DNA from: Pseudomonadota bacterium
GTDB taxonomy: Bacteria > Pseudomonadota > Gammaproteobacteria > Burkholderiales > JAKAFK01
Length of the DNA stretch: 64,000 bases
Direction of reading: 5' to 3'
NCBI GenBank assembly: GCA_021817985.1
Contig: JAKAFK010000011.1
Coordinates: 1 to 64,000, forward strand
The notes under the pieces are model-generated. The model was not told the origin of the DNA. It saw only the letters and a program-made list of their open reading frames with translations, and made no database searches. The position numbers were made by a program, and so were the translations under genes. Position 1 is the stretch's first letter, and each line of letters opens with the position of its first letter. This document shows positions 1-64,000 of this stretch, one piece after another.

Positions 1-8
1 TCCGATCT
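1..8. other. Probable sequencing-adapter remnant at contig end
   Basis: The first eight bases, TCCGATCT, are the 3' tail of the common Illumina adapter (its reverse complement begins AGATCGGA). On the minus strand they fall exactly where iscS should continue from SAHKT into YGPKG and create a false stop codon. Base 9 still fits the first base of the expected Tyr codon. This suggests an assembly end with untrimmed adapter, not a biological truncation. Confidence 0.8.
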
Positions 9-627
9 AGGTCTTGTGCGCGGAAAACGACATCAGGTCCACCTTGAGCCGCGACAGGTCGATCGCCTCTTTTCCAGTCGACTGGGCCGCATCGACGTGG
101 AAGATGATCCCCCGGGCGCGGCAAATCTCGCCGATCGCCGCGATGTCCTGGATCACCCCGATCTCATTGTTCACATGCATGACCGACACCACGATGGTAT
201 CCGGGCGCAACGCCGCCTCGAGGGCCGCGAGATCCAGCAGGCCATCGGGCTGCGGGTCAAGATAGGTCACCTCGAATCCTTCGCGCTCGAGCTCGCGCAG
301 CGTGTCGAGAACGGCTTTGTGTTCCGTCTTGACGCTCACCAGATGCTTGCCCTTGCCCTTGTAGAAGTGGGCCGCCCCCTTGAGGGCAAGGTTGTCCGAT
401 TCGGTGGCACCGGAAGTCCAGATGATCTCCTTGGGATCGGCGCACACGAGCTCGGCCACCTGCGCCCGGGCCGTTTCCACCGCCTTTTCCGCGGTCCACC
501 CAAAAACGTGCGAACGGCTGGCCGGATTGCCGAAGTAATCCGTCAGGTACGGGATCATCTTGTCGGCCACCCGCGGGTCGACCGGCGTCGTCGCCGAATA
601 GTCCATGTAGATTGGCAGCTTCACCAT
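1..627 (-). CDS. iscS: Cysteine desulfurase IscS, N-terminal part (cut by contig end)
   Basis: IscS is the PLP-dependent cysteine desulfurase that delivers sulfur to IscU for Fe-S cluster assembly and to tRNA thiolation enzymes. The visible 206 residues start at the ATG at 627, which has a GGAG Shine-Dalgarno and gives the family start [19 protein letters not shown]. The sequence shows SGATESDN, the TEHKAVLD histidine motif and SFSAHK, whose lysine (about residue 205) binds PLP. The catalytic Cys loop and the C terminus lie beyond the window. The in-frame TAG at 7-9 comes from the adapter-like bases. The gene lies 93 bp downstream of iscR in the same direction, the usual isc operon order. Confidence 0.95.
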
Positions 628-720
628 CACACTCTCCACTCTTGATATCCGTCGGCCCGCAAAAGGCGCCACAGGAAGTTGCTTGTTCATTGTCAATCCG
701 CTGCTTGACCTACCCGCACT

Positions 721-1188
721 TCAAGCGGTCCCCGCATGCCCCTGCATGGCGTCCCGCTGGTCGGCCAGAACGGCGATATTGCGTGGCGCCTGGCCTTCCA
801 CCAAATCCTCCAGCGTGATCGAGGAAAGATACTCGAAGATCTTCGCGTTCAGGTTGGTCCACAGTTCATGCGTCATGCAGCGGCTCTCGTCGCGGCAGTT
901 TTCCCGCCCGCCGCATTGCGTCGCATCGATGGGCTCATCCACCGCCTGGATGATGTCGGCCACCGACACCCCGCTCATCGGCCGTGCCAGGCAATAGCCG
1001 CCGCCGGGGCCCCGCACGCTCTCCACCAGTGCATGGCGTCGGAGCTTGCCGAACAGCTGCTCCAAATAAGACAACGAAATCTTCTGCCGGTCACTGATCC
1101 CGGCCAATGTCACCGGCCCCTCCCCGTGTCTTTGGGCCAGGTCGATCATCGCTGTCACTGCGAAACGCCCCTTGGTTGTCAATCGCAT
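721..1188 (-). CDS. iscR: Fe-S cluster transcriptional regulator IscR
   Basis: A 155-residue Rrf2-family regulator that senses Fe-S status through a [2Fe-2S] cluster and represses the isc operon. The N-terminal winged helix begins MRLTTKGRFAVTAM. The ligand set is complete: Cys92, Cys98, Cys104 and His107, the same numbering as the E. coli protein. The ATG at 1188 follows a GAGGCGG Shine-Dalgarno; a longer reading from 1260 would run across the promoter and is rejected. It is the first gene of the operon, with iscS next. A consensus promoter overlapped by an IscR-type site lies just upstream, so autoregulation is expected. Confidence 0.97.
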   Translation of the reverse strand: MRLTTKGRFAVTAMIDLAQRHGEGPVTLAGISDRQKISLSYLEQLFGKLRRHALVESVRGPGGGYCLARPMSGVSVADIIQAVDEPIDATQCGGRENCRDESRCMTHELWTNLNAKIFEYLSSITLEDLVEGQAPRNIAVLADQRDAMQGHAGTA

Positions 1189-1231
1189 GTCTTGCCCGCC
1201 TCTGAGGAAACACTTAAAATCGACACGGCAG

Positions 1232-1264
1232 ACTATACAATACCCGATTAAATTGGTCAACTAT
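1232..1264 (-). promoter_or_regulatory. iscR promoter with type-1 IscR operator
   Basis: On the minus strand a -35 TTGACC (1255-1260) and a -10 TATAGT (1232-1237) are separated by 17 bp. A 25-bp segment at 1240-1264, starting ATAGTTGACC and ending CGGGTAT, overlaps both elements and resembles the E. coli type-1 IscR site upstream of iscR. Repression by holo-IscR is inferred from that match. Confidence 0.85.
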
Positions 1265-1283
1265 TAATCGGTCGGCCGCACTT

Positions 1284-2036
1284 TCAGTCCACGATCTTAT
1301 TGAGATAGGCCGGATCAAACGCCGGTTTTTCGGCCTGCCCCGCTTCGACCGAGGCACCCAGGCGCTGCAACTGCTCGATCAGCCGCTCGATCCGCAAGTC
1401 CGTTTCCGCGCTGTGATCGATCAGCCCGTGGATCGCCTTGACGATGGGATCGCTCATGTCCTGGCTGATGGCGTAAGCGCTAAAGCCAATCGTCTCGGCC
1501 TTCTGCGCCTTGCGCTTCTCATGCTCGGCATCGACGATGCGGGCGGGAATGCCCACCGCTGTTGCCCCCGCCGGGACATCCTTGACGACCACCGCGTTGG
1601 AACCGACCTTGGCGCCGTCGCCGATGATGATCGGCCCGAGAATCTTGGCACCGGCACCGACCACCACGCCGGTGCCCAGGGTGGGGTGCCGCTTGCCCTT
1701 GTTCCACGTCGTCCCGCCCAGGGTCACGCCGTGGTACAAGGTCGTGTCATCGCCGATTTCGGCGGTCTCTCCGATCACCACGCCCATGCCGTGATCAATG
1801 AACACGCGCCGTCCCACCTTCGCCGCTGGATGGATCTCGATGCCGGTGAGCCAGCGCGCCAGATAGGACACGTAGCGGGCCAGCCACCGGAAGCGCCAGC
1901 CCCAAAGCCGGTGCGCCAACCGATGGAAGATGATCGCGTGAATGCCGGGATAGGTCGTGAGGATTTCCCAGGCGGAACGGGCGGCCGGATCCCGCTCGAA
2001 AACCACCGACACGTCTTCCCTCAGCCTGTTGAACAT
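1284..2036 (-). CDS. cysE: Serine O-acetyltransferase CysE
   Basis: Makes O-acetylserine from serine and acetyl-CoA, the committed step of cysteine synthesis, and so provides substrate for the neighbouring desulfurase. The 250-residue protein has an N-terminal helical domain and then a left-handed hexapeptide-repeat beta helix with [13 protein letters not shown] and HGVTLGGT, which hold the catalytic Asp/His. I chose the ATG at 2036 (MFNRLREDV) because family members start there; an upstream TTG at 2048 sits too close to the AGAGGG motif. The long C-terminal tail (to LNKIVD) is typical of the proteobacterial subgroup encoded beside iscR. It is co-oriented with trmJ and iscR. Confidence 0.95.
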
Positions 2037-2080
2037 CAGTGCTCGCAACGCCCTCTAAAACTTCAGTATGCAATACCCGA

Positions 2081-2818
2081 CTATTTTTCTCTACTTTTCT
2101 GCACGGCGGTCAGAATGCCTCGCAGAATGTTGACTTCCTCTCGCTCCAGCCGCGTGCGCGCAAAGAGCCGCCGCAACCGCTCCATCAGCCGCTTGGGGGC
2201 GTGCGGATTGAGAAAGTCCACACGCACCAGGACCTCCTCGAGGTGCGCGTAGAAGCGCTCCACGTCCTCGAACGGAGCCAGCGGCGCGGCCGCCGACGCT
2301 TCCGCCCGGACGCCATCGCGCCCTCCCGCCAGACGAAGCTCGTAGGCGAGGATCTGCACGGCGGCCGCCAGGTTGAGCGATGAGTAGGCGGGATTGGCCG
2401 GAATGTGCACGAGCATCTGGCACAACCCCACGTCGGCGTTGGACAGTCCCGACATCTCGGTCCCGAACACCACGGCCACAGTGCTCTCCCCCGCCTGGGC
2501 CACCAACTGGGCCGCCCCCTCCCGCGCGTCGACGGCGGGCTGGGCCAACTCCCGCCGACGGGCACTCACCGCCGCAGCCAGCACCACGCCCTCAAGCGCT
2601 TCCGCCAGGCTCCCGCAGACGTGCGCGCGCGCCAATACATCCTGGGCACCCGAGGCCATCGCGTCGGCCTGCGCATCGGGAAAATGCTTGGGCCTCACCA
2701 GATAGAGCGAGGACAACCCCATCGTCTTCATGGCCCGCGCCGCGGCGCCGATATTGCCCGGGTGGCTCGTGTGGCTCAGGACGATGCGCACGTGATCCAG
2801 CACGCCCGGTTTCGTCAT
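2081..2818 (-). CDS. trmJ: tRNA (cytidine/uridine-2'-O-)-methyltransferase TrmJ
   Basis: A 245-residue SPOUT-class methyltransferase that 2'-O-methylates nucleotide 32 in the tRNA anticodon loop. Motif 1 is visible in [17 protein letters not shown], and the trefoil-knot SAM pocket in [14 protein letters not shown] and [14 protein letters not shown] helical C-terminal extension follows, as in E. coli TrmJ. The ATG at 2818 gives [14 protein letters not shown]; the longer reading to 2863 has no family support. It is divergent from suhB, which starts 69 bp away, and upstream of cysE, a common gammaproteobacterial arrangement. Confidence 0.94.
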
Positions 2819-2886
2819 CGCGCCAATCGCATTACAATAGCGGCCGGTCCATCCGTTACCCAACCCCTCTGATCGAAGGTCCCTTC

Positions 2887-3684
2887 ATGCATCCCATGCT
2901 CACCATCGCGGTCAAGGCCGCCCGTCGCGCCGGATCCCTCATCAATCGGGCCTCCCTCGACCTCGATCTGATCACGGTCAAGCACAAAAGCGAAAACGAT
3001 TTTGTCAGCGAAGTCGACCAGGCCGCCGAACAGGCCATCATCGATACGCTACTGGGCGCCTATCCAAATCATGCGATTTTAGCAGAAGAATCAGGGGAGC
3101 AGGGGGATTCGGAGTACCAGTGGGTCATCGATCCCCTTGACGGGACGACGAACTTTTTGCACGGTTTTCCGCAATACGCCGTCTCGATCGCCCTCATCCA
3201 CAAACAGGCCCTCACCCACGCGGTCGTCTACGATCCGACCCGCAACGACCTTTTCACGGCCTCCAAGGGGCAAGGCGCCTTTCTCAACGATCGACGGCTG
3301 CGCGTGTCCAAGCGGACCAAGCTCAAGGACTCCCTGATCGGCACGGGATTCCCGTTCCGCGACTTTTCCTATCTCGACACCTACCTCGCGATGTTCCGCG
3401 ACGCGGTGCAAAAGACTTCCGGCGTGCGCCGGCCCGGCTCCGCCGCGCTCGACTTGGCCTACGTCGCCGCCGGCCGCCTCGACGGCTTCTTCGAAATCGC
3501 GCTCAAACCTTGGGATATCGCGGCGGGCGCACTGCTCATCCAGGAAGCGGGGGGGCTTGTCGGCGACTTCGTCGGCAACGAGAATTTTCTTGCCCGCGGC
3601 AACGTCGTGGCCGGCAATCCGAAAATCTTCGTCCAGCTGCTCCAGATGCTCGACCCCCATTTGACGGACGCCCTGCGCCACTGA
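2887..3684 (+). CDS. suhB: Inositol-1-monophosphatase family protein SuhB
   Basis: A Mg2+-dependent, Li+-sensitive phosphatase of the inositol monophosphatase superfamily; the E. coli homologue also joins rRNA antitermination complexes. The 265-residue protein has every metal-binding motif: AEESGEQ (Glu67/68), DPLDGTTNF (Asp82, Asp85) and the C-terminal [17 protein letters not shown]. The ATG at 2887 gives [16 protein letters not shown], which matches family N termini. An apparent upstream extension to 2380 overlaps trmJ antisense and is not coding. It is divergent from trmJ. Confidence 0.95.
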
Positions 3685-3714
3685 CGCTTCGCTGCGGCGC
3701 ACCGGTGCCGGACC

Positions 3715-5892
3715 TCAGGCAAGCCAGCGCTGCGCAAACCGTTCCGCCGGCTCCGGGTGCCCGAAATGGTAACCTTGCGCCGTCGGACACCCCAGATCAA
3801 GCAGTGCCTGCGCATGCGCGGCGCTCTCGACGCCTTCTGCGACCAGGTCCATCCCGAGGCTTCTCGCCATCCCGATGATCGCCCGTACGACGACATGGTC
3901 GTTGGGACTTTCCAGCATGCTGCGGACGAAGCTCACGTCGATTTTCAGGGTGCCGGCCGGCAGCCGGGAGAGATAGGCGAGCGAGGAAAAACCGGTGCCA
4001 AAATCGTCGATGGCCAGTGCAAACCCCTTTGCCGTCAACGTCTTCATCGCCTCGATGGTCGCCGCCCCGTCCCCTGCGAAGAGGCTTTCGGTGAGCTCCA
4101 ATTCCAGGTCCGCCGGCGAGGCGCCCGCGGCCTCGACGATTCGAGCCGCCTTCAAGGCAAAATCGGGCACGCTGAACTGCGCGACGGAGACATTGACGCT
4201 CAGCCGGCCGGGAAATCGCAGGCCCGCGTTTCGCCAGGACAGCAATTGCCGGCTGGCGCTGCCAATCACCCAGTTGCCCAGCTCGGGCATCAGCCCGCGC
4301 TCCTCCGCGACGGGGATAAACTGGTCCGGGCCGATCCGTCCCAGGACGGCGTCATTCCAGCGAAGGAGCGCCTCGGCACCGACGAGCGTGCCGGAGGCGA
4401 TATCGATCTTCGGCTGGTAAAAGAGCTCCAGCGCCTCTTCCAGCAATGCCGCCTGCAGGCGCCGGGCGATGTCCAGGCGCCGGGCGAACGCGGAACTCAT
4501 CGCGGGCGAATAAAACCGGATGCCGCCCGACTCGGCATCGGCAAACTGGGCGGCGAGCCCGGCATCGGCATAGACCTCGTCGGGGGTCGCGCGCCCCTCC
4601 GGGTAGCGTGCAACGCCCACCTTGACCCCGAGCGAGACGGACAGTCCATCGACCAGCAGCTTTTCGGCGAGCGCGTTGCGGATCCGCTCCGCCGCCCGCT
4701 GCGCGGTGGCCTCATCGGCCTCGGGCACCGCGAGCGCAAACTCGCTGCCGCCGATTCGCGCAAGCTGCTCCCCAGGAGTCAAGATACCCGCCAGCCGATG
4801 CGCCGACGCCTTGAGCACGGCATCCCCCATGGCATAGCCCTGCGTATGGTTGATCTCCTTGAAGCGGCGCAGGTTCACGAAAATGAGTAACCCGCTCCCG
4901 CCGCGGTGAATCTCCTCTTCCAGAAACGCGGACAGGCCCGCGCGGTTGGCGACCTGGGTCACCGCGTCGACCCGGGCGGATCGGCGCAATTGTGCTTCGG
5001 CCCGCCGGTGAGCCTCGCGCAGTCGCAAGGTCTCGACGCCGAAGGCTATGTCGTCCGCAACCTCGACCAGGAGCCTGAGCTCATCGTCGTCAAAGGCATC
5101 GGGCACATCCGCATAAAGGGAAAGGGCGCCGAAGATCTGACCGTCGACTTTGAGCGGCAGCGCCGCCACCGACTCGATGCCGTGAGCCAGGGCCCGCTCG
5201 CGCCAGGGGGCATACGTAGGGTCCGATCGAATGAAGCGGCATACGACGGGGCGCGCATGCACAATCGCTCGCCCGGTGGGGCCATGCCCCAGCGGATCCT
5301 CCGCCCAGCTCACCGAGAGGGTCTCCAGATAATCGGCGGCCTGACCGGCTCGGGCCAAGACACGCACCGGCTTGCCATCGACTGCCTGAGCCTCCCCAAT
5401 CCACGCGAGTCGGTAGCCTCCCGTCTCGGTGGCCAGGCGGCACACGTCCTGCAGGATGACGGTGCTCCCCGCCGATCGCAAAAGGATGCGGTTGCTGCCG
5501 CTCAAAAACGCCAAGGCGCGCTGCACCCGTTCAAGGGTATGCAGCGTGGTGACGTCGATCAGGCAGGCCAACCCATATTCTTCGCCGCCATCGGCGACTT
5601 TCGTCAGGGAAATGTCCGCGGGAAAGCTCGAGCCGTTCTTGCGGCGCGCGAGGAATACCCGCCCCGTATGCATCCCCCGCCCCACGGAACGAGTGAACCA
5701 TGCGCGCACCATTTGCTCGTGCTTGGCGCGCATTTCCTCCGGCAGCAGGATCCCGAGCGGGCTGCCGATCAGATCGGAAGGCGGGTATCCGAATAGGGGA
5801 ACGACATGGCGGTTGGCATGGCGGATCGTGCCGTCGCGGGATACGACGATCGCCGCGATGGGCAACAAATCGAGCAGGCGTTCGAGAACCAT
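3715..5892 (-). CDS. PAS-GAF-GGDEF-EAL cyclic-di-GMP phosphodiesterase (degenerate GGDEF)
   Basis: A predicted cytosolic sensor enzyme of 725 residues from the ATG at 5892. The order is PAS (about 1-130), GAF (about 150-300), GGDEF-like (about 330-470) and EAL (about 480-725). The cyclase motif is degraded: GGSEF replaces GG(D/E)EF, and the metal-site Asp of the DxDxFKxIND motif is missing (VNLRRFKEINH). The EAL domain looks active, with EALLRW, NVS, ELTESL, IDDFGTGFSSL, KID, AEGVE and QGYHF all present. It should therefore hydrolyse c-di-GMP, with the GGDEF part perhaps a GTP sensor. A start at 6036 is possible but lies in the AT-rich upstream region. Confidence 0.85.
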   Translation of the reverse strand: MVLERLLDLLPIAAIVVSRDGTIRHANRHVVPLFGYPPSDLIGSPLGILLPEEMRAKHEQMVRAWFTRSVGRGMHTGRVFLARRKNGSSFPADISLTKVADGGEEYGLACLIDVTTLHTLERVQRALAFLSGSNRILLRSAGSTVILQDVCRLATETGGYRLAWIGEAQAVDGKPVRVLARAGQAADYLETLSVSWAEDPLGHGPTGRAIVHARPVVCRFIRSDPTYAPWRERALAHGIESVAALPLKVDGQIFGALSLYADVPDAFDDDELRLLVEVADDIAFGVETLRLREAHRRAEAQLRRSARVDAVTQVANRAGLSAFLEEEIHRGGSGLLIFVNLRRFKEINHTQGYAMGDAVLKASAHRLAGILTPGEQLARIGGSEFALAVPEADEATAQRAAERIRNALAEKLLVDGLSVSLGVKVGVARYPEGRATPDEVYADAGLAAQFADAESGGIRFYSPAMSSAFARRLDIARRLQAALLEEALELFYQPKIDIASGTLVGAEALLRWNDAVLGRIGPDQFIPVAEERGLMPELGNWVIGSASRQLLSWRNAGLRFPGRLSVNVSVAQFSVPDFALKAARIVEAAGASPADLELELTESLFAGDGAATIEAMKTLTAKGFALAIDDFGTGFSSLAYLSRLPAGTLKIDVSFVRSMLESPNDHVVVRAIIGMARSLGMDLVAEGVESAAHAQALLDLGCPTAQGYHFGHPEPAERFAQRWLA

Positions 5893-6122
5893 GGTGCGAT
5901 GGGTCTCCCTTCCGTCCCAATTGTTTTTGTGTGCAACGGCACTTATATATGCCGCGAGTATAAGACAACGAAGTCGCACAATAAAGCACGCCGGCGCAAA
6001 AATGCAGTCCGAAGCCGGGGCGTCGTTGTGGCCCATCGCGCGTTGTGTTAAAAATAATCCTTTTATCGTCCTCAGCGGAGTGCTTCCGGCACCTCCGGCG
6101 CATTTGAAAGGGATGCGGTCAC
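5893..6122. promoter_or_regulatory. Divergent intergenic region between the EAL gene and the ThDP-enzyme gene
   Basis: About 230 bp of comparatively AT-rich DNA separate the two divergent genes. On the plus strand TTGTGG (6026-6031) and TAAAAA (6049-6054) are 17 bp apart and could be a weak sigma-70 promoter for the rightward pair. On the minus strand a TATATA-rich stretch near 5946-5955 could serve the EAL gene. An AAAGGGATG Shine-Dalgarno precedes the TTG start at 6123. I see no operator or terminator here. Confidence 0.35.
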
Positions 6123-7790
6123 TTGCAGATAACCGTCAGCGAATTGATCGTCAGGTTCATGGAGCGCCTGGGGCTCACGCATGCGTTCGGCATGCCCGGC
6201 GCCCATATTCTCCCGATCTACGACAGCCTGTACGCGTCCAAGATCAAGACCGTGCTGGTCAAGCACGAGCAGGGGGCGGCCTTCATGGCCGGCGGCTTCG
6301 CGCGCGCTTCGGGAAGGATAGCGGCCTGCATCACCACGGCGGGCCCGGGTGCGACCAATCTGGTGACCGGGATCGCCAACGCTTACGCGGAGCGGCAACC
6401 GGTGCTGGTCATCACCGGCGAGACCTCCACCCATTTTTTCGGCAAGGGCGGCCTGCAGGAGAGCTCCGGCGAGGGGGGCAGCATCGATCAGGTCGCCTTG
6501 TTTGCAGGGATCACCCGCTACCACAAATTGGTCGAACGCACGGATTACCTGCCCACCGTCCTCAACCAGGCCGTCAAACATCTGCTCTCCAGGACACCGG
6601 GACCGGTCGCATTGAGCATCCCCTACAACGTGCAGAAGGAAACCGTGGATGCCGATGCCCTGGAACGGATCAGCTTCGCGCGTCCCCTTGACGAGCATGC
6701 GCTCCCGGCGCCCCACATCGATGAGAGCGTGGCACTGATCCGCGCATCGAGACGGCCCCTGATCATCGCCGGCTATGGCTGCCTCCGCTCGGAGGCGCAA
6801 GCACCGCTACGGCGCGTGAGCGAGCGTCTCGGCATCCCGGTCGCCAGCACCCTCAAGGCCAAGGGCGCGATCGACGAGCGATCCGCGTTGGCGCTCGGCA
6901 GCCTCGGCGTCACTTCCTGTGGTTACGCCATGCATTACCTGGAACACAAGGCTGACTTGGTGCTGGTGCTGGGGGCAGCCTTTGGTGAAAGAACGAGTTA
7001 TGCCTGGGACACGCATCTGCTGGCGGGCAAAAAGCTCATCCAGGTGGACAACTGCGCGCAGCAGCTGGAAAAAACATTCCGCGCGGACCTCGCGGTACAG
7101 GCCGACCTTGGCGCCTACCTGCAGGCGCTCGATGCCGCCCTCGCGGCCCAGAGGGTTCCCGCGAAGGAACCGGCGGACATCGGTGCCTTCATCGCGGCCA
7201 CCAGGGCCCGAACCGATGCGGCGGGCGAGGCGATCTTTGACCACCGATTCGACCATGTGCGCGCCTTTTACGGGTGGCTCGAACAACGCTTCCCAGACGG
7301 CCTCGCCCTATTCGACGACAACATCGTCTTCGCGCAAAATTTTTACCGGGTGTCCGCCAAGGACCGCTATTTCCCCAATACCGGCATTTCGTCGCTAGGC
7401 CACGCCATCCCGGCGGCCATTGGCGCCGCGGGCGAACTCGGCATGCCGGTATTTGCCGCAATCGGCGACGGCGGGTTCCAGATGTGCGCGATGGAACTCA
7501 TGACGGCGGTCAATCACGGCATCGCGCTCAATGTCGTCCTATTCAACAACCGCACGATGGGGCTGATTCGCAAGAACCAGCATCACCTCTACCACGACCG
7601 CTTCATCGACTGCGATTTCACCAACCCCGATTACGCCCTGCTGGCACAATCCTTCGGCATCAGGCACTGCCGCCTGGAAAACGGGGCGCAGCTGGCGAAG
7701 CTGGCGACGATGGATTTCCGCCAGGGCATCAACCTCATCGAGATCGTGCTCGATCAGGATGCCTATCCGAATTATTCCTCACGACGTTAG
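6123..7790 (+). CDS. Thiamine-diphosphate-dependent enzyme, acetolactate-synthase-like
   Basis: A 555-residue three-domain ThDP enzyme related to acetolactate synthase large subunits. The catalytic Glu is in VKHEQGAAFMAGGFAR, followed by TTAGPGATNLVTGIANAY. The ThDP/Mg2+ motif is GDGGFQM, closed by VLFNN about 30 residues later. Substrate cannot be read from sequence: no small regulatory subunit or ilv gene is adjacent, and the partner gene is glycosyltransferase-like, so a specialised decarboxylase or carboligase is as likely as true AHAS. The TTG start at 6123 has a fair Shine-Dalgarno. The next gene begins 5 bp after its stop, so the two are probably co-translated. Confidence 0.85.
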   Translation: MQITVSELIVRFMERLGLTHAFGMPGAHILPIYDSLYASKIKTVLVKHEQGAAFMAGGFARASGRIAACITTAGPGATNLVTGIANAYAERQPVLVITGETSTHFFGKGGLQESSGEGGSIDQVALFAGITRYHKLVERTDYLPTVLNQAVKHLLSRTPGPVALSIPYNVQKETVDADALERISFARPLDEHALPAPHIDESVALIRASRRPLIIAGYGCLRSEAQAPLRRVSERLGIPVASTLKAKGAIDERSALALGSLGVTSCGYAMHYLEHKADLVLVLGAAFGERTSYAWDTHLLAGKKLIQVDNCAQQLEKTFRADLAVQADLGAYLQALDAALAAQRVPAKEPADIGAFIAATRARTDAAGEAIFDHRFDHVRAFYGWLEQRFPDGLALFDDNIVFAQNFYRVSAKDRYFPNTGISSLGHAIPAAIGAAGELGMPVFAAIGDGGFQMCAMELMTAVNHGIALNVVLFNNRTMGLIRKNQHHLYHDRFIDCDFTNPDYALLAQSFGIRHCRLENGAQLAKLATMDFRQGINLIEIVLDQDAYPNYSSRR

Positions 7791-7795
7791 CCTGC

Positions 7796-9640
7796 ATGCC
7801 TGATCTCGCGACAACGCAGCTCGCGCGATGCCTCGCGCGCCACAAAGCCGCCCTTCCACAGCTTGCCCCGCCTGGCGCGGCACCGGCGGCGCTCCCGACG
7901 CCCGCCGACCCGAACGCGTTCGACGCGCTCATCGAGCGCTACGAGCACTGCTACCGTGCGCTGGAAAAGGCCATGTGGTCTTCGGGATCCGACTTCGCCG
8001 CACTCCTCGCCGACTACCAGGCCCTCTTCCGCGAGCAGGAGGCGCTGATTCTCCGGCGCGGCAATGACCAGCGCCACCATTTCCTCCTCGGCATCCCGGT
8101 GGCGGATCGTCCGTCCCACTTGCGCGCCTGCCTGGAAAGCCTCTACCAGCTGTGCACCCGGTACGACTATGGCGGTCACGCATCCGGGGTCTGGGACAAG
8201 ATCCAGGTGGTCGTCGCCGAGGACAGTCGCCACGAACACCATATCCGCTCACACCTGGAATTGGTGGAAGAGTATCGGAAGAAAGGCTTGCAGGTCATTC
8301 ATTTCGGGCTGGACGAGCAGTATGAACTGCTCCACGCGCTGCCCCAGGCTCAGCGCGAGCGCCTCGGCAGAGTGCTCACCTGCCAGCCACGGGAAAGGTT
8401 TTATCGCAAGGGACAAGCCGCCAACCGGAACCTGTGCTACCTCAAGTTCCTGCAACTGACGCAAGACAAGGCCAAGACGCTGTATTACCTCGTCGACAGC
8501 GATCAGCATTTCTGCGTAAACCGACGAACCGAGGCCGGCGAGGAGATCGTCTATGCGCTCAACTACTTCCACGTCATCGACCGGATTTTCCGCACCACCG
8601 GCACACTGATGCTCACCGGCAAGCTGGTGGGCGATCCCCCCGTTTCACCCTCGGTGATGGCAGCGAATTTCCTGGACGACGTCATAGCCTTCTTCGAGCG
8701 CCTGTCGACCCTGGACGGCCATGAACCGTGCCGGCTTCACGGTGCGCCAGGCCCCCTCCCGAGCGATGCCGCCTATCACGACTTGGCGGGGCTCTTCGGC
8801 TTCGAGGAGCGGGGGGCGACATTTCCCTATGCCTGCAGGCTATCCGGCGCCCACGACCATGCCGCCTGCCTGACGGCGTTCGCCCGGAACCTCAATACCT
8901 TCTTCTTCGGCGAACATCTGACGCGCAAGACCTGGTTTTCCTATGGCAGCGGTTTTGCACAGCTCGCGCCGGCGCGGACCGTTTATCCAGGCAATTACGT
9001 CGTCAACTACGCGGGACTGAAATACATCATTCCTTTCGGTCACTTGCGACTGCGCATGTCCGGCCCGACCGCCGGGCGGTTGATCGCCGCCGAAATCGGG
9101 GGACGGTTCGCCTCTTTCAACATGCCCAATCTCCATCGCCGCTCGACGGATGACGGATTGGGCGGAAATTTCCGTCCCGGCGTCGAACTGGATGGAGAGC
9201 GCCAGCACATCGATCTGTCCGACGAGTTCGAGCGTCAGTTCTTCGGCGACCTCATGTTGTTTTCGGCCGAAGAACTGGTCACGCAAGCGGACGTGACCCA
9301 GCCTTTCGCCCAAGATGTGATCGAGTCGATCGTTGCCCGGAAGGAGGGTGACTTGCTGGCGCGCTATCGCCAGAAACACGACGCGATCATCGCCAAGAGC
9401 AGGCAATTGCATGCGCTCATGTTCAACGCGGGACACTGGTGGCTGCACGTGCCGGAGCTCTCCGGCGCGCTCAAGCAGGTCCAGTCCTTCATCGAAAACA
9501 TCGACCGCAATTTCGGCGAACATTCGGCCGCCTGGCGCGAGATCGAGTCCGCCGACCATCGCGCGGAGCGCAAACGACAGATCATCGAGGCGTTGATGGG
9601 TTACCGGGCCGAGCGAGAGGCCTGGGACAGCCTTTTCTAG
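7796..9640 (+). CDS. Large glycosyltransferase-like protein (GT-A fold candidate)
   Basis: A 614-residue soluble protein whose exact family I do not recognise. The segment GIPVADRPSHLRACLESL resembles the nucleotide-sugar entry of GT2-type transferases. VVVAEDSR and a DxD-type LVDSDQHF motif (about residue 240) fit a GT-A metal site. The C-terminal third is helical and charged, and there are no clear membrane segments. It starts 5 bp after the ThDP-enzyme stop and probably forms a two-gene operon with it. Activity and acceptor are unknown; the glycosyltransferase call is inference from motifs. Confidence 0.6.
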   Translation: MPDLATTQLARCLARHKAALPQLAPPGAAPAALPTPADPNAFDALIERYEHCYRALEKAMWSSGSDFAALLADYQALFREQEALILRRGNDQRHHFLLGIPVADRPSHLRACLESLYQLCTRYDYGGHASGVWDKIQVVVAEDSRHEHHIRSHLELVEEYRKKGLQVIHFGLDEQYELLHALPQAQRERLGRVLTCQPRERFYRKGQAANRNLCYLKFLQLTQDKAKTLYYLVDSDQHFCVNRRTEAGEEIVYALNYFHVIDRIFRTTGTLMLTGKLVGDPPVSPSVMAANFLDDVIAFFERLSTLDGHEPCRLHGAPGPLPSDAAYHDLAGLFGFEERGATFPYACRLSGAHDHAACLTAFARNLNTFFFGEHLTRKTWFSYGSGFAQLAPARTVYPGNYVVNYAGLKYIIPFGHLRLRMSGPTAGRLIAAEIGGRFASFNMPNLHRRSTDDGLGGNFRPGVELDGERQHIDLSDEFERQFFGDLMLFSAEELVTQADVTQPFAQDVIESIVARKEGDLLARYRQKHDAIIAKSRQLHALMFNAGHWWLHVPELSGALKQVQSFIENIDRNFGEHSAAWREIESADHRAERKRQIIEALMGYRAEREAWDSLF

Positions 9641-9984
9641 CCGCGCGCGGGCGCTTGGCCGCGCAGGATCGGAAGGCGGGTCGAGAAGAGCGTGAGTACC
9701 GGGAGCGGTCCCATCACCGACATGAAGCCGTATGTGAACGCGCCGTCCCTGATCGATGCCGGAATAGCCGTGTGCTTGAAGACGTGCTGGACGGCGGCGA
9801 GCCCCTCCCCGGCCAGATCGCGATGCGCCACGTGGGTGAGGATCGGTCCCGAGATATCCACGCCGAAGATGAGCCCCAAGGACCGCATCATGTTGAGAAG
9901 TCCGCCGGCCAGGCCTGACTTGTCCTTCGGCGCAGCCCACAGGATGGCGCTGTTGTTGGGTAGGGTGAAAAAGCCCATTTCCAT
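9637..9984 (-). pseudogene. C-terminal remnant of an MFS (DHA2-type) transporter
   Basis: The 115-residue frame carries one recognisable transporter block: GFFTLPNNSAILWAAPKDKSG followed by GLLNMMRSLGLIFG, the conserved region of 14-TM drug/H+ antiporters, then one more hydrophobic segment. The remaining 10-12 membrane helices are absent, and no ribosome site precedes the first ATG. The same frame stays open upstream as far as the stop codon of the sulfotransferase gene at 10050. It is best read as a decayed fragment left by a deletion. Confidence 0.7.
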
Positions 9985-10047
9985 GCATGGGCTCGATACC
10001 GCGGTCAGGCCCGAGAGCGGCGGCTCGGTGAGCAGTTTCGCCGCCCT

Positions 10048-10839
10048 CTAGTCCTGAACCAGCGCATCGGCGGCATGCCCTGCAATCTGCCGGCGGCATT
10101 GCGCATACACTTCGGTCGCCCTTTGCAGCACGTCCGCCGGAATGGCAATATGGGCATAATCGCTGGGCGTCCTGTCGATCGCGCCGCGATGAATGCGTTC
10201 CGACGAGTCGCCCATGCGGGATTTTCCCGTGTGATCGAAGATCTGATACCGCTCGCTCAGCGGCGAATCCAGCTCCAGCCAGTCCGAGAGCACGCGAAGC
10301 AGCTTCTCCGGATCCCGTTGAAACAGCTCGGCATCATAGTAATAATAGGGGTTCCGGTCGGTCCGGCCGAAGTCGGCGAGTGCCTGGACGCGCGCAATGT
10401 AGTAGTCTGCCGCCTCGATGGGTGAGGCATAAAGATCCGCAACCTCCTTTTGCGCAAACAGATGCACGATGCTCTTGAGGGTGTGCTCCGGCCGCATCAA
10501 GGCAACCAGTATTTTCACTTTCGCGGGACCCAGCCGCTCGGGCTCGACCTCGTAATCGTTGTGGAGCAGCTTGTCGAAGATATACCGGCTGTTTTCCTTG
10601 AGCACATGGCTTTCCAGAAACCGTTCGACCTGCCTGTCCAGCGCAGAGGCATCCCGGTAGCTGATATGCATCTCATAGTAGCCGTTGATCTGCGGATGCG
10701 AACCGAGAATATGGCCCGCCAAGCTGGTGAAGGCACGCATATGGCTCAGCAGGAAAATTCTCGAAAGAGGCCTGGAAGCGTTCATGTGCACGCGGCTTGT
10801 CCATCCGTCGGCGGCCAGCGTTCGGGTGTCCGCCATCAT
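10048..10839 (-). CDS. Sulfotransferase-like protein
   Basis: A 263-residue protein with a PAPS-sulfotransferase-like layout. The N-terminal strand-loop-helix IFLLSHMRAFTSLAGHILGS sits where the 5'-phosphosulfate loop is found. IFDKLLHNDYEV follows, and ALMRPEHTLKSIV resembles the 3'-phosphate-binding Arg/Ser motif. The typical RSGST signature is altered, so catalysis is not certain. Start choice is between tandem ATGs at 10839/10836 and an internal ATG at 10785. It diverges from the native mutS upstream region, and the MFS remnant follows it in frame. Confidence 0.65.
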   Translation of the reverse strand: MMADTRTLAADGWTSRVHMNASRPLSRIFLLSHMRAFTSLAGHILGSHPQINGYYEMHISYRDASALDRQVERFLESHVLKENSRYIFDKLLHNDYEVEPERLGPAKVKILVALMRPEHTLKSIVHLFAQKEVADLYASPIEAADYYIARVQALADFGRTDRNPYYYYDAELFQRDPEKLLRVLSDWLELDSPLSERYQIFDHTGKSRMGDSSERIHRGAIDRTPSDYAHIAIPADVLQRATEVYAQCRRQIAGHAADALVQD

Positions 10840-10919
10840 TGGTTTACGGGAAACATCATAGGGGTCCGCAGGCGATTGCTCAAGTCATTCAAGACCTTGC
10901 AGACCTCACCCATGAAGCC

Positions 10920-10943
10920 ACATATTGTTTAATAACAATATGT
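10920..10943. repeat. Perfect 10-bp inverted repeat upstream of the displaced mutS start
   Basis: ACATATTGTT and its exact reverse complement AACAATATGT are separated by TAAT. The element is AT-rich in a GC-rich region and lies between the sulfotransferase start and the old mutS GTG. It overlaps the expected -35 region of a promoter whose -10 would be TACAAT at 10944-10949. A regulator-binding site is plausible; no T-run follows, so it is not a typical terminator. Confidence 0.6.
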
Positions 10944-11026
10944 TACAATAACAATCCTGCACACCCTGAGAAACCCTGGCCCGCGTGGATCAAGCCATCC
11001 CCCAACACACGCCGATGATGCAGCAT
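10944..11026 (+). pseudogene. Displaced native 5' end of mutS (promoter-proximal fragment)
   Basis: Reading from a GTG at 10985 gives the codons for M-D-Q-A-I-P-Q-H-T-P-M-M-Q before the sequence diverges into phage DNA. HTPMMQ is the conserved MutS N terminus and is present again at the start of the intact mutS copy at 52816. A candidate -10 TACAAT (10944-10949) lies upstream. This is therefore the host's original mutS upstream region and first codons, separated from the rest of the gene by the 41.8-kb prophage. Translation continues for about 20 unrelated codons into the phage. Confidence 0.85.
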
Positions 11027-11029
11027 TAT
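11006..11029 (+). other. attL: Prophage left attachment site attL
   Basis: Positions 11006-11029 match 52831-52854 at 21 of 24 positions, including an unbroken ATGATGCAGCA core (11015-11025 and 52840-52850). The left half is host mutS sequence and the right half is phage. The three differences are two third-codon changes (ACG/ACC and CCG/CCC, both synonymous) and one base after the core. Confidence 0.85.
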
Positions 11030-11188
11030 GGCGGAAACGAGAGGCATCCGATTGTTTTTGCGGGAGATTCACAACGCGTTGTCAAAAACTCTTCGCCTAC
11101 GTGAGCCGCTCGGGAGCGGCTATTGGCGCGGGCCTCGTTGTAGTTTTGGACGACTTCGGCTGGTGATTATCGAGGCTGACGAGTTACC
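11030..11188. other. Phage left-end spacer without a convincing gene
   Basis: About 160 bp lie between attL and the spanin genes. A short plus-strand frame is open but has no homology signal or ribosome site. It holds a perfect inverted repeat, AGCCGCTC-GG-GAGCGGCT, at 11104-11121 with no T-run on either side. Since it neighbours attL it could hold integrase or excisionase arm sites, but nothing in the sequence proves this. Confidence 0.5.
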
Positions 11189-11734
11189 TCAGCGCGACGC
11201 TTCCCCGACTGCCCGCGCCCACTCTTGAAATTTGAGGATCTGCGCCGCGTCTTCCGCGCATTGCTCGGGCAATCGAGTTACGTCTGCGGACACGGCTGCT
11301 TCGGTGTGCACAGGAGCCACCCCGCTGCGGGGGGCACCATCAGCGATGCTGGCACCTGCGGAAGTGGTGCGCATTCGACCGGCGCTACCAGCGGCTGAGC
11401 CGCGCAGCCTTGCAATGCCGCACTGAATCCGAGAAGCCACAGAAGTTTTCGCATGATATCCATTCCTCAGTTTTGCGATTTGCGCCCGGTAAGCGGCCGC
11501 CACATCGGCGGCCGCCTGGTCGTGCTGTGCGACGATTTGTGCATTGCGAGCCTCTTGCTGCGCCGCACGCGCCGCGACCTGCGCTTTGTACTGCGCGATG
11601 CCCGCTTTAGCTGTCGCCAGCTCGTGCTGCACCAGGTCGACGTGTGCACGCTCGATGCCGGCCCAGGCGCCGAGGGCGGCCATGGGAATAGTCCACCAAA
11701 AGCGGCGAAGGATGGGTAAAAGGACGGTCCACAT
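11189..11734 (-). CDS. Rz-like inner-membrane spanin
   Basis: A 181-residue protein with an N-terminal membrane anchor (about residues 5-25) followed by a long Ala/Gln-rich coiled coil, the layout of i-spanins that join the two membranes during host lysis. A second reading frame inside it encodes a small lipoprotein, the classic Rz/Rz1 nesting. The ATG at 11734 follows an AGGAG site with 8-nt spacing; the upstream TTG at 11740 is too close to it. It is the last gene of the lysis cassette. The family call rests on architecture and position. Confidence 0.7.
   Translation of the reverse strand: MWTVLLPILRRFWWTIPMAALGAWAGIERAHVDLVQHELATAKAGIAQYKAQVAARAAQQEARNAQIVAQHDQAAADVAAAYRAQIAKLRNGYHAKTSVASRIQCGIARLRGSAAGSAGRMRTTSAGASIADGAPRSGVAPVHTEAAVSADVTRLPEQCAEDAAQILKFQEWARAVGEASR
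11278..11454 (-). CDS. Rz1-like outer-membrane spanin lipoprotein, nested in the Rz gene
   Basis: A 58-residue lipoprotein encoded in another frame within the Rz-like gene. The signal peptide ends in the lipobox LQGC, then comes a Pro-rich stretch (APLPQVPASLMVPP) typical of Rz1 proteins. The ATG at 11454 has a GAGGA site 9 nt upstream. Lipid-modified Rz1 sits in the outer membrane and binds the Rz C terminus through the periplasm. The nested arrangement supports both calls. Confidence 0.75.
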   Translation of the reverse strand: MRKLLWLLGFSAALQGCAAQPLVAPVECAPLPQVPASLMVPPAAGWLLCTPKQPCPQT

Positions 11735-11745
11735 GGCCAAATCTC

Positions 11746-11988
11746 CTACATACCCTCGGGTCGCTTGTTGAGGCCCTTTTCGGCCAGGATCGCGGCCACA
11801 TCATCGATGTGCAGACAGTCGCACATGCAGGCATAGGTGGAGTGACCACCCGCGTGCACAATATTGCCGTTGCAGTAGTCGTTGCCCGGCGTCGCGTCTT
11901 GCAACGTGCCGAAGGCCATAATCTCTCCGCCTTCCAACCGCACGATCTTGTCGCCGTTCTTCGCTTCTCGTCCATTTCTGTAATGCAT
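11746..11988 (-). CDS. Small phage protein of unknown function
   Basis: An 80-residue hydrophilic protein starting MHYRNGREAKNGDKIV at the ATG at 11988, which has a strong GGAGG site. It has a conserved-looking core (GTLQDATPGNDYCNGNIV) and a Cys/His cluster (YACMCDCLH) that could bind metal. It sits between the holin candidate and the spanins. I recognise it only as a type of small protein common in lysis regions. Confidence 0.6.
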   Translation of the reverse strand: MHYRNGREAKNGDKIVRLEGGEIMAFGTLQDATPGNDYCNGNIVHAGGHSTYACMCDCLHIDDVAAILAEKGLNKRPEGM

Positions 11989-11989
11989 T

Positions 11990-12205
11990 TCAGTTTCCTC
12001 CACGAAGTTTAAGCATCGCGCCAAGGCCGCCGAAAAGCGCCCCGATACCGATGCCGTATTGCTGCATGTCGAACGCCCGGTGCTGCCAGACCACCGAGTA
12101 GACGGCGAGACACAGCGCCACGAGGATTGCGAGGATCGCCATCACGCGGCCGTCATCAGGCGCACCACTCGCGTCGGCGAGCAAACTTTTTACCCATCCG
12201 GTCAT
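11990..12205 (-). CDS. Small membrane protein, holin candidate
   Basis: A 71-residue protein with two hydrophobic stretches (AILAILVALCLAVYSVVW and a Gly-rich C-terminal segment) and a charged, Gly/Asp-rich N terminus. Size, hydrophobic pattern and place between the endolysin and spanin genes fit a phage holin that makes the inner-membrane lesion for endolysin release. Its start overlaps the end of the upstream zinc-finger gene by 4 bp, so the two are translationally coupled. Confidence 0.55.
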   Translation of the reverse strand: MTGWVKSLLADASGAPDDGRVMAILAILVALCLAVYSVVWQHRAFDMQQYGIGIGALFGGLGAMLKLRGGN

Positions 12206-12396
12206 CGGCAGTTCCTTTTCTTCGAGTCCTGATCCCTCTGCCAGTCATCGCGGCATTCCGGACAGCAGAAGAGTCGATCGGTCATTTCGCCGCGCCAGTG
12301 GCAGGCCCCGCACAGAACAAGCTCGGGCATGCGATATGCAAGCGCGAGATCTCTGTCCCGCGCTTCGATCTCGCTCGCTTTATCGAATTGATCCAT
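12202..12396 (-). CDS. Small zinc-finger protein (DksA/TraR-like)
   Basis: A 64-residue protein with two Cys pairs, CGAC and CCPEC, near the C terminus followed by DDWQRDQ. This pattern is seen in short phage proteins related to the TraR/DksA zinc-finger family. No coiled-coil tip like that of DksA is present, so control of RNA polymerase is not assured. It overlaps both neighbours by 1-4 bp. Confidence 0.55.
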   Translation of the reverse strand: MDQFDKASEIEARDRDLALAYRMPELVLCGACHWRGEMTDRLFCCPECRDDWQRDQDSKKRNCR

Positions 12397-12836
12397 CAGG
12401 CCATACTCACGCCGCCAGCATGGCAGTATGCATCCGCAAGCTCCGCAATGCTGTTCTCGTGCTGTCCATATCCGGCGCCCGGCAGAGATGCCCAGATGTT
12501 CGCGCAGAGGCGGATGGCATCATCGAGGTGGCCACCGCTGATCGCCTGGATGGCATTGCGCTCTTTGATTTGCTGGATGGCGATCTTGTCTTGCGAGATC
12601 GGCGCGAAGTCAGGGAGGTTGAGCTCGCGCTTGTAATAGTCGAAATATCGGGCAAGGAGCTGATAGCGTCCGGCAGCCGTCGAGTACAGCCCTGGCCGAA
12701 CTTCGATCACTTCCCGCGGATGATCCGCGTAGCCTGCAAAAAGCCGCCCACCGACGAGGACGTTGTAGCCGTCATCCGACCCTTTGACCCGACTCGTGCC
12801 CTCACTCCATGCAATCATGTCGAGAAAAGCGCACAT
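12396..12836 (-). CDS. Lambda R-type endolysin (lytic transglycosylase)
   Basis: A 146-residue muramidase-like enzyme that cleaves the glycan strand with 1,6-anhydro product formation. It follows lambda gpR closely: AFLDMIAWSEGT at the start with catalytic Glu12, STAAGRYQLL, QDKIAIQQIKERNA, and NIWASLPGAGYGQ near the end. I chose the ATG at 12836 because homology begins there and GGTGG lies upstream; a longer form from 12875 would overlap the upstream gene. There is no signal peptide, so export needs a holin. Confidence 0.93.
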   Translation of the reverse strand: MCAFLDMIAWSEGTSRVKGSDDGYNVLVGGRLFAGYADHPREVIEVRPGLYSTAAGRYQLLARYFDYYKRELNLPDFAPISQDKIAIQQIKERNAIQAISGGHLDDAIRLCANIWASLPGAGYGQHENSIAELADAYCHAGGVSMA

Positions 12837-12861
12837 ATTTTTGCCACCAGCCGATCCTGGG

Positions 12862-13368
12862 CTAATCCTGGGCATGATGAATCACCTCCACAAGCGAGAA
12901 TTTGTACCCTTCCTTGCCATATCGTTGAGCGATCCACAAGGGCCACGGCAAATCGTGCTTGCCCTCGTCTTTCCCTGTGTGATGTTCTTTGCACAGCAAC
13001 TCGCCGTTGACCGTCATATCGTCGACGAATGAATAGGGGTCGGCGGGATCGAATTTGCTCCAGTCGAAATTTCTGGCCGCCTCTCCCCACATCCCGCGCC
13101 GGCAATCGCGTTCGACGCGGCTCCAATCGATCATGTTTGCGAGAGAGCGCTCGATAGGATGGTGGTGCGCTTCAAGAGGATGACCGGATTCCTCGGCAGT
13201 GCGTCCGCAGACAAAACACCGGCCCTTCTCGCGCTCGACGAGTATTTTCTTCGTGTGCGAGAAAAGCGCCGTCGTGGTGCGCGGGTCATGGCCGGGGATG
13301 TTTACGTCCACACACAGGGTTTCGCGCTCTTCGTGCATCTGCTCTACGGTCACTTTTCGTCCCTCCAA
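12862..13368 (-). CDS. HNH-like zinc-binding phage protein
   Basis: A 168-residue protein with a treble-clef-like metal site: CFVCGRT, then EAHHHPIE, then a closing LLCKEHH, the spacing of HNH-family nucleases. The C terminus (PWPLWIAQRYGKEGYKF) recurs in phage proteins encoded near lysis genes. Whether it cuts DNA is not shown by the sequence. The stop lies 25 bp before the chosen endolysin start. Confidence 0.6.
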   Translation of the reverse strand: MEGRKVTVEQMHEERETLCVDVNIPGHDPRTTTALFSHTKKILVEREKGRCFVCGRTAEESGHPLEAHHHPIERSLANMIDWSRVERDCRRGMWGEAARNFDWSKFDPADPYSFVDDMTVNGELLCKEHHTGKDEGKHDLPWPLWIAQRYGKEGYKFSLVEVIHHAQD

Positions 13369-13376
13369 GCCACGCC

Positions 13377-13856
13377 CTAATCTGCGCCAGCAGCTGGCGT
13401 CTGCGCGCCCATGCCCAAGTTTTCAATACGTCCATCCCGATGCCCCTTGCTGTCCGCATCCATGATTTCCTGCAGCGCGGAGAGCACCGTCTCGTCATGC
13501 CCCCGCATGGCGCGCAACAGGTTCGTGTGGTCGACCAGCATGTCGCGCTGCGCCTCGGCGATGGCGAGGACGGCCTGGAGCATCCGAGCTTGCCGATCGG
13601 CTTGTTCCCGCTGTTCGGCTTTCCACGCTTTCAGGAATTCGAGCAAATGGGCCAGCAGTTGCTCGAGTACGAGCAGGATGCCGGCCGACGCCACCGATGC
13701 TTCGATAGAAAGAATGAGATTGGTGATACCGAGGTCTGGGTCGTAGTCGTCGAGCCGGTGGAACGTGATCGATCCGACGATAAAAGCGCACAGGAATACG
13801 AGGAAATTGCGCGGCGACCGGAACCAGCGGTAGACCAACAGGACCCTTTGGAGCAC
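13377..13856 (-). CDS. DUF1003-like membrane protein with cytoplasmic coiled coil
   Basis: A 159-residue protein with two predicted membrane helices (about residues 17-35 and 46-68) and a hydrophilic, Gln/Glu-rich coiled-coil tail. The segment around DDYDPDLGITNLILSIEASVAS resembles the F/YDPxP-NLxLS pattern of DUF1003. It lies between the XhlA-like gene and the HNH-like gene. A role in lysis timing or superinfection exclusion is possible but unproven. Confidence 0.5.
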   Translation of the reverse strand: MLQRVLLVYRWFRSPRNFLVFLCAFIVGSITFHRLDDYDPDLGITNLILSIEASVASAGILLVLEQLLAHLLEFLKAWKAEQREQADRQARMLQAVLAIAEAQRDMLVDHTNLLRAMRGHDETVLSALQEIMDADSKGHRDGRIENLGMGAQTPAAGAD

Positions 13857-13857
13857 C

Positions 13858-14169
13858 CTACATCCCGATGTGACGGATCAGGTCGAGCAGCATAATGAGC
13901 ACCGTCAGACCCGTGAAGATCGCGACCCATTTCCCGGGGATCGCGTCATAGGCGCGCTGGAGTTGCTTATCATGGCGCTCGCCCATCTTGTCCGAGAGTG
14001 CGTGAATGTCGTCCTTGGTGGCAACCGTCGCGACCATCACGCGGAGCGCCGCCGTGGTCTCATCGAGACGGGCAAGGTGCTCGTCGTGCCGTTTGATCGT
14101 CTCGTCATGACTGTCAAGTCTCGCGTGAGCCTCAGCGACTTTCGCGACCAGGGTCTGTTCGTCGGGCAT
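13858..14169 (-). CDS. XhlA-like haemolysin/holin-associated protein
   Basis: A 103-residue protein: a long N-terminal coiled coil (AEAHARLDSHDETIKRHDEH...) and one C-terminal membrane helix (WVAIFTGLTVLIMLLDLI). That is the layout of XhlA-type proteins that act with holins at the membrane. The ATG at 14169 follows GGAGAAGAC. A longer reading to 14379 is rejected because it runs through the terminator hairpin at 14191-14212. It is the first gene of the lysis cassette. Confidence 0.6.
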   Translation of the reverse strand: MPDEQTLVAKVAEAHARLDSHDETIKRHDEHLARLDETTAALRVMVATVATKDDIHALSDKMGERHDKQLQRAYDAIPGKWVAIFTGLTVLIMLLDLIRHIGM

Positions 14170-14190
14170 GTCTTCTCCGCATGTGTGCCG

Positions 14191-14212
14191 AAAAAAAGCC
14201 CCTTTCGGGGCC
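14191..14212 (-). terminator. Intrinsic terminator after the tail-fibre genes
   Basis: On the minus strand a GCCCC-GAAA-GGGGC stem-loop is followed directly by seven T residues. It lies 24 bp after the tail-fibre-assembly gene and 21 bp before the XhlA-like start. It should reduce or end leftward transcription before the lysis cassette unless antitermination operates. Confidence 0.85.
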
Positions 14213-14236
14213 GCTGAGATTTTGCTATGCCAATCG

Positions 14237-14614
14237 TCATGTCCCGACCGGATATGGTGGCTTTGGGGGAAGTGCCGTTGGGATCGTGGTCGGCTGCGCC
14301 TGCGACAGAATTGCTCGCAGCGAGCGCCGGAAATTCGCCCATTGGACGACATCGGCGGCCGTCCACGAAGTCGTCCCAAGCGCGACGCCCTCTGCGATGC
14401 GGTGCATCGTAGTATCGGAATCCGATAACGCAGCCCGGGCCTCGGCCTGATATGCAGCCCATTGCTGCGCCATCGTCGGCGACGGTGGCCAGCTGGCTGT
14501 TACCTCCGCCCATTTTGCCGCAACCGCGGCGTCGATCCGCGCAGCCTGAAGGACTTCATCGTACCCATAGATCTTGTTGGAATCGTCGGGATTCGCAAAA
14601 TAACGCATCGTCAT
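14237..14614 (-). CDS. Tail-fibre assembly chaperone-like protein
   Basis: A 125-residue protein with a C-terminal block (VVQWANFRRSLRAIL, then LPPKPPYPVGT) of the type found in phage tail-fibre assembly proteins, which fold or attach the fibre tip. Its ATG directly abuts the stop codon of the fibre gene. The N-terminal third (MRYFANPDDSNKIYGY) is unlike the classical family and may be fibre-specific. Confidence 0.65.
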   Translation of the reverse strand: MTMRYFANPDDSNKIYGYDEVLQAARIDAAVAAKWAEVTASWPPSPTMAQQWAAYQAEARAALSDSDTTMHRIAEGVALGTTSWTAADVVQWANFRRSLRAILSQAQPTTIPTALPPKPPYPVGT

Positions 14615-15541
14615 TTAGTTCCACTCCCACCAGGATGTGATAGTGACTTGGGCGCCAGTAACCGTTATCTCATAGGTCTGATCCGGAGGCACAGGGATGA
14701 GCAGAATACCGTATCCGGTATCTCCAGATGATCCAACTAGGCCGCTTTGACATATCTGGTTCCCGTTCATGAATCCCGATGCACTGCCATTTGAACTGGT
14801 CACTTTGACGCTTACAATTGCAAGGAGCGGTCGAAGGGCCGACGGATTTGTGTAGACAGTGCCGGCTACTCTATTAGCAGTCTCATTTGCAAGCGTTGCC
14901 GCAGCCAGCGACTGCGCCAGTTGCACAGCTTCGCTGGCGGCTACTGCCGGGGCAACGTTGAAGACCTCGAACGCAGAACCGTTAGTCGCCGCGTATATGC
15001 TCTTCCCCGTTGATTTCAGCAAAATCGCCGCAGTCCCGGCCTCATTGACCCGCAGCAATGCGCTGTATCCCGCCACCAGTTCGCCACCAGCCAGCGCGGC
15101 GCCGCCGGGCAATTCGATGGGCACCGTGACATTGCCGCCCCCGGTCGCGACAGTGACGGTCGCGGCGCCAGTCGATGTAGACTTGACGCCAGTCACCCAG
15201 AACGACATGCCGGGCGTGAGCAACGCCGGCATCGGAGCCAGCGCGACGGATAGTGCATTGACTATGCCAGTGTCGGGGGCGGTAATAGACATAGCGCCCT
15301 GCGTCATTGCCTGCATCGCCAGTGCGAGCTGATTGAGCTTTGTACGATCCAAAGCGATGCCGGCGGACTCGATCGCGCCGGTCAGCTCGCCCTGAATAGC
15401 ATTGAACGCGTATGCCGGAAAAATCGTCGCCGGCGTGTTCGTTGCCGGATTGCCGTCGGTGGCCCATCCGGGCGTCCCGGTAGCCGGCGCGCTATCGGCC
15501 TGCGCCAGGGTGACTGTGTTGGATGCAATAAGAAGGTCCAT
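14615..15541 (-). CDS. Tail fibre protein
   Basis: A 308-residue protein starting MDLLIASNTVTLAQAD at the ATG at 15541, 2 bp from the upstream stop. It has a short fibre N-terminal region (ATIFPAYAFNAIQGELTGAIES) found in Mu/P2-type fibres, a repetitive Ala/Thr/Val-rich shaft and a Gly/Ser-rich tip ending TSWWEWN. It should bind the host receptor. The shaft is short compared with many Mu-like phages. Confidence 0.75.
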   Translation of the reverse strand: MDLLIASNTVTLAQADSAPATGTPGWATDGNPATNTPATIFPAYAFNAIQGELTGAIESAGIALDRTKLNQLALAMQAMTQGAMSITAPDTGIVNALSVALAPMPALLTPGMSFWVTGVKSTSTGAATVTVATGGGNVTVPIELPGGAALAGGELVAGYSALLRVNEAGTAAILLKSTGKSIYAATNGSAFEVFNVAPAVAASEAVQLAQSLAAATLANETANRVAGTVYTNPSALRPLLAIVSVKVTSSNGSASGFMNGNQICQSGLVGSSGDTGYGILLIPVPPDQTYEITVTGAQVTITSWWEWN

Positions 15542-15543
15542 GC

Positions 15544-16140
15544 TCAGCTCGTGTAATTGAAGTTGAGGGTCGTGTGGGCCGGCGCGGCCGCTTGCAGCTC
15601 GCACTGCATGACCGTGCTCCCCCACGCCGCGAAGGGTTCGCCGAGAACGTCAGCTCCGAAGCGGAACTTCTGGATGACATAGCTCGCCGCGTTCACCTGC
15701 CACGCATACGCCCAGGCAACGCCGCCGAACTGCGCTCCGAAGGGGCGGCCGAACCGGGATGGCGCGAACTGGGTGACGGTGATGCTATAGCCAAGGGCCG
15801 CCGCAAGCGCCGTGAAATATGCGATGCTCTGACCGCCCAGCGACGTCAGCCTCGACAGCATCTGCGTGCGCCGCGCCTGGATCGTAGGCTGCAGCCCGGC
15901 GCACGTGTCCGGAAGCCCGACGGTGCTTTCCCATTCTGCAAGCAAATTGACGGTGCTCGACGGAAACGCGTCCATCAGCAGGTCGATGGCGGCCCCATTG
16001 CTGCGCGCGAAACTGGCCGCAAAACCGGCGAGCGTCGAGGTCTGGACGCTGTTCGCGTTGCGCGGCCATACGCGCCCTCTGGGCAATAGCGCCTGGAGGG
16101 CCGACCGGTAATCGTCCTGGCTATAAGCAGGAGCGGCCAT
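15544..16140 (-). CDS. Baseplate/tail protein, Mu gp48 (YmfQ/DUF2313) family
   Basis: A 198-residue protein with the family start YSQDDYRSALQALLPRGRVWP and the pattern ARRTQMLSRLTSLGGQSIAYF. In Mu-like myophages this small wedge component connects baseplate and fibre. It follows gp47 with a 1-bp gap and precedes the fibre gene. Length and order match the Mu baseplate operon. Confidence 0.88.
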   Translation of the reverse strand: MAAPAYSQDDYRSALQALLPRGRVWPRNANSVQTSTLAGFAASFARSNGAAIDLLMDAFPSSTVNLLAEWESTVGLPDTCAGLQPTIQARRTQMLSRLTSLGGQSIAYFTALAAALGYSITVTQFAPSRFGRPFGAQFGGVAWAYAWQVNAASYVIQKFRFGADVLGEPFAAWGSTVMQCELQAAAPAHTTLNFNYTS

Positions 16141-16141
16141 T

Positions 16142-17266
16142 TTATGGGTACGTCACTGTGCCGCGGACCGGGAGACTACCGGTCGGGCTCGCGATATTCG
16201 CCGACGGGCTGGTAATCACGAATCCCGGGGTGCCCGCAATCGCGCCAATTGCCGACTCGATGTAGCTCAAATCGACAGTGCCGCCAGGCTCGCCATACTG
16301 TTCGAACACGCCGTCGATCGCCGCGGCGATTTGGGACTGCAGTGCGCTGCTGGCTCCCGTCAGACCGCTGATGGTGAAATTCACGGCATTCGGCGTCGGC
16401 GCCACCGCGTAGACCAGTGCTGTCACCGGCTGCAGCGGGAAAATAGCGTTGGCCACCGCAAGCTGGTCCCCCGTCGCGGCAACGTCACGCGTTTCGCTCG
16501 CCGCAACGCCATTGGTGCCCTGCGGAAAACCATTGTTCGCGGCTTCCGACACGTCCATCATGAAGCGCACGACGACGGTGCCGGGCCCCATGCCGTTGCG
16601 TGCTATCCAGGCTCTCGTGACACCCGGCACGCCGAGCGCCCACGCCTCGTAGTCGGTTTGGGCGCCTCCCTCGGGGGTTGTTTGGTACGCGAGCAACATG
16701 CGGCTCCGGAGACTGTCGTCAAGCTCCAAGTCCGCGCCGCCTGTGAAAGCCGTTGCGGCGGTCCCGAGGGACGCAATGCCCGGAATCGGTGATCCCAGGG
16801 TGAACTGCGTGCCGGCCGGGCAGTTGCCGAATGCCCCCGTGAGGCCTGCGGGATCCGCATCGATCTCGGCCGTCACCGTCACCGTCCCTCCGGCGCCGAC
16901 GGTCCCCCCGATCGTCACGGTCGCGCCCACCCCGTCGCCGCGTGCGAGGGTTATGCCGGCGGCAATCTGCGCATCTACCGTGCCGGTGTAGGTTATGGTG
17001 CCGCTGGCTTGCGTCGCGGGTTCGCGCGTGACGTCCTTGAGAGCTGCCCATCCCTCGAGGTATTCGTCCGTCGCGGTAAACGGCACCGCTTGCTTCGCAA
17101 TCCAATCGAGGAATCCATAATGCAGATTTGCCAGCCCGGCAAGCACGCGTCCCAGGATTCCTAGATTCGAGAATCTCAGCAGCGGATCGGTCCCGGGGAG
17201 CTCGCTCGCAATGTCCTGCGCCACCATGGTGCGCAAGTCGGATAATGTGGGTCGGGAATAAGGCAT
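16142..17266 (-). CDS. Baseplate J-like protein, Mu gp47 family
   Basis: A 374-residue structural protein of the baseplate wedge. The start [41 protein letters not shown], and later [17 protein letters not shown] and [11 protein letters not shown] mark the gpJ/gp47 family. It lies between gp46 and gp48, separated by 1-3 bp, which indicates a compact morphogenetic operon. Confidence 0.93.
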
Positions 17267-17269
17267 CGC

Positions 17270-17719
17270 TCAGCCTGTGATCTGGGCCCACGCCCAGGCA
17301 AAGTTAAAAGTCACCGCGGACCCGTCATGACGACGAACCACGACCTGCGCCCCAAGCATCCCCGGGCGCGTCCATTCGACGCCGACGTCGACCGCGGCTG
17401 CGACCCCGTCGTCGAGGAGCCATTGGAGGGCCTCGAGGATGTAATCTTGGGCGGACGCGAGCACTTCGCGCGTCTGTTTCGAGCGCGCCAGCAGCCACAG
17501 GCGGCTCCCCACCGGATATTTCGCGTCGTCGCCCCACCATCCGCGCGGATCGCCAGTGCCGTCCGGGATGACGTCGTTCGGGTGTGCGGTCCGGTCCGAG
17601 AAGATGCTGATGAGCACCGCGCTCGCCAGGTCGTTGCCGCCCACGAGATCCGCGCCGGAAACCTGCCAGTCGCCATGGCCGGTGGTGGGATCCCACACTA
17701 TCGTGATATCGCTCATCAC
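17270..17719 (-). CDS. Baseplate protein, Mu gp46 family
   Basis: A 149-residue protein of the phage gp46 family, a wedge component near the sheath-proximal baseplate (a gp25/lysozyme-like fold in related systems). GDDLASAVLISIFSDRTA and GSRLWLLARSKQTREVLASAQDY are the family hallmarks (the first reads GNDLASAVL here). Start and stop overlap or abut gp45 and gp47. Confidence is helped by the exact Mu gene order. Confidence 0.88.
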   Translation of the reverse strand: MMSDITIVWDPTTGHGDWQVSGADLVGGNDLASAVLISIFSDRTAHPNDVIPDGTGDPRGWWGDDAKYPVGSRLWLLARSKQTREVLASAQDYILEALQWLLDDGVAAAVDVGVEWTRPGMLGAQVVVRRHDGSAVTFNFAWAWAQITG

Positions 17720-18363
17720 ATCTGCTGGGTAGGCGTGTTTGACGTCACGTTGCTCGATCCGCCCTGCACGCCAGCGACCTCGTGGTCATGAGCATCGTAG
17801 ATCTCGCGCATGCCTTGCATCGTCCCGAACGGATCGGAGACGGAGGTCGCCGACGAAAGCGCACCCGTGACGGAACAGGTCTGCTTCATCGTCACCGCGC
17901 CGTCAACTTCGAGGGTGCCGGTAATTTTGGTGCTCGGCGAGTTGAGCGTTACTGACGTCGAGGCGTTGACGGTCACGGCCGACGCATCGTTCACGGTCAC
18001 CGGTTGCCCCTTCGCTTCCACGACGATCCCCGTCTCCGTGAGATAGACATATTTGCCCTGGCCATCATAGATCGCCGCCTCCCCGGGCTGTAGATCCCTG
18101 AGCCTGAGCGCTTGGCTGCCGGTAGCGATGACCACCCCGTTAGAGCGATCTCCTCCTACGAATAGCAATGTCGCGTCCGAACCAGCCGGCGGATTGCTCG
18201 CAAAACCGAATTCGGCTAATCGCGGCGTGCGGTCGCGGACCTCGAGCGATCCAAGCGCGAGCTGCATCATCTGCACGGGCCCGGAATCGTCTACCAGCGT
18301 GACGCGGCCCACGCCCACGAGCATCTGAAGCCGCCGCGCGATGCGCTGAATAATGCCGATCAT
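17716..18363 (-). CDS. Baseplate spike protein, Mu gp45 family
   Basis: A 215-residue central spike. It has an N-terminal OB-like region, then a beta-helix-forming Val/Thr/Ser repeat (AVTVNASTSVTLNSPSTKI), and ends with DAHDHEV, the His-x-His motif that holds iron in Mu gp45 and P2 gpV tips. It punctures the outer membrane during injection. It overlaps gp44 and gp46 by 4 bp each. Confidence 0.9.
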   Translation of the reverse strand: MIGIIQRIARRLQMLVGVGRVTLVDDSGPVQMMQLALGSLEVRDRTPRLAEFGFASNPPAGSDATLLFVGGDRSNGVVIATGSQALRLRDLQPGEAAIYDGQGKYVYLTETGIVVEAKGQPVTVNDASAVTVNASTSVTLNSPSTKITGTLEVDGAVTMKQTCSVTGALSSATSVSDPFGTMQGMREIYDAHDHEVAGVQGGSSNVTSNTPTQQM

Positions 18364-19478
18364 CGCGCGCCCCCCTGGGGCACGTTACCGCCTTGGAACT
18401 GGAAGCCGCCGCCGGAGAGCTCCATCAGCCATTGCGGTTGCAGCAGCACAGGTTCGGGCTCGAACGCCGGGGGCGGCATCAATGTCAACTCGGCGGTGGT
18501 GCCCGCGCGGTCGAGCCGATAGCTTACCTCGCCGATGATCCAGTGCTGGCGCGGGAGCTTGAGCTCCGGCACGTCTAGGAGCGCGAGGTTATTGGGCTGC
18601 CAGAGCTCGCCGGCGCTGTCGCGCCACGAGTCGGCCGTCAGTGTGCACGCAAAGCTCCGGCCCCAGCGGCGCGCTTTTTCCCATTGGGCGCGCGCCCTGG
18701 CGATATCCATGCCGCCGGCGGCCGCTTCAGCGATGATGTCCAGCTGTCGGTGCCGGGTAACCGTCGCGTCCGTCACATGCGCGATCCGATTCGGATCGAC
18801 TGTGCCGGTCGACGAATCGTTATACGTCTCGACGCTCTGGATGAATGCGACATAGTCCGAATAACGCTGATCCATCCCATACTGGATGGAGGCCTCCTGG
18901 ACATTCGCGCCGGTCGCGAACCCGCTCGAATGCGCGATCGTGCCCACCTGGTCGAGCAGCAAGGACCCGTCGGCAAGTTCATATGCCAGGAGCGCCTGAT
19001 AGCGACACACGCGCTCGATGATCTCCCATGCGGTCTCGCCGAGAATCAAATTGAACTGCGGAATGACGGCGCCCGCCGGGATACCGGCCGCGAGCGCGAC
19101 TGAAATTCCATAGGGCTGCGCGAGCTTCCGCGCGACGTCGAGTGCATTGGTTCCGCTGATCTGGCCACCCGGCCATTCCGCCGAGCAATCGAGCAGGTCG
19201 CAGCATTTGCCACGGCCGCTCACACGGATCTGATGTCCGCGTGCCGAGATCCCCGGCGTGAAGCGGTCAACGTATCCCGTGATCACGACGTCTGTGCCCA
19301 GGAGGACCTGGCACGATTGACCCGGCAGCATTGTGACCGCATGCAGGTCGCCCAGGTAGCGCTCGGTCATCGAGATCTCGAAGTCGCCCGGGACGCGCTC
19401 GACCCCACGCGTCACGCGCACCTCGGTCCACCCGCTGATGTCCGCGCCGCCGATCCGCAGGGTGAGATCGTCGATCAC
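18360..19478 (-). CDS. Baseplate hub protein, Mu gp44 / P2 gpD-like
   Basis: A 372-residue hub protein linking tail tube and spike. It starts with a strand-rich block (LTLRIGGADISGWTEVRVTRG), has TERYLGD and the RISG-like disc segment (SGRGKCCDLLDCSAEWPGG), then WEIIERVCRYQALLAYELADG, the family signature. The Mu-type order tape measure, gp43, gp44, gp45 is kept. Confidence 0.9.
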   Translation of the reverse strand: MIDDLTLRIGGADISGWTEVRVTRGVERVPGDFEISMTERYLGDLHAVTMLPGQSCQVLLGTDVVITGYVDRFTPGISARGHQIRVSGRGKCCDLLDCSAEWPGGQISGTNALDVARKLAQPYGISVALAAGIPAGAVIPQFNLILGETAWEIIERVCRYQALLAYELADGSLLLDQVGTIAHSSGFATGANVQEASIQYGMDQRYSDYVAFIQSVETYNDSSTGTVDPNRIAHVTDATVTRHRQLDIIAEAAAGGMDIARARAQWEKARRWGRSFACTLTADSWRDSAGELWQPNNLALLDVPELKLPRQHWIIGEVSYRLDRAGTTAELTLMPPPAFEPEPVLLQPQWLMELSGGGFQFQGGNVPQGGAR

Positions 19479-20923
19479 GACGCAAGCGCCCGGAACGCAG
19501 TCGGCATGAATGCCGGATGCGCAGTATCGGCTTCCGCGACAAGCTCATCGGCACGTGATGGATCACGATACAGCCGCTGCGCCAGCGCCAGAGCGGGCAT
19601 CGAGGCCGCCGTCCTGACCCACACCACCGACGGCATGAGCGCGCCGCGCGTGTTGAGATCCTGGACAACTGCCGCGCGCAGCGCCCTCAGCGCGAGATAG
19701 GTGTCGTCATCCCCTTCGTCGCCGCCGGTCGTGATCTCGTCATCCAGCAGTTGCGTCACCGAACTGCGCACGGTCGCGGCGTCATCGGCACTGAACGGCT
19801 GATAGCTGCTCGCAGCCTGCGCCAGCGCCACCACCGCCGCGCGCCGGAAAAGGTCCCCTTGCGCGCTCTGAATATCACCCATGGCCGCGCCGATCGCGCC
19901 GCTCGGCGGCGTCGAGAGCGCCTGCGGCTGCGCCAGAGCGATAAGCGCCCGCAACGCATCGCGGGGCGTCGCCGCGCTCTGCTGCACAATCTGCGGGAGC
20001 GCCTGGACGGTCGCCGGATAAGCGGATGCGGTAGTGGGGCTCAAGCCGCCAGCGGACGAAGTGACGGCGGCCGCCGCGGTCGCGGTTTGCGTGCGCGAGC
20101 TGGATGCCTGCCCCTCGAGCGTCTGCACTGTGATGCTGCTCGCCGGCTGCGATTTCTGGAAACTGGTAAACCCAGAGAGGAGCGCCTGCGCTTGGCGCCC
20201 GAAACTTCCCGGCAGCACGGCCACCATATTGACCAGGCTCGCCGCGTCATTTGCTGCGGACAGCGCCGCGCTCGTCCATTTCGTCGCGGTCGACAGAGCC
20301 GCCTGCGCGACCGCAGCGCCATTCTCGAGGGCCTGTACCGCTTTGGTGACGAAATCGGCGGCCGCCGCCAGATTCGCGTTCTGCGCGGCAAGCGAGACCA
20401 GGCTCTTCGTGTCGGTCTGCGCGGACGGAAAAACCCGTTCACCGGCTTCGATGAACGAGAACGTGACCTCGAACACGCGGCCCTTGTCGCGGTGTTCGGC
20501 GAATTCGACGTCGAGGGCGCTGACGCGAAGACGCCCCAGCGTTGGATGCACAAGCTCGCCCGCGCCCTGGGTCTCGCACGCGGCGACAAGCCGCTCGCGC
20601 TGCGCAATGGCGTCATCGCCGACGACAAAGCCCTGCACCTGCAGCCGACGGGGATGGCGTCCGAGGTCTTCCGGCCAGACGCTGTCCCGCTTCGGATATT
20701 CGTGGACGGCGACGCGGCGCCCGACGCGCACGCCGCCGGACACGACGGCAAATGGAACGCCGCGGAAAGACGCCGGGCGCAGCTGCGCCCAGAATGAGCC
20801 GTTGGCCAGCGCGCCGAGCGCAGATTGTGCGCCGCTCAGTGCATTGCTCAATCCCTGGGCGATGCCGGAGGCATTCTGCGCGAGAGCCTGCGCGCCTTGC
20901 GCGATTGTGACGGGCGTGACCAT
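19475..20923 (-). CDS. Tail protein, Mu gp43 (DNA circularisation N-domain) family
   Basis: A 482-residue protein whose N-terminal domain (WAQLRPASFRGVPFAVVSGG, then EYPKRDSVWPEDLGR) defines the so-called DNA-circulation N domain of Mu gp43. The rest is Ala/Ser-rich and helical. In virions it belongs to the tail/baseplate junction, and the historical name does not imply DNA handling. It shares its last bases with gp44 and its first with the tape-measure gene. Confidence 0.88.
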   Translation of the reverse strand: MVTPVTIAQGAQALAQNASGIAQGLSNALSGAQSALGALANGSFWAQLRPASFRGVPFAVVSGGVRVGRRVAVHEYPKRDSVWPEDLGRHPRRLQVQGFVVGDDAIAQRERLVAACETQGAGELVHPTLGRLRVSALDVEFAEHRDKGRVFEVTFSFIEAGERVFPSAQTDTKSLVSLAAQNANLAAAADFVTKAVQALENGAAVAQAALSTATKWTSAALSAANDAASLVNMVAVLPGSFGRQAQALLSGFTSFQKSQPASSITVQTLEGQASSSRTQTATAAAAVTSSAGGLSPTTASAYPATVQALPQIVQQSAATPRDALRALIALAQPQALSTPPSGAIGAAMGDIQSAQGDLFRRAAVVALAQAASSYQPFSADDAATVRSSVTQLLDDEITTGGDEGDDDTYLALRALRAAVVQDLNTRGALMPSVVWVRTAASMPALALAQRLYRDPSRADELVAEADTAHPAFMPTAFRALAS

Positions 20924-22803
20924 CAGGCATCCACTCCCACGTAGTTATATCCGATGCGCGCCGGGACCTCGCGGCCATGACTGTCGCGCGCCTCGACGCG
21001 CGTGCCGTGGGGGGCGCCCGTCATGCGCACATGCACTTCCACGCGATGGGGCTCGGCGTGCATGCGCGCCATGACATCGCGCACATAATTCTGCGTCTCC
21101 CGGGGTGCGTGCGACATCCATCCGGCGCCATAGCGATAAAGATCCTTGTTCAGATTGCCGGATCCCCAGTTGTATGCCGCGAGCGCTTCCGCCGTGTTGC
21201 CGCCATACTGATCGAGGAGATTGCGATACATCATCGCGGCCCCCCCCGCCGCCTGGCGCAAGTTTCCTGGATCGGTGATCCCGTAAGCCGCCGCTGTCTT
21301 CGGCATAAACTGGAAGTCACCAAGCGCGCCCGCCGGCGAGACCATGTTCTTGCCGCGGCCGGATTCCTGCGCCCACACCGCGTCCAACAGGCCATGCGGG
21401 AGGCCGTACATCGACTCGAGCTTCGGGAAAAGCGTCTTCGCCTGGGCGCGTTTGGCGGCGATAGCCTGCTGGCTATAGCTGCGCCCGAGTCCGAACCGGC
21501 TGAAGAAATTGTCTATCCCCGATGCGATGCTGCTGTGCTGATCGATCCAGCTACCGGCACTATCACGCGGATCCAGGGCCGTCAGGCCTTTGTTGGCGAG
21601 CCATCCGTAGAGGCCAATCTTCCCGACCGTTCCCAGGATTCCAGCGCCTCCCGCTGCGCCCCCCGCAATCTCCGCGGCACTGACTGCCCTGAGCGCCTTC
21701 GCGACCTTATAAATGGCCACGGACATCTGGACGATCTTGGTGAGCGCCAGCGCGCCGAACGCGAGCTCGAAGGTGGTTTTCCAGCCGCCCAAGGCCTGCG
21801 CAGCGCCGTTCACATCGCTGGCCACGGTGCCAATTTCGGATGCGATGCCCTTGATGTTCTTCCAGGTCGCGCTCCAGTCAACCGAGCGGATCCAGGAGGC
21901 GATCTCGCCGAGCCACACCGACACCTTTGTTGCGATGAGCTGCCGGTTGGCCATGATCCAGTTCGTGAGTTCTGCGATCAGCGGCGTAAGTACCGGGAAA
22001 AGCGCGTTGCTGATGCTATTGCCGATCCCCTTGATCCCGACCTTCAGCTCCAGGAAGGAAAGGCCCAACGTGCGCGCATTCGCCAGCTCTGGCCCGCTCA
22101 GCACCGCGCCAAGCTTCTTCGCCTCGAGCTCGAATCGGCGGATCGCCGCCGGACCTTGACGCAGCAGCGGCAAGAGACTTCCGACGCCGAACGTGTCCGC
22201 AATCTGCTTTTGGACCTGGGGACGTCCGTTATATTTTTGGATGACGCCCGACAGATCGCTCAGCGCCCGGGTGCTGTCGACGGCGCCATTTTTCGTCTTA
22301 TGGATATGCACGCCCAGCTGATTGAGCATGTAGAGCGCTTTTTGATTGCGGCCGTACAGCGCATCCTCCAGCGTGTTGCCAAGATTCCCGAGGCTCGACG
22401 TCATGTCGTCGGCCGAAAGGCCCGCGAGCTTCGCCGCAGACTGCAACGCCTGCAGCTTGCCCGGCGCGACGCCGATGTTTTGCGAGGTGTAGAGCACATT
22501 GAGGCCGAGCTGTCCCCACCGGCTAGTAAGCTCGGCGATGCCGGCGAGCGTGGCGGCGCCGACCAGGGCCGCCATGGGCGCGACGATCCGGGTGATGCCG
22601 CCGGCGACCGATCGCGCGACATGGGCGATCTTTCCGAACTTGCGCTGCATGTCCTTGAGGCCGCTCGCTTCCATGAACTGGCGCATGCTGTTCTTCACGT
22701 CACGCATGGGCTGCCCGATCGAGCGCATTTCCGCGCGGATCTTCCGCACCACCGCAGTCGCGTCGTCGATCGCGGAGATGACAATCTTGGCTTTCGAGGT
22801 CAT
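20923..22803 (-). CDS. Tail tape measure protein with lytic transglycosylase domain
   Basis: A 626-residue protein that sets tail length. It has an N-terminal helical region, hydrophobic segments (about 70-100 and 330-400) and a C-terminal SLT-type domain (about 455-575) with DAVWAQESGRGKNMVSPAG (catalytic Glu) and GDFQFMPKTAAAYGI, AYNWGSGN. The enzymatic domain would open peptidoglycan during DNA entry. It is short for a tape measure, which implies a short contractile tail. Confidence 0.92.
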   Translation of the reverse strand: MTSKAKIVISAIDDATAVVRKIRAEMRSIGQPMRDVKNSMRQFMEASGLKDMQRKFGKIAHVARSVAGGITRIVAPMAALVGAATLAGIAELTSRWGQLGLNVLYTSQNIGVAPGKLQALQSAAKLAGLSADDMTSSLGNLGNTLEDALYGRNQKALYMLNQLGVHIHKTKNGAVDSTRALSDLSGVIQKYNGRPQVQKQIADTFGVGSLLPLLRQGPAAIRRFELEAKKLGAVLSGPELANARTLGLSFLELKVGIKGIGNSISNALFPVLTPLIAELTNWIMANRQLIATKVSVWLGEIASWIRSVDWSATWKNIKGIASEIGTVASDVNGAAQALGGWKTTFELAFGALALTKIVQMSVAIYKVAKALRAVSAAEIAGGAAGGAGILGTVGKIGLYGWLANKGLTALDPRDSAGSWIDQHSSIASGIDNFFSRFGLGRSYSQQAIAAKRAQAKTLFPKLESMYGLPHGLLDAVWAQESGRGKNMVSPAGALGDFQFMPKTAAAYGITDPGNLRQAAGGAAMMYRNLLDQYGGNTAEALAAYNWGSGNLNKDLYRYGAGWMSHAPRETQNYVRDVMARMHAEPHRVEVHVRMTGAPHGTRVEARDSHGREVPARIGYNYVGVDA

Positions 22804-22982
22804 GGGTCAGTGGCCGGCAATGAGGATTGCATCGCAGCCTGCCGGTGCCACCAGAGCAGCATGGACACCGGAAGACGCCAGGCGTCATAGGGACGCCAAT
22901 GATAATGCAGCGTCAGATCTCCGACGATTCGCCCGATGGGGGGGACTGCATCGGGGAGAATTGCCCGAAAAAACGCGCGCAC
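22800..22982 (-). CDS. GpE' extension, made by -1 frameshift from the tail-chaperone gene
   Basis: This frame has no start signal of its own, overlaps the end of the preceding 101-residue gene and is in the -1 frame relative to it. After the overlap it encodes LHYHWRPYDAWRLPVSMLLWW, which fits the HW-P and LLxWRxxA pattern of P2 E' proteins. The expected product joins the upstream protein to this tail at 22967-22973. It reaches the start of the tape-measure gene, the usual place of E/E'. Confidence 0.8.
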   Translation of the reverse strand: MRAFFRAILPDAVPPIGRIVGDLTLHYHWRPYDAWRLPVSMLLWWHRQAAMQSSLPATDP

Positions 22983-23218
22983 TCCTGCAAATCACGCTGG
23001 ACGATGCGTCCGACAACGCCCTTCGGAACGGCGGCGACCTGGTGGATCAGGCTGATGAGCGTCTCCATCTCGCCGGGCTCGCGCGCGGCCTTGGCCAACT
23101 GCTCGGCGGTAGGCTCGCGCAATGTCAGGCTCGTGTAATCCTGCTCCCCAAAGCGCACCGGCCGGCGCAGCTCAATGGTCTGCTCGTCGACGATTTCCGG
23201 CAAATCATGCTGATCCAT
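22913..23218 (-). CDS. Tail assembly chaperone, P2 gpE / Mu gp41 family
   Basis: A 101-residue tail assembly chaperone between tail tube and tape measure. ELRRPVRFGEQDYTSLTLREP is the recognisable family N terminus, and LISLIHQVAAVPKGVVGRI forms the helical core. The zero-frame product ends GESSEI; a fraction of ribosomes should shift into the E' frame. The ratio of the two products controls loading of the tape measure in P2 and lambda. Confidence 0.88.
   Translation of the reverse strand: MDQHDLPEIVDEQTIELRRPVRFGEQDYTSLTLREPTAEQLAKAAREPGEMETLISLIHQVAAVPKGVVGRIVQRDLQECARFFGQFSPMQSPPSGESSEI
22967..22973 (-). other. Slippery heptamer T TTT TTC for -1 frameshifting
   Basis: Read in the chaperone frame the sequence is cgT TTT TTC ggg, a canonical X-XXY-YYZ slippery site. 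A -1 slip leads directly into the E' frame. A second candidate, C CCC CCA, lies about 25 bp downstream (22938-22944 region) inside the same overlap. Confidence 0.75.
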
Positions 23219-23221
23219 CGC

Positions 23222-23596
23222 CTAGGCCTCCGTCACCGAACCGGAAAGCCCTTCGAACCGCACCTCGAAGGTCGCTTCCTGGGTTTTCACTTCCTGCGCT
23301 TCCACCGTCCACATGTTGCGGCCGATGACGGTCTTGCCGTTCGCGAGCTCGAGCGTCACCGTGACGTTGGTCATCTGATTGATGCTGGCGACCGTGAGCT
23401 GTCCGCTATCGCGCAATGTGCCGGCGATGAATGGCGCCGTCGGCATCTCGGAATAACCGTGGACGCTATCTTGCCCGGACAGGCTCTCGCGTTTGATCGA
23501 GCCGGGGCTGTATGAGAGATCGCCGGACAGCATGTAGCTCTGCCCATCTACGCTGAGATAGGCAACGCCGGCAAGGCGGTTTGTGGTGTCGGCCAT
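23222..23596 (-). CDS. Tail tube protein, Mu gpM family
   Basis: A 124-residue major tail tube subunit. It begins NRLAGVAYLSVDGQSYMLSG and has GYSEMPTAPFIAGTLRDSG, the conserved Mu gpM block, and ends with beta strands QEATFEVRFEGLSGSV. Hexamers stack inside the sheath. The ATG at 23596 is preceded by a perfect palindrome (23619-23636) and GGGAG. Confidence 0.92.
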   Translation of the reverse strand: MADTTNRLAGVAYLSVDGQSYMLSGDLSYSPGSIKRESLSGQDSVHGYSEMPTAPFIAGTLRDSGQLTVASINQMTNVTVTLELANGKTVIGRNMWTVEAQEVKTQEATFEVRFEGLSGSVTEA

Positions 23597-23618
23597 TTTG
23601 GGCTCCCAAGAAATCGAA

Positions 23619-23636
23619 GGCCGCGCATGCGCGGCC
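23619..23636. repeat. Perfect 18-bp palindrome between sheath and tube genes
   Basis: GGCCGCGCATGCGCGGCC is fully self-complementary and ends 22 bp before the tail-tube start on the minus strand. In RNA it would form a very stable hairpin followed by a T-rich stretch (TTCGATTTCTT), not a pure T-run. It could act as a weak terminator or as a 5' stability element for tube mRNA. Confidence 0.6.
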
Positions 23637-23656
23637 CATGGCGAAATTGAACGCTG

Positions 23657-25177
23657 TTACAGACGGAACTGCGCGAGCAGCGCGAGGGTCCGCAGTTGAT
23701 TGATGAGGGTGCCAGGCCATAGCACGTCAACCCGGTTCGGGTTTTGCGTGTTCTGCTGCACGATGAGGTTTTGCGCGAAGGCCTGCGAATCCTGCACCCA
23801 GCCGAGGTCGAACTCCAGGTGCTGATATTCCGCGATCAGCGCGCCACGGATGATGTTCGGCGTGACGATCGCGCTGCCCGCGGCGAAACGCGTGCCGTCC
23901 GCGGCGAGCTTCATCCGTGCGAACTTGCTCGTGACCATGATGGCCATGTCACGCAGGACCGCCATGAGCGTGAACATCGTCTCGACCTCGAGGTAACTGT
24001 TGTCCGGCTCGCCGAAGGCATTCTTCTGGTATGTCGTGATGACGTTCTGCAGCAATACGGCCCCGGCATCCGTGACCGTGAAGGTGCTGATGCCGGTATA
24101 GAGCAGCGTGTTCTGGTCGGTCTGCTCGAACCGGCTCTGCAAGGGCGGCGCGGCCATGCTGGTCAACGCCAGCGTCTGGAGTGGCACGGCGGGATCCGCG
24201 CGAAGACTTACAGCGGATGTCGCGGCGAGGTCGGCGGCGATGAGCCAGTTGGGCGTGGGCGAGTCGTTGAACCCGAGCACCGTCGTATGCTGATTGTTGA
24301 GGCCGCTGCCGAAGGTTTGCTGGGTTCCCAAGGTGCCCCGGGTAGCCGTGAACGCATGGCCATAGATCTGGCTCTCCCAGCTCCACCGTCCGGTCGTATC
24401 CGACAGGAGCGACGCGAGATCGCCCAGGCTCGTCGCATCGGTATAAGGACAGACGATAAAATCGAATGCCTGGCTGCCGAGATTCGCGAGTGCCGTCGGC
24501 AGCGCGCTCGGATTCACGGCACCCCCGGCCATTGCGGCAATCGTCAGCTGGAGACCCTGCGGACTCGTTTCTCCCCCCGACGCCCCCAGATAGTTGAGGC
24601 GAATGTCGATGTCGTTTCCGGCGAGCCCCTTGTTCAGGGCGGTGATGTCGACCTTGGTGGTGGTGACGGCATCAACGACCGCCGAGACCGGCAAATTGGG
24701 CGCGGCATTGATCGCCGCGGCGATCGCGGTCGCAATCTGCTGGGCGGTCTGTGTCGTGGTGACGGGAATGGTAATACGCGCGGGGAGATTGGGCGAGCCG
24801 CCGGCGCAGTAGGCGATATATAGATAAATCGTGCCGTTCGCGATCGGTACGGAGGTCACGCTGATCGATCCGGTCGCCGCCGTCGCAGTGGGATCGTCCG
24901 CAAGCGGGAGATACCACACCTCGCCGAACGGATCGGCCGCGCGATAGGCCGCAGTCATCAGGGCCAGCATGGACCCTGGCCCCCCTTGCGTCAGGGCGTC
25001 GCCGATGCCCTGACTGATGACCGGCACGTTGGGCGTCGCCGCCCCAGCGGCCGTGATCTGGCCGATGATCAGCGCCCGCTGGTTGGCCTGCGCACTATTG
25101 GCCTGGGAATTGTCGACCTCGGCGAAGAAAAGCGGGATCCGCAGATTCGCCGGAATGTTTTTGAATGGTATGGTCAC
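23657..25177 (-). CDS. Tail sheath protein, Mu gpL family
   Basis: A 506-residue contractile sheath subunit. The N terminus (IPFKNIPANLRIPLFFAEVDNSQAN) and the C-terminal block (FARMKLAADGTRFAAGSAIVTPNII, then IVQQNTQNPNRVDVLWPG) are typical of Mu gpL. The variable domain (about 95-230) faces outward. The gene proves a myovirus-type contractile tail. It follows the DUF2635 gene by 13 bp. Confidence 0.95.
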   Translation of the reverse strand: MTIPFKNIPANLRIPLFFAEVDNSQANSAQANQRALIIGQITAAGAATPNVPVISQGIGDALTQGGPGSMLALMTAAYRAADPFGEVWYLPLADDPTATAATGSISVTSVPIANGTIYLYIAYCAGGSPNLPARITIPVTTTQTAQQIATAIAAAINAAPNLPVSAVVDAVTTTKVDITALNKGLAGNDIDIRLNYLGASGGETSPQGLQLTIAAMAGGAVNPSALPTALANLGSQAFDFIVCPYTDATSLGDLASLLSDTTGRWSWESQIYGHAFTATRGTLGTQQTFGSGLNNQHTTVLGFNDSPTPNWLIAADLAATSAVSLRADPAVPLQTLALTSMAAPPLQSRFEQTDQNTLLYTGISTFTVTDAGAVLLQNVITTYQKNAFGEPDNSYLEVETMFTLMAVLRDMAIMVTSKFARMKLAADGTRFAAGSAIVTPNIIRGALIAEYQHLEFDLGWVQDSQAFAQNLIVQQNTQNPNRVDVLWPGTLINQLRTLALLAQFRL

Positions 25178-25190
25178 GTCGGTCTCCTAC

Positions 25191-25394
25191 TTATTCGGCA
25201 TCGCGCTTGCGAGCGACTGGCTTGGACTCATGCTCGGCACTCTGTACCGTCGGCTCCGGCACGAGAATGACGTCGCCGTCACGCAGCATGCGGCGCCAGT
25301 AGCCGCTCGGGGTGACCGGCCGGCCCTCCTCGGGCAGGAAATCGCGCAGGATCGGGTCCACGATGCGCAGGCCCGGAGCAGGTTTCACGTACAT
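25191..25394 (-). CDS. DUF2635-family small tail protein (Mu gp38-like)
   Basis: A 67-residue protein starting MYVKPAPGLRIVDPILRDFLP, the DUF2635 signature, with SGYWRRMLRDGDV. It sits just upstream of the sheath gene, as in Mu-like phages. Its function is unknown; it may be a minor tail-assembly factor. Confidence 0.85.
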   Translation of the reverse strand: MYVKPAPGLRIVDPILRDFLPEEGRPVTPSGYWRRMLRDGDVILVPEPTVQSAEHESKPVARKRDAE

Positions 25395-25409
25395 GCGGTG
25401 TACTCCTCT

Positions 25410-26078
25410 TTATTGCGGCAACTGAAGATCGAGCGCGCCTTCGTCGCGGCCGTCCGGGCCGCTGGTGCGCGGCGCCGGCGTCGGCGTGTAGGGAGGTGCG
25501 TCCGGACTGGGCGCATACGTACCGGACGGGTCGTATATGTTGGTGAGATCCGCATGGACGCCTACGCTATCCAGCGGCACTGTCGCCGGTGCCGCAACCG
25601 GCCATGTCGTGGGCAACGGCGCGGCTTCCGTCGGATCGAAGGACTCGAAAAGCTCACCCGTCACGCGCATGGACGCGCGGCCCAGGTGTTCACGGCCCTC
25701 GGACGTGATCTCGATCTCGGTCTCGATGCTCGAGAAGCGATTCAACATCCCGACCACCGAATAATCGGTAAAAAGCGCCTGCTCCACCGAATACCCGAGC
25801 GCTTCGATCGCATCCTGCGTCGCCTCGGCCGTCAAACCCTGAACGCGCAGAAGGACCTCCAGATCGACGGAGGTCGTGAACTCAGGCTCTTGCGAGCCGG
25901 CACCCTCTTTATGGTCGCCACTGACGCGCACGAGCGCGGATGGCAGCTTCGACGCCGGCGTGTTCCAGTCTCCCGGGCTCTCCACGGTAAGCCCCGCGAT
26001 AGCCTCGAGGGCCGCGACGGCCGCCAGGCGCAACTGCCGCCGGGCGAGCATCGGCTGCGGGGCAATCAGCGTCGTCAT
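25410..26078 (-). CDS. Putative tail terminator / minor tail protein
   Basis: A 222-residue protein in the position of Mu gp37 and lambda-like tail terminators, between the head-tail connector gene and DUF2635. It has strand-helix patterns (LPSALVRVSGD, TTSVDLEVLLRVQG) and a Pro-rich, low-complexity C terminus. I chose the ATG at 26078 (MTTLIAPQPMLARRQL), which overlaps the upstream gene by 4 bp. The family is inferred from synteny. Confidence 0.6.
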   Translation of the reverse strand: MTTLIAPQPMLARRQLRLAAVAALEAIAGLTVESPGDWNTPASKLPSALVRVSGDHKEGAGSQEPEFTTSVDLEVLLRVQGLTAEATQDAIEALGYSVEQALFTDYSVVGMLNRFSSIETEIEITSEGREHLGRASMRVTGELFESFDPTEAAPLPTTWPVAAPATVPLDSVGVHADLTNIYDPSGTYAPSPDAPPYTPTPAPRTSGPDGRDEGALDLQLPQ

Positions 26079-26389
26079 GCGAGATTCAACATCAGCTTGG
26101 CCCACCCGTGACCATCAGGGCGCACCTCTTTGACGACGAATATGTCCCCGGTGCGCACGATGGTCAGAGTGTCTCCCTGCTGCGGAGGGACCGGGAGCTG
26201 GGAGAGCTGGACACCCACGACCGGGAGCGATGACGTCGACGCCTGCCCCCCCACGACATCGATCGCGGCATACTGCTCGTCATACACGCCGGTGATCGGA
26301 GTCGTCGCACCGTTCGCATAGGCATAGATCACCCCCTCGCCGAACTGCGCAGCGACGGCCCCGAGCACCAGCGTGTCCCAGTCGATCAC
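26075..26389 (-). CDS. Head-tail joining protein
   Basis: A 104-residue protein starting MIDWDTLVLGAVAAQFGEGV with a beta-rich core (GDTLTIVRTGDIFVVKEVRPDGHG). The size, predicted fold and place between head and tail genes fit the lambda FII / Gifsy-2-type connector that prepares the filled head for tail attachment. It overlaps the tail-terminator gene by 4 bp. Confidence 0.7.
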   Translation of the reverse strand: MIDWDTLVLGAVAAQFGEGVIYAYANGATTPITGVYDEQYAAIDVVGGQASTSSLPVVGVQLSQLPVPPQQGDTLTIVRTGDIFVVKEVRPDGHGWAKLMLNLA

Positions 26390-26395
26390 GCAGGA

Positions 26396-26620
26396 CTACT
26401 CCGGCGCGGTCGTGACAGTCGGACCATCCGCGCTCGTGGCGGTCGGTGCAGACGTCTGCATTGGCGCCTTGTCGGTCGGTCGCGCGACAACGCCGAGGCC
26501 CAGGAGGCGTTTCGCCTCCTCTTCCGCGAGCTTCACTTCCGCGCCGATCTTGTGCGCGATCTTGTCGACGACGAGCGTCCCGCGGCGCACGATCACCGCA
26601 ATGAGATTTTCCTTTGCCAT
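26396..26620 (-). CDS. Small head protein with Mu gpN-like N-terminal motif
   Basis: A 74-residue protein with LVVDKIAHKIGAEVKLAEEEAKRLL, a motif of short phage proteins (DUF7210/FluMu N-terminal type) found beside capsid genes. The C terminus is a flexible Thr/Ala/Pro tail. A 14-bp palindrome lies inside the coding sequence at 26447-26460. Exact role unknown. Confidence 0.6.
   Translation of the reverse strand: MAKENLIAVIVRRGTLVVDKIAHKIGAEVKLAEEEAKRLLGLGVVARPTDKAPMQTSAPTATSADGPTVTTAPE
26447..26460. repeat. 14-bp palindrome, second copy of the terL-gpW palindrome core
   Basis: TGCAGACGTCTGCA is fully palindromic and also forms the centre of the 22-bp palindrome at 32104-32125. This copy is inside a coding gene, so it is unlikely to be a terminator. 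Both copies are in the head gene cluster. Confidence 0.5.
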
Positions 26621-26663
26621 GTTCTGGCTCCTTTTCCTGTTAAACGGTGCTATGTCTCAACCG

Positions 26664-27848
26664 TTAGCTCACGACGGCCGCGCAAACGTTGGCCGACATG
26701 CTGGCGTTGACGCGGGAAGGGATGACGATCGGCGAGGACTGCATCAGCATGAACTGCTGCGCCGGGTCCTGTTCCACCCAGGTCTTCGGCGCATAGGGAA
26801 GCGCCGCGTAATTGAAGGTCGGATCCAGGATCTGGCCAAAGGCGCGGGTGCCCATCAGATCAGCACCAGACAGCACGACGGTCCCGTCCGTCATCATGGG
26901 CTGCTCGACGTTGTTGTCGTCGACATACCAGTCGTTGTAAACCCACAACCGGTACTGACCCCAGCGGCCCTTATACTGCGCGCCGCGCTGGATCTGGGCG
27001 CCCACGTCAATATCGTTCGCGCGGCCGCCGTTACCGGGGTACCAGATCGCCGCTTTGACCACCGGGTCGTCGAGGAAGTACCCCCATGGCGTCGTGGTGA
27101 ACACGATATCGGTGGCCACGCCGCCGCTGCTCTTGAGCATCTGGTGGCCCCATTGCTCGATGTCGGCGGACGGCGACACCCCGGCCTGCCCCCACTGCGA
27201 CGCGCCGGAAAGCGTGACGGTGAGGCTCGCGTCGCGGCCGAAGTCAACCAGCGTCGTCGGGAACCCCTCCCCTTCGACCGTGACGGTGCCGGTCATCAGC
27301 GCCTGCGCGGCCATCCATTCGAGCCGCCGATCGAGCATATCCACCTGGTCTTCCATTTCGAAGACCAGGTTGGCCATCATGCGCTCGGCGCCGGTCAGCT
27401 CGCCGCCGATTCGCTCGCCAATCTGGCGACGCACCGGTTTGCGCAGATCCGGGGCGCGCTTGTCTTTGATGTAGGCCGGCTTCAGCACGTTGGTCTGGTA
27501 CCGGCGCTGCTCGACGAGCTTGCCCTCGACCAAGGGGCTGACGAACGGCGACATCCGGCGCTTGCCGACATCCACGTCGATCGACACGTATTCGGTATCC
27601 GACGTGAGCACGTTCGGGAAAAATGTGTCCAGCAGGAATTTCTGCGCGCGCTTCAGATTCGGCACCAGCTGGATCAGCATATTGGTGTCGTAGACGAAGG
27701 TATTGTTGGGCGCCACCATTCCGATGCCGATGAGCGCAAGGCCTCCGGCGTGATGGTGGACAATGCCGAAATGGCCGAACAAGGCGAAGATCATGACCAG
27801 GATCCCGATAAACGCGATCTGGCCGGCGGCGTTGCTGAGGTATTTCAT
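26664..27848 (-). CDS. Major capsid protein, lambda gpE family, with unusual hydrophobic N terminus
   Basis: A 394-residue HK97-fold coat protein. The family part begins at FVYDTNMLIQLVPNLKRAQKFLLD and contains RRQIGERIGGELTGAERMM, ALMTGTVTVEG and the C-terminal SSPIVIPSRVNASM. The best ribosome site (TGGAG) serves the ATG at 27848, which adds about 43 residues with a membrane-like segment (IAFIGILVMIFALFGHFGIV) not expected in a capsid protein. An internal ATG at 27719 would give a normal start but has a poor ribosome site. An intrinsic terminator lies 27 bp upstream of the 27848 start. Confidence 0.9.
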   Translation of the reverse strand: MKYLSNAAGQIAFIGILVMIFALFGHFGIVHHHAGGLALIGIGMVAPNNTFVYDTNMLIQLVPNLKRAQKFLLDTFFPNVLTSDTEYVSIDVDVGKRRMSPFVSPLVEGKLVEQRRYQTNVLKPAYIKDKRAPDLRKPVRRQIGERIGGELTGAERMMANLVFEMEDQVDMLDRRLEWMAAQALMTGTVTVEGEGFPTTLVDFGRDASLTVTLSGASQWGQAGVSPSADIEQWGHQMLKSSGGVATDIVFTTTPWGYFLDDPVVKAAIWYPGNGGRANDIDVGAQIQRGAQYKGRWGQYRLWVYNDWYVDDNNVEQPMMTDGTVVLSGADLMGTRAFGQILDPTFNYAALPYAPKTWVEQDPAQQFMLMQSSPIVIPSRVNASMSANVCAAVVS

Positions 27849-27874
27849 CGTTGGCTCCAGAAGAATGGCCAAAT

Positions 27875-27897
27875 AAAAAACCCCGCTCGAAGCGGGG
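27875..27897 (-). terminator. Intrinsic terminator between decoration and capsid genes
   Basis: On the minus strand CCCCGCT-TCG-AGCGGGG is followed by six T residues (27875-27880). It lies 23 bp after the decoration-protein stop and just before the capsid start. Since no promoter fits in the gap, capsid expression must rely on readthrough, antitermination or RNA processing here. Confidence 0.88.
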
Positions 27898-27920
27898 CGC
27901 TAAGCGGGGTTTGCGGTGGA

Positions 27921-28610
27921 TTACGTCGGATCGGCCGCGCTCACGAACGACTTGAGGAAAATCGAGCGCGCGCGCAGCAGCGGCGTCAGCGCAGCAAGCG
28001 TCCAGCTCGCATCGAACGTGACCTTGTCCTGGTTGAATTCGCCGGTCAGATAGGCCGGGGCAACGACTGCGCCCCCGGAGGCATCAGCGTAATCGGCCAG
28101 GATCGCGGCGGGGACCTGCGAACCATCGGCTGCGGTGGCCACGCTTGCCACGAAATTGCCGGAACCGGCCGCCACCGTCACGGTGAATCCGTCGCCAGCC
28201 GTAAAGGCCGTGCCGCCAGCGGTAATCGTGAAGCCGATCCGGTCGTTATATGCGACGCCGGTCTCCCCGCCCGCGAGCTGCGCGCCGTCGGGCGCTTCGA
28301 CGGTGAAAGTGGTGGCGCCGGTCATGGTGATCACATATGCGCCCACGGCGGCATTCGCCTCGAGCGCAACGGCGGAAATCGTGCCGTTACCGGTATTGGC
28401 GCCACCGGCCGGCTTGCCGGCGACAGAAGCGGCCGCGCCCAAGGTCTGCTGGCCCAGGACGGTTCCGCGCTGGAGAGTGCCGGCGCCGAGCGTGATGTTC
28501 TCCGTAACGGGCATGAAGCGCCCGGCGAGCAGCTGATCGGGGAGGTACGTCTCGGCGTAGATACCCGGTTGCTGGGGGTTATCGCCGAGCGGGTTAATGA
28601 CGAGGGGCAT
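27921..28610 (-). CDS. Head decoration protein (lambda gpD-like)
   Basis: A 229-residue protein with the gpD pattern: NITLGAGTLQRGTVLGQ near the start and GAVVAPAYLTGEFNQDKVTF near the end, which frame the decoration fold. A Thr/Gly/Ala-rich insert of about 120 residues makes it twice the length of lambda gpD. It lies upstream of the capsid gene, as D precedes E in lambda. Confidence 0.88.
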   Translation of the reverse strand: MPLVINPLGDNPQQPGIYAETYLPDQLLAGRFMPVTENITLGAGTLQRGTVLGQQTLGAAASVAGKPAGGANTGNGTISAVALEANAAVGAYVITMTGATTFTVEAPDGAQLAGGETGVAYNDRIGFTITAGGTAFTAGDGFTVTVAAGSGNFVASVATAADGSQVPAAILADYADASGGAVVAPAYLTGEFNQDKVTFDASWTLAALTPLLRARSIFLKSFVSAADPT

Positions 28611-28652
28611 CGTTGTTCTCCTAAGAAAGTCAGAAACCGAAGATTCCGCAGC

Positions 28653-29249
28653 TTACCGGCCGCGCGCCTTGTCCGCTGCCGCAATCGCCGCGGCCGCAAA
28701 GGCCGCAGGGCTGCTCGGATCGGCTTGCGCCGCGGGCCCGGTTCCGGGATTGGGCAGCGGGCCGAGCGCGGCCATGCGTTCGGCCAGCCCTCCTCGCTTG
28801 CCGTCCAGTCTCCCCGCGTTCAATGCTGAGATCGCCTGCGCGGCGCTCATGTTGGTGTCGAACGCGAATACGCCGGCTTGATTCACGCACCCGTTCTTGA
28901 TGCCGTGCGCGACGATCCGCGCGCATCGGGCGCGCTCGGAACGACGTGCCGCCTTTTCCTTCTCGCCCTCCTCCTTGTCTTCTTTGTTGACGCCGTCGAG
29001 GTCCGAATCATCATCGTCGTCCTCTTCTTCGTCCATCGCTTCCATGCGTTTGGCGTAATCCTCGTCGGATTCGTCATCGCGCTGCTTGCGTTCGGGATCG
29101 GCCTCGGCCTTCTTTTGCCATTCGTCGCGCTTGGCCTCCTTTTCTTCGCGCTCCTTGCGCTCCTCTTCAGTTTCGTCGGATTCGGCGCGGATGCCAAGCA
29201 GATGGGCGAATGGCACCGTCGCAGCCAGCCGTTTGGACAGCTTGCTCAT
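28653..29249 (-). CDS. Acidic scaffold-candidate protein
   Basis: A 198-residue, extremely charged protein. Residues about 25-105 are almost all Glu, Asp, Lys and Arg, with an acidic EEEDDDDDSDLDG stretch, and the C terminus is Ala/Pro-rich with GVFAFDTNMSAAQAISALNAG. The place after the S49 protease and before the decoration and capsid genes is where lambda encodes Nu3 scaffold. I infer a scaffold or protease co-factor, not from homology. Confidence 0.55.
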   Translation of the reverse strand: MSKLSKRLAATVPFAHLLGIRAESDETEEERKEREEKEAKRDEWQKKAEADPERKQRDDESDEDYAKRMEAMDEEEDDDDDSDLDGVNKEDKEEGEKEKAARRSERARCARIVAHGIKNGCVNQAGVFAFDTNMSAAQAISALNAGRLDGKRGGLAERMAALGPLPNPGTGPAAQADPSSPAAFAAAAIAAADKARGR

Positions 29250-29275
29250 ACGGATCTACTCCTAATGACAGTGGA

Positions 29276-30154
29276 TCAGCCCAGCGCTTGAAGCAGGGCG
29301 AGGAAAGCGGCGTCGGGGGCCATGACCTCATCGGCCAGGCCCAGCTCGACGCCGGACGCGCCCAGGTAGGTGGCTGCCTGGGTATCCCGGACCTTGGCGG
29401 CCGGAAGTGCTCGGTTGCGGGCGACTGTCTCGACGAACAGCTCGCCCATGGTGTCAATGTCGGCCTGGAAACGCTCGAGCGCCTCCGGCGACAGCGGAAA
29501 TTCAGGGGCGCCGTCGGCCTTGCGCTCGCCGTAATTGATGACCGTGACGGTAATGCCGGCAGCCGACAAGGCCTGGGACAGATCCACGTGCATCGCAATT
29601 ACGCCAATCGATCCGGTGCCCCCGGTCCGTGGCACGACGATCCGGTCGGCGGCCGATGCAATCGCGTAGCCGGCCGAATAGGCGGACTCGTCGAGGATCG
29701 ACCAGATGGGCTTTTGGCCGCGCGCCTGGTGAATGGTGTCGACCAGGTCGAAGCAGCCGGCCACCTCGCCGCCGGGAGAATCGATGTCGAGCGCGATGGC
29801 GCCCACCTCCGGATCGGACAGGGCGGTCAGGAAGTTCTGGCGAATCCCGTCGTAGCCGGTCATGCCCGACCATGGGCGCAGCGTGCCCAGCTTCTGCACG
29901 AGCGTGCCCTGCACCTGGATGACCGCAACGCCCTCGACGAGGTCGTACCCAGCGCGGGGATTGCGGCCAGATGCCGAGAAATCCTCATCGCCGTCATTCC
30001 AGCCGGCCATGGGCGTGACGGCATTGCCATCAAGCCGCATGATGCGGCTGACTCCGAGACGCTCGGACAGCGCCGCCATCACGACTTCGGCCTTCCTCGG
30101 ATGGATCGCCAGGGGCACATTGAAGAGCCTCTGGGCCAAATGCGGAAAGTTCAT
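29276..30154 (-). CDS. S49 (SppA-type) prohead protease, lambda gpC-like
   Basis: A 292-residue serine protease of family S49. It has a beta-strand entry GVAVIQVQGTLVQK, ALDIDSPGGEVAGCFDL, and the nucleophile motif DESAYSAGYAIASAADRI, with TGSIGVI following. It matures the prohead by cutting scaffold and portal. It overlaps the portal gene by 4 bp, as C follows B in lambda. Confidence 0.93.
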   Translation of the reverse strand: MNFPHLAQRLFNVPLAIHPRKAEVVMAALSERLGVSRIMRLDGNAVTPMAGWNDGDEDFSASGRNPRAGYDLVEGVAVIQVQGTLVQKLGTLRPWSGMTGYDGIRQNFLTALSDPEVGAIALDIDSPGGEVAGCFDLVDTIHQARGQKPIWSILDESAYSAGYAIASAADRIVVPRTGGTGSIGVIAMHVDLSQALSAAGITVTVINYGERKADGAPEFPLSPEALERFQADIDTMGELFVETVARNRALPAAKVRDTQAATYLGASGVELGLADEVMAPDAAFLALLQALG

Positions 30155-31791
30155 TCCTCCTCCGGATCCTGCACGGTCTGGCGCGACGGCATGCCGCCGA
30201 GATTCGCCCAGGTGGGCGGCTCAAGGCCGCGCTCGCGGAAAGCCTTCACCTCGCGGGCGCGCTGATCGAGCACGTCCTCGTAATCCTCGCCGGCATTCTC
30301 GGCGCATTCGTTTTCGAGCGTCGAAAGTCCGGCGTCCATTCCGAGGATGGCCCCTTCCTTCTCCTTGGTCGGGTCGATCCAGCCGCGCCCGGGTCCCATC
30401 CAGCGTGCGCGGCTGTATGCGGCGCGCGCCTCGATGAAGCTCGGCGCATTCGCCGGCAGAGGAAAGTCCTCGCGGTCGAATGCCTCTTCCATCCACGCCG
30501 CAGCGACAGGCTGCGCGAAATTCTGGGCGAACTCTTCGCGCCGACGCGCGAGAGTCTTCCAGGCCTCCAGGAGCGCGCCGCGAGCCGACGAATAATTCAC
30601 ATCGCTCCAGTCATTGCTGACCTGCTGCGCGGAGAGCCCCATGCCGCTCGCCACATTACGCAGCACGGCGGACTCGAAATCCTTGAAGTTCGCCGCCGGC
30701 CGCGTCGCGTTGACGGTGTTGATGCGCTCGCCGGGGAACAGGATCGGCATGCGCGCATCGCCCAACATGATCTTGCGTTCGTCGTGGAAGCTCGAGCGAA
30801 GCTGTTGGTACTGGTTGATTTCTGCGCTGTCCCCAAGCGCGGATTGCACAAGCTCCGGATCGAAAGGGCTTTCGATGTAAGAGGCGAAGATGGCGTTGAC
30901 GATCGCCGCATCGAGCTCGGTCGCGTCATATTTGACAAGCATCTTCAGGCGCTGGACGACGGGTGTCAGGATCCCGGCGCCCCCCCGATGCTGCCCCGCG
31001 CGTTCCACTTCGAAATCGTGCACGACAATCGGGCGCCCCCACTCGGTCTCGCGGGGGATGTATTCCCAGGTCATGGCCTGGGCAGCTGCCCACCAGTCGC
31101 CGATATGCGCCTTCCGGATCCAATAGCCGATCGCGGCGCCATATTCGTCGACCTGGACGCCCCCGCGGAAGGCCTGCTGATCGAATTGCTGATACGGGTT
31201 CGAAAGCCGGTCCGGATCGATCAGCTGCAGCACCGTCGCATATTGTGCCCGCCCCTCCCCCATGCGCTCCGGCATCCAGCGGAGGATCGCGAGCGCGTCG
31301 CCGTCGACCAGCTTATGCCGAAACGCCAGGCGCATGAGCTGGGAAATGCTCAAATGCCGCTGCGCGTCGCACCAGCGCCCGGGATCGTTCGCCCATCGGC
31401 GCCACGCGGATTGAACGGCGCGCCCGAATTCCTCCGCCCAGGTGGCATCGAACGCGCGATTTCCGCTGATCTGCGCGAGGGCCCGATAGTCCGGCTTGAA
31501 GATCGGACGGAAATTCGCGCCGATGGCATTGTCGAGCGTCCTGGTAACGCTGCCGGCCGCCCATCCATCATTGCGCACCAGGTCACGCACGCGCGAGACG
31601 ATGCGATCGCGATACAGGTTAAGCTGGGCGTCAGGGCTCCACAGGTACGGGCGCCATGCCGCCGTGCGGCCATCGAAAATGTCAGCTGCGTCATAAGGCG
31701 AAATCCCGCTGCCAGCGAGCATCGACGGCTTCGAGCGCCCAGGAGTGATCGCGCGGCCGTCGGGGCCAAGAATTTGCACCGGGTTGTCCAT
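30151..31791 (-). CDS. Portal protein, lambda gpB family
   Basis: A 546-residue dodecameric portal. Characteristic blocks are DRIVSRVRDLVRNDGWAAGS, LVDGDALAILRWMPER, PRETEWGRPIVVHDFEVERAGQ, RGGAGILTPVVQRLK and LSAQQVSNDWSDVNYSSAR. It forms the head vertex through which DNA enters. Its ATG overlaps the gpW stop. The length fits lambda gpB (533). Confidence 0.95.
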   Translation of the reverse strand: MDNPVQILGPDGRAITPGRSKPSMLAGSGISPYDAADIFDGRTAAWRPYLWSPDAQLNLYRDRIVSRVRDLVRNDGWAAGSVTRTLDNAIGANFRPIFKPDYRALAQISGNRAFDATWAEEFGRAVQSAWRRWANDPGRWCDAQRHLSISQLMRLAFRHKLVDGDALAILRWMPERMGEGRAQYATVLQLIDPDRLSNPYQQFDQQAFRGGVQVDEYGAAIGYWIRKAHIGDWWAAAQAMTWEYIPRETEWGRPIVVHDFEVERAGQHRGGAGILTPVVQRLKMLVKYDATELDAAIVNAIFASYIESPFDPELVQSALGDSAEINQYQQLRSSFHDERKIMLGDARMPILFPGERINTVNATRPAANFKDFESAVLRNVASGMGLSAQQVSNDWSDVNYSSARGALLEAWKTLARRREEFAQNFAQPVAAAWMEEAFDREDFPLPANAPSFIEARAAYSRARWMGPGRGWIDPTKEKEGAILGMDAGLSTLENECAENAGEDYEDVLDQRAREVKAFRERGLEPPTWANLGGMPSRQTVQDPEEE

Positions 31792-32054
31792 CAGCGATAG
31801 ATGAAGCGAATTGGCCGGCGCGGACGGGTGACTATGCCGAGCTGTGCCTGCAGCTGCTTGATCAGCGCGACCACGCGCGGCAGGTCCGTCTGCGTATACG
31901 TCACGGATTTCGCGCCGTCGCCTTGCGTGTACGAGGCGGTCACCACTTTCACCCCGGACGAAAGATCGAGATAGGCCTGCTGCGCGGCCGACAATGCCGC
32001 CTGCAACTGCGCCGTGCTCATGCCGGCGAAGATGCTGGTGGTCGTGTTGTACAT
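31791..32054 (-). CDS. gpW-family head-tail joining protein
   Basis: An 87-residue protein with STAQLQAALSAAQQAYLDLSSG and a YTQTDLPRVVALIKQLQAQLG helix, the gpW pattern. gpW plugs the portal after packaging in lambda. It sits between the large terminase and portal genes, the same order as A-W-B in lambda. Confidence 0.88.
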   Translation of the reverse strand: MYNTTTSIFAGMSTAQLQAALSAAQQAYLDLSSGVKVVTASYTQGDGAKSVTYTQTDLPRVVALIKQLQAQLGIVTRPRRPIRFIYR

Positions 32055-32103
32055 GGCGCAGTTGCCCTTATCTTGAATGGGTCGAAATATGCATTGCCGA
32101 TTT

Positions 32104-32125
32104 CCAGTGCAGACGTCTGCACTGG
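32104..32125. repeat. Perfect 22-bp palindrome between terL and gpW
   Basis: CCAGTGCAGAC is followed directly by its reverse complement GTCTGCACTGG. It lies 11 bp outside the terL stop and 50 bp before the gpW start. No T-run follows, so it is not a standard terminator. Its central 14 bp recur at 26447-26460. It could bind a dimeric protein or act in RNA processing. Confidence 0.7.
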
Positions 32126-32135
32126 CTCTGGGGTG

Positions 32136-35100
32136 TCACGCGAGCTTAGAGATCAGCTTGCCTGCCGACGGTCTTCCGCTGCCCGGGGCAATTTGCGGCG
32201 CCGGCGTTGACTTGGGCGGCACTGGAGCGGGCTGCGCCGGCGCGGCGAACAAGTCGCCGTTGGCCGGATCGAGCGCGCGCTCGATCTCGGTCCATTTGGC
32301 ATCCGACCATAAATGCAGCCGCAGCGCCGGATGCATGGACGCGGCCGTCGCATACACAGCAGTGTCCAGCGCCTCGTTGCGCACGCGCTGCTTGATCCAG
32401 CGGCGCTTGTGCGGGTCGTAGATCTCGGCCGTCAGCTGGGCGTAGTATTCATCCGGCAACGCGTCGGAAAATCGCTCCTGGCGCTCGGTCGCGAGCGCAT
32501 GCTTGCCGTCCGCCGACAGCCGGGCGAATAGCCGCTCCTTCGCGGAATCGACGCCGACCGGCCACATCGAGGCGCCCCCTTTGTGCGTCACGCCGTTGCG
32601 CCGCAGATCGACTTTGCTGGGCTTCGCGATGACCTGGCGGGCCGTCGTGACGCCCTTGACCGCGAACCACCCACGCCGCTCATGCCTGCGGGTAAAGGCC
32701 AGCACGTCGTCCGTGAGGTAGCCCGCATCGATCGCCGCCCGGCTAATGCGCACCGGCAGCCCTGCGGCGTTGATGCACGGCTCGGTGAGGTAGGCCTCGA
32801 GCTCGTCCCATACGGCGCCCTGCGTCGGATCGCCCGGCAGCTCCAGCCAGTCGATCGTCCAGCATGTCCCGCTTCTCCCCCACCCGCGAACCTGTACCGC
32901 CAGGCGATCCTTCTGGACGTCGATGCCAGCGGTGAGCACCAGGCATCCGCGCGGAAGGGTCCGAAGCGCATAGGGCTCGCCGCGATGCTTCAGTTCCTCC
33001 CAGTCGAGCTTCTCCTCGGGATCCGCGCTGCATTCGCCCAGTCGCACGTTCTGGAACACCTTGAACTGCAGCGGGTCGCGCTTCTTTTTTTCGAACTCGG
33101 ACGCGAGCTCGACCCAGGTCAGGCCGAGGCCTGGCGGCGTATATAGTCCGCTGATGTGGAATCCGAGCACCGCGCGGTCTGGAAACGCCGCCACCCACTC
33201 GCCGGCGGCGAGCATGGCGCCTTTATAGGACTCTTCGATCAGCATCCCGCAGTGCTCGCAGGCATATTTCGCCTCGAGGGGCTTTCCTTCCGGCCAGCGC
33301 AGATTATCCCATTGCAGATGCTGTTTCTCCCCGCAATGCGGGCACGGGACGTGATAGCGCTGCTGATTGCTCGCCGTCCATTCCCTATTGATGCGGCTCA
33401 ATGATTCAATGGTCGGCGTGCTGGACAGAAAAATCTTGCGCCGCACGAAGGTGGTGGTCCGGGCCTCCGCGATGGAGACGGGATCCCCTTCGTCATCCAG
33501 GTCCGTCGGGTAGCGGTCCACCTCGTCGAGAAACAGGTAGCGGATCGGCATCGACGCCAGGTCGGCGCTACTATTCGCGCCGCCGATCCGGAGGAGTCCA
33601 CCCGGAAATTCCTTGAGACGCGTCGTATTGCCGCTGTCTCGGCTGCGCGAGGGCATCACCCGGGCGCGCAGCGCGGGAGTCGCATCGATCATCGCCTGGA
33701 GGCGCTGCTTGCTCCATAGCTCGCCGGTATCGACGGTCGGCTGCACGCACAACATGGGAACAGCCTGGGTGGCCATCACATGGCCCGCCCAATTAAGACC
33801 CGCTTCCGTATTATGGGTTGGCACCATTGCTCGACCCGCGAGAAAAAGGTGCCTCGGGTTATCCACAAGAATACATCGAGTGGGAACGCTGGGGACATGG
33901 CGCACGTCAACGATACGTCGCCGCGTTGTCTCGCTGACACGCTTGCCCTCTCGCGACGGCAGACGGGCGGCCTTCCGCTTCAGCCGGAAGATCGGCACGT
34001 CGCTATAGCATACAAAGCTGACGCGATAGGCGCAGGACGATGTCGCGCGGTAGACGCTCGGTTTGAGGCCGAGTGACCATGCTAACTCGAGAAATCCGTC
34101 GCGCAGAGATGCGGAAGCAGTGCAGAACTCGGCGCGTTTCCCCGTCACGTCGATGTAGCCGTCCGTATCCATTAGCCCCTGCATTAGCGCCAGGCGCTGC
34201 TGGATAGATCCACGAAGGAACATCTGCGGGATGTGTTTGTTTCCCAGCACTCCGATGGATGCGAGCAGCTCGGAGAATCGCTTTGGCCTGTCGAGGATCG
34301 GCGAGAGCGGGCGCCCACTGGCAAATTTCATCGAGTGCTCAGACGCGCACTTCCTGCACATTCCGCGAGGCGACCGGCCGACGCTCTCGGTGTCATGCCC
34401 GCGAATGCAATAGCGCGCGCCCTTTTCCTTCGGGTCAATCATCGCGTTCCACACGTGATCGGTCCTGAAATCGATCCGGCGAGTGATCACGGTATGGCCG
34501 GCTGCGCGGATATATCCGGCAATTTCCTCCAGATCGTGGACATGCCCAGTGATCTGCGCACTGACCGAATTCCCGTCGCCCAGCCATGCACCGAGCGAAT
34601 AAGGGTCGACCGGCAGGTGCAGATCCGGCAGGTCCAGCTTCTTCGCCAGGTCGATTGCATAGCGATTTCTACGTCCATGCTTGAACGTCGAAGCGATCTC
34701 CCGCGTAGTGAGTATCTTGATCCCCCGCTTCACACCGGGGCAGTCGTCGACCTCCCATAGGTGTTCCGCGTCGGCGACCAGGCTCGTTCCGTCGCTGAAG
34801 ACCACCTCGAAGCAATCGTGTCCATGAAAAACTTCGGAGACACCCACCACATTCGTGGGCTTTCCGCATGCGTCGAATATCACGTCCCCGACGCGTAGGG
34901 CACCCATGGTGGACCACCCTGACGGAGTGGCAATCGGCGTGTCGACAGCAAGTGCCTTTCCGACCTGCGCCGACGCCATGAACACGATGCGCTGAGCCGG
35001 ATGGTGCGGCGAGAGCGCATCCATAATCGCTCGGAGATAGGGCGTCCTGGATGTACGCCAGCGCCCAGGCTCGGCAGCGCCTTTGCTGGGCAACACGCGC

Positions 35101-35201
35101 TCCGCGTCGGCCCATTCGGACACGGAAATGCGAGGAGGCGTCTTCAGCGCATCTGCGGCGCTTTCGAATACGACCAGGAGGCCGTCGCGAAGATCCTCCA
35201 T
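32136..35201 (-). CDS. Terminase large subunit, lambda gpA family, interrupted by an intein
   Basis: The 1021-residue precursor is a gpA-type packaging ATPase-nuclease with a 382-residue intein in the N-terminal ATPase Walker A region. The exteins join as MASAQVGK + TEAGLNWAGH, giving a 639-residue terminase close to lambda gpA (641). Other blocks are LDEVDRYPTDLDDEGDPVSIAEART, CPHCGEKQHLQWDNLRW and the nuclease-domain GIDVQKDRLAVQVRGWG. The ATG at 35201 (MEDLRDGLLVVF) starts 2 bp after the small-subunit stop. Splicing is needed for function, because the insert splits the P-loop. Confidence 0.96.
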   Translation of the reverse strand: MEDLRDGLLVVFESAADALKTPPRISVSEWADAERVLPSKGAAEPGRWRTSRTPYLRAIMDALSPHHPAQRIVFMASAQVGKALAVDTPIATPSGWSTMGALRVGDVIFDACGKPTNVVGVSEVFHGHDCFEVVFSDGTSLVADAEHLWEVDDCPGVKRGIKILTTREIASTFKHGRRNRYAIDLAKKLDLPDLHLPVDPYSLGAWLGDGNSVSAQITGHVHDLEEIAGYIRAAGHTVITRRIDFRTDHVWNAMIDPKEKGARYCIRGHDTESVGRSPRGMCRKCASEHSMKFASGRPLSPILDRPKRFSELLASIGVLGNKHIPQMFLRGSIQQRLALMQGLMDTDGYIDVTGKRAEFCTASASLRDGFLELAWSLGLKPSVYRATSSCAYRVSFVCYSDVPIFRLKRKAARLPSREGKRVSETTRRRIVDVRHVPSVPTRCILVDNPRHLFLAGRAMVPTHNTEAGLNWAGHVMATQAVPMLCVQPTVDTGELWSKQRLQAMIDATPALRARVMPSRSRDSGNTTRLKEFPGGLLRIGGANSSADLASMPIRYLFLDEVDRYPTDLDDEGDPVSIAEARTTTFVRRKIFLSSTPTIESLSRINREWTASNQQRYHVPCPHCGEKQHLQWDNLRWPEGKPLEAKYACEHCGMLIEESYKGAMLAAGEWVAAFPDRAVLGFHISGLYTPPGLGLTWVELASEFEKKKRDPLQFKVFQNVRLGECSADPEEKLDWEELKHRGEPYALRTLPRGCLVLTAGIDVQKDRLAVQVRGWGRSGTCWTIDWLELPGDPTQGAVWDELEAYLTEPCINAAGLPVRISRAAIDAGYLTDDVLAFTRRHERRGWFAVKGVTTARQVIAKPSKVDLRRNGVTHKGGASMWPVGVDSAKERLFARLSADGKHALATERQERFSDALPDEYYAQLTAEIYDPHKRRWIKQRVRNEALDTAVYATAASMHPALRLHLWSDAKWTEIERALDPANGDLFAAPAQPAPVPPKSTPAPQIAPGSGRPSAGKLISKLA
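33810..34955 (-). other. Class 3 intein with LAGLIDADG homing endonuclease in terL
   Basis: The intein begins with Ala (ALAVDTPIATPSGW) instead of Cys/Ser and ends VPTHN before Thr+1. It has the class 3 Trp-Cys-Thr set: His65-Leu-Trp67 in block B, Cys361 in block F (TRCILVDNP) and Thr at +1. Terminal Asn382 follows a His. A LAGLIDADG endonuclease is embedded, with motifs LGAWLGDGN (about 121-128) and ALMQGLMDTDGYID (about 256-269), plus a Cys-rich finger between them (Cys183, Cys200, Cys203). Both endonuclease acidic residues are present, so homing may be active. Confidence 0.95.
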
Positions 35202-35203
35202 CC

Positions 35204-35782
35204 TCACTGGCCGGCGCTTTTCAGCTTCCGCGGGAACGCCTCCACGCCAGCGGCGAGATCCTGGCAAATCGCGCGGACCTCCTGCTCGATCAGCGCATGG
35301 ATGTCGGCATGGGCCATTCCGGTATGCACCTGGACGGCGATTCGATCCGGGATGCGCTCGAGGCCGTCTACAACGATGCGCATCAGCTCGGCGGTGGCCA
35401 TCCGCACGCGGGAAATCTCCACGAGCTCGCCAAGGCGCTCGCGCTCTTTCAGGGCGGCGAGGCCGGCCTCGTGATGCTCGCGCTTTGCACGGGATGCCTC
35501 ATAGTCATATGCAGGCATCCCGAGAGCGCCCTCGCTTCCTCTCGCGGCATCCGCCGCCTGGGCTGCGCCGTCGCCGACAGATTGTGCGGGGCCTGGGGCG
35601 ACATGTCCGCGCCCGATGACCTTCCGGGTGTTGCGCTCCCACTGGATATCGGCAACGTCCGGATCGATCTTTCCGTCAATGAGCGTGATCCGGCCAGCTT
35701 TCACGGCCTTGCGCACGGCCTCATGCGACACACCGCGCCGGCGGGCATACTCGGCGATCGAAATCAAACCAACTGATGCCAT
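35204..35782 (-). CDS. Terminase small subunit, Nu1-like
   Basis: A 192-residue DNA-packaging recognition protein. The N terminus is a Nu1-type winged helix (SIAEYARRRGVSHEAVRKAVKAGRI) that would bind the cos site, then a linker and a helical C terminus (REHHEAGLAALKERERLGELVE) for contact with the large subunit. It ends 2 bp before the terL ATG. Confidence 0.9.
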   Translation of the reverse strand: MASVGLISIAEYARRRGVSHEAVRKAVKAGRITLIDGKIDPDVADIQWERNTRKVIGRGHVAPGPAQSVGDGAAQAADAARGSEGALGMPAYDYEASRAKREHHEAGLAALKERERLGELVEISRVRMATAELMRIVVDGLERIPDRIAVQVHTGMAHADIHALIEQEVRAICQDLAAGVEAFPRKLKSAGQ

Positions 35783-35923
35783 GGGAGTCTCGGATCAAAC
35801 CACTCGTCCAACCAATTGAAAATCTCTGCAGCTAGAGGAATTCCGCGCCGTTTCGCGCCGTGATGCGCTATGGCCTTGGAAGGACCCCGCGCCCCGCGCG
35901 CCTGACCTCCCTATGCGAGAGGT
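35783..35923. other. Intergenic gap before the terminase operon
   Basis: About 140 bp between gpZ-like and small-terminase genes. I found no convincing promoter or hairpin. By analogy with lambda the cos packaging site could lie near the small terminase gene; only the position points to that here. Confidence 0.3.
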
Positions 35924-36484
35924 CTATCGCCCCCTCCTGGCGAGCATGCTGAGCGCGCGTTCGAATTCGACCGGCAATTCCCGTTTGATCTTTGCGAGCA
36001 CTGCTGTGTTGATGCGCCGCGTGTTGAACATCTGGGGAACGTCGATCGTTTCCACGGCTTGAATCGGCAATCGCTGCTTTCCGGCACGCATGAACACTGT
36101 GCGTCCTTGATTGCCAATGAACGCATGTTTGAGCAACTTGCGTCCACCGGTTTTCTTGATCTGCACAGTGACGCCCTGTGCGGTCTGACGCGCACGAAAA
36201 TGAATCACGTTCATGCTTCGCTTGCCGCCGCGTCGGCCGAACGCCTCCAGTTCGGCGACAAATCCCGCGCCTTTGACACTCGCGCGCCGCAGGATCAGCT
36301 GCGCCCGCACATCGCGTGCCTTGATGCTGAATTCAGACGTGATCTGGCGCGTCATCTCGGCGCGCGCCTTATCGCCCGTTTTGTTGATCGCGGCAGTCAT
36401 CGCCCGGTCGCGGAGACCGTTTTCCAGCCGCGAGAGCTCGCGCTCAACAGCGCGGAGATCGGGGCGAATGTCGATCTTGATCAT
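35924..36484 (-). CDS. Minor tail protein Z-like (gpZ family)
   Basis: A 186-residue protein with the gpZ pattern LRAVERELSRLENGLRDRAMTAAINKTGDKAR and later INTAVLAKIKRELPVEFERAL. In lambda gpZ is a tail-completion protein encoded after FII. Here it is upstream of the terminase, away from the tail genes. An intrinsic terminator lies 16 bp before its start, on the same strand. Confidence 0.8.
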   Translation of the reverse strand: MIKIDIRPDLRAVERELSRLENGLRDRAMTAAINKTGDKARAEMTRQITSEFSIKARDVRAQLILRRASVKGAGFVAELEAFGRRGGKRSMNVIHFRARQTAQGVTVQIKKTGGRKLLKHAFIGNQGRTVFMRAGKQRLPIQAVETIDVPQMFNTRRINTAVLAKIKRELPVEFERALSMLARRGR

Positions 36485-36499
36485 CGCGGCTCGGAAATG

Positions 36500-36525
36500 A
36501 AAAAGCCCCTCGCGATGGAGGGGCT
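36500..36525 (-). terminator. Intrinsic terminator at the early/late junction
   Basis: On the minus strand AGCCCCTC-CATCGC-GAGGGGCT is followed by five T residues. It lies between the Q-like candidate gene and the first late gene (gpZ-like), so leftward early transcription should stop here unless a late antiterminator acts. This is where lambda-type phages place tR' sites. Confidence 0.85.
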
Positions 36526-36608
36526 TCTGTGAATTCTGGGCGCAACTCGGGCAGTGGTACGAAATTTAACACCAGCCCGTGATGGTTGCAAGCGCTTTTT
36601 CATAGCGA
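36526..36608. other. Short gap between Q-like gene and terminator
   Basis: About 80 bp containing an AT-richer stretch (GTACGAAATTTAACACC) on the plus strand. A late promoter could lie here, as in Q-regulated phages, but no clear -35/-10 pair is visible. Confidence 0.3.
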
Positions 36609-36932
36609 TCAGTAAATCCCCCTCGCGTCCAAGGCCTCTCCCAGCTTATCGGTGCCGCGCTTCAGCAGGATCGTCTCATTGTCTCGAGGGAATCTCCATG
36701 ATTCCCCCAGCCAGCGATGCCTGATTGCCGCCTGCTCCGCATGGGCGAGATCGGAGATCGCGGCATCGACCGCTTCCGCGCACCTCTGATCGCAGTCGTC
36801 GACCATGTCGTCGAAATCCCTGCTTCCGCTCACCGCCATGAGTGCCGAAACCTTGTATCCCATTCCTGCTGGCGCGCGATGCATCCACTCCATCCAATTC
36901 CACAGATGCCAGTCGAGGCGCTCAGGAGACAT
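36609..36932 (-). CDS. Putative late-gene regulator (antitermination/ArpU-like)
   Basis: A 107-residue acidic helical protein: RLDWHLWNWMEWM at the start, DLAHAEQAAIRHRWLGE in the middle and LLKRGTDKLGEALDARGIY at the end. This W-rich start and sigma-region-4-like helix pair resemble late regulators at the end of leftward early operons. It overlaps the DUF3310 gene by 11 bp and is followed by a terminator, the position expected for a Q function. The functional call is inference from context. Confidence 0.5.
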   Translation of the reverse strand: MSPERLDWHLWNWMEWMHRAPAGMGYKVSALMAVSGSRDFDDMVDDCDQRCAEAVDAAISDLAHAEQAAIRHRWLGESWRFPRDNETILLKRGTDKLGEALDARGIY

Positions 36933-37161
36933 GCGCGCTCTCCTTCAGTACCTCGAGCAGCTTCTCGAGGTAGTGAGTGGCCTTGGCGATCTCCTGCACG
37001 CTTTCGTCCTTGCTGCCCATGCGCATCAGGTATTTCAGTGCGCCGGCGCGATACGCGCCGATTCGCTGCTCGCGCGGCCACGTGTCGATCACGTCCCATG
37101 GTTCCACGCCCATTGTCTTGTAATGGTCGCCCGCGACCTGCCGATCCTTCGCTTTTGTCAT
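36922..37161 (-). CDS. DUF3310-family phage protein
   Basis: A 79-residue protein with the family core VAGDHYKTMGVEPWDVIDTWPR and GALKYLMRMGSKDE, EIAKATHYLEKLLE. DUF3310 proteins are common in phage early regions and are sometimes called nucleotide-kinase-like; biochemical function is not established. It overlaps both neighbours by a few bases. Confidence 0.88.
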   Translation of the reverse strand: MTKAKDRQVAGDHYKTMGVEPWDVIDTWPREQRIGAYRAGALKYLMRMGSKDESVQEIAKATHYLEKLLEVLKESAHVS

Positions 37162-37346
37162 TTGTGTTTTCCTCCATAAAGCAGATCGCCGATCTGGCGC
37201 ACGAACTCGCGCTGAAATCCGTCCAGCCTACTGTCATCCAGGGACACCACGAGGATCTTCTCCTTGCGCCACCCGTCCCGCTTGATTTGCTCCACGTCCG
37301 GCCGGGTCGGCTGGAGTCTCGCCAATGGACAGCGGTACCCGTTCAT
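37158..37346 (-). CDS. Small early protein of unknown function
   Basis: A 62-residue basic protein starting MNGYRCPLARLQPTRPDVEQ with a conserved-looking GWRKEKILVVSLDD core. The ATGA-type overlap with both neighbouring genes supports translation. I do not recognise the family. Confidence 0.55.
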   Translation of the reverse strand: MNGYRCPLARLQPTRPDVEQIKRDGWRKEKILVVSLDDSRLDGFQREFVRQIGDLLYGGKHK

Positions 37347-37507
37347 TTCTCCTCCATCGCGTCGGTCCCAATCACGTGGCCATCCTCGCTGGCCCGGAAA
37401 GTCCCGTCCCGCAAACCCTTGCGGATCCAGCTGTCGACCTCAGCCGGCCCGAAGGCCTTCCGGAGATCGTCTATGAACGCCGAGACCTGCGGCATCTTCT
37501 CCCTCAT
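37343..37507 (-). CDS. Small early protein of unknown function
   Basis: A 54-residue protein from the ATG at 37507 (MREKMPQVSAFIDDLRKAFG), which follows AAAGGATGG. It is helical with a short C-terminal strand (GTFRASEDGHVIGT) and resembles small phage proteins found after replication genes. The frame is open further upstream, but that part runs through the repeat cluster and is not coding-like. Confidence 0.5.
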   Translation of the reverse strand: MREKMPQVSAFIDDLRKAFGPAEVDSWIRKGLRDGTFRASEDGHVIGTDAMEEK

Positions 37508-37532
37508 CCATCCTTTCTCTTTTTTCCCTTGA

Positions 37533-37788
37533 TGTCCCATGTGTCCCAATCGCGTGTGTGCGCGCACACATGCTCGCTGGCGCGCCCCCTCACCCGCGGG
37601 CATGTGCGTGCCCACGTGCGAGGGCCTGAATGGGACACCTCCCGCAAACCGGCATTGGGAGCCGTCTTGCGAGATGTCCCATTGGTGTCCCATTCAATAG
37701 ATTCAATGGGACACCTCGTCCGAAATCAGCATCGGCAGCGCTTTTCCGGTGTCCCGACCTTTTCGGGCCATTGGGACACCCGGTCCCA
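37533..37788. repeat. Cluster of TGGGACAC repeats: candidate phage replication origin
   Basis: Eight copies of TGGGACA(C), in both orientations, lie in about 250 bp of non-coding DNA at 37533, 37541, 37631, 37675, 37685, 37707, 37749 and 37772. The best consensus is AATGGGACACC. Copies at 37684-37694 and 37705-37715 form a perfect 11-bp inverted pair around a 10-bp spacer. A 16-bp palindrome (TGTGTGCGCGCACACA, 37555-37570) is also inside. The cluster lies between the primase-helicase operon and later genes. P4-like primase-helicases bind such iterons, so origin function is inferred. Confidence 0.65.
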
Positions 37789-37858
37789 AAGTTCCCCATC
37801 CCTGGCAGTAAGACACGCGGACGCAGGCCTGCGCGGCTGGCTTTCGCCCAATTGCTCT

Positions 37859-38068
37859 TCACGCTTTCCAGCTCTCCGTCATCGACGAGATGAACTCGTC
37901 ATTCGATTCGACAGCGTCCGACCAGTCCTCCGGACGGACGATCCCGCTTGTGACGCGATCATCGCGCAGCATGGCCGCCACAAGCTCTTCGTACCTCTGC
38001 TGGGCGAGAACGTGCGCTCTCGCCCGTATCCGATGTTTCAAATCTCTCCCGATTCCGTCGGAAGCCAT
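37859..38068 (-). CDS. Small helical phage protein of unknown function
   Basis: A 69-residue protein from the ATG at 38068, which has a strong GGGGGAGATC ribosome site. It is rich in Arg/Glu helices (HRIRARAHVLAQQRYEELVAAML) and ends DEFISSMTESWKA. It follows the primase-helicase by 23 bp and borders the iteron cluster. I do not recognise the family. Confidence 0.55.
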   Translation of the reverse strand: MASDGIGRDLKHRIRARAHVLAQQRYEELVAAMLRDDRVTSGIVRPEDWSDAVESNDEFISSMTESWKA

Positions 38069-38091
38069 GATCTCCCCCGTCACACCCGTGC

Positions 38092-40398
38092 TCATACCGG
38101 GAGGGGCTCTTCGTCGCCTGGTGCCGGATCGTCCGGATGGATGTAGACCCATTGCCTTCGGCCCTTGCTGCCTCTCTTCACGCGCCGGAACCCCAGCATC
38201 GCCATGATCGTGCCGACCCGCTTCGCCTCCTGTTGACCCGCGCCGATCTTGGACACTTCCATCTTTATGGCCTTGGATAGGACGTCCAGGACCGAGACGC
38301 CGTTGCCGTCGGGGCGCACATCCAGGGCCACCTCGGGCTCCGCCAGCCACGCCTGTATAGCGGAGATCCACGGATCGTCGAGCATGCGATGGTCGATCTC
38401 CGGCTTGAAAAGACGGTTGAACTCCTCTTCCTCTGGCCACCACGGCTCACCGGACTTGAACAAATGAACCGCCTCCGCGAACAACTGCTCGCGCTGGGCG
38501 GCCAACCATTCGAGGTCTATTTTCCCCACCAGGATCGGCCAGAACCGGCGATTGCCCGTGAGATCGCGAAGATATTCGTACTGGTTGGTGGTGGCAGCGA
38601 AAACACACTGCCGCGGGTGATCCTCGTAGCTGCGGGAATAGGGCGCGCGGTAGGAATCGACCGCCGAGGAGAGAAACGCCTTTGCGCGAGTGACCTCCGC
38701 GCGGTTCAGCGAATCGAGTTCGGCGATCTCATACAGCCAGCGGCCTCGCAGTGCCATAAAAGAGTCCTTGTCGCCCATGACGAAAGGGGTGTCGCCGAAA
38801 TAGGCTTCGCCGGTCAGGACCTTCAGCGCGGACGATTTCTTTGCCCCCTGGGGGCCCTCCAGCACCAGGACGGTGTCCGCCTTGCAGCCTGGGCGATAGA
38901 TGCGCGCAACCATCATGATGAGCCACATTGTTCCCGCGCGGCGCGCATACTCCGAGCTTGGAACCCCCAGTCCTTTTTCGACCCAGCAAGCGGCACGGCC
39001 GACACCATCCCATTTCATCGCGTCGAGAGCGTCTCGCACCGGGTGCACGCGCCGATCGTGCGCCGCCATGACGATGCCGCCGCGTACCGCATCCACCGCG
39101 CGCAGGAGCATGTCGGCGTTTTGGGCGAGCCAGAGACCCATGCGAAGATCGTCGACGTCGGACCATTCGCCCGGTGTATGATCCCAAGGCAACGCCCCGG
39201 TGCGCACGATCGCGTTGCTGAACTCGTCGAGCGCGATCTGGTTCGCCAGCGATGGATGATGCTTGGCATAGATGTAGACGTTTTCGCGACAGCTCTCGAG
39301 AGCGCCGTTTGGCTTCCGGATCAACTCTCGGCGCCATTCTCCATCCGGCCCAGCGCCAGCCGTGTGAGGGGGGGCGGAGTCCTCGACCGCAGGCTTGCGC
39401 AGGCGCGAGACAACCCAGTCGCGCAAAGCGTCGCCCGTCAGCCCTTCGGCAACCGCGTCGGCGACGTCCCAGCCGTCCGGCTTCTCGCCGGGTTTCGGGA
39501 TTTCGACCAGGCGCACGTCGCATCCGAGCGCCGCGAGGATCTCAGCGATTGCGTTCGCGGCCTTCCAGCCAGGCTGCTCGAATTCCCCGATCGGTGCACC
39601 GGCACGGTCCTTCTTGTCGTCACAGTCGGGCCAGATGACGATCTTCCGGCCGCCGAGACGCGCCCAGTCAGCCTTCTTTACTGCCTTCCCGCCGCCGGGC
39701 CAGCTCACCACGTCGAACCACCGCGCGAGTGCCTGGTGGGCGGCGTCGGCGCATTTCTCGCCCTCGACCACGAGGACGGGGCGCTTGAGGCCCGCATCGC
39801 TGAGACGCTCGAGGCCGTATAGCGGCCGCGGTTCCGGGAACGCGAGCCAGCGCCATTTGCGCTCGGCAGAGTCCGGATCTTCGGCGTAGACGCACGGAAG
39901 CACATCCTTCCCGCCATCCGATTTGACGAACCGGTAGACCACTCCCAGGAGCGCGCCAGCGCCGTCCCGATAGGACCATGTCGCCTGGGGACGTCCCCGC
40001 ACTACATGGGCCCGCGGCGGTTCTGGAGCGTCCGTCGGCACTGGGGAGAGGACACGCCACGGCGTGCGCTTCTTCTCGCCGCCGGGCGTCTCTTCGCGTT
40101 GTTCAGCACCGGCTGACGCGGGCGACTCAGGCACTTCCGCGCCGAGGGAAACGCATGCCTCTTTGAAGGAGAGGCATTGGTGCTTGACCAGGAAGTCGAT
40201 CGCGTTCCCGTGCTCGCCGCACCCGAAGCAGTGATAGAAGCGCTTCTCCGGATTGACCTTGAAAGATGGGGTCTTCTCGGAGTGGAATGGGCAGCACGCC
40301 GTGTATTCCGCGCCGTCCTTCCGGAGTTTTACGTACCGGCCGATCAGCTCAACGATGTCGGTCCGCGCGATGAGCGCGTCGGTGTCTATTTTCGTCAT
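38092..40398 (-). CDS. Primase-helicase (CHC2 zinc finger, Toprim, VapE/VirE-type ATPase)
   Basis: A 768-residue replication protein that primes and unwinds phage DNA. A CHC2 finger (Cys36, His39, Cys57, Cys60) is at the N terminus. A Toprim core has VLVVEGEKCADAA (Glu212) and IVIWPDCDD. A C-terminal VapE-type superfamily 3-like ATPase has Walker A LEGPQGAKKSSAL (about 514-522), Walker-B-like LYEIAEL and CVFAATTNQYEYL. It is the only replication enzyme in the phage. It overlaps the upstream gene by 4 bp and lies beside the TGGGACAC cluster. Confidence 0.93.
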   Translation of the reverse strand: MTKIDTDALIARTDIVELIGRYVKLRKDGAEYTACCPFHSEKTPSFKVNPEKRFYHCFGCGEHGNAIDFLVKHQCLSFKEACVSLGAEVPESPASAGAEQREETPGGEKKRTPWRVLSPVPTDAPEPPRAHVVRGRPQATWSYRDGAGALLGVVYRFVKSDGGKDVLPCVYAEDPDSAERKWRWLAFPEPRPLYGLERLSDAGLKRPVLVVEGEKCADAAHQALARWFDVVSWPGGGKAVKKADWARLGGRKIVIWPDCDDKKDRAGAPIGEFEQPGWKAANAIAEILAALGCDVRLVEIPKPGEKPDGWDVADAVAEGLTGDALRDWVVSRLRKPAVEDSAPPHTAGAGPDGEWRRELIRKPNGALESCRENVYIYAKHHPSLANQIALDEFSNAIVRTGALPWDHTPGEWSDVDDLRMGLWLAQNADMLLRAVDAVRGGIVMAAHDRRVHPVRDALDAMKWDGVGRAACWVEKGLGVPSSEYARRAGTMWLIMMVARIYRPGCKADTVLVLEGPQGAKKSSALKVLTGEAYFGDTPFVMGDKDSFMALRGRWLYEIAELDSLNRAEVTRAKAFLSSAVDSYRAPYSRSYEDHPRQCVFAATTNQYEYLRDLTGNRRFWPILVGKIDLEWLAAQREQLFAEAVHLFKSGEPWWPEEEEFNRLFKPEIDHRMLDDPWISAIQAWLAEPEVALDVRPDGNGVSVLDVLSKAIKMEVSKIGAGQQEAKRVGTIMAMLGFRRVKRGSKGRRQWVYIHPDDPAPGDEEPLPV

Positions 40399-40697
40399 TT
40401 AGCGCGCCGGCGCGGCTGCTTTCCCCTAAGCTCGGCGAGAAGCGCGTCGACGTGCCGCGTGACCTCCTCGTGGTCAATGCCATCCCACTTCCTTCGGCTC
40501 GGGATCGACTCCCGGTAGAGCTCGAGCAGACGGATCCGGTCAGTGGTGACGGCGGGAGCGTGGCCGCCGAGGCCGTCCACGAATTCGATTTCCCTCAGCG
40601 TAGTCCAGAGGTTCCATTCCTTGAGGGGCGCGGCGCTTGTCATCGCGTCGGCCGGGCGTGGCACTTCGCGAAGGGGGGTTGACACTGTCGACATCAT
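40395..40697 (-). CDS. Small early protein of unknown function
   Basis: A 100-residue hydrophilic protein with PLKEWNLWTTLREIEFVDGLG and a helix-rich middle (RIRLLELYRESIPSRRKWDG). Its first and last codons overlap neighbouring genes, so it belongs to the replication operon. Similar-sized accessory proteins are found beside phage primases, but I do not recognise a function. Confidence 0.6.
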   Translation of the reverse strand: MMSTVSTPLREVPRPADAMTSAAPLKEWNLWTTLREIEFVDGLGGHAPAVTTDRIRLLELYRESIPSRRKWDGIDHEEVTRHVDALLAELRGKQPRRRAK

Positions 40698-41245
40698 TGC
40701 TCCTTTTTCTCTTGTTTTTCTTCGAAGACCGTTTCGACCGCGTGCATGAACCGCAATAGTTCAAGCGCCTCGGCCGGAGACAGACGCAGGGTCGCTCCGT
40801 CGCGCCGGATCGACAGCTGACCACCATGATCGACGGCGAACGACGGGCCCATATCGGGGGGGGGTGCGGCCGAGGGCGGGCGGCGCGGCGAACGCGGTTC
40901 CGGTGCCGCGCGGGGCGGAGACTTCGCGGCGACCTCGGGCGCGTGCGTTTGTCGCGCCAGGGGAATCGCGGGCTCCGGTTGTTCCGGCGACTCGGGAGGC
41001 CGGATGCCTTGTTTGCAGGCCTCTTTGCCCGCGTCGTTGATCGAATAGGCCATTACGAAGCCGCCCGGCCCAATCCCTTTTCGCTTCTCCCGGCCAACCA
41101 GGCTATTCCTGGCGAGCCACGATGTCGCGTTCGCCACCGCGACGGCGTCCGCCGCCAGTTGGCACTTGGGGTAGAGGTCTTTCAAGGTCATCGGTTGCTC
41201 GGCCTTGTCGAGGACCTGGAGAATCTCGAGCTGGAGATCGTTCAC
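40694..41245 (-). CDS. Winged-helix protein, DUF1627-like
   Basis: A 183-residue protein with an N-terminal winged helix (LQLEILQVLDKAEQPMTLKDL, then TSWLARNSLVGREK), a long Pro-rich linker and a C-terminal block, GQLSIRRDGATLRLSPAEALELLRFM, like that of DUF1627 proteins of cryptic prophages. It is likely a DNA-binding early protein, perhaps a replication initiator helper. It overlaps its neighbours by 4 bp. Confidence 0.65.
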   Translation of the reverse strand: MNDLQLEILQVLDKAEQPMTLKDLYPKCQLAADAVAVANATSWLARNSLVGREKRKGIGPGGFVMAYSINDAGKEACKQGIRPPESPEQPEPAIPLARQTHAPEVAAKSPPRAAPEPRSPRRPPSAAPPPDMGPSFAVDHGGQLSIRRDGATLRLSPAEALELLRFMHAVETVFEEKQEKKEQ

Positions 41246-41442
41246 CGCGCGGCTCCTTCCGGGGTTGAGGAAAACGCGGCGGCTGCTATTCTAGAATTCA
41301 GGCGTTTCGCGCCATCCGCCGCGACGGACAATAAAAAAGCCCGATCGCGCCAAAGGGGAGAAAGCGCGTCGGGCAAAACCTGCCGTGTGCCCCGGTCTTG
41401 GATGACCGGGCAAAGGCTGCAGGCAGGCGAGTTGATCTTCAT
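41242..41442 (-). CDS. Short leader-like protein overlying two RNA hairpins
   Basis: A 66-residue reading frame with an excellent ribosome site (GGGAG, 5-nt spacing) and a stop that overlaps the next start. The part VLPDALSPLWRDRAFLLSVA recurs in short phage proteins. Its RNA also forms two strong hairpins, one an intrinsic terminator. Translation could therefore control transcription of the downstream replication genes, as in attenuation. Protein function is unknown. Confidence 0.45.
   Translation of the reverse strand: MKINSPACSLCPVIQDRGTRQVLPDALSPLWRDRAFLLSVAADGAKRLNSRIAAAAFSSTPEGAAR
41333..41374 (-). terminator. Intrinsic terminator or attenuator upstream of the replication operon
   Basis: On the minus strand a long stem (GCCCGACGCGC pairing with GCGCGATCGGGC) is followed by six T residues. 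A second hairpin, CCCGGTC/GACCGGG at 41389-41411, lies just upstream. Both are inside the 66-codon frame that precedes the winged-helix gene. Confidence 0.75.
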
Positions 41443-41498
41443 GGTCTCCCTATCTTCTTGATTTTTTCTTGTTGCCGTCTTTCCGGCCTGTCAGGGCA

Positions 41499-41885
41499 TC
41501 AAGCCTTTTTCGTCTTTTTCTTCGCGATCCCGGCGTCCGCCACCGCTGCCGTGAGGTCTCTCAAGATCTCTTCGACGCGGCCGAGCGCTTCCTCGCGCTC
41601 TCCGGATTGATCGTGGCAATGTTTCGCCAGGAGGTAATAGATCGGGGTTTTGTCGCCCGTGATCTCGATATAGCGGTCCAGCTGGTCGAGGTCGAAATGC
41701 CTTTGGCCATCCCCGGACAACTGGACGGACAGATTGCCGGGCGCGACGTCGAGGTCGGCCGCGGTGCGCTTCAGGCCGCGCCGATAGACGCCGGCCGCGA
41801 CGACTTCCTTGGTTGACCTATAGCGGTCCGTGAGACCCATTTCCAGGTCCAGCGTGAGCTGGATTTGATCTTTACCGATATTCAC
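41499..41885 (-). CDS. CII-like phage regulatory protein
   Basis: A 128-residue helical DNA-binding candidate. The central helix-turn-helix (AADLDVAPGNLSVQLSGDG) followed by FDLDQLDRYIEITGDKTPIYYLLAKH is typical of the phage regulatory CII / CP76-type family. It lies in the leftward early operon downstream of the Cro-like gene, as cII does in lambda. Inverted repeats just upstream may be its operators. Confidence 0.75.
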   Translation of the reverse strand: MNIGKDQIQLTLDLEMGLTDRYRSTKEVVAAGVYRRGLKRTAADLDVAPGNLSVQLSGDGQRHFDLDQLDRYIEITGDKTPIYYLLAKHCHDQSGEREEALGRVEEILRDLTAAVADAGIAKKKTKKA

Positions 41886-41950
41886 TGATACGACCTCTTA
41901 TCGCTGTTTTTCTGCAGTTATCAGTGGCGACGGTTACGATGTCACCGTCG
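41883..41950. promoter_or_regulatory. Inverted repeats in the CII-like gene upstream region
   Basis: Two pairs are visible: CACTGATA (41883-41890) with TATCAGTG (41919-41926), and CGACGGT (41928-41934) with ACCGTCG (41944-41950). They lie across the start of the CII-like gene and before the plus-strand zinc-ribbon gene. A regulatory role is likely, but which protein binds is unknown. Confidence 0.45.
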
Positions 41951-42013
41951 TATCCCATAAGAGGCGGAGGCTCGCAGCCATGTTAAGATTTGATCGCCAA
42001 ACCAAAACCTTAA

Positions 42014-42340
42014 TCACTGGGAGGAGCCTCCATGGCCTTCAATCTCGATTACACCACGATCCAAATTCCGTGCCCGAAGTGCGGAAAGAAGCTCGAGCAG
42101 AAGATCGGATGGCTGAAACGAGACAAGCACGTCGCCTGCCCCATTTGCGGCAGGCAAGCTGTCGACACGAACGAACTTCGACGTGTCGAGGACCGGCTGC
42201 GCAAGGAGATCGGAAAGCTCGGCGGACAGTAGACAACCGGCGCCCAGAAAAGAAGCACCTTTCCGCAAGCCCTCGATCTCGCGCAGCACGTCGAGAAGCC
42301 TGTCGGCCTCGGCGCGGATCACGATCTTGCACTTGGTCAT
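42014..42340 (-). CDS. Overlapping minus-strand reading frame, doubtful
   Basis: A 108-residue frame beginning MTKCKIVIRAEADRLLDVL from an ATG with a GGAGGG ribosome site. Its first 35 residues look protein-like, but the rest is antisense to the zinc-ribbon gene. The ATG comes just after a short relic of the Cro-like 3' end. It may be a truncated early gene that reads through inserted DNA. Confidence 0.3.
   Translation of the reverse strand: MTKCKIVIRAEADRLLDVLREIEGLRKGASFLGAGCLLSAELSDLLAQPVLDTSKFVRVDSLPAANGAGDVLVSFQPSDLLLELLSALRARNLDRGVIEIEGHGGSSQ
42032..42232 (+). CDS. Small zinc-ribbon protein
   Basis: A 66-residue protein with two Cys pairs (CPKCGKK and CPICGRQ) that form a zinc ribbon, then a basic helix. 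The ATG at 42032 follows GGGAGGAG. It is transcribed against the leftward early operon. A minus-strand frame (42014-42340) covers the same DNA but has no comparable motif. Confidence 0.65.
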   Translation: MAFNLDYTTIQIPCPKCGKKLEQKIGWLKRDKHVACPICGRQAVDTNELRRVEDRLRKEIGKLGGQ

Positions 42341-42363
42341 GCGCCGCTACCCTCCCCTTTCGC

Positions 42364-42388
42364 GGCCGGAGCACCGATCTTCGCCGGC
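42364..42388 (-). repeat. Short relic (copy C) of the Cro-like gene 3' end
   Basis: This 25-bp stretch matches 42767-42791 and 43610-43634 with three differences. On the minus strand it encodes the tail pattern GEDRxSG and is followed by a GGAGGG site and an ATG, as the two larger copies are. Confidence 0.5.
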
Positions 42389-42428
42389 GCGGCGATAATC
42401 GAAGTCTTTATTCCAAAAAAGGACCATC

Positions 42429-42728
42429 ATGGAATCAAAAAAGCTACTCGAAGAACTGAATGCTCTGGTTAATGCCATTGAGGACTCTTTCGCGATCATC
42501 GCCGGGACCATCGCAGAACAAGCCGACCCAGCCACCACCCTAAAAAGAATCCTGTCCGGAACGGACGCGATGAAGGCAATGCATGGTCAGAGCGAATGGA
42601 GGGAGCGGCTGATGAGGTCAGCGTTGAAAATCGTCGCAATGAAAGCTCGTCCCGCGAGTTCAAACGATCCAGAGCTTCAATCTCTGATTGCCAGCGTGCT
42701 CGAAGCGCCGACATCGACGAAGCATTAG
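42429..42728 (+). CDS. Hypothetical helical protein (cargo in immunity region)
   Basis: A 99-residue protein with an AAGGA site before its ATG. The N terminus (MESKKLLEELNALVNAIEDSFAI...) is a regular amphipathic helix and the whole protein is predicted helical, with no Cys. It ends 38 bp before repeat copy A and opposes the leftward early operon. I do not recognise the family. Confidence 0.6.
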   Translation: MESKKLLEELNALVNAIEDSFAIIAGTIAEQADPATTLKRILSGTDAMKAMHGQSEWRERLMRSALKIVAMKARPASSNDPELQSLIASVLEAPTSTKH

Positions 42729-42766
42729 CGCTCATGATCCTCCCTCCTCTCTCTTTCGCGCCGATC

Positions 42767-42869
42767 CGGGCCGGAGCGGCGGTCTTCGCCGGCATGCGGT
42801 GCAGGCTCGGCAAGATCGGGCCAGATATCAGGGCGCAAATCCCCGCGCCGCATGAGGCCACCGGACTCC
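42767..42869 (-). repeat. Direct repeat copy A: duplicated 3' end of the Cro-like gene
   Basis: These 103 bp match 43610-43712 at about 93% identity without gaps. On the minus strand the segment encodes RRGDLRPDI, DLAEPAPHAGEDRRSG, the C-terminal tail of the Cro-like protein, but the DNA-binding part is missing. The copy therefore marks a partial duplication, now separated by the 42895-43389 gene. Confidence 0.85.
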
Positions 42870-42894
42870 TCATAACGCACCCAGGGAGGTATTG

Positions 42895-43389
42895 ATGATG
42901 ATTGACCGAGAACTGCAACGGCTGATGCTCACGCGCATGGCCGACGCATTTCCAGCTCCGTGGGACAGTCGCGAATTCCTTGAAGCTATCGAATCCGAAC
43001 GCGCCTACGAGGCCAATCTCGCCTACCTCAAAGGCCATGGCCTCATTGATGTCTACCTCGATGTCGGATTGGACGGAAGCATCGCGTGCGGCCTTCCATC
43101 GATCACGTCGAGAGGCCTCGATTTCCTTGCCGAAGACGGAGGCCTGGGCGCGATTCTGGGCGTCGTGACGATCAAGATTCACGATGAGTCCATTCGTCAG
43201 CTGATTGGCGCGCACATTGATCGCATGCCAGGCACCGAGGACGAGAAAAGCGCGCTTCGTAGAGTTTTGCGAGACGTTCCTGCCGAGGCGTCAAAAACCA
43301 TGATCGACCGATTGGTCGCGCTAGGGCTTGAGCATCTGCCGGGGACGCTTGGGTCACTGCATACATGGCTAACGACGATTCGGTTGTGA
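42895..43389 (+). CDS. Hypothetical protein, winged-helix-like (cargo in immunity region)
   Basis: A 164-residue protein from the ATG at 42895, with GGGAGG upstream. The N-terminal half (ELQRLMLTRMADAFPAPWD, YLKGHGLIDVYLD, SITSRGLDFLAEDGG) reads like a winged helix of the YjcQ/DUF2513 type, a small domain common in phages. The C-terminal half is helical. It sits exactly between repeat copies A and B and opposes the early operon. Function unknown. Confidence 0.65.
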   Translation: MMIDRELQRLMLTRMADAFPAPWDSREFLEAIESERAYEANLAYLKGHGLIDVYLDVGLDGSIACGLPSITSRGLDFLAEDGGLGAILGVVTIKIHDESIRQLIGAHIDRMPGTEDEKSALRRVLRDVPAEASKTMIDRLVALGLEHLPGTLGSLHTWLTTIRL

Positions 43390-43576
43390 GCGCTCTTTCC
43401 AGAACCAGATTGGCGATGTGCTCACGTTCGCCCGAGGTATCGATCGCAGCGCTGCGCAACGCGAGTTCAACCCGGCTTTCATCACCGTCCGGCAACCCGA
43501 TCTGCAGCTCTATCGAGCCGTCAATATGCATGAAGCCGGAAACATTGAGCGGGATCGGGAAGCGACTAGGAGGCAT
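43172..43576 (-). CDS. Possible early protein downstream of the Cro-like gene
   Basis: A 134-residue frame whose ATG overlaps the end of the Cro-like gene by 11 bp and has an AGGAG site. The first 65 residues (FMHIDGSIELQIGLPDGDESRVELAL, EHIANLVLERAL) look like real protein. The last half is antisense to the 42895-43389 gene and is less convincing. It may be an early gene truncated by the insertion that created the repeats. Confidence 0.4.
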   Translation of the reverse strand: MPPSRFPIPLNVSGFMHIDGSIELQIGLPDGDESRVELALRSAAIDTSGEREHIANLVLERALTTESSLAMYAVTQASPADAQALARPIGRSWFLTPRQERLAKLYEARFSRPRCLACDQCARQSADEWTHRES

Positions 43577-43859
43577 CGCTCTCTCTCCTTTCGCCGTCGC
43601 GCCGGTCCTGGCCGGAGCGGCGGTCTTCGCCGGCATGCGGTGCAGGTTCGGCAAGCTCAGGCCAGATATCGGGGCGCAAATCGCCGCGCCGCACGCGGCC
43701 ACCGGACTCCTCGTCAAGACGGCGGCAGAGCGCCCCGCCCAAGCTGTGCCCCTTCGAGAGCGCCTTGCGCAGATAGCCGATGGTAGTTTGGCAGCGGGCG
43801 GCGTAAGCACTTTGCGCTTGCGGCGGCAACGAATTCAGGTAAAGGCGTAGCGTGTTCAT
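43566..43859 (-). CDS. Cro-like / YdaS-family DNA-binding protein
   Basis: A 97-residue protein divergent from the repressor gene. LRLYLNSLPPQAQSAYAARC, TTIGYLRKALSKGHSLGG, and SGGRVRRGDLRPDIW are the YdaS/Cro hallmark (residues about 3-70). A charged tail, rich in Arg/Glu/Asp, follows. It should repress or switch the operators at 43871-43927. The promoter TTGACG-17-TATATT lies directly upstream. Its 3' end is duplicated at 42767-42869. Confidence 0.88.
   Translation of the reverse strand: MNTLRLYLNSLPPQAQSAYAARCQTTIGYLRKALSKGHSLGGALCRRLDEESGGRVRRGDLRPDIWPELAEPAPHAGEDRRSGQDRRDGERRESDAS
43610..43712 (-). repeat. Direct repeat copy B: parent copy inside the Cro-like gene
   Basis: This 103-bp block in the 3' half of the Cro-like gene is the intact partner of copy A at 42767-42869. 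The match continues less clearly on both sides, into the next ribosome site. It lies in the coding frame of a complete gene, so it is likely the source copy. Confidence 0.85.
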
Positions 43860-43866
43860 GGAAGCC

Positions 43867-43927
43867 AATATATACCCACGGGTAAATATCGTCAATACCA
43901 GCAGGCGTATTTACTCAGAGGTAAAAG
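43867..43927. promoter_or_regulatory. cro/cI operator region with cro promoter
   Basis: Two related 18-bp operators lie between the divergent genes: TATACCCACGGGTAAATA (43871-43888) and TTTACTCAGAGGTAAAAG (43910-43927). On the minus strand TTGACG (43890-43895) and TATATT (43867-43872), 17 bp apart, form the cro promoter, and the first operator covers its spacer and -10. The second lies next to the repressor start region. Sites of the same consensus recur at 48357-48399. Confidence 0.85.
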
Positions 43928-43944
43928 AGAATAACAATTCGAAA

Positions 43945-44775
43945 ATGGAAGGGGATATCGATCAAGACATGATGCGTGCTGCGCTAAAAGCAGCAATTGC
44001 TAAGCAATTTGGCGGCAATAACGCAGCCTTCTCGCGAGCAAGCGGAATTAAAGAAACGTACCTGTCGCGCCTTCTGTCAGACCCATCAACGCCACAACAC
44101 AAAGGTTTCGGCCCAGAGACCATAGGGAAGATAGAAGCCGTATGTCCAGGATGGATCGGCCCCGCCGGGGTGACCATCGCACTCCGAAAAGGGGTGCGCG
44201 TTAAACTGGTATCGGATATCCAACATATCCGCGAAAATCTCCGACGCGGAGGGCTCGACGGAGATATCACCCGGGAATCTTTTTTTGCCCCAGAAGACCA
44301 TGTGCAGCCTGAATCGCACGCGACCGAATGCGCGACCTTCCCAATCCCTCACCTCAACGGGCGCGCGAAGGGAGGTGGCGGCGGCCTAGCACCCGCAAGC
44401 GAATATGTCGTGGGGTCAATCACCGTCACGATCGACTGGATTCGGCGCGAACTGCCCGCGATCACGAACAGAGGCAATCTAGCCGTAATCGAAGCCTATG
44501 GCGATTCAATGGAGCCGACGCTGCATAGCGGCGATCTGCTCGTCGTGGACACAGGAATCCACCAGGCAGACGTGGATGGCGTCTACATCCTGGCTCGCGC
44601 GAACACGGCAGAACCCGAAATAATGGTCAAGCGGCTGCAGCGCACACGGGACGGAGGGCTGATCATCAAATCGGACAACCCTATCTATGAGCCCGAACGT
44701 GTGCCACATAAAGAGTTGGAAGAGGTAGATGTGCGCGGGCGTGTGGTGTGGATTTGGGCGGGAAGGAAACTTTGA
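43945..44775 (+). CDS. CI-like prophage repressor (HTH plus S24 peptidase)
   Basis: A 276-residue repressor that should keep the prophage silent. The N-terminal helix-turn-helix is around NNAAFSRASGIKETYLSRLL (25-44). The C-terminal LexA-type domain has the catalytic Ser188 (YGDSMEP) and Lys229 (MVKRLQ), so RecA-stimulated self-cleavage after DNA damage is expected; the Gly-rich hinge (about 141-150) may hold the cleavage site. I chose the ATG at 43945, because an upstream extension would run through the operators. It begins the rightward lysogeny operon. Confidence 0.93.
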   Translation: MEGDIDQDMMRAALKAAIAKQFGGNNAAFSRASGIKETYLSRLLSDPSTPQHKGFGPETIGKIEAVCPGWIGPAGVTIALRKGVRVKLVSDIQHIRENLRRGGLDGDITRESFFAPEDHVQPESHATECATFPIPHLNGRAKGGGGGLAPASEYVVGSITVTIDWIRRELPAITNRGNLAVIEAYGDSMEPTLHSGDLLVVDTGIHQADVDGVYILARANTAEPEIMVKRLQRTRDGGLIIKSDNPIYEPERVPHKELEEVDVRGRVVWIWAGRKL

Positions 44776-44813
44776 CGAACTAACTATATGCCGGGAGGGC
44801 ACAAGCGACCACG

Positions 44814-45671
44814 ATGGCCTCAGAAAAACGATCATATACGGCGGACTTCTTTTGCTTTGAAGAGGATAGCGACCGGGAAAGCGCTGCTTTCCGTAAGCTG
44901 TTGATGGAATATAGCGGGAACCATGCGCCCGCCTACGCGTTGGGGAGCGATTCAGACGTCAAGCATCAGATACGGAGTATTCGAGCGAATCGCGACCACA
45001 GCGTGTTCATGGCCGTATTTGGAAGGTTGCGCCACGGCGAAACTCCAGAGCAAGCGACCGAAAGGGGCAATGACTCAGACGTCGAATTACTCCCGGGACA
45101 CGGTCTAGTTGATAAGAGCCACTTCCTATTCTATCCTGACATAAATCTCCTCGTGCTCCAGCGAAATAGAAACGCCGGGAGCCGCAGTCACTTCCAGGCA
45201 TATCTGAATAAGCCGCATTACAAAAAGCGCGCGCTAATGCCCGTCCTCAGTGAAGATTCATATTCAAAGCTTATGCATGGTGGCACCGTCAAGAAGCTTG
45301 AAATCTCGTTCAAACGCCCGCCGGCTGGCCTGGCCGAACAAAGTGCGTTTCTCGGGGACTGCGTAAGGATGTTTAGCGACTCCGACGCGGCACGCCTGAA
45401 AATGACGCTGACTGCAGAAATCGGGGGGCGACTCCTCGAACCAATGAAGAACGCCATGGTTAAGCTGTCGAAATTTGGAGGGACACGCGTTGCCAGGGTA
45501 ACCATGGCCGAGGATAATGAGATCATCGACCTGATCCTGGACCGTATAACAAAAGGCTTCGATGTCGACCTCCTCGAAAATGGACGCCCCGACCCGCAGT
45601 CAATGTTCGCCGGGCTCGCCCGAGCAAAAGACGCCTGCGCGGAGGACCTCAAGGCTTTCTTTGGTCCCTAG
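44814..45671 (+). CDS. Unrecognised cytosolic protein, first of a two-gene cargo pair
   Basis: A 285-residue soluble protein transcribed just after the repressor. It has mixed alpha/beta content, a central DKSHFLFYPDINLLVLQRN block, LEISFKRPPAGLA, and a strand-rich VARVTMAEDNEIIDLILDR C terminus. No catalytic motif is evident. Its last 11 bp overlap a membrane-protein gene. Codon use is more AT-rich than in the late genes. Position and pairing suggest a lysogenic conversion or phage-exclusion module, which is inference only. Confidence 0.7.
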   Translation: MASEKRSYTADFFCFEEDSDRESAAFRKLLMEYSGNHAPAYALGSDSDVKHQIRSIRANRDHSVFMAVFGRLRHGETPEQATERGNDSDVELLPGHGLVDKSHFLFYPDINLLVLQRNRNAGSRSHFQAYLNKPHYKKRALMPVLSEDSYSKLMHGGTVKKLEISFKRPPAGLAEQSAFLGDCVRMFSDSDAARLKMTLTAEIGGRLLEPMKNAMVKLSKFGGTRVARVTMAEDNEIIDLILDRITKGFDVDLLENGRPDPQSMFAGLARAKDACAEDLKAFFGP

Positions 45672-46152
45672 GCGGCATAAGTTCGGTTTATTTCTGGCAG
45701 CAATTGCGGGCTGGTATCTCTCCGGGCTGATCTGGCCTCATTCCCGAAATGTCGGCCCCGCGGAGTGGAATAGCTACGCGGCCACAATCTCGCCGGTTGC
45801 CGCAAGCATGGCAGGCCTGGCGGTTGCGCTCACCGCACTTGTATATGCCCTGCTTGGGACACCCCTTCTCAAATTTCTGCATGAGAAGGGGGCCCTCAAT
45901 AGGCTTTTGTTCGATCTGATGGCTTGTGCAGTTTTTTGGTTGCTAGCTCTCGGATTCGGCGTATCCGGAGCTCTGCCGGGTTTTGCGCAAACACAATTGG
46001 TTCTCCGCATTTCGACATCGGCTGCTATGAGCGGCCTATTGTATTTCGGGCCAATTGGGTGGGCCTTCTGGCTATTGCTAAGGCACGCTGGGGACAGCCC
46101 AGCTGCGGGGCATTCTCATGACTTTGACACGCCCACGGACCTTTCATCGTGA
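45661..46152 (+). CDS. Four-helix membrane protein, second of the cargo pair
   Basis: A 163-residue inner-membrane protein from a TTG at 45661 inside the upstream gene, with GGAGG some 14 nt before. Four hydrophobic helices are visible: FGLFLAAIAGWYLSGLIW, ISPVAASMAGLAVALTALVY, LLFDLMACAVFWLLALGF and SAAMSGLLYFGPIGWAFWLL. It ends in a His/Asp-rich tail. The 11-bp overlap implies coupled expression with the soluble partner. No known family recognised. Confidence 0.65.
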   Translation: MVPRRHKFGLFLAAIAGWYLSGLIWPHSRNVGPAEWNSYAATISPVAASMAGLAVALTALVYALLGTPLLKFLHEKGALNRLLFDLMACAVFWLLALGFGVSGALPGFAQTQLVLRISTSAAMSGLLYFGPIGWAFWLLLRHAGDSPAAGHSHDFDTPTDLSS

Positions 46153-46297
46153 CCGCACCGCGCATACATGCGATCATGCGGAGTAAACCGCTGGGCCGCT
46201 TCATATTGATCCGGATACATGCGCATGAGGGCACCCCGTCTGCCAGTCGCGCTGCCAACGCGTCCGTCTATATACTATAGTGTATTATGATCGTATA
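46153..46297. promoter_or_regulatory. Upstream region of the toxin-antitoxin pair
   Basis: The last 30 bp before the toxin start are very AT-rich and hold an imperfect palindrome, ATACTATAGTGTAT (about 46272-46285), which could be the autoregulatory operator and -10 region. The left 100 bp show nothing recognisable. Confidence 0.4.
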
Positions 46298-46690
46298 ATG
46301 CGCATTCGAAAAATTGACGTACATGCCCATGCGTTGGTCGACCTGGCGGGGTTGCGAATCATTGATATAGCCGCTGCCGCAACCATATTAGCCGTGCTGG
46401 AACAAATGAATGCAGACCCTGCCTTCATTGATAAGCTAACGACACGCGGCAGTAATAAGTTCGGTCGTTTTGTCGTCAACGTTAAACGGTGGCAAAACGC
46501 CAAACAGCACGGAAGTCTCTGGCGCTTCCGCGCACTTGAGACGCCAGCAACGGGCTATAGGATCGTCTATGGCTACCAGTGGAATACCATGCAACTTGTA
46601 GTGCTTGGCATAATTCACAAGGAGGATTTCGACTATGAGCTCGACAGCGACTGCGGCCGCAGAATCCTTACTGATTGGCGAGTTCTCTAG
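46298..46690 (+). CDS. RelE/HigB-like toxin
   Basis: A 130-residue protein of RelE/ParE-like fold. SLWRFRALETPATGYRIVYGY followed by VVLGIIHKEDFDYE is the conserved strand pair with basic residues of mRNA-interferase toxins. An N-terminal helical addition of about 60 residues precedes it. The toxin gene comes first and the antitoxin second, as in higBA. The antitoxin start lies 56 bp inside it. Target cleavage is presumed from family. Confidence 0.75.
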   Translation: MRIRKIDVHAHALVDLAGLRIIDIAAAATILAVLEQMNADPAFIDKLTTRGSNKFGRFVVNVKRWQNAKQHGSLWRFRALETPATGYRIVYGYQWNTMQLVVLGIIHKEDFDYELDSDCGRRILTDWRVL

Positions 46691-47093
46691 CCCCACAACG
46701 GACTCCGTCGCGCCCATCATTTGCCTCGAATTTTCGGCCGCCCCCCCCGCCTCTCTGGCAAATACGACAAGTCTTACGTCTTTGCTCAGCGAGTATGAAA
46801 GCGACCCAGAGATGGCACGCCATCTCGCGGATGCGAGACGGAATATCGCCAGAACTTTCTATGCAGATGAACCGGAGACGCTTAGCGCGCTACGACTAGC
46901 CGCCGGATTTTCGCAAACCCGTTTGGCAGAAGGAGCGTCCACATACCAGTCATACATCGCCAGGCTTGAACTCGGGCAGGCCGACCCGAGCACAGATATG
47001 ATCTCGAAGATCGCCACAGCGCTTGGTGTCGAGGCGGACCGAGTTTTCCGCGCCATCACAAACCAACGGAGCACTCGTGGGCAATCAAACTAA
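46635..47093 (+). CDS. XRE-family antitoxin
   Basis: A 152-residue protein with a C-terminal XRE helix-turn-helix: LSALRLAAGFSQTRLAEGAST, YIARLELGQADPSTDMISKIATALGV. The N-terminal 60 residues are Ser/Ala/Pro-rich and probably flexible, where the toxin could be bound. It overlaps the toxin gene by 56 bp, so translation is linked. A shorter form from an internal ATG is possible. Confidence 0.75.
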   Translation: MSSTATAAAESLLIGEFSSPTTDSVAPIICLEFSAAPPASLANTTSLTSLLSEYESDPEMARHLADARRNIARTFYADEPETLSALRLAAGFSQTRLAEGASTYQSYIARLELGQADPSTDMISKIATALGVEADRVFRAITNQRSTRGQSN

Positions 47094-47550
47094 TACCGGC
47101 AGATTTGTCGTCGCGCAATTTTGCGACGATATAAGGCAGGAAGTGGGCAACAAATTTTCGCTCATGGGCTGCTACGGTGATCAGGTCATCGTCGAGAAAT
47201 TTCCGATCGTGCTCCCGAAATTCTGCGCGCATATTCGCGTCTTCACTCCTATAGACCGGCCGTTTGCTCGGCTGGTCGTTCGAGCAAAGCTCAATACCGA
47301 GATCGCCGCAGAGAGCATGCTGCCCCTCGAGAGGATAACGCCAAGCCATCTGCGGGCCTCACAGGACAATAATCTCGGACGGGCCACCTTGGTAGCCGTA
47401 ATTGTCCTATCTCCTTTTGTCGTCACAGAAACTAGCAAGCTGCAGATCGAGGCGGAAACGGAGGATGAAATCATCCCCGGCAGCTTCGTCATAATTCGTG
47501 AGCAGGCGCCCCGCGACGCCCCCAATGATTCCGTCGACGGCGGTCAGTAA
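47077..47550 (+). CDS. DUF6941-like conserved protein
   Basis: A 157-residue protein from the GTG at 47077, with CGGAG 6 nt upstream, overlapping the antitoxin by 17 bp. FVVAQFCDDIRQEVGNKFSLMGCYGDQVIV then FPIVLPKFCAHIRV is the pattern of small proteins annotated DUF6941. It is a beta-rich cytosolic protein of unknown role. It ends the repressor operon and is followed by a terminator. Confidence 0.65.
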   Translation: MGNQTNTGRFVVAQFCDDIRQEVGNKFSLMGCYGDQVIVEKFPIVLPKFCAHIRVFTPIDRPFARLVVRAKLNTEIAAESMLPLERITPSHLRASQDNNLGRATLVAVIVLSPFVVTETSKLQIEAETEDEIIPGSFVIIREQAPRDAPNDSVDGGQ

Positions 47551-47610
47551 GCAATAATTCGCAAATCCAGTTCGCGGGAGCGGAGTTCATCCGGTTCCAG
47601 TCATCGCCAA

Positions 47611-47632
47611 AACCCGCTCCGGCGGGTTTTTT
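47611..47632 (+). terminator. Intrinsic terminator after the lysogeny operon
   Basis: AACCCGC-TCCG-GCGGGTT is followed by six T residues in total on the plus strand. On the minus strand the same stem is followed by four T residues, so it may also end the brnTA transcript. It separates the rightward lysogeny genes from leftward brnTA. Confidence 0.9.
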
Positions 47633-47696
47633 GTTGTCCTTCTTATCCCTTCTCCCTTGCTCCTTTTCCACCATGAAATGATGGCCCGCAAACACA

Positions 47697-47981
47697 TCAC
47701 GGGCGATGCTCGCGCATCCACTCCTTGAGCGCTTCGTCTATGCGGGTCTGCCATCCCTGCCCCGTAGCGCGGAACTGCGCCACAACCTCGCGCGACAAAC
47801 GGATCGTGATACGCTCCTTAGTCATGACGGCAAATGGCCGGCCCCGCTTAAGCGTCGGCTTGACAGCTTCCCATTCCGCATCGGTCAAGGGGACTGCATC
47901 AGCATCGGACATTGCCGCCGCCGTGATGGCCGCATCTTCATCCGGAGTGGGCACAATGGTGCCAGGTTTAAGCTTCGGCAT
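47697..47981 (-). CDS. brnA: BrnA-type antitoxin
   Basis: A 94-residue antitoxin with a ribbon-helix-helix C terminus, TKERITIRLSREVVAQFRATGQGWQTRIDEALKEWM, the BrnA pattern. The acidic N-terminal part (PTPDEDAAITAAAMSDADAVPLTDAEW) should contact the toxin. It overlaps brnT by 14 bp. The complex normally binds its own promoter. Confidence 0.9.
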   Translation of the reverse strand: MPKLKPGTIVPTPDEDAAITAAAMSDADAVPLTDAEWEAVKPTLKRGRPFAVMTKERITIRLSREVVAQFRATGQGWQTRIDEALKEWMREHRP

Positions 47982-48240
47982 AGCGTTTCACCTCTCGCTG
48001 GTTGGCCTTGCGTAGACTAATGATGCGCCGGCACTCGGCGCGGTCTACAAAGGCCACATAATACAGGCGCAGTCCAATATAACCGATCGCGGCCATGCGC
48101 GCTTCGCCATATTGGTATCGCATATCAGACCAAATCACCGCCGACCCCCATTCCAAATCCGCCGCCAGCGCAAGCGACACGCCATGCTTGGCGATGTTGG
48201 CGGCATCTTTGGTCGAATCATAGGCGATTTCCATATTCAT
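47968..48240 (-). CDS. brnT: BrnT-type ribonuclease toxin
   Basis: A 90-residue toxin of the RelE-like BrnT family: AYDSTKDAANIAKHGVSLALA, RYQYGEARMAAIGYIGLRLYYVAFVDR, RIISLRKANQREVKRY. The active-site-type Arg/His/Lys residues in the last strands are present. A start at the ATG at 48234 is as likely as 48240, because the promoter would begin transcription just there. brnT precedes brnA, the normal order. Confidence 0.9.
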   Translation of the reverse strand: MNMEIAYDSTKDAANIAKHGVSLALAADLEWGSAVIWSDMRYQYGEARMAAIGYIGLRLYYVAFVDRAECRRIISLRKANQREVKRYAEA

Positions 48241-48241
48241 T

Positions 48242-48270
48242 ATTGTATGTACATAAATAACAATAGTCAA
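48242..48270 (-). promoter_or_regulatory. brnTA promoter with internal palindrome
   Basis: TTGACT (48265-48270) and TACAAT (48242-48247) are 17 bp apart on the minus strand. The palindrome TATGTACATA (48246-48255) lies in the spacer and fits a BrnA operator. Expected initiation is about 7 nt beyond the -10, almost at the first ATG, so the mRNA may be leaderless. Confidence 0.75.
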
Positions 48271-48356
48271 TAATTATTGTGCATATGCAATTCGCGGCTG
48301 GCCCGCTTATCTTCTACCCCCTCTTTCTTGATCTGGCGCACGGTCCATTCAATAAC

Positions 48357-48399
48357 TTTACCTGCGGGTATTGACATATTATTTACCTACGGGTAATCT
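48357..48399 (+). promoter_or_regulatory. Rightward early promoter under repressor-type operators
   Basis: TTGACA (48371-48376) and TAATCT (48394-48399) are separated by 17 bp, the best sigma-70 promoter in the region. Two 18-bp sites flank and cover it: TTTACCTGCGGGTATTGA (48357-48374) and TTTACCTACGGGTAATCT (48382-48399). They share the TTTACC-xx-GGGTAA pattern of the cro/cI operators, in the same position relative to -35 and -10 as at the cro promoter. CI should therefore repress the operon that leads to int and mutS. Confidence 0.85.
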
Positions 48400-48514
48400 T
48401 CCCCCATCGCATGATGGCCAGCGCGACAGGGCGCAGGCGGTAGCAGCAACGAGGTCGGCGGCGCAAGAAACAGGATGCGCCGGACAGCACAAAATATAGA
48501 TCGGAGGGAGAAGC

Positions 48515-48991
48515 ATGAGCATTCCCGGCAGGACAGAGATAACCCGCGCCATCCAAAGCCATGTCAGATCGGTGCGGATCCCTTTTACGAACTGCTATGC
48601 CCTCTGCGCGTGCGGTGCCGGGGAAGACGCTGCGCCAGGAAGGAATAGTGAGAAGAGGATTGAGACCAAGATGGTCAGAATCCCCTTCACCTGCCACTAC
48701 GTCCCGTGCACCTGCGGCGCGATAGAGAAGGATGACTGTGAATGCATTCGCGTCTCGATTCTATCGAATATGGCAAGCGCAACCTCGGGAGATGCCCGTT
48801 CGCCGAATATCGATTGCGCAGACTTCCAGGCGATCAGCAGGGTATCCGATACGAAGATAGTTGCATCGCGTACGTCCGCAGGGATATTCAGTTTATTGAT
48901 TTCCAAATGCAGGTCGAGCGGATTGTTGTCTTTCATGCGCGTCCTTTCCAAGGGAAGTGTGATCGGGAAATCGCATTGTACCGAGGAGTAG
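48515..48991 (+). CDS. Possible first gene of the rightward operon, Cys-rich repeat protein
   Basis: A 158-residue frame whose ATG has a very strong site (GGAGGGAG). Two related segments, RIPFTNCYALCACGAGED and RIPFTCHYVPCTCGAIEKDD, suggest an internal duplication with Cys-x-Cys metal sites. The second half is low in coding character and overlaps a minus-strand gene (48697-48936). Only one of the two, or a shorter version of this one, may be real. Confidence 0.4.
   Translation: MSIPGRTEITRAIQSHVRSVRIPFTNCYALCACGAGEDAAPGRNSEKRIETKMVRIPFTCHYVPCTCGAIEKDDCECIRVSILSNMASATSGDARSPNIDCADFQAISRVSDTKIVASRTSAGIFSLLISKCRSSGLLSFMRVLSKGSVIGKSHCTEE
48697..48936 (-). CDS. Hypothetical helical protein, opposite the rightward operon
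   Basis: A 79-residue frame from an ATG with an AAAGGA site: MKDNNPLDLHLEINKLNIPAD, then DTLLIAWKSAQSIFGERASPE and ALAIFDRIETRM. It looks like a natural helical protein, but no family is recognised. It would be transcribed against the early promoter at 48371, so expression might be limited to lysogeny. Confidence 0.45.
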   Translation of the reverse strand: MKDNNPLDLHLEINKLNIPADVRDATIFVSDTLLIAWKSAQSIFGERASPEVALAIFDRIETRMHSQSSFSIAPQVHGT

Positions 48992-49025
48992 GACGCGCAC
49001 CCTATCTGGAATGGAGGATGTCGCG

Positions 49026-49229
49026 ATGGACGAACCGGTGACCGAACAAGAGATGTCTGTCGCCTTCGCGCGGTCCGCACTTGAAACGCTCGGCTGGACA
49101 TTCGAAGCGGCCATGGAAAATCCGGCCTTGGTAATCGCCCTTCGCCGCTCCGCACAGGCATCAAGAAAGACGGCGGCAACAGGCAAAGAGGGCAGCGGGC
49201 ATCAGCCGGTGCAGCTGGCCCTCATCTGA
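49026..49229 (+). CDS. Small phage protein of unknown function
   Basis: A 67-residue protein from the ATG at 49026, with GGAGG 8 nt upstream (that site lies in an alternative start at 49011). SVAFARSALETLGWTFEAAM forms a clear helix. It is the first secure gene of the rightward small-gene operon. Function unknown. Confidence 0.55.
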   Translation: MDEPVTEQEMSVAFARSALETLGWTFEAAMENPALVIALRRSAQASRKTAATGKEGSGHQPVQLALI

Positions 49230-49244
49230 AGAAAAGGGAGGTCG

Positions 49245-49535
49245 ATGATGGACGTGGTCAAGCATGAATGGCGAACCATCGCGGTGCGCGATGGATGCTG
49301 GTTCGTGACGCAGCAGGATTCCGGTGAGCCCGCGAAGCTGGTGGCCACGACAGGATCTGAGACGGATGCGCGACTGATCGGAGCCGCTCCTGACATGCTG
49401 GATGCGCTCCGGACGATCGTCGCCGAAGTGCGCGGCCCGCTGAAGCCCTTCAGCACCGACTCCTACCTTCCGGCGCGCTTCGTGGAACTCGCGATCGCCG
49501 CGATCGAGAAAGCGGAGGGCGCGCCATGCGCATGA
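49245..49535 (+). CDS. Small phage protein with ARLIGAAPDMLDAL motif
   Basis: A 96-residue protein with tandem ATGs at 49245/49248 after GGGAGG. EWRTIAVRDGCWFVTQQD is a beta-rich start, and DARLIGAAPDMLDALRTIVAEV then VELAIAAIEKAEG is a motif very common in small phage early proteins. Function unknown. It overlaps the next gene. Confidence 0.65.
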   Translation: MMDVVKHEWRTIAVRDGCWFVTQQDSGEPAKLVATTGSETDARLIGAAPDMLDALRTIVAEVRGPLKPFSTDSYLPARFVELAIAAIEKAEGAPCA

Positions 49536-49669
49536 CCGGAATCTCCGCGCGTCCAATTATCCCAGGCCGCGCCTATCGCGTGACGTCCCATGGGCGCGCG
49601 TTGACCGTGCTCGCAGACCACCCGTGTATTGCGATCATCCGCGCAATCAATGCATGGAGGATTGAATGA
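49526..49669 (+). CDS. 47-residue small protein
   Basis: A short basic frame, MRMTGISARPIIPGRAYRVT then LTVLADHPCIAIIRAINAW. It overlaps the previous gene by 10 bp and ends in an ATGA overlap with the next, which supports translation. The KTYRVxxHGxxxxVxADHPxxAI pattern is seen in small phage proteins. Function unknown. Confidence 0.5.
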   Translation: MRMTGISARPIIPGRAYRVTSHGRALTVLADHPCIAIIRAINAWRIE

Positions 49670-49860
49670 TCGATCCATTCCGCAAAGTCCCGACATTCTG
49701 GTCGCCAGGGCGAATCCAGGCGCTCGCCGAGCAAAACCGCCGAGACCGATTTCGGCGTTATCCGGAACTCGAGGCGATCGAGAAAGCTGTCGCTGCGATG
49801 CCACCGGTACCCGAGATGACCCAGACCACCGTCACCCCACTGAAAGGGAGAAAAACGTGA
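49666..49860 (+). CDS. Small phage protein of unknown function
   Basis: A 64-residue basic protein, MIDPFRKVPTFWSPGRIQAL then YPELEAIEKAVAAMPPVPEM. Its start overlaps the previous stop (ATGA) and its end overlaps the next GTG start, so it belongs to a coupled chain of small genes. No family recognised. Confidence 0.5.
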   Translation: MIDPFRKVPTFWSPGRIQALAEQNRRDRFRRYPELEAIEKAVAAMPPVPEMTQTTVTPLKGRKT

Positions 49861-50465
49861 ACGCACCTGACACAACAATCATCGGCACACCAACGTCCGG
49901 CGGTTATTATGCCGGCCGCATCCGTCTGGACGATGGCAACGTCTATGTGTTGATCGTCGCGCCCAAGGCCGAAGGAGAGCACGAGCCCACGATATGGATG
50001 CCCGTCGGCGTGAACTTCGACGGTGCCACGTCCTACAACGATGGCATGGCCAACACGGTCGCCATGGCGGAGGCCGGAAGCGAGCTGGCGATGTGGGCGC
50101 GGGCCGCGAACATCAATGGCGAAACAGACTGGTATCTGCCGAGCCAGGACGAGCTGGAGATCATCTACCGCAACCTGAAGCCGACCGCCAACCTGAACTA
50201 CTGCTGGATGCGCTCCGGCCTGAATCTGTCCGCCGTCGAACCGACGTGCCCTCATACACCAAACTTCCCGCTGCAGACACAGGCCGAACTGTTCCAGGAC
50301 GGTGGTGCCGAGGCCTTCGAGCCGAGCTGGTATTGGACGTCGACCCGGCACATCGCTTACAGCGAAAGCGCCTTCTATCAGAGCTTCAGCGGTGGGAACC
50401 AGTACTACTACTACGCCAGCTACAAGCTCCGGGCCAGGCTCGTCCGCAGATTAATTATTGAATAA
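49857..50465 (+). CDS. DUF1566-like protein with C-type-lectin-like fold
   Basis: A 202-residue protein from a GTG at 49857. DWYLPSQDELEIIYRNL and SWYWTSTRHIAYSESAFYQS lead to a Tyr/Gly/Asn-rich end (GGNQYYYYASYKLRARLVRRL), the layout of DUF1566/formylglycine-like folds. Proteins of this fold are the usual variable targets of diversity-generating retroelements, but no reverse transcriptase or template repeat is seen in this window. It may be a surface or virion-associated binding protein; there is no signal peptide. Confidence 0.75.
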   Translation: MNAPDTTIIGTPTSGGYYAGRIRLDDGNVYVLIVAPKAEGEHEPTIWMPVGVNFDGATSYNDGMANTVAMAEAGSELAMWARAANINGETDWYLPSQDELEIIYRNLKPTANLNYCWMRSGLNLSAVEPTCPHTPNFPLQTQAELFQDGGAEAFEPSWYWTSTRHIAYSESAFYQSFSGGNQYYYYASYKLRARLVRRLIIE

Positions 50466-50505
50466 TTCGGCCACCCGGGGACTACAAAGGCGCAGGCGAA
50501 GAAGA

Positions 50506-50571
50506 ATGAAGCGCGACATTATCACGCGGCCCATCATGTGGTTGTTTGGTGCCGCTAAGGAGAACGAATGA
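50506..50571 (+). CDS. 21-residue micro-ORF coupled to the next gene
   Basis: The frame MKRDIITRPIMWLFGAAKEN-E ends in a TGA that overlaps the next ATG. It has a short hydrophobic middle. The ATG follows a GAAGAAG stretch, a weak site. It may be a real micropeptide or only a coupling device for the next gene. Confidence 0.3.
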   Translation: MKRDIITRPIMWLFGAAKENE

Positions 50572-50861
50572 GCAAAGATGCCATTGCGGTGCAAGGTCCG
50601 CTCGACCGCCGAGTTAACCCCTGCGCCGAGCGATGCCCGAAATGCGGAAGCCAAGACATATCCCGGCGCTTCATTGCGAAAGGTGGCGAGGTTCCACACG
50701 AGGGATACGATAAGTGCGCAAGCAAGTACGGCAGCGGCCAATGTCACCATTGGACAGCGACCCGCGACCACCTACACCACCATTGCAGATGTTGCGGGTT
50801 CGATTGGCAGGGCCTTCCGCTGAAATTGTCGTGTGCCTGCAGGCCGACGAGCTCGAGGTGA
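50568..50861 (+). CDS. Zinc-ribbon phage protein
   Basis: A 97-residue protein with AAGGAG before the ATG. Two Cys-x2-Cys pairs (CPKCGSQ and CRCCGFD) frame a His/Cys-rich centre (KCASKYGSGQCHHW), so it likely binds one or two zinc ions. It is one of three neighbouring zinc-ribbon genes. Function unknown. Confidence 0.65.
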   Translation: MSKDAIAVQGPLDRRVNPCAERCPKCGSQDISRRFIAKGGEVPHEGYDKCASKYGSGQCHHWTATRDHLHHHCRCCGFDWQGLPLKLSCACRPTSSR

Positions 50862-50868
50862 CAGCCGC

Positions 50869-51150
50869 ATGACCATAACCCATATCAATCGGTGCCCGTT
50901 TTGCGGGAGCGACGAGCTGGACATTGAGGCCGCAATCGCTTTGCGCGAGGTGGCGATCGTTTGCCCGAAGTGTCGCTGCACAGGTCCGATCTCGGGATCC
51001 GCCAAGGATGCAGTCGAAGTCTGGAACCGAGCTGGCCAATCCATGCGCGATTTGATCGCGACCATTGACCTGCATACGGATTGCATGACCAATCAGATCG
51101 ACCGTGGGGCATTGGACCCGTGGATCGAGAAATGCGAGAAGGCGTTATGA
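50869..51150 (+). CDS. Lar-like (restriction alleviation-type) zinc-ribbon protein
   Basis: A 93-residue protein: CPFCGSDELDIEAAI, VAIVCPKCRCTGPISGS, AVEVWNRA. This CPFCGS...CxxCxxxGP...WNxR pattern is that of the Lar family, whose Rac prophage member modulates type I restriction. The C-terminal 35 residues are additional. Anti-restriction activity is inferred from family only. Confidence 0.7.
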   Translation: MTITHINRCPFCGSDELDIEAAIALREVAIVCPKCRCTGPISGSAKDAVEVWNRAGQSMRDLIATIDLHTDCMTNQIDRGALDPWIEKCEKAL

Positions 51151-51347
51151 CCATTGCGATATGCATCGGCTGCGGATGCGATGATCTCCACGCATGCTGG
51201 GACGAGGCGGCTGAACATCCATGCAGCTGGCTGGCCGTCGACCGCGACGAAGGCTTCGGGGTGTGCTCGGTTTGTCATGAGCATCTTGAACGATGGAACG
51301 CCGGTGATCGAGAGATCGCCGTTCCCATAGATACGGAGCGCAGGTAA
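51147..51347 (+). CDS. Small zinc-binding phage protein
   Basis: A 66-residue protein starting MTIAICIGCGCDDLHACWDE, with HPCSWLAVDRDEGFGVCSVCHEH. This Cys spacing is common in short proteins of Pseudomonas and Burkholderia phages. ATGA overlap with the Lar-like gene supports co-translation. Function unknown. Confidence 0.65.
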   Translation: MTIAICIGCGCDDLHACWDEAAEHPCSWLAVDRDEGFGVCSVCHEHLERWNAGDREIAVPIDTERR

Positions 51348-51351
51348 AACG

Positions 51352-51534
51352 ATGCCCGACGATGACTACGAGAAAGTCGAGATAGGCATACATGCGCTGG
51401 TTTCCGAGAACAGACGCCTCCGCGCGCGCATCGCCGAACTCGAAGCCGCGCTGCGCAAGAACGTGTCGGCTGGCGGCGGCTATCAGCCGATTGGCATTCG
51501 AGGTGTGCCAAAGCCGCCGCCCCGGAAGCGATGA
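51352..51534 (+). CDS. Small coiled-coil protein
   Basis: A 60-residue protein with a short coiled coil (ALVSENRRLRARIAELEAAL) and a basic Pro-rich tail. It begins 4 bp after the previous stop. A 78-bp gap follows, containing a TATTTT stretch that could be a weak promoter for the integrase genes. Function unknown. Confidence 0.5.
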   Translation: MPDDDYEKVEIGIHALVSENRRLRARIAELEAALRKNVSAGGGYQPIGIRGVPKPPPRKR

Positions 51535-51612
51535 CAATACCCGACCGCTCACGACGGCCGGACGGTACCGGAATAAGATCTGGAATATTTTGAGGTAGGA
51601 AATGGAGCGAAA

Positions 51613-51813
51613 GTGTTCCTGACGCCTGACGAAATCGCAGAACTGACGGACCGCCTGCGCCCAGCCGAGCAGATCGAATGGCTGCGCGCCCACAGGTGGG
51701 TGTTCGAGGTCGGCGCGAAAGGTCGTCCGAAGGTCCTCCGGGCATATGCGCTTGCGCGCCTCGGGGGCGCGGAGCAGAATCACAAGGCAGAGCCGAAACT
51801 GCACCTGGCATGA
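51613..51813 (+). CDS. DUF4224-family protein preceding integrase
   Basis: A 66-residue protein from the GTG at 51613, with GGAG 7 nt upstream. FLTPDEIAELTDRLRPAEQIEWL, then FEVGAKGRPKVLRAYALARLGG is the DUF4224 signature. These proteins are regularly encoded directly before phage integrases, with an ATGA overlap as here, and are candidate excisionase-like or DNA-binding partners. Confidence 0.85.
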   Translation: MFLTPDEIAELTDRLRPAEQIEWLRAHRWVFEVGAKGRPKVLRAYALARLGGAEQNHKAEPKLHLA

Positions 51814-52808
51814 GACCGCGCAAGAAAGATAGAAACCTTCCTATCTGCATGTATTTCCGGCACGGGCGGCACTGGCTCGTCAAGGGCGGCCGGTGGACTG
51901 CATTGCCGACCGACAGGCGTGCCGCCTTGGCGGAATACGAACGCCTCACGAGCGCCCCGGCAGGCGGAATCTCTACCATGCTTAACCGCTTCCTCGAGGC
52001 GGCCGCCGCGCGCACGAAGCCGCGCACGATGGAGCAATACAGGATCGCCGCCGCGAAGATCGAGAAAGCCTTCGTCGAATTCTCCCCAAGCCAGGTCAAG
52101 CCCACCCACATCGCGCAGTTCATGGATCATTTCCGATCCACGCCGAATATGGCTAACAGGATGCGCAGCGTCCTCAAGATGGCGTTCGACAAGGCGGTCT
52201 TGCTGGGAGACTGCGATTCCAATCCGGTAACGAGCGTGCCGCGGCATGCGGAGGCGAAAAGGACGCGCTATATCACCGACGCCGAATATGCGGCCGTGAA
52301 GGCCTGTGCGAGCCCTGTTTTCGCGGCAATCATGGATGTGGCCTATTACACGGGCCAGCGCATCGGTGACATCCTGGCAATCAGGCTGTCCGACATCTCT
52401 GACGATGGGATCTGCTTCGAGCAGGAGAAGACGGGGGCCCGGCTGCTGGTGCGCATGACCCCGGAACTCAAGACGGCGGTTGAGACAGCGAAAACGGCAA
52501 GGGGGAGCAACGTGCGGGCGATGACCCTATTTTTCACGCGCAAAGGCACGCCCTACGCCTATCGCACGGTCAAGGACATGCTGGAACGTGCGTCCGTGCG
52601 TGCGAAGGTGGATAATTTCAACCTTCACGACATTCGCGCCAAGTCGATTACCGACGCGGAAAAGCAAGGGAAAGACCCGCAGGCGCTGGCCGGACACACA
52701 TCCCGTGCGATGACTGAGCGTTACCTCAGAGACAGGAAAACGCCGATCGTCGAGGGGCCGAGTTTTGGACGTGTCCAAAAAGATGGACAGAAAAATAAAC
52801 GCAAGTAA
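51810..52808 (+). CDS. int: Tyrosine-family site-specific integrase
   Basis: A 332-residue tyrosine recombinase that should integrate and excise the prophage at mutS. The SAM-like core-binding domain is at about 55-150, the catalytic domain at 155-315. All active-site residues are visible: Arg184 (TGQRIGD), Lys207 (QEKTGA), His273 and Arg276 (LHDIRAKS), His296 (LAGHTS) and Tyr305 (TERYLR). The ATG overlaps the DUF4224 stop. The gene ends 7 bp before the mutS start, so attR lies directly behind it. Confidence 0.95.
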   Translation: MRPRKKDRNLPICMYFRHGRHWLVKGGRWTALPTDRRAALAEYERLTSAPAGGISTMLNRFLEAAAARTKPRTMEQYRIAAAKIEKAFVEFSPSQVKPTHIAQFMDHFRSTPNMANRMRSVLKMAFDKAVLLGDCDSNPVTSVPRHAEAKRTRYITDAEYAAVKACASPVFAAIMDVAYYTGQRIGDILAIRLSDISDDGICFEQEKTGARLLVRMTPELKTAVETAKTARGSNVRAMTLFFTRKGTPYAYRTVKDMLERASVRAKVDNFNLHDIRAKSITDAEKQGKDPQALAGHTSRAMTERYLRDRKTPIVEGPSFGRVQKDGQKNKRK

Positions 52809-52815
52809 CTGATAA

Positions 52816-55389
52816 ATGGATGTTTCTTCGCACACCCCCATGATGCAGCAATATTTGCGCATCAAGGCTGAACATCCCGACATGCTGGTGTTCTACCGCA
52901 TGGGGGATTTTTACGAGCTCTTCTACGAGGACGCCGAAGAGGCGGCGCGGCTCCTCGATCTCACGCTCACGCAGCGGGGAGCCTCTGGCGGACAACCCAT
53001 CAAGATGGCAGGCGTACCGCACCATGCCTGCGAGCAGTATCTGGCCCGCCTGCTGCGATTGGGGAAATCGGTCGCCATCTGCGAGCAGATCGGGGACCCC
53101 GCCCTCTCGAAGGGGCCCGTGGAACGGCGAGTCACCCGCATCGTCACGCCGGGCACCCTGACCGACACGGGACTCCTGGACGATCGCCGCGACAGCCTGC
53201 TGGCCGCCCTGTTTCCGGCGGGGGAGCGGATCGGGCTCACCTGGCTCAACCTGGCCAGCGGACGCTTCTGCGCACTCGAGACCGGCCCGTCGCGTCTCGC
53301 CTCCGAGCTGGAGCGTATCCGGCCTGCCGAGCTCCTCGTCCCGGAAGGCTTCCAGCACGCGGGGCTTGCGTCGTTCAAGTCCGCGCTGAAATCTCTCGCA
53401 CCGTGGCAATTCGACCCGGACACCACCTACGACGCGCTGTGTACGCAGTTCAAGGTCTTGAGCCTGGACGGTTTCGGCGTGGCCAAAGGGGGCCCCGTGA
53501 CCTGCGCGGCCGGCGCCCTCTTAGGCTACGTCCAGCATACCCAGCGCGCCGCCCTCCTGCACATCAGCCAGCTCGGCGTGGAACCGAGCGGCGCCTATGT
53601 CTCGATGGACAGCGCCACCCGTCGCAACCTGGAAATTTCCGAAACCTTGCGCGGCGAGCCCTCGCCCACCCTGCTCTCGCTGCTCGATACCACGGCGACC
53701 AGCATGGGAAGCCGCTGCCTGCGCCACTGGCTGCATCACCCGCTGACCGACCGCGCGGCCCTGCAAGGCCGGCTCGAGGCCATCGACGCCCTGTGTGCGC
53801 AGGCCGGCGCATGCCCCCCGTTCCGAACGCTTCATGAACTCCTGCGCAGCTGCGCCGACGTCGAGCGGATCACCGCCCGGGTCGCGTTGGGCACGGCGCG
53901 GCCGCGCGATCTGTCGGGGCTGCGCGACACCTTGAAGGTCTTGCCCTGCGTGAGGGACACGATCACGCCGCTTCCCGCGACGCGTCTCCAGGCGTTGGCC
54001 TTGCGCCTCGCCCCAGAAGACGCGCTGGTCGAGGAGCTCGAACGTGCGCTGAGGCCGGAACCGAACAGCATGCTGCGGGACGGCGGCGTCATCCGCGAGG
54101 GCTATGACGCCGAACTCGACGAGCTGCGCGCCATTCATGAGAACTGCGGCGAATTCCTGCTTTCCCTCGAGGCGGCCGAGCGTGGCCGCAGCGGGATCGC
54201 CACGCTCAAAGTGGAATACAACCGCGTCCACGGATTCTACATCGAAGTCCCGCGCAGCCAAGCGGAAAAAGTGCCGGACGACTATCGGCGCCGCCAGACC
54301 CTCAAAAACGCCGAACGCTTCATCACCCCGGAGCTCAAGGCTTTCGAGGACAAAGCCCTGTCGGCCTCGGAGCGGGCGCTCGCCCGCGAACGGCAGCTCT
54401 ACGAGGCGTTGCTCGCCTTCCTCGCGCCCCATGTCCTTCGCCTGCAGGACATCGCGGCGGCCCTCGCCGAGGCGGATGTGCTGGCAAGCCTCGCCGAGCG
54501 CGCGCAGACGCTAGGACTCGTCGCCCCCGAATATGCCGAGGAACCGGTGCTCGACATCCGCGAGGGACGCCATCCGGTGGTCGAGACCCAGGTCGACACC
54601 TTCGTGGCCAATGACACGGTGCTAGGCCGCGCGCGCCGGATGCTGCTCATCACGGGCCCGAACATGGGCGGCAAGTCGACCTTCATGCGGCAAACCGCGC
54701 TCATCACGCTGCTCGCCTGCTGCGGCTCGTATGTTCCCGCAAAGTCCGCGCGCGTCGGCCCCATCGACCAGATCTTCACGCGCATCGGCGCATCCGACGA
54801 CTTGGCGGGTGGCCGGTCGACCTTCATGGTCGAAATGACCGAGACCGCCAACATCCTGCACAATGCGACGGACAAAAGCCTGGTGCTCCTCGACGAGATC
54901 GGCCGCGGGACGTCCACCTTCGACGGGCTCGCGCTGGCGTATGCCTGCGCCCGCGCATTGGCGGAACGCAACCGCTCCTTCGCCCTTTTCGCCACCCATT
55001 ACTTCGAATTGACCCGTCTGGCCGAAGAACTGCGGGCAGTCGCCAACGTGCATCTCGACGCCGTCGAACATCGCGACCGCATCGTCTTCCTCCACAGCGT
55101 GCAAGAAGGCCCGGCGAGCCAAAGCTATGGCCTGCAGGTCGCCGCATTGGCGGGCGTGCCGCCCGCTGTCATTCAGGCCGCCAAGCGCCGCCTCGCACAA
55201 CTGGAGCAGCAAAGCATCGAGACCGGCCGACAAGGCGATTTGTTCGCCGCTCCGGCCACGGCCCCATGTCCCGAACCCGATGACGCCGTGGCGCGACGGC
55301 TCAAGGCGATCGAGCCCGACGCGCTCACGCCGCGAGCGGCGCTGGGTCTGATTTACGAATTGCGCGCGCTGCTGCCGAAGGACGCATGA
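52816..55389 (+). CDS. mutS: DNA mismatch repair protein MutS, with phage-supplied 5' end
   Basis: An 857-residue mismatch-recognition ATPase. The N-terminal mismatch-binding domain has [12 protein letters not shown] (Phe-x-Glu in FYELF). Connector, lever and clamp follow, then the ATPase with Walker [14 protein letters not shown] (about 613-625), Walker [17 protein letters not shown] and the helix-turn-helix end. The first five codons (M-D-V-S-S) and the start region are phage DNA; the host codons resume in [11 protein letters not shown]. No good Shine-Dalgarno precedes the ATG, and the preceding bases are TGATAA, 7 bp after the int stop. It is otherwise full length. Confidence 0.97.
52831..52854 (+). 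other. attR: Prophage right attachment site attR
   Basis: This segment inside mutS codons 6-13 matches attL at 11006-11029 (21 of 24 positions; core ATGATGCAGCA at 52840-52850). The left part is phage and the right part host. Crossing over in the core would restore the host mutS from the GTG at 10985 and leave a circular phage carrying the M-D-V-S-S codons. Confidence 0.85.
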
Positions 55390-55420
55390 CGCCCCCTGGC
55401 GCCCACGCCCCGGAAAGCCG

Positions 55421-56629
55421 CTAACCCCCGTGCCTGCTGGCCGCCAGGGCCACCCCGGCGGCTTTGGGCTGTTTGCCCGCTTTCGCGAGGGAAGCCATGA
55501 CGGCGGCGCGCGCCTTCGGGCTCATCTTGGCAATCACGCGGATGCGCCGGTAAAACGCCGGCAAATTGCCGTGCTGCTGCGCGAGCAGCTCGCGAAATTC
55601 GGGAACGAGCTGGGTGTACAGCGCGATCGATGCAATCTTGGCATTGTTCAGATCGTCCAAGAACCACGGGTCATAACCACTGTAGCCGTGCCACTTGGAG
55701 GCCTTCAATGTCTGATAGGCGGCCAGCAGCCGTTGGAAGAGCGCCTTCTTGTCGGCGAGCTTCTGCTCGGCGGAGAGCGGCGAGGCATAAAGCGCCGCAA
55801 GTTTCTTCTGGTACTTGAACACCAGATCGTCGAAATCCCGCCTGCGCTGCCTCGCGACCTCGTACTCCCGCCGCTCGGCTGCCGTGCCATCGGCCGCGAG
55901 CCAGCGGTTCATCCCCTCCCGCTCGATGGTATTGGCCATCGATTCATTGAAGACGGTCTCGCCCGGGACGTACGCCACCTGATGCCCCAGCTCATGGAAT
56001 ATGAGTTCCGCGACCGCCCAGTCGGGATAACCGATAAAGGTGTTCAACACCGGATCGTTGAAATAGCCCAGCGTCGAGTATGCCGGAATGCCTCCTACGT
56101 AGACGTCGTAGCCCTTGCGCCGCAGGCGGGCCGCTTCTGCCCTGGCCTCCGGCTCGGAGAAATAGCCGCGGTAGGCGACACACCCGGCAATCGGAAAGCA
56201 CCATGTCTTGGGCGATAGCGAAAGCTTCGGCGTCGCGAAGACGTTCCAGGTGACGTACGGACGGCCCAGATTGGCATAATTGCGATAGCACGCATTGTCG
56301 GGCAGTCCGAGCTCCTGGCTCGCATAGGCGCGAATCTCGAGGACGTCGGCGAGCTTATGCGCCAGCGCCGGATTGCAGTGCGGATCCTTGATGACCTGCG
56401 GGATCGGCCGGGAGGCATCGAGGATCTGGAGTTCGCCATGGACGGACTGCGCATAATAGCCGACAGTCGAGCAGCCGCCGAGAAATGCCGCGAGGAGAAC
56501 GAGAGGACCCGCGAGCGGGATCGGTCGAAGGCTGCGCGGCGCTGCGGCAGCGGGGCGCGGCAACGGGCGTTCGCTTCCGCCTTGGGCACGCACAGGCCGG
56601 AAGAGGTGCTTGGCGAGGTTTGTCCACAT
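55421..56629 (-). CDS. Predicted zinc aminopeptidase, lipoprotein (COG4324-type)
   Basis: A roughly 402-residue protein with a lipoprotein signal (LVLLAAFLGGCSTVGYYAQ) after a long, unusual N-terminal stretch, so the start is uncertain (ATG at 56629 or GTG at 56665). AELIFHELGHQVAYVPGE gives the HExxH zinc motif and FNESMANTIEREG the next Glu ligand. Family members are predicted membrane-anchored aminopeptidases; substrate unknown. It converges on mutS, with 31 bp between the stops. Confidence 0.8.
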   Translation of the reverse strand: MWTNLAKHLFRPVRAQGGSERPLPRPAAAAPRSLRPIPLAGPLVLLAAFLGGCSTVGYYAQSVHGELQILDASRPIPQVIKDPHCNPALAHKLADVLEIRAYASQELGLPDNACYRNYANLGRPYVTWNVFATPKLSLSPKTWCFPIAGCVAYRGYFSEPEARAEAARLRRKGYDVYVGGIPAYSTLGYFNDPVLNTFIGYPDWAVAELIFHELGHQVAYVPGETVFNESMANTIEREGMNRWLAADGTAAERREYEVARQRRRDFDDLVFKYQKKLAALYASPLSAEQKLADKKALFQRLLAAYQTLKASKWHGYSGYDPWFLDDLNNAKIASIALYTQLVPEFRELLAQQHGNLPAFYRRIRVIAKMSPKARAAVMASLAKAGKQPKAAGVALAASRHGG

Positions 56630-56831
56630 GATGCTTTGAGGCTCCCTTTCGATCGCAACCGGCACCTACATTGTTATCGTTCGGGAGGCGCAGGCGCTAT
56701 CGTAGCATCGCCCCGGCCCCTTGAGAAGGATTGCACAAACATCCAGCATCGCCTACCATGGCCCTTTGTCCCCCGTCCCGCATGCGGTTCGCACTCATCA
56801 TCCGGATCATCCTGGGAGGCAAGCCTGCGCT
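56630..56831. other. Divergent intergenic region
   Basis: About 200 bp between the aminopeptidase and PsiE-like genes. A GGGAGG ribosome site lies before the ATG at 56832. No clear promoter pair or operator is visible to me. Confidence 0.35.
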
Positions 56832-57257
56832 ATGCGCCGCCTGACAGCAAAGATCATCACCTGGTACGAAGGTACGCTCACGTTCGGCGTCTTCCTGCTC
56901 AGTCTCGTGATGCTCATTCTGATGGTGAGCGCCTCCTATCGGTATGCCAAGGCGGATCTGGTGCTGCCGCTTCGGTTGGGCAAACCGATCGACGTGCCCT
57001 CCTCGACCGTGGACTTCCTGTCGATCTTCGTGCTGATCGAGCTTGCGCGCATCTTTTTCGGGTACTTCCAGAGCCATCGCATCCGCCTGCGGCTCATCAT
57101 CGATGCGGGCCTCGTCTTCCTGGTGCGCGACACGGTGATCGAGTTCTATGCCGCCCACCCGCCGCTGTCCGAGGTGCTCCCTGTCGCCCTCATGCTGGTG
57201 ATCCTCATGGGGCTGCGCATAGCGGCCATCATCTGGTCCCCCGGCCCGTCGGACTAG
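56832..57257 (+). CDS. PsiE-like membrane protein
   Basis: A 141-residue inner-membrane protein with four hydrophobic helices (TLTFGVFLLSLVMLILMVSA, STVDFLSIFVLIELARIFFGYF, LIIDAGLVFLVRDTVIEFYA, VLPVALMLVILMGLRIAAII). RLRLIIDAGLVFLVRDTVIE matches the phosphate-starvation-inducible PsiE family. I chose the ATG at 56832; an upstream extension has no ribosome site and no membrane signal. Role unknown. Confidence 0.75.
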   Translation: MRRLTAKIITWYEGTLTFGVFLLSLVMLILMVSASYRYAKADLVLPLRLGKPIDVPSSTVDFLSIFVLIELARIFFGYFQSHRIRLRLIIDAGLVFLVRDTVIEFYAAHPPLSEVLPVALMLVILMGLRIAAIIWSPGPSD

Positions 57258-57365
57258 CCCGCCTCACGCCTTTGCGCATCCCCCGTTCGGAGCGTCGTGC
57301 AGGACCCCGGCAGGACGGTCGCTATAATCTAAGGAAAGACGCGGCGCATAAGACACGGGGCGGCC

Positions 57366-60300
57366 ATGATCGAAGACGATCCGCTATGGTACAAAGACGC
57401 GATCATCTACGAACTGCACGTCAAGGCCTACTTCGACAGCTCGGGCGACGGAATCGGAGATTTTCGCGGACTCACGCAAAAGCTCGACTACATTCGCACG
57501 CTCGGCGCCAACACGCTGTGGCTGCTTCCGTTCTACCCTTCGCCGATGCGCGACGACGGGTATGACATCTCCGATTATCGCGATGTCTATCCCCCGTACG
57601 GCACCCTGGAGGATTTCCGCCGCTTCATCCGGCAAGCCCATGCACGCGGGCTAAGGGTCATCATCGAGCTTGTCGTCAACCACACCTCCGACCAGCACCC
57701 CTGGTTTCAAGCCGCGCGCAGAGCTCCCCCGAAATCGGCCAAGCGAAGCTATTACGTCTGGAGCGGCACCGACACGCAGTTCCCGGAAACACGAGTCATC
57801 TTCAAGGATACCGAGGCCTCCAATTGGGCATGGGATCCTGTGGCACGCGCCTACTATTGGCACCGTTTCTTCTCCCATCAACCGGATCTCAACCACAACA
57901 ACCCGCACGTCGTGCGCGCCATGATGCGGGTCATGCGCTTCTGGCTCGACATCGGCGTGGACGGCTTGCGTCTCGATGCCGTCCCGTATTTGTGCGTGCG
58001 CAAAGGGACGAATAACGAGAATTTGCCGGAAACACACCGTGTGATCCAATACATGCGCGCGGAACTGGACAAGCATTACCGCAACCGCATGTTCCTGGCC
58101 GAAGCCAACCAGTGGCCGGAGGACGTGCGCGAGTATTTCGGCGACGGCGACGAATGCCACATGGCCTATCACTTCCCCCTGATGCCCCGCATCTACATGG
58201 CCATCGCGCAGGAGGACCGGCACCCGATCGTGGAGATTCTGCGCCAAACGCCCGATATCCCCGACAACTGCCAATGGGCCATCTTCCTGCGCAACCATGA
58301 CGAACTCACCCTGGAGATGGTGACCGACAGGGAACGGGACTACATGTACGAGATGTACGCCGCCGACGAACGCGCTCGCCTCAATCTCGGCATCCGCCGC
58401 CGGCTTGCGCCGCTCATGGACAACAACCGGAGCAAAATCGAGCTCATCAACAGCCTGCTCATGTCGATGCCGGGCTCACCCATCGTCTATTACGGCGACG
58501 AGATCGGCATGGGGGACAACGTGTACCTGGGCGACCGCAACGGCGTGCGCACGCCCATGCAGTGGAGTCCGGACCGCAACGCGGGCTTCTCGCGCGCGGA
58601 TCCGGCTCGCCTCTATCTCCCGCCCATCATGGACGCGGTGTATGGCTACGAGGCTTTGAACGTGGAGGCCCAGGCGCGCAATCCCTCCTCGCTCCTCAAT
58701 TGGACGACGCGCCTGATCACGGTTCGCAAAGCCCACGCGTCCTTCGGGAGAGGAAGCCTGATCATGCTCGATCCGGCAAACCGGAAAATTCTTGCCTATT
58801 TGCGCGTCTATCAGACCGAGGTGATCCTGTGCGTCGCCAACCTGGCCCATTCCGCGCAGCCGGTCGAACTCAATCTTGCGCCTTACCAGCAACGCATTCC
58901 GGTCGAGCTCATGGGACGCACGCCCTTCCCGCGCATCGGGGAACTCCCCTATCTTCTGACGCTGCCCAGCTATGGTTTTTATTGGTTCGAACTGCTCGCC
59001 GATACCACTCTCGCCCCGCGTCCGGAGGAGGCCGTGCCGCGCCTCGAACTGCCACTGCTGGTGCTCATCGATGGCTGGCGCACGTTCCTGCCGCCAAAGG
59101 AGGGGGCGCCCGCCGTGCGCACGCAGCTGGAGCGCGCGACGGCACTGCGGCTGGAAAAGGAAGTCTTGCCGAGCTTCCTGTCCCAGCAACCCTGGTCCGG
59201 GCTGCAAGGCAAGGCGATAGGCGAAGGCGCCTTCATCGCCGCCACGGAATGGGGCACGCCTCTTCGCAGCTGGTTCCTGACCCTGGTCCGCGCACAGGCG
59301 CCGGGAGGATCCATCCGCGGATATTTCGTGCCGCTGGCGCTTTCCTGGGACGACGGCGACGACGAGAAACACCGGGCGCTCACGACCTTTGCCGTGGCAC
59401 GCGTACGCCAAAAGGCGCGCACCGGGCTCCTGGTCGATGCCTTTGCCGACGACGAATTCTGCGGGGCGCTCGTAGACGCCATCGGGCGAAACGTCACTGC
59501 GGCTTTCGGCCGAGGAACGCTGCGCTGCGTTTCCACCCCGGCCTTCGAGACGCTCGCTGAAGGCCGGCTCGGCAATGTCACGCGCCCATCCGGCGCTCGC
59601 GAGCAGCGAACCGCGATCTTGGGGGACAGGCTCTTCCTGAAAGCGGTCGGGCAGATCGAGGAAGGCCCCAACCCGGAGATCGACATCGGCGCATTTCTGG
59701 CCTCCCAATCGGCATTCCTGCACGTCGCACCGTTCGTGGGGAGCGCACAATACCACCCCCCGGGGGGCGCCGCGATTGCGCTGGCCTTGTTGCATGCCTA
59801 TATTGAAAATCAGGGTACGGGTTGGGACTACGCGCTCGAGTCTCTCGAGCGCTTCCTGGAATCAAAGCTCGGACACCAGGAGTTGGCGGCGCCGGAGAAC
59901 CCCCATGGCGCGGCAAGGGCCCTGATGCGAACGCTAGGCTCGCGGGTAGGCGCACTGCACAAGGCCTTTTGCCTGGACCTCGAGGATCCGGCGTTCAATC
60001 CGGAGCCTGTGGCCGCACGAGAGCGCGCAGCATGGGTCGCCGCCGTCGGAAAAAAACTCTCCCAGGCGGTCGGTGAACTCAAGCGGCAGCGTCAACGTCT
60101 GCCATCGCCGGCGCGGGAAGGCGCCGACGAGCTGATCCGGCTGCACAGGCGCCTGAACAGCCGCATCAAAGGACTCCTGCCGGCGGCATTGAAGCCCATC
60201 AAGACCCGCTACCATGGGAATCTCCATCTCGGAAAAGTCTTGGTCACCCAGAACGACTTCGTGATCATCGGCTTCGAAGGGGAACCCGGCCTGCCGCCGG

Positions 60301-60668
60301 CGAGCCGGCGCAGGAAACACTCTCCGCTGCGCGACGTCGCCACGATGCTGCGCTCCTTCGACCGCGCCGCTCATGCGGCCCTTGCCCGCGCGAGCGCCGA
60401 GCGAGACGAGGATCGGCCGCGCATCGCGCCTTATGCACTGGAATGGCGAGACCAAATGGCCGAGGCGTTTCTGGGCGGGTACCGGGAAGGGGTGCAAGGC
60501 GCCGCCTCATACCCTGAAGATGAGACCCAAGCCGATGCCCTGATCGAATTGTTCAGCATGGAGAACGCCTGTGACGAGATCCTCCGCGAGGCGCTCCGCC
60601 CCCAGCTGGTGGCTCCGGCGATCGCCTATCTCGCGGCTCATCTGTCGGAACGGCAGCCGCCGTTCTGA
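57366..60668 (+). CDS. treS: Trehalose synthase / maltokinase fusion (TreS-Pep2)
   Basis: An 1100-residue bifunctional enzyme. The N-terminal GH13 domain (1-550) interconverts maltose and trehalose: Asp204 nucleophile in DGLRLDAVPYL, Glu246 in FLAEANQWP, Asp312 in FLRNHDELTLEM. The C-terminal domain (about 580-1100) is a maltokinase that makes maltose-1-phosphate, with the kinase-like HGNLHLGKVLV and VIIGFEGEPG segments. Fusion of the two usually feeds the GlgE alpha-glucan pathway; glgE and glgB are not in the window. treZ follows 69 bp later. Confidence 0.93.
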   Translation: MIEDDPLWYKDAIIYELHVKAYFDSSGDGIGDFRGLTQKLDYIRTLGANTLWLLPFYPSPMRDDGYDISDYRDVYPPYGTLEDFRRFIRQAHARGLRVIIELVVNHTSDQHPWFQAARRAPPKSAKRSYYVWSGTDTQFPETRVIFKDTEASNWAWDPVARAYYWHRFFSHQPDLNHNNPHVVRAMMRVMRFWLDIGVDGLRLDAVPYLCVRKGTNNENLPETHRVIQYMRAELDKHYRNRMFLAEANQWPEDVREYFGDGDECHMAYHFPLMPRIYMAIAQEDRHPIVEILRQTPDIPDNCQWAIFLRNHDELTLEMVTDRERDYMYEMYAADERARLNLGIRRRLAPLMDNNRSKIELINSLLMSMPGSPIVYYGDEIGMGDNVYLGDRNGVRTPMQWSPDRNAGFSRADPARLYLPPIMDAVYGYEALNVEAQARNPSSLLNWTTRLITVRKAHASFGRGSLIMLDPANRKILAYLRVYQTEVILCVANLAHSAQPVELNLAPYQQRIPVELMGRTPFPRIGELPYLLTLPSYGFYWFELLADTTLAPRPEEAVPRLELPLLVLIDGWRTFLPPKEGAPAVRTQLERATALRLEKEVLPSFLSQQPWSGLQGKAIGEGAFIAATEWGTPLRSWFLTLVRAQAPGGSIRGYFVPLALSWDDGDDEKHRALTTFAVARVRQKARTGLLVDAFADDEFCGALVDAIGRNVTAAFGRGTLRCVSTPAFETLAEGRLGNVTRPSGAREQRTAILGDRLFLKAVGQIEEGPNPEIDIGAFLASQSAFLHVAPFVGSAQYHPPGGAAIALALLHAYIENQGTGWDYALESLERFLESKLGHQELAAPENPHGAARALMRTLGSRVGALHKAFCLDLEDPAFNPEPVAARERAAWVAAVGKKLSQAVGELKRQRQRLPSPAREGADELIRLHRRLNSRIKGLLPAALKPIKTRYHGNLHLGKVLVTQNDFVIIGFEGEPGLPPASRRRKHSPLRDVATMLRSFDRAAHAALARASAERDEDRPRIAPYALEWRDQMAEAFLGGYREGVQGAASYPEDETQADALIELFSMENACDEILREALRPQLVAPAIAYLAAHLSERQPPF

Positions 60669-60737
60669 GGCGGAGCGCCGCGCCCGTCCCTCTTATCCGG
60701 GCGGCATCGAAACGCCACAACTCCGGGTCGAAGCCCC

Positions 60738-62570
60738 ATGAAAAGCCGGCATGCGATGCCCTTCGGCAGCGAGGTTCTTGCGGATGGCAGCGTCCGGTTC
60801 CGGCTGTGGGCGCCGGCCGCCCAACGCGTGGATCTCGTGCTCGGCGAGCACAGGCGGACATCGCGGCCGATGAACCGCCTTTCGGGCGGATGGTTCGAGC
60901 TCGCGACCACGGCGGCCGGCATCGGAACCCGCTACAGTTTTCGTATCGACGGCGCGCTCGAGGTCCCGGATCCCGCGTCGCGCTCCAACCCGGACGATGT
61001 CGAAGCGCCCAGCGCCGTCGTCGACCCGCTGAGCTTCGCCTGGAACGACGAAGGGTGGGCCGGGAAGCCCTGGTCGCAGGCGGTCTGCTACGAGATCCAT
61101 GTGGGGACCTTCACGCCTGAGGGCACCTTCCGGGCGCTCGAGGGGCGACTCGACTATCTGGCGGCCTTGGGCGTGAACACCCTCGAACTCATGCCGGTGG
61201 CCGATTTTCCCGGGCGGCGAAACTGGGGATACGATGGCGTGCTGCCGTTCGCGCCCGACAGCGCCTACGGGCCGCCGGAGGATCTCAAGCATCTCATCCA
61301 GTCCGCCCACCAGAAAGGCTTGGCGGTCCTTCTGGACGTGGTTTACAACCATTTCGGCCCGAAAGGAAATTATCTCCATCACTACGCACCGGCTTTCTTC
61401 AGTACCCAGCACCAAACCCCTTGGGGGGCAGCCATCAATTTCGATGGCAAGGACGCGCGCACCGTGCGCGATTTCTTCGTCCACAACGCATTGTATTGGC
61501 TTGAGGAATATCATTTCGACGGCTTGCGCCTGGATGCCGTCCATGCCCTCTTCGACGACGCCCGGCCGGACATCCTGGAGGAACTGGCACAGGCGGTGCG
61601 CAACCACTTCGGGCCCCGCCGCGAAATCCATCTGGTGCTGGAGAACGACCGCAACCTCGCGCGTTATCTCACGCCGCAGGCGCGCATCGCGCAATACGAC
61701 GCCCAGTGGGACGACGACATCCACCATGCGTTGCACGTCCTGCTCACCGGCGAGACGGACGGCTACTATCAGGACTATGCCGAGACCCCCCTTGCCGCGC
61801 TCGGGCGCTGCCTCACGCAAGGCTTCGCGTATCAGGGCGAGCCTTCCGCCTTCCGCAACGGGGAACATCGCGGGGAATCCACCGCCGGTCTCCCCTTAAG
61901 CGCATTTGTTGCCTTTGCGCAGACGCATGATCAGGTCGGCAACCGCGCCTTCGGGGAACGCATCTCGATGCTCGCCGCCCCGTCGCGCCTGCGTTGCGCA
62001 TTGGCGGTGCTGCTGCTCGCGCCCCTGCCCGTCTTGTTGTTCATGGGAGAAGAATTCGCGGCACCGTCCCCGTTCCTCTATTTTTGCGACTACGCCGGGG
62101 AACTGGGGGCGGCGGTCACCCAGGGACGCCGGTCCGAATTCTCGCGCTTTCGCCAGTTCGCCGATGAAAAGCAGCGCCTCGACATCCCCGATCCCAATTC
62201 GGAGTCGACCTTTGTGCGTTCCAAACTGGACTGGCGATGCCCGCATGAGGGAGCGCACCAGGAATGGCTCACCTGGTACCGAACCTTGCTTCATCTGCGC
62301 GCGCAACGGCTGCAGCCCTGGCTGACCACATTGCAGAAGGGCCCCGCGCAGTTCGAGCCCGTTGGCGAGCATGCCTTGCGCGTCACGTGGGGAGAGCCCC
62401 CCGGCGTCGAGCTTCATCTGCTGGCCAATCTGGGCGATCAATCCGTTCCCGACGTCGTTTGGCCCCCAGGGGAACTGATCTTTCCAGCAGCCCTGCCCGG
62501 GGGGCATGACCTGGGCCCGCTGCCCCCATGGTCGGTGCTATGGTTCCTCCGCCCTGGAGGAAATGAATGA
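60738..62570 (+). CDS. treZ: Malto-oligosyltrehalose trehalohydrolase TreZ
   Basis: A 610-residue GH13 enzyme that releases trehalose from the maltooligosyltrehalose made by TreY. It starts MPFGSEVLADGSVRFRLWAP (carbohydrate-binding N domain) and has DGVLPFAPDSAYGPPEDL, VVYNHFGPKGNYL, FDGLRLDAVHALFD (nucleophile Asp) and LVLENDRN (acid Glu), then QTHDQVGNRAFGER. The TreY gene is not in the window and may lie beyond malQ. Same direction as treS and malQ. Confidence 0.93.
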   Translation: MKSRHAMPFGSEVLADGSVRFRLWAPAAQRVDLVLGEHRRTSRPMNRLSGGWFELATTAAGIGTRYSFRIDGALEVPDPASRSNPDDVEAPSAVVDPLSFAWNDEGWAGKPWSQAVCYEIHVGTFTPEGTFRALEGRLDYLAALGVNTLELMPVADFPGRRNWGYDGVLPFAPDSAYGPPEDLKHLIQSAHQKGLAVLLDVVYNHFGPKGNYLHHYAPAFFSTQHQTPWGAAINFDGKDARTVRDFFVHNALYWLEEYHFDGLRLDAVHALFDDARPDILEELAQAVRNHFGPRREIHLVLENDRNLARYLTPQARIAQYDAQWDDDIHHALHVLLTGETDGYYQDYAETPLAALGRCLTQGFAYQGEPSAFRNGEHRGESTAGLPLSAFVAFAQTHDQVGNRAFGERISMLAAPSRLRCALAVLLLAPLPVLLFMGEEFAAPSPFLYFCDYAGELGAAVTQGRRSEFSRFRQFADEKQRLDIPDPNSESTFVRSKLDWRCPHEGAHQEWLTWYRTLLHLRAQRLQPWLTTLQKGPAQFEPVGEHALRVTWGEPPGVELHLLANLGDQSVPDVVWPPGELIFPAALPGGHDLGPLPPWSVLWFLRPGGNE

Positions 62571-62767
62571 AAGCGCTCGAATCAAATGGGTGTCGTCTTC
62601 CTCCGCACCCCCTCGTCCTTGCTGGATGGTCCAGCCTCCGGCCACCTCCCTTGCCGGGAAGACGCCGGGAGCGGTCGCGGACGGATCCGTCCGCTCGCTG
62701 TGCCGCTTGGTCATCGACGCGTACCGTCGTTCACCTGTCAGAGCGCAGCGTCGAGCTCTCCGACCGA
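62571..62767. other. Gap between treZ and malQ, with a doubtful short frame
   Basis: About 200 bp. A 67-codon plus-strand frame (62567-62770) overlaps the treZ stop but has Arg/Pro/Ser-rich composition and no family signal, so I do not call it a gene. No promoter or terminator is evident. Confidence 0.4.
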
Positions 62768-64000
62768 TGATTGCGCGACCACAACTTGAGTCGCTGTGTC
62801 GGCTCGCCGGAATCGCCCTCGAGTATACCGACATCTGGGGCGGCCGCCATCCCACCTCGGATGCGACGGCACAGGCGTTGCTGGCCGCCCAGGGCATCGC
62901 GGCGGCCACACCGGCAGACATCGAGCGCTCGCTGCAAGCGCTCATGTCGCGAACGTCGCGCACCCTCCTTCCGCCGGTCTACGTCCATCAGGGAGAGGAA
63001 GACGCCTGCCGGATCCCCGTGTCTGTCCCAACGGAACTGACCGGGGCCCGTTTCGCGTGGCGGCTTGTCCTGGAGAACGGCGAGCGGGAAGGCGGGAGTC
63101 TGACGCCTGCCGACCTGGAACCGCTCGACGATCCGGCGGCCGGCGATGATGGCGCCTTCAAGCGCTTCCGATTCGAGCTGCCCACGCTGCCCAAGCTCGG
63201 CTACCATCGTTTCTCGCTGCGTGCGCATGGGCGCGGGATCACGGGCACGACCACGCTGATCGTCGCGCCCCGCGCATGTTATACGCCCGCCGCCGCATCG
63301 GGGGAGGCGCGCCTGTGGGGCCCCAGCGTCCAATTGTATGCATTGCGCTCTCAACGCAACTGGGGCATCGGTGACTTCAGCGACCTGGGCACGCTCCTCG
63401 AATTCGCTGCCGCACAGGGCGCGGGGATCGTGGGCTTGTCTCCCCTGCACGCCTTGTTTCCTCACAATCCCGAGCACGCGAGCCCTTACGCGCCCTCCAG
63501 CCGGCTTTACCTCAACCTGCTATACCTCGACGTCGAGGCGATCGCCGATTTCGCTGAGTCGGAGTCGATCGCGGCCTTCACGCAGGAACCGCGGGTCCAG
63601 GCACAGCTCCGTGCGCTGCGGGCCGATGCCCAAGTCGACTACGCCCAGGTCGCCGCCTTGAAGCTGGATCTTCTGAAGCGCCTGTTCGAGCACTTCCGCC
63701 AGCATCACCTGGACCCCCTGACTAAACGCGGCAAGGTTTTCCGCCAGTTCCAGGAAGAAGAAGGCGCGAGCTTGCGGTGCTTCGCGGCATTTGAAGCCCT
63801 GCAAGCGTTCTTCCATCACAAGGACGCCTCCGTGTGGGGGTGGCCGCGTTGGCCCAGCCCCTACAGAAACGCGGCCTCCAGGCGTGTCGAGAATTTTGTC
63901 TCGACGCACGGGGCCGAAGTCGAGTTCTACCAGTACGTCCAGTGGCAGGCGGCGTTGCAGCTGCAAAGCGCCCATGCGCGGGCGCGCCGCTTGGGGTTGG
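62768..64000 (+). CDS. malQ: 4-alpha-glucanotransferase MalQ, N-terminal part (cut by window end)
   Basis: The visible 411 residues begin with the N-terminal MalQ-specific domain (SLCRLAGIALEYTDIWGGRHPTS) and enter the GH77 barrel with GPSVQLYALRSQRNWGIGDF, GAGIVGLSPLHALFP and ASPYAPSSRLYLNLLYLDVEAI. MalQ disproportionates maltodextrins, supplying longer chains to the trehalose and glucan enzymes of this cluster. The catalytic Asp/Glu region lies outside the window. No stop is reached. Confidence 0.95.

Follow-up and report, generated by a model that had tools for sequence, protein, structure and literature searches.

A cluster of short repeats lying 3' of vapE in an integrated myovirus-type prophage is very probably the replication origin of that prophage (probability about 0.88), where the VapE protein that the gene encodes would bind as a self-loading initiator. 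The window, the whole stretch of DNA that was analysed, spans 64,000 nucleotides. A sequence-only reading had proposed an iteron origin served by the adjacent VapE-type primase-helicase, and comparative sequence analysis supports this proposal, as clusters occupy the same place in 37 of 46 loci and are present in cultured phages and plasmids. The argument draws on the repeats themselves, on the way their location and layout are conserved, on how their sequence covaries with the C-terminal domain of VapE, on the predicted folds of that protein, and on the occurrence of the same module in plasmids.

The genes around vapE encode a CII-like protein, a repressor, an integrase, a gpA-type terminase, a portal, a tail sheath, and baseplate proteins. 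The presence of tail sheath, baseplate, portal, and terminase identifies the element as a tail-sheath-bearing (myovirus-type) prophage and not as a satellite; with these genes and an integrase, it falls outside the PICIs, which are satellites without capsid and tail genes of their own. The large subunit of the gpA-type terminase (32136-35267, minus strand) has 1043 amino acids, with an ATPase domain that is matched in two stretches and weak LAGLIDADG/Hom_end matches at 346-408, and it probably holds an intein with a homing endonuclease. The early region contains a DUF6731 protein of unknown function (44814-45671, plus strand).

The 768-residue VapE protein matches the VapE domain in Pfam with an E-value of 1e-73. 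An AlphaFold2 model based on a 36-sequence alignment reached a pLDDT of 87, and a single-sequence model with a pLDDT of 35 was set aside. The C-terminus of the accepted model reads as a winged helix, with helices extending to residue 734 followed by strands at 738-742 and 749-753. The best structural match is 7pds (Z 33.3 over 392 residues spanning 351-760, 27% identity), and other matches are to DnaG cores (1d0q, Z 14.3). Consistent with the initiators of the SaPI/PICI type, Pfam, the model, and the match to 7pds together describe a helicase-initiator with a predicted C-terminal DNA-binding domain.

The repeat GGGACA[C/T] is present in eight copies at 37532-37779, in both orientations, which bears out the earlier count. 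Five copies are exact TGGGACAC, two are TGGGACAT, and one is CGGGACAC. When the window was shuffled 200 times with its dinucleotides preserved, the count of GGGACA[C/T] in a 250-bp interval never exceeded three. Across the whole window, TGGGACAC is found 8 times (1.35 expected; 100 shuffles peak at 4), and 5 of these 8 sites fall inside the cluster. The inverted pair and the 16-bp GT/AC palindrome of the sequence-only reading are also present: GGTGTCCCATTCAAT (37684-37698) and ATTCAATGGGACACC (37701-37715) form a 15-bp pair with 93% complementarity, the exact inverted pair measures 13 bp (37627-37639 and 37684-37696), and the palindrome TGTGTGCGCGCACACA occupies 37555-37570 within the 23-nt alternating purine-pyrimidine run. 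Measured from the vapE stop, the cluster occupies 312-560 bp on the 3' side, and its two iteron sets, of six and two copies, flank the spacer in the manner of SaPI/PICI-type origins (Table 1).

Table 1. Positions in the window of the candidate origin, its neighbouring features, and the VapE initiator, with the domains of the protein given by residue.
Feature	Position	Strand	Remarks
Initiator/primase-helicase gene	38092..40398	-	768 aa
VapE protein domains (Pfam, AlphaFold2 model)			CHC2 zinc ribbon 6-86; DnaG-like RNA-polymerase/Toprim core about 114-339
VapE protein domains, second half			VapE AAA+ helicase 458-659; C-terminal winged helix about 661-757
First iteron array, vapE side	37631..37779		6 iterons; motif shared with L024, whose VapE is 67% identical
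First-array iterons	37631-37638(+), 37674-37681(-), 37685-37692(-), 37707-37714(+), 37749-37756(-), 37772-37779(+)		
Second iteron array, distal side	37532..37548		2 iterons: 37532-37539(-), 37541-37548(-)
Central spacer	37549..37630		82 bp, 72% GC; median of relatives 97 bp
Alternating purine-pyrimidine tract GCATGTGTGCGCGCACACACGCG	37551..37573	-	23 nt, letters of the minus strand; candidate unwinding or Z-prone element
Possible linker box TCCCGCAAACCGGCATTGG	37640..37658	+	between iterons; like the AAACCCGCATGGATACTGG boxes of relatives, by eye
Possible second linker box CGGAAAAGCGCTGCCGATGCTG	37728..37749	-	compare CGGAAACCCGCGCCAATGCTG of L061; by eye
Small ORF MREKMPQVSAFIDDLRKAFG...	37343..37507	-	start directly past the distal array; translated from DNA by eye

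The scanned minus-strand ORFs around the cluster, where coding evidence had been noted as weak, yielded no Pfam match, and the sole PHROG match among them, of unknown function, lies outside the cluster at 37158-37346. The small ORF past the distal array is a conserved one (MREKMP...FIDDLR..FG) that matches no Pfam or PHROG family; similar starts occur past the clusters in L001, L024, and L029. Because the repeats directly precede this ORF as well as the late genes, run in both orientations, and form inverted pairs, which is common in operators, they could also be the binding sites of a phage transcription regulator that controls the switch between the replication operon and the genes downstream of it. 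Such a role is unlikely, as the same module is found in small plasmids that have no late genes, the sequence of the motif tracks the C-terminal domain of VapE, and a scan covering promoters of the sigma-70 type detected none in 37300-38150. The cluster may nevertheless serve as both origin and operator.

An exceptionally stable nested hairpin (37625-37700, z -6.0) joins two iterons and their linker. Together with a second strong prediction on the transcribed strand (37680-37720, z -5.65; both with DNA parameters), it would suit repeats that act as RNA hairpins ending the vapE transcript by termination, attenuation, or processing. This explanation is extremely improbable, given that the minus strand shows no terminator signal, that two arrays with a similar-sized spacer and outward polarity recur across loci, and that the motif covaries with a predicted DNA-binding domain. 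Comparison of the cluster with Rfam gave no family match.

Protein searches supplied the loci used to assess conservation; their sources were public genomes, IMG/VR, annotated phages, and plasmids. The 8-mer that is repeated most densely within a locus lies at -20 to +820 bp from the vapE stop in 37 of the 46 non-redundant loci; locus lengths predict 4.07 of 46, and 36 of the 37 beat all 20 shuffles. Repeats beside vapE, whose absence from all phages with this primase would have spoken against an origin, are found in most of these loci, with many unrelated phages and several plasmids among their carriers. The place is kept and the repeat sequence is lineage-specific. The window, L024, and (as a core) L071 have AATGGGACA repeats, and many other loci have AGGTTAGACG or AGGTTGGACG. 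Among cultured phages, clusters 3' of vapE consist of GTGGGACAG in the P. aeruginosa phages U5, Haddon, and LPPA36, and of GGGGTGACC in Marinobacter phage PS3. Quite different repeats lie 3' of the gene in further vapE phages, several of them Gram-positive, including TGATGCAACA in eight copies in S. aureus tp310-2, ACTGCAACA in Paenibacillus Logan, CTACCGAT in S. pneumoniae IPP40, GGTATCCAT in Enterococcus phiFL4A, and GGTTGGTAC in APSE-3; Lactococcus bIL312 likewise has a cluster in this position. Some elements depart from this pattern and count against the origin reading: Bacteroides BF503P1 and the satellite Javan30 have no cluster directly 3' of vapE, and in Burkholderia phage Mica (L036) and Escherichia phage Bas97 (L133) a GGTGACAA cluster lies 1.8-2.8 kb downstream of the primase gene. 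The clusters of Mica and Bas97 are possibly displaced origins.

The plan of the clusters, read in the direction of vapE, comprises an array, a spacer with a median of 97 bp, and a second array of opposite polarity. In 37 of 40 loci, the spacer-adjacent GGTNNGAC-type iterons of both arrays read away from the spacer. The distal array of the window consists of two iterons only, a point against its being an origin. A linker box, (G)AAACCCGCATGGATACTGG, recurs among relatives, with the 7-mer AACCCGC present in 22 of 41 masked clusters against about 1.2 expected and at most 8 under the null; the window has no exact AACCCGC and holds two stretches that resemble the box by eye only. Mirroring of the linkers between the two arms is significant in 14 of 41 loci, the window not among them.

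Alternating purine-pyrimidine tracts are a common property of the spacers. Compared with shuffles of their own composition, 37 of 46 spacers have a significant tract (p=0.003 for the window, mononucleotide shuffles), and in 37 of 41 loci the tract reaches at least the 99th percentile for the locus that holds it. The longest alternating runs are mostly 11-59 nt; that of the window has 23 nt and that of L064 has 59 nt. Between loci the tract keeps its alternation and changes its letters. An AT-rich stretch is also common among relatives, with 22 of 35 GC-rich loci reaching an AT fraction of 0.6, but the spacer of the window contains no AT-rich melting region, which argues against the origin reading: its maximum AT per 30 bp is 0.37, and its softest 30 bp lie at the 24th percentile of the locus.

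The covariation of repeats and protein points to the C-terminal domain as the part that reads the iterons. Across 37 phage and prophage loci, motif distance correlates most strongly with the distance between VapE C-terminal domains (r 0.49). The partial correlation for the C-terminal domain given the helicase is 0.345 with a permutation p=0.002, a Mantel-type value on related sequences that is indicative and not proof, and that for the helicase given the C-terminal domain is -0.08 (the same 37 loci). It is unlikely that the primase half reads the iterons, because L071 has a different primase part (PriCT_2) and keeps the TGGGACA core, and because the VapE proteins of plasmids pGO128 and P3 have no recognisable primase domain. 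The same L071 weighs against the origin reading, as it has the TGGGACA core despite a C-terminal domain only 35% identical to that of the window. L040 has its cluster at a displaced position, +942 bp from vapE. Between vapE and the iterons of this locus stands a separate gene for a VapE C-terminal winged-helix domain (5090-5374, E 2e-10), and the iterons start about 127 bp past it. If the C-terminal domain is the reader, residues about 655-768 should bind their own iterons only, and not GGTTGGACG or scrambled DNA.

Arrays 3' of vapE are also found in plasmids, namely pGO128 (4.3 kb), Serratia P3 (12.9 kb), E. coli pLAO97 (10.2 kb), Komagataeibacter pKNA06, and Roseomonas p1318-5. Among the scanned proteins of the circular plasmids pGO128 and P3, Pfam revealed no known Rep family other than VapE, with HTH proteins of unknown role present. 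Natural vapE plasmids of this sort indirectly support the idea that the module can replicate autonomously. The cumulative GC-skew minimum falls within the cluster in P3 (4250) and pLAO97 (2879); the two plasmids are related, so their minima count once. As a point against the origin reading, neither the prophage nor U5 nor PS3 shows a clear switch of GC skew where its cluster lies. Iteron arrays can act in plasmid control, and the cluster could accordingly be a site of copy control, incompatibility, or partition to which VapE or some other protein binds, with replication starting elsewhere, as the GGTGACAA clusters away from vapE in Mica and Bas97 might suggest. This is very unlikely in view of the cloned PICI rep-ori precedent (PMC6092414), the skew minimum at the cluster in the two related plasmids, and the single cluster per element in several cases, with all motif sites of PS3, pGO128, and P3 sitting inside it. 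P3 (L122) and pLAO97 (L123) are small VapE plasmids shared among members of the Enterobacterales that carry ProQ/FinO-family and resolvase genes, and their records give no replicon type.

The alpha protein of P4 is a primase-helicase initiator that acts with short iterons at separate ori and crr sites, and its primase is AEP-like, different from the DnaG type. The window differs in that a single bipartite site follows the gene immediately on its 3' side and in that the N-terminal half of the protein is made up of a CHC2 zinc ribbon and a DnaG/Toprim core. The likeness to P4- and PICI-type origins drawn from the sequence alone hence stands for SaPI/PICI, which is the closest precedent, and not for P4, because the primase part is DnaG-like. 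The C-terminal domain of SaPI Rep reads iterons directly downstream of its own gene (PMC7581432), and PICI origins have two iteron sets, with cloned rep-ori able to replicate (PMC6092414). The pri-rep-ori modules of SaPI Rep and EcCICFT073 resemble the window in that a helicase-initiator gene is followed by two iteron sets around a spacer (PMC7581432; PMC6092414). They differ in that the module of the window resides in a tailed prophage of full length that encodes a portal, a terminase, and a tail of its own, its primase is of the DnaG type, and its spacer is GC-rich with an alternating tract, whereas the PICI spacer is AT-rich. S. aureus PriRep1 (7pds), a staphylococcal VapE-family helicase solved with dsDNA, shares the fold of the helicase and C-terminal domain, to which the protein of the window adds the zinc ribbon and DnaG-like core. 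SCCmec Cch2 is similar in being a helicase with a C-terminal domain that binds repeats downstream of its operon; the isolated domain binds its putative origin, but Cch2 belongs to another helicase family (D5/Primase_Cterm) and has three 5-nt iterons (PMC7581432).

We infer from these comparisons that binding, opening, bidirectional loading, and initiation take place at the cluster. In the proposed mechanism, the C-terminal winged helix would bind the GGGACA[C/T] iterons, and one hexamer would assemble on each side of the 82-bp spacer. The spacer with its alternating purine-pyrimidine tract would then open, the helicases would load and move apart, and the DnaG-like N-terminal half would prime. 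A tentative and somewhat doubtful extension is that a Z-prone tract between inverted arrays replaces the AT-rich unwinding element, especially in GC-rich phages, such that a physical property is kept and not a sequence, and that specificity evolves through the C-terminal winged helix to give many mutually incompatible origins on one scaffold.

Origins of this kind are already known from SaPIs and PICIs. Judged by the literature searched, several points may be new: full-length VapE phages and vapE plasmids regularly carry the module, its iterons obey a rule of outward polarity, their sequence covaries with the C-terminal domain, and the spacer holds an alternating tract. The searches, mostly without subscription journals, returned nothing on VapE with origin, iterons, and prophage, on Sfi21, or on Pseudomonas phage iterons, and the phrase alternating purine-pyrimidine tract was absent among the matches listed.

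The analysis raises the question of whether, in GC-rich genomes, an alternating purine-pyrimidine tract can take over the part of AT-rich DNA in opening an origin. The paired data on DNA-binding domains and their sites are usable for decoding specificity. A simple rule also emerges, in which the few hundred bases 3' of vapE predict the origin in many temperate phages and some plasmids for which the database records examined annotate none.
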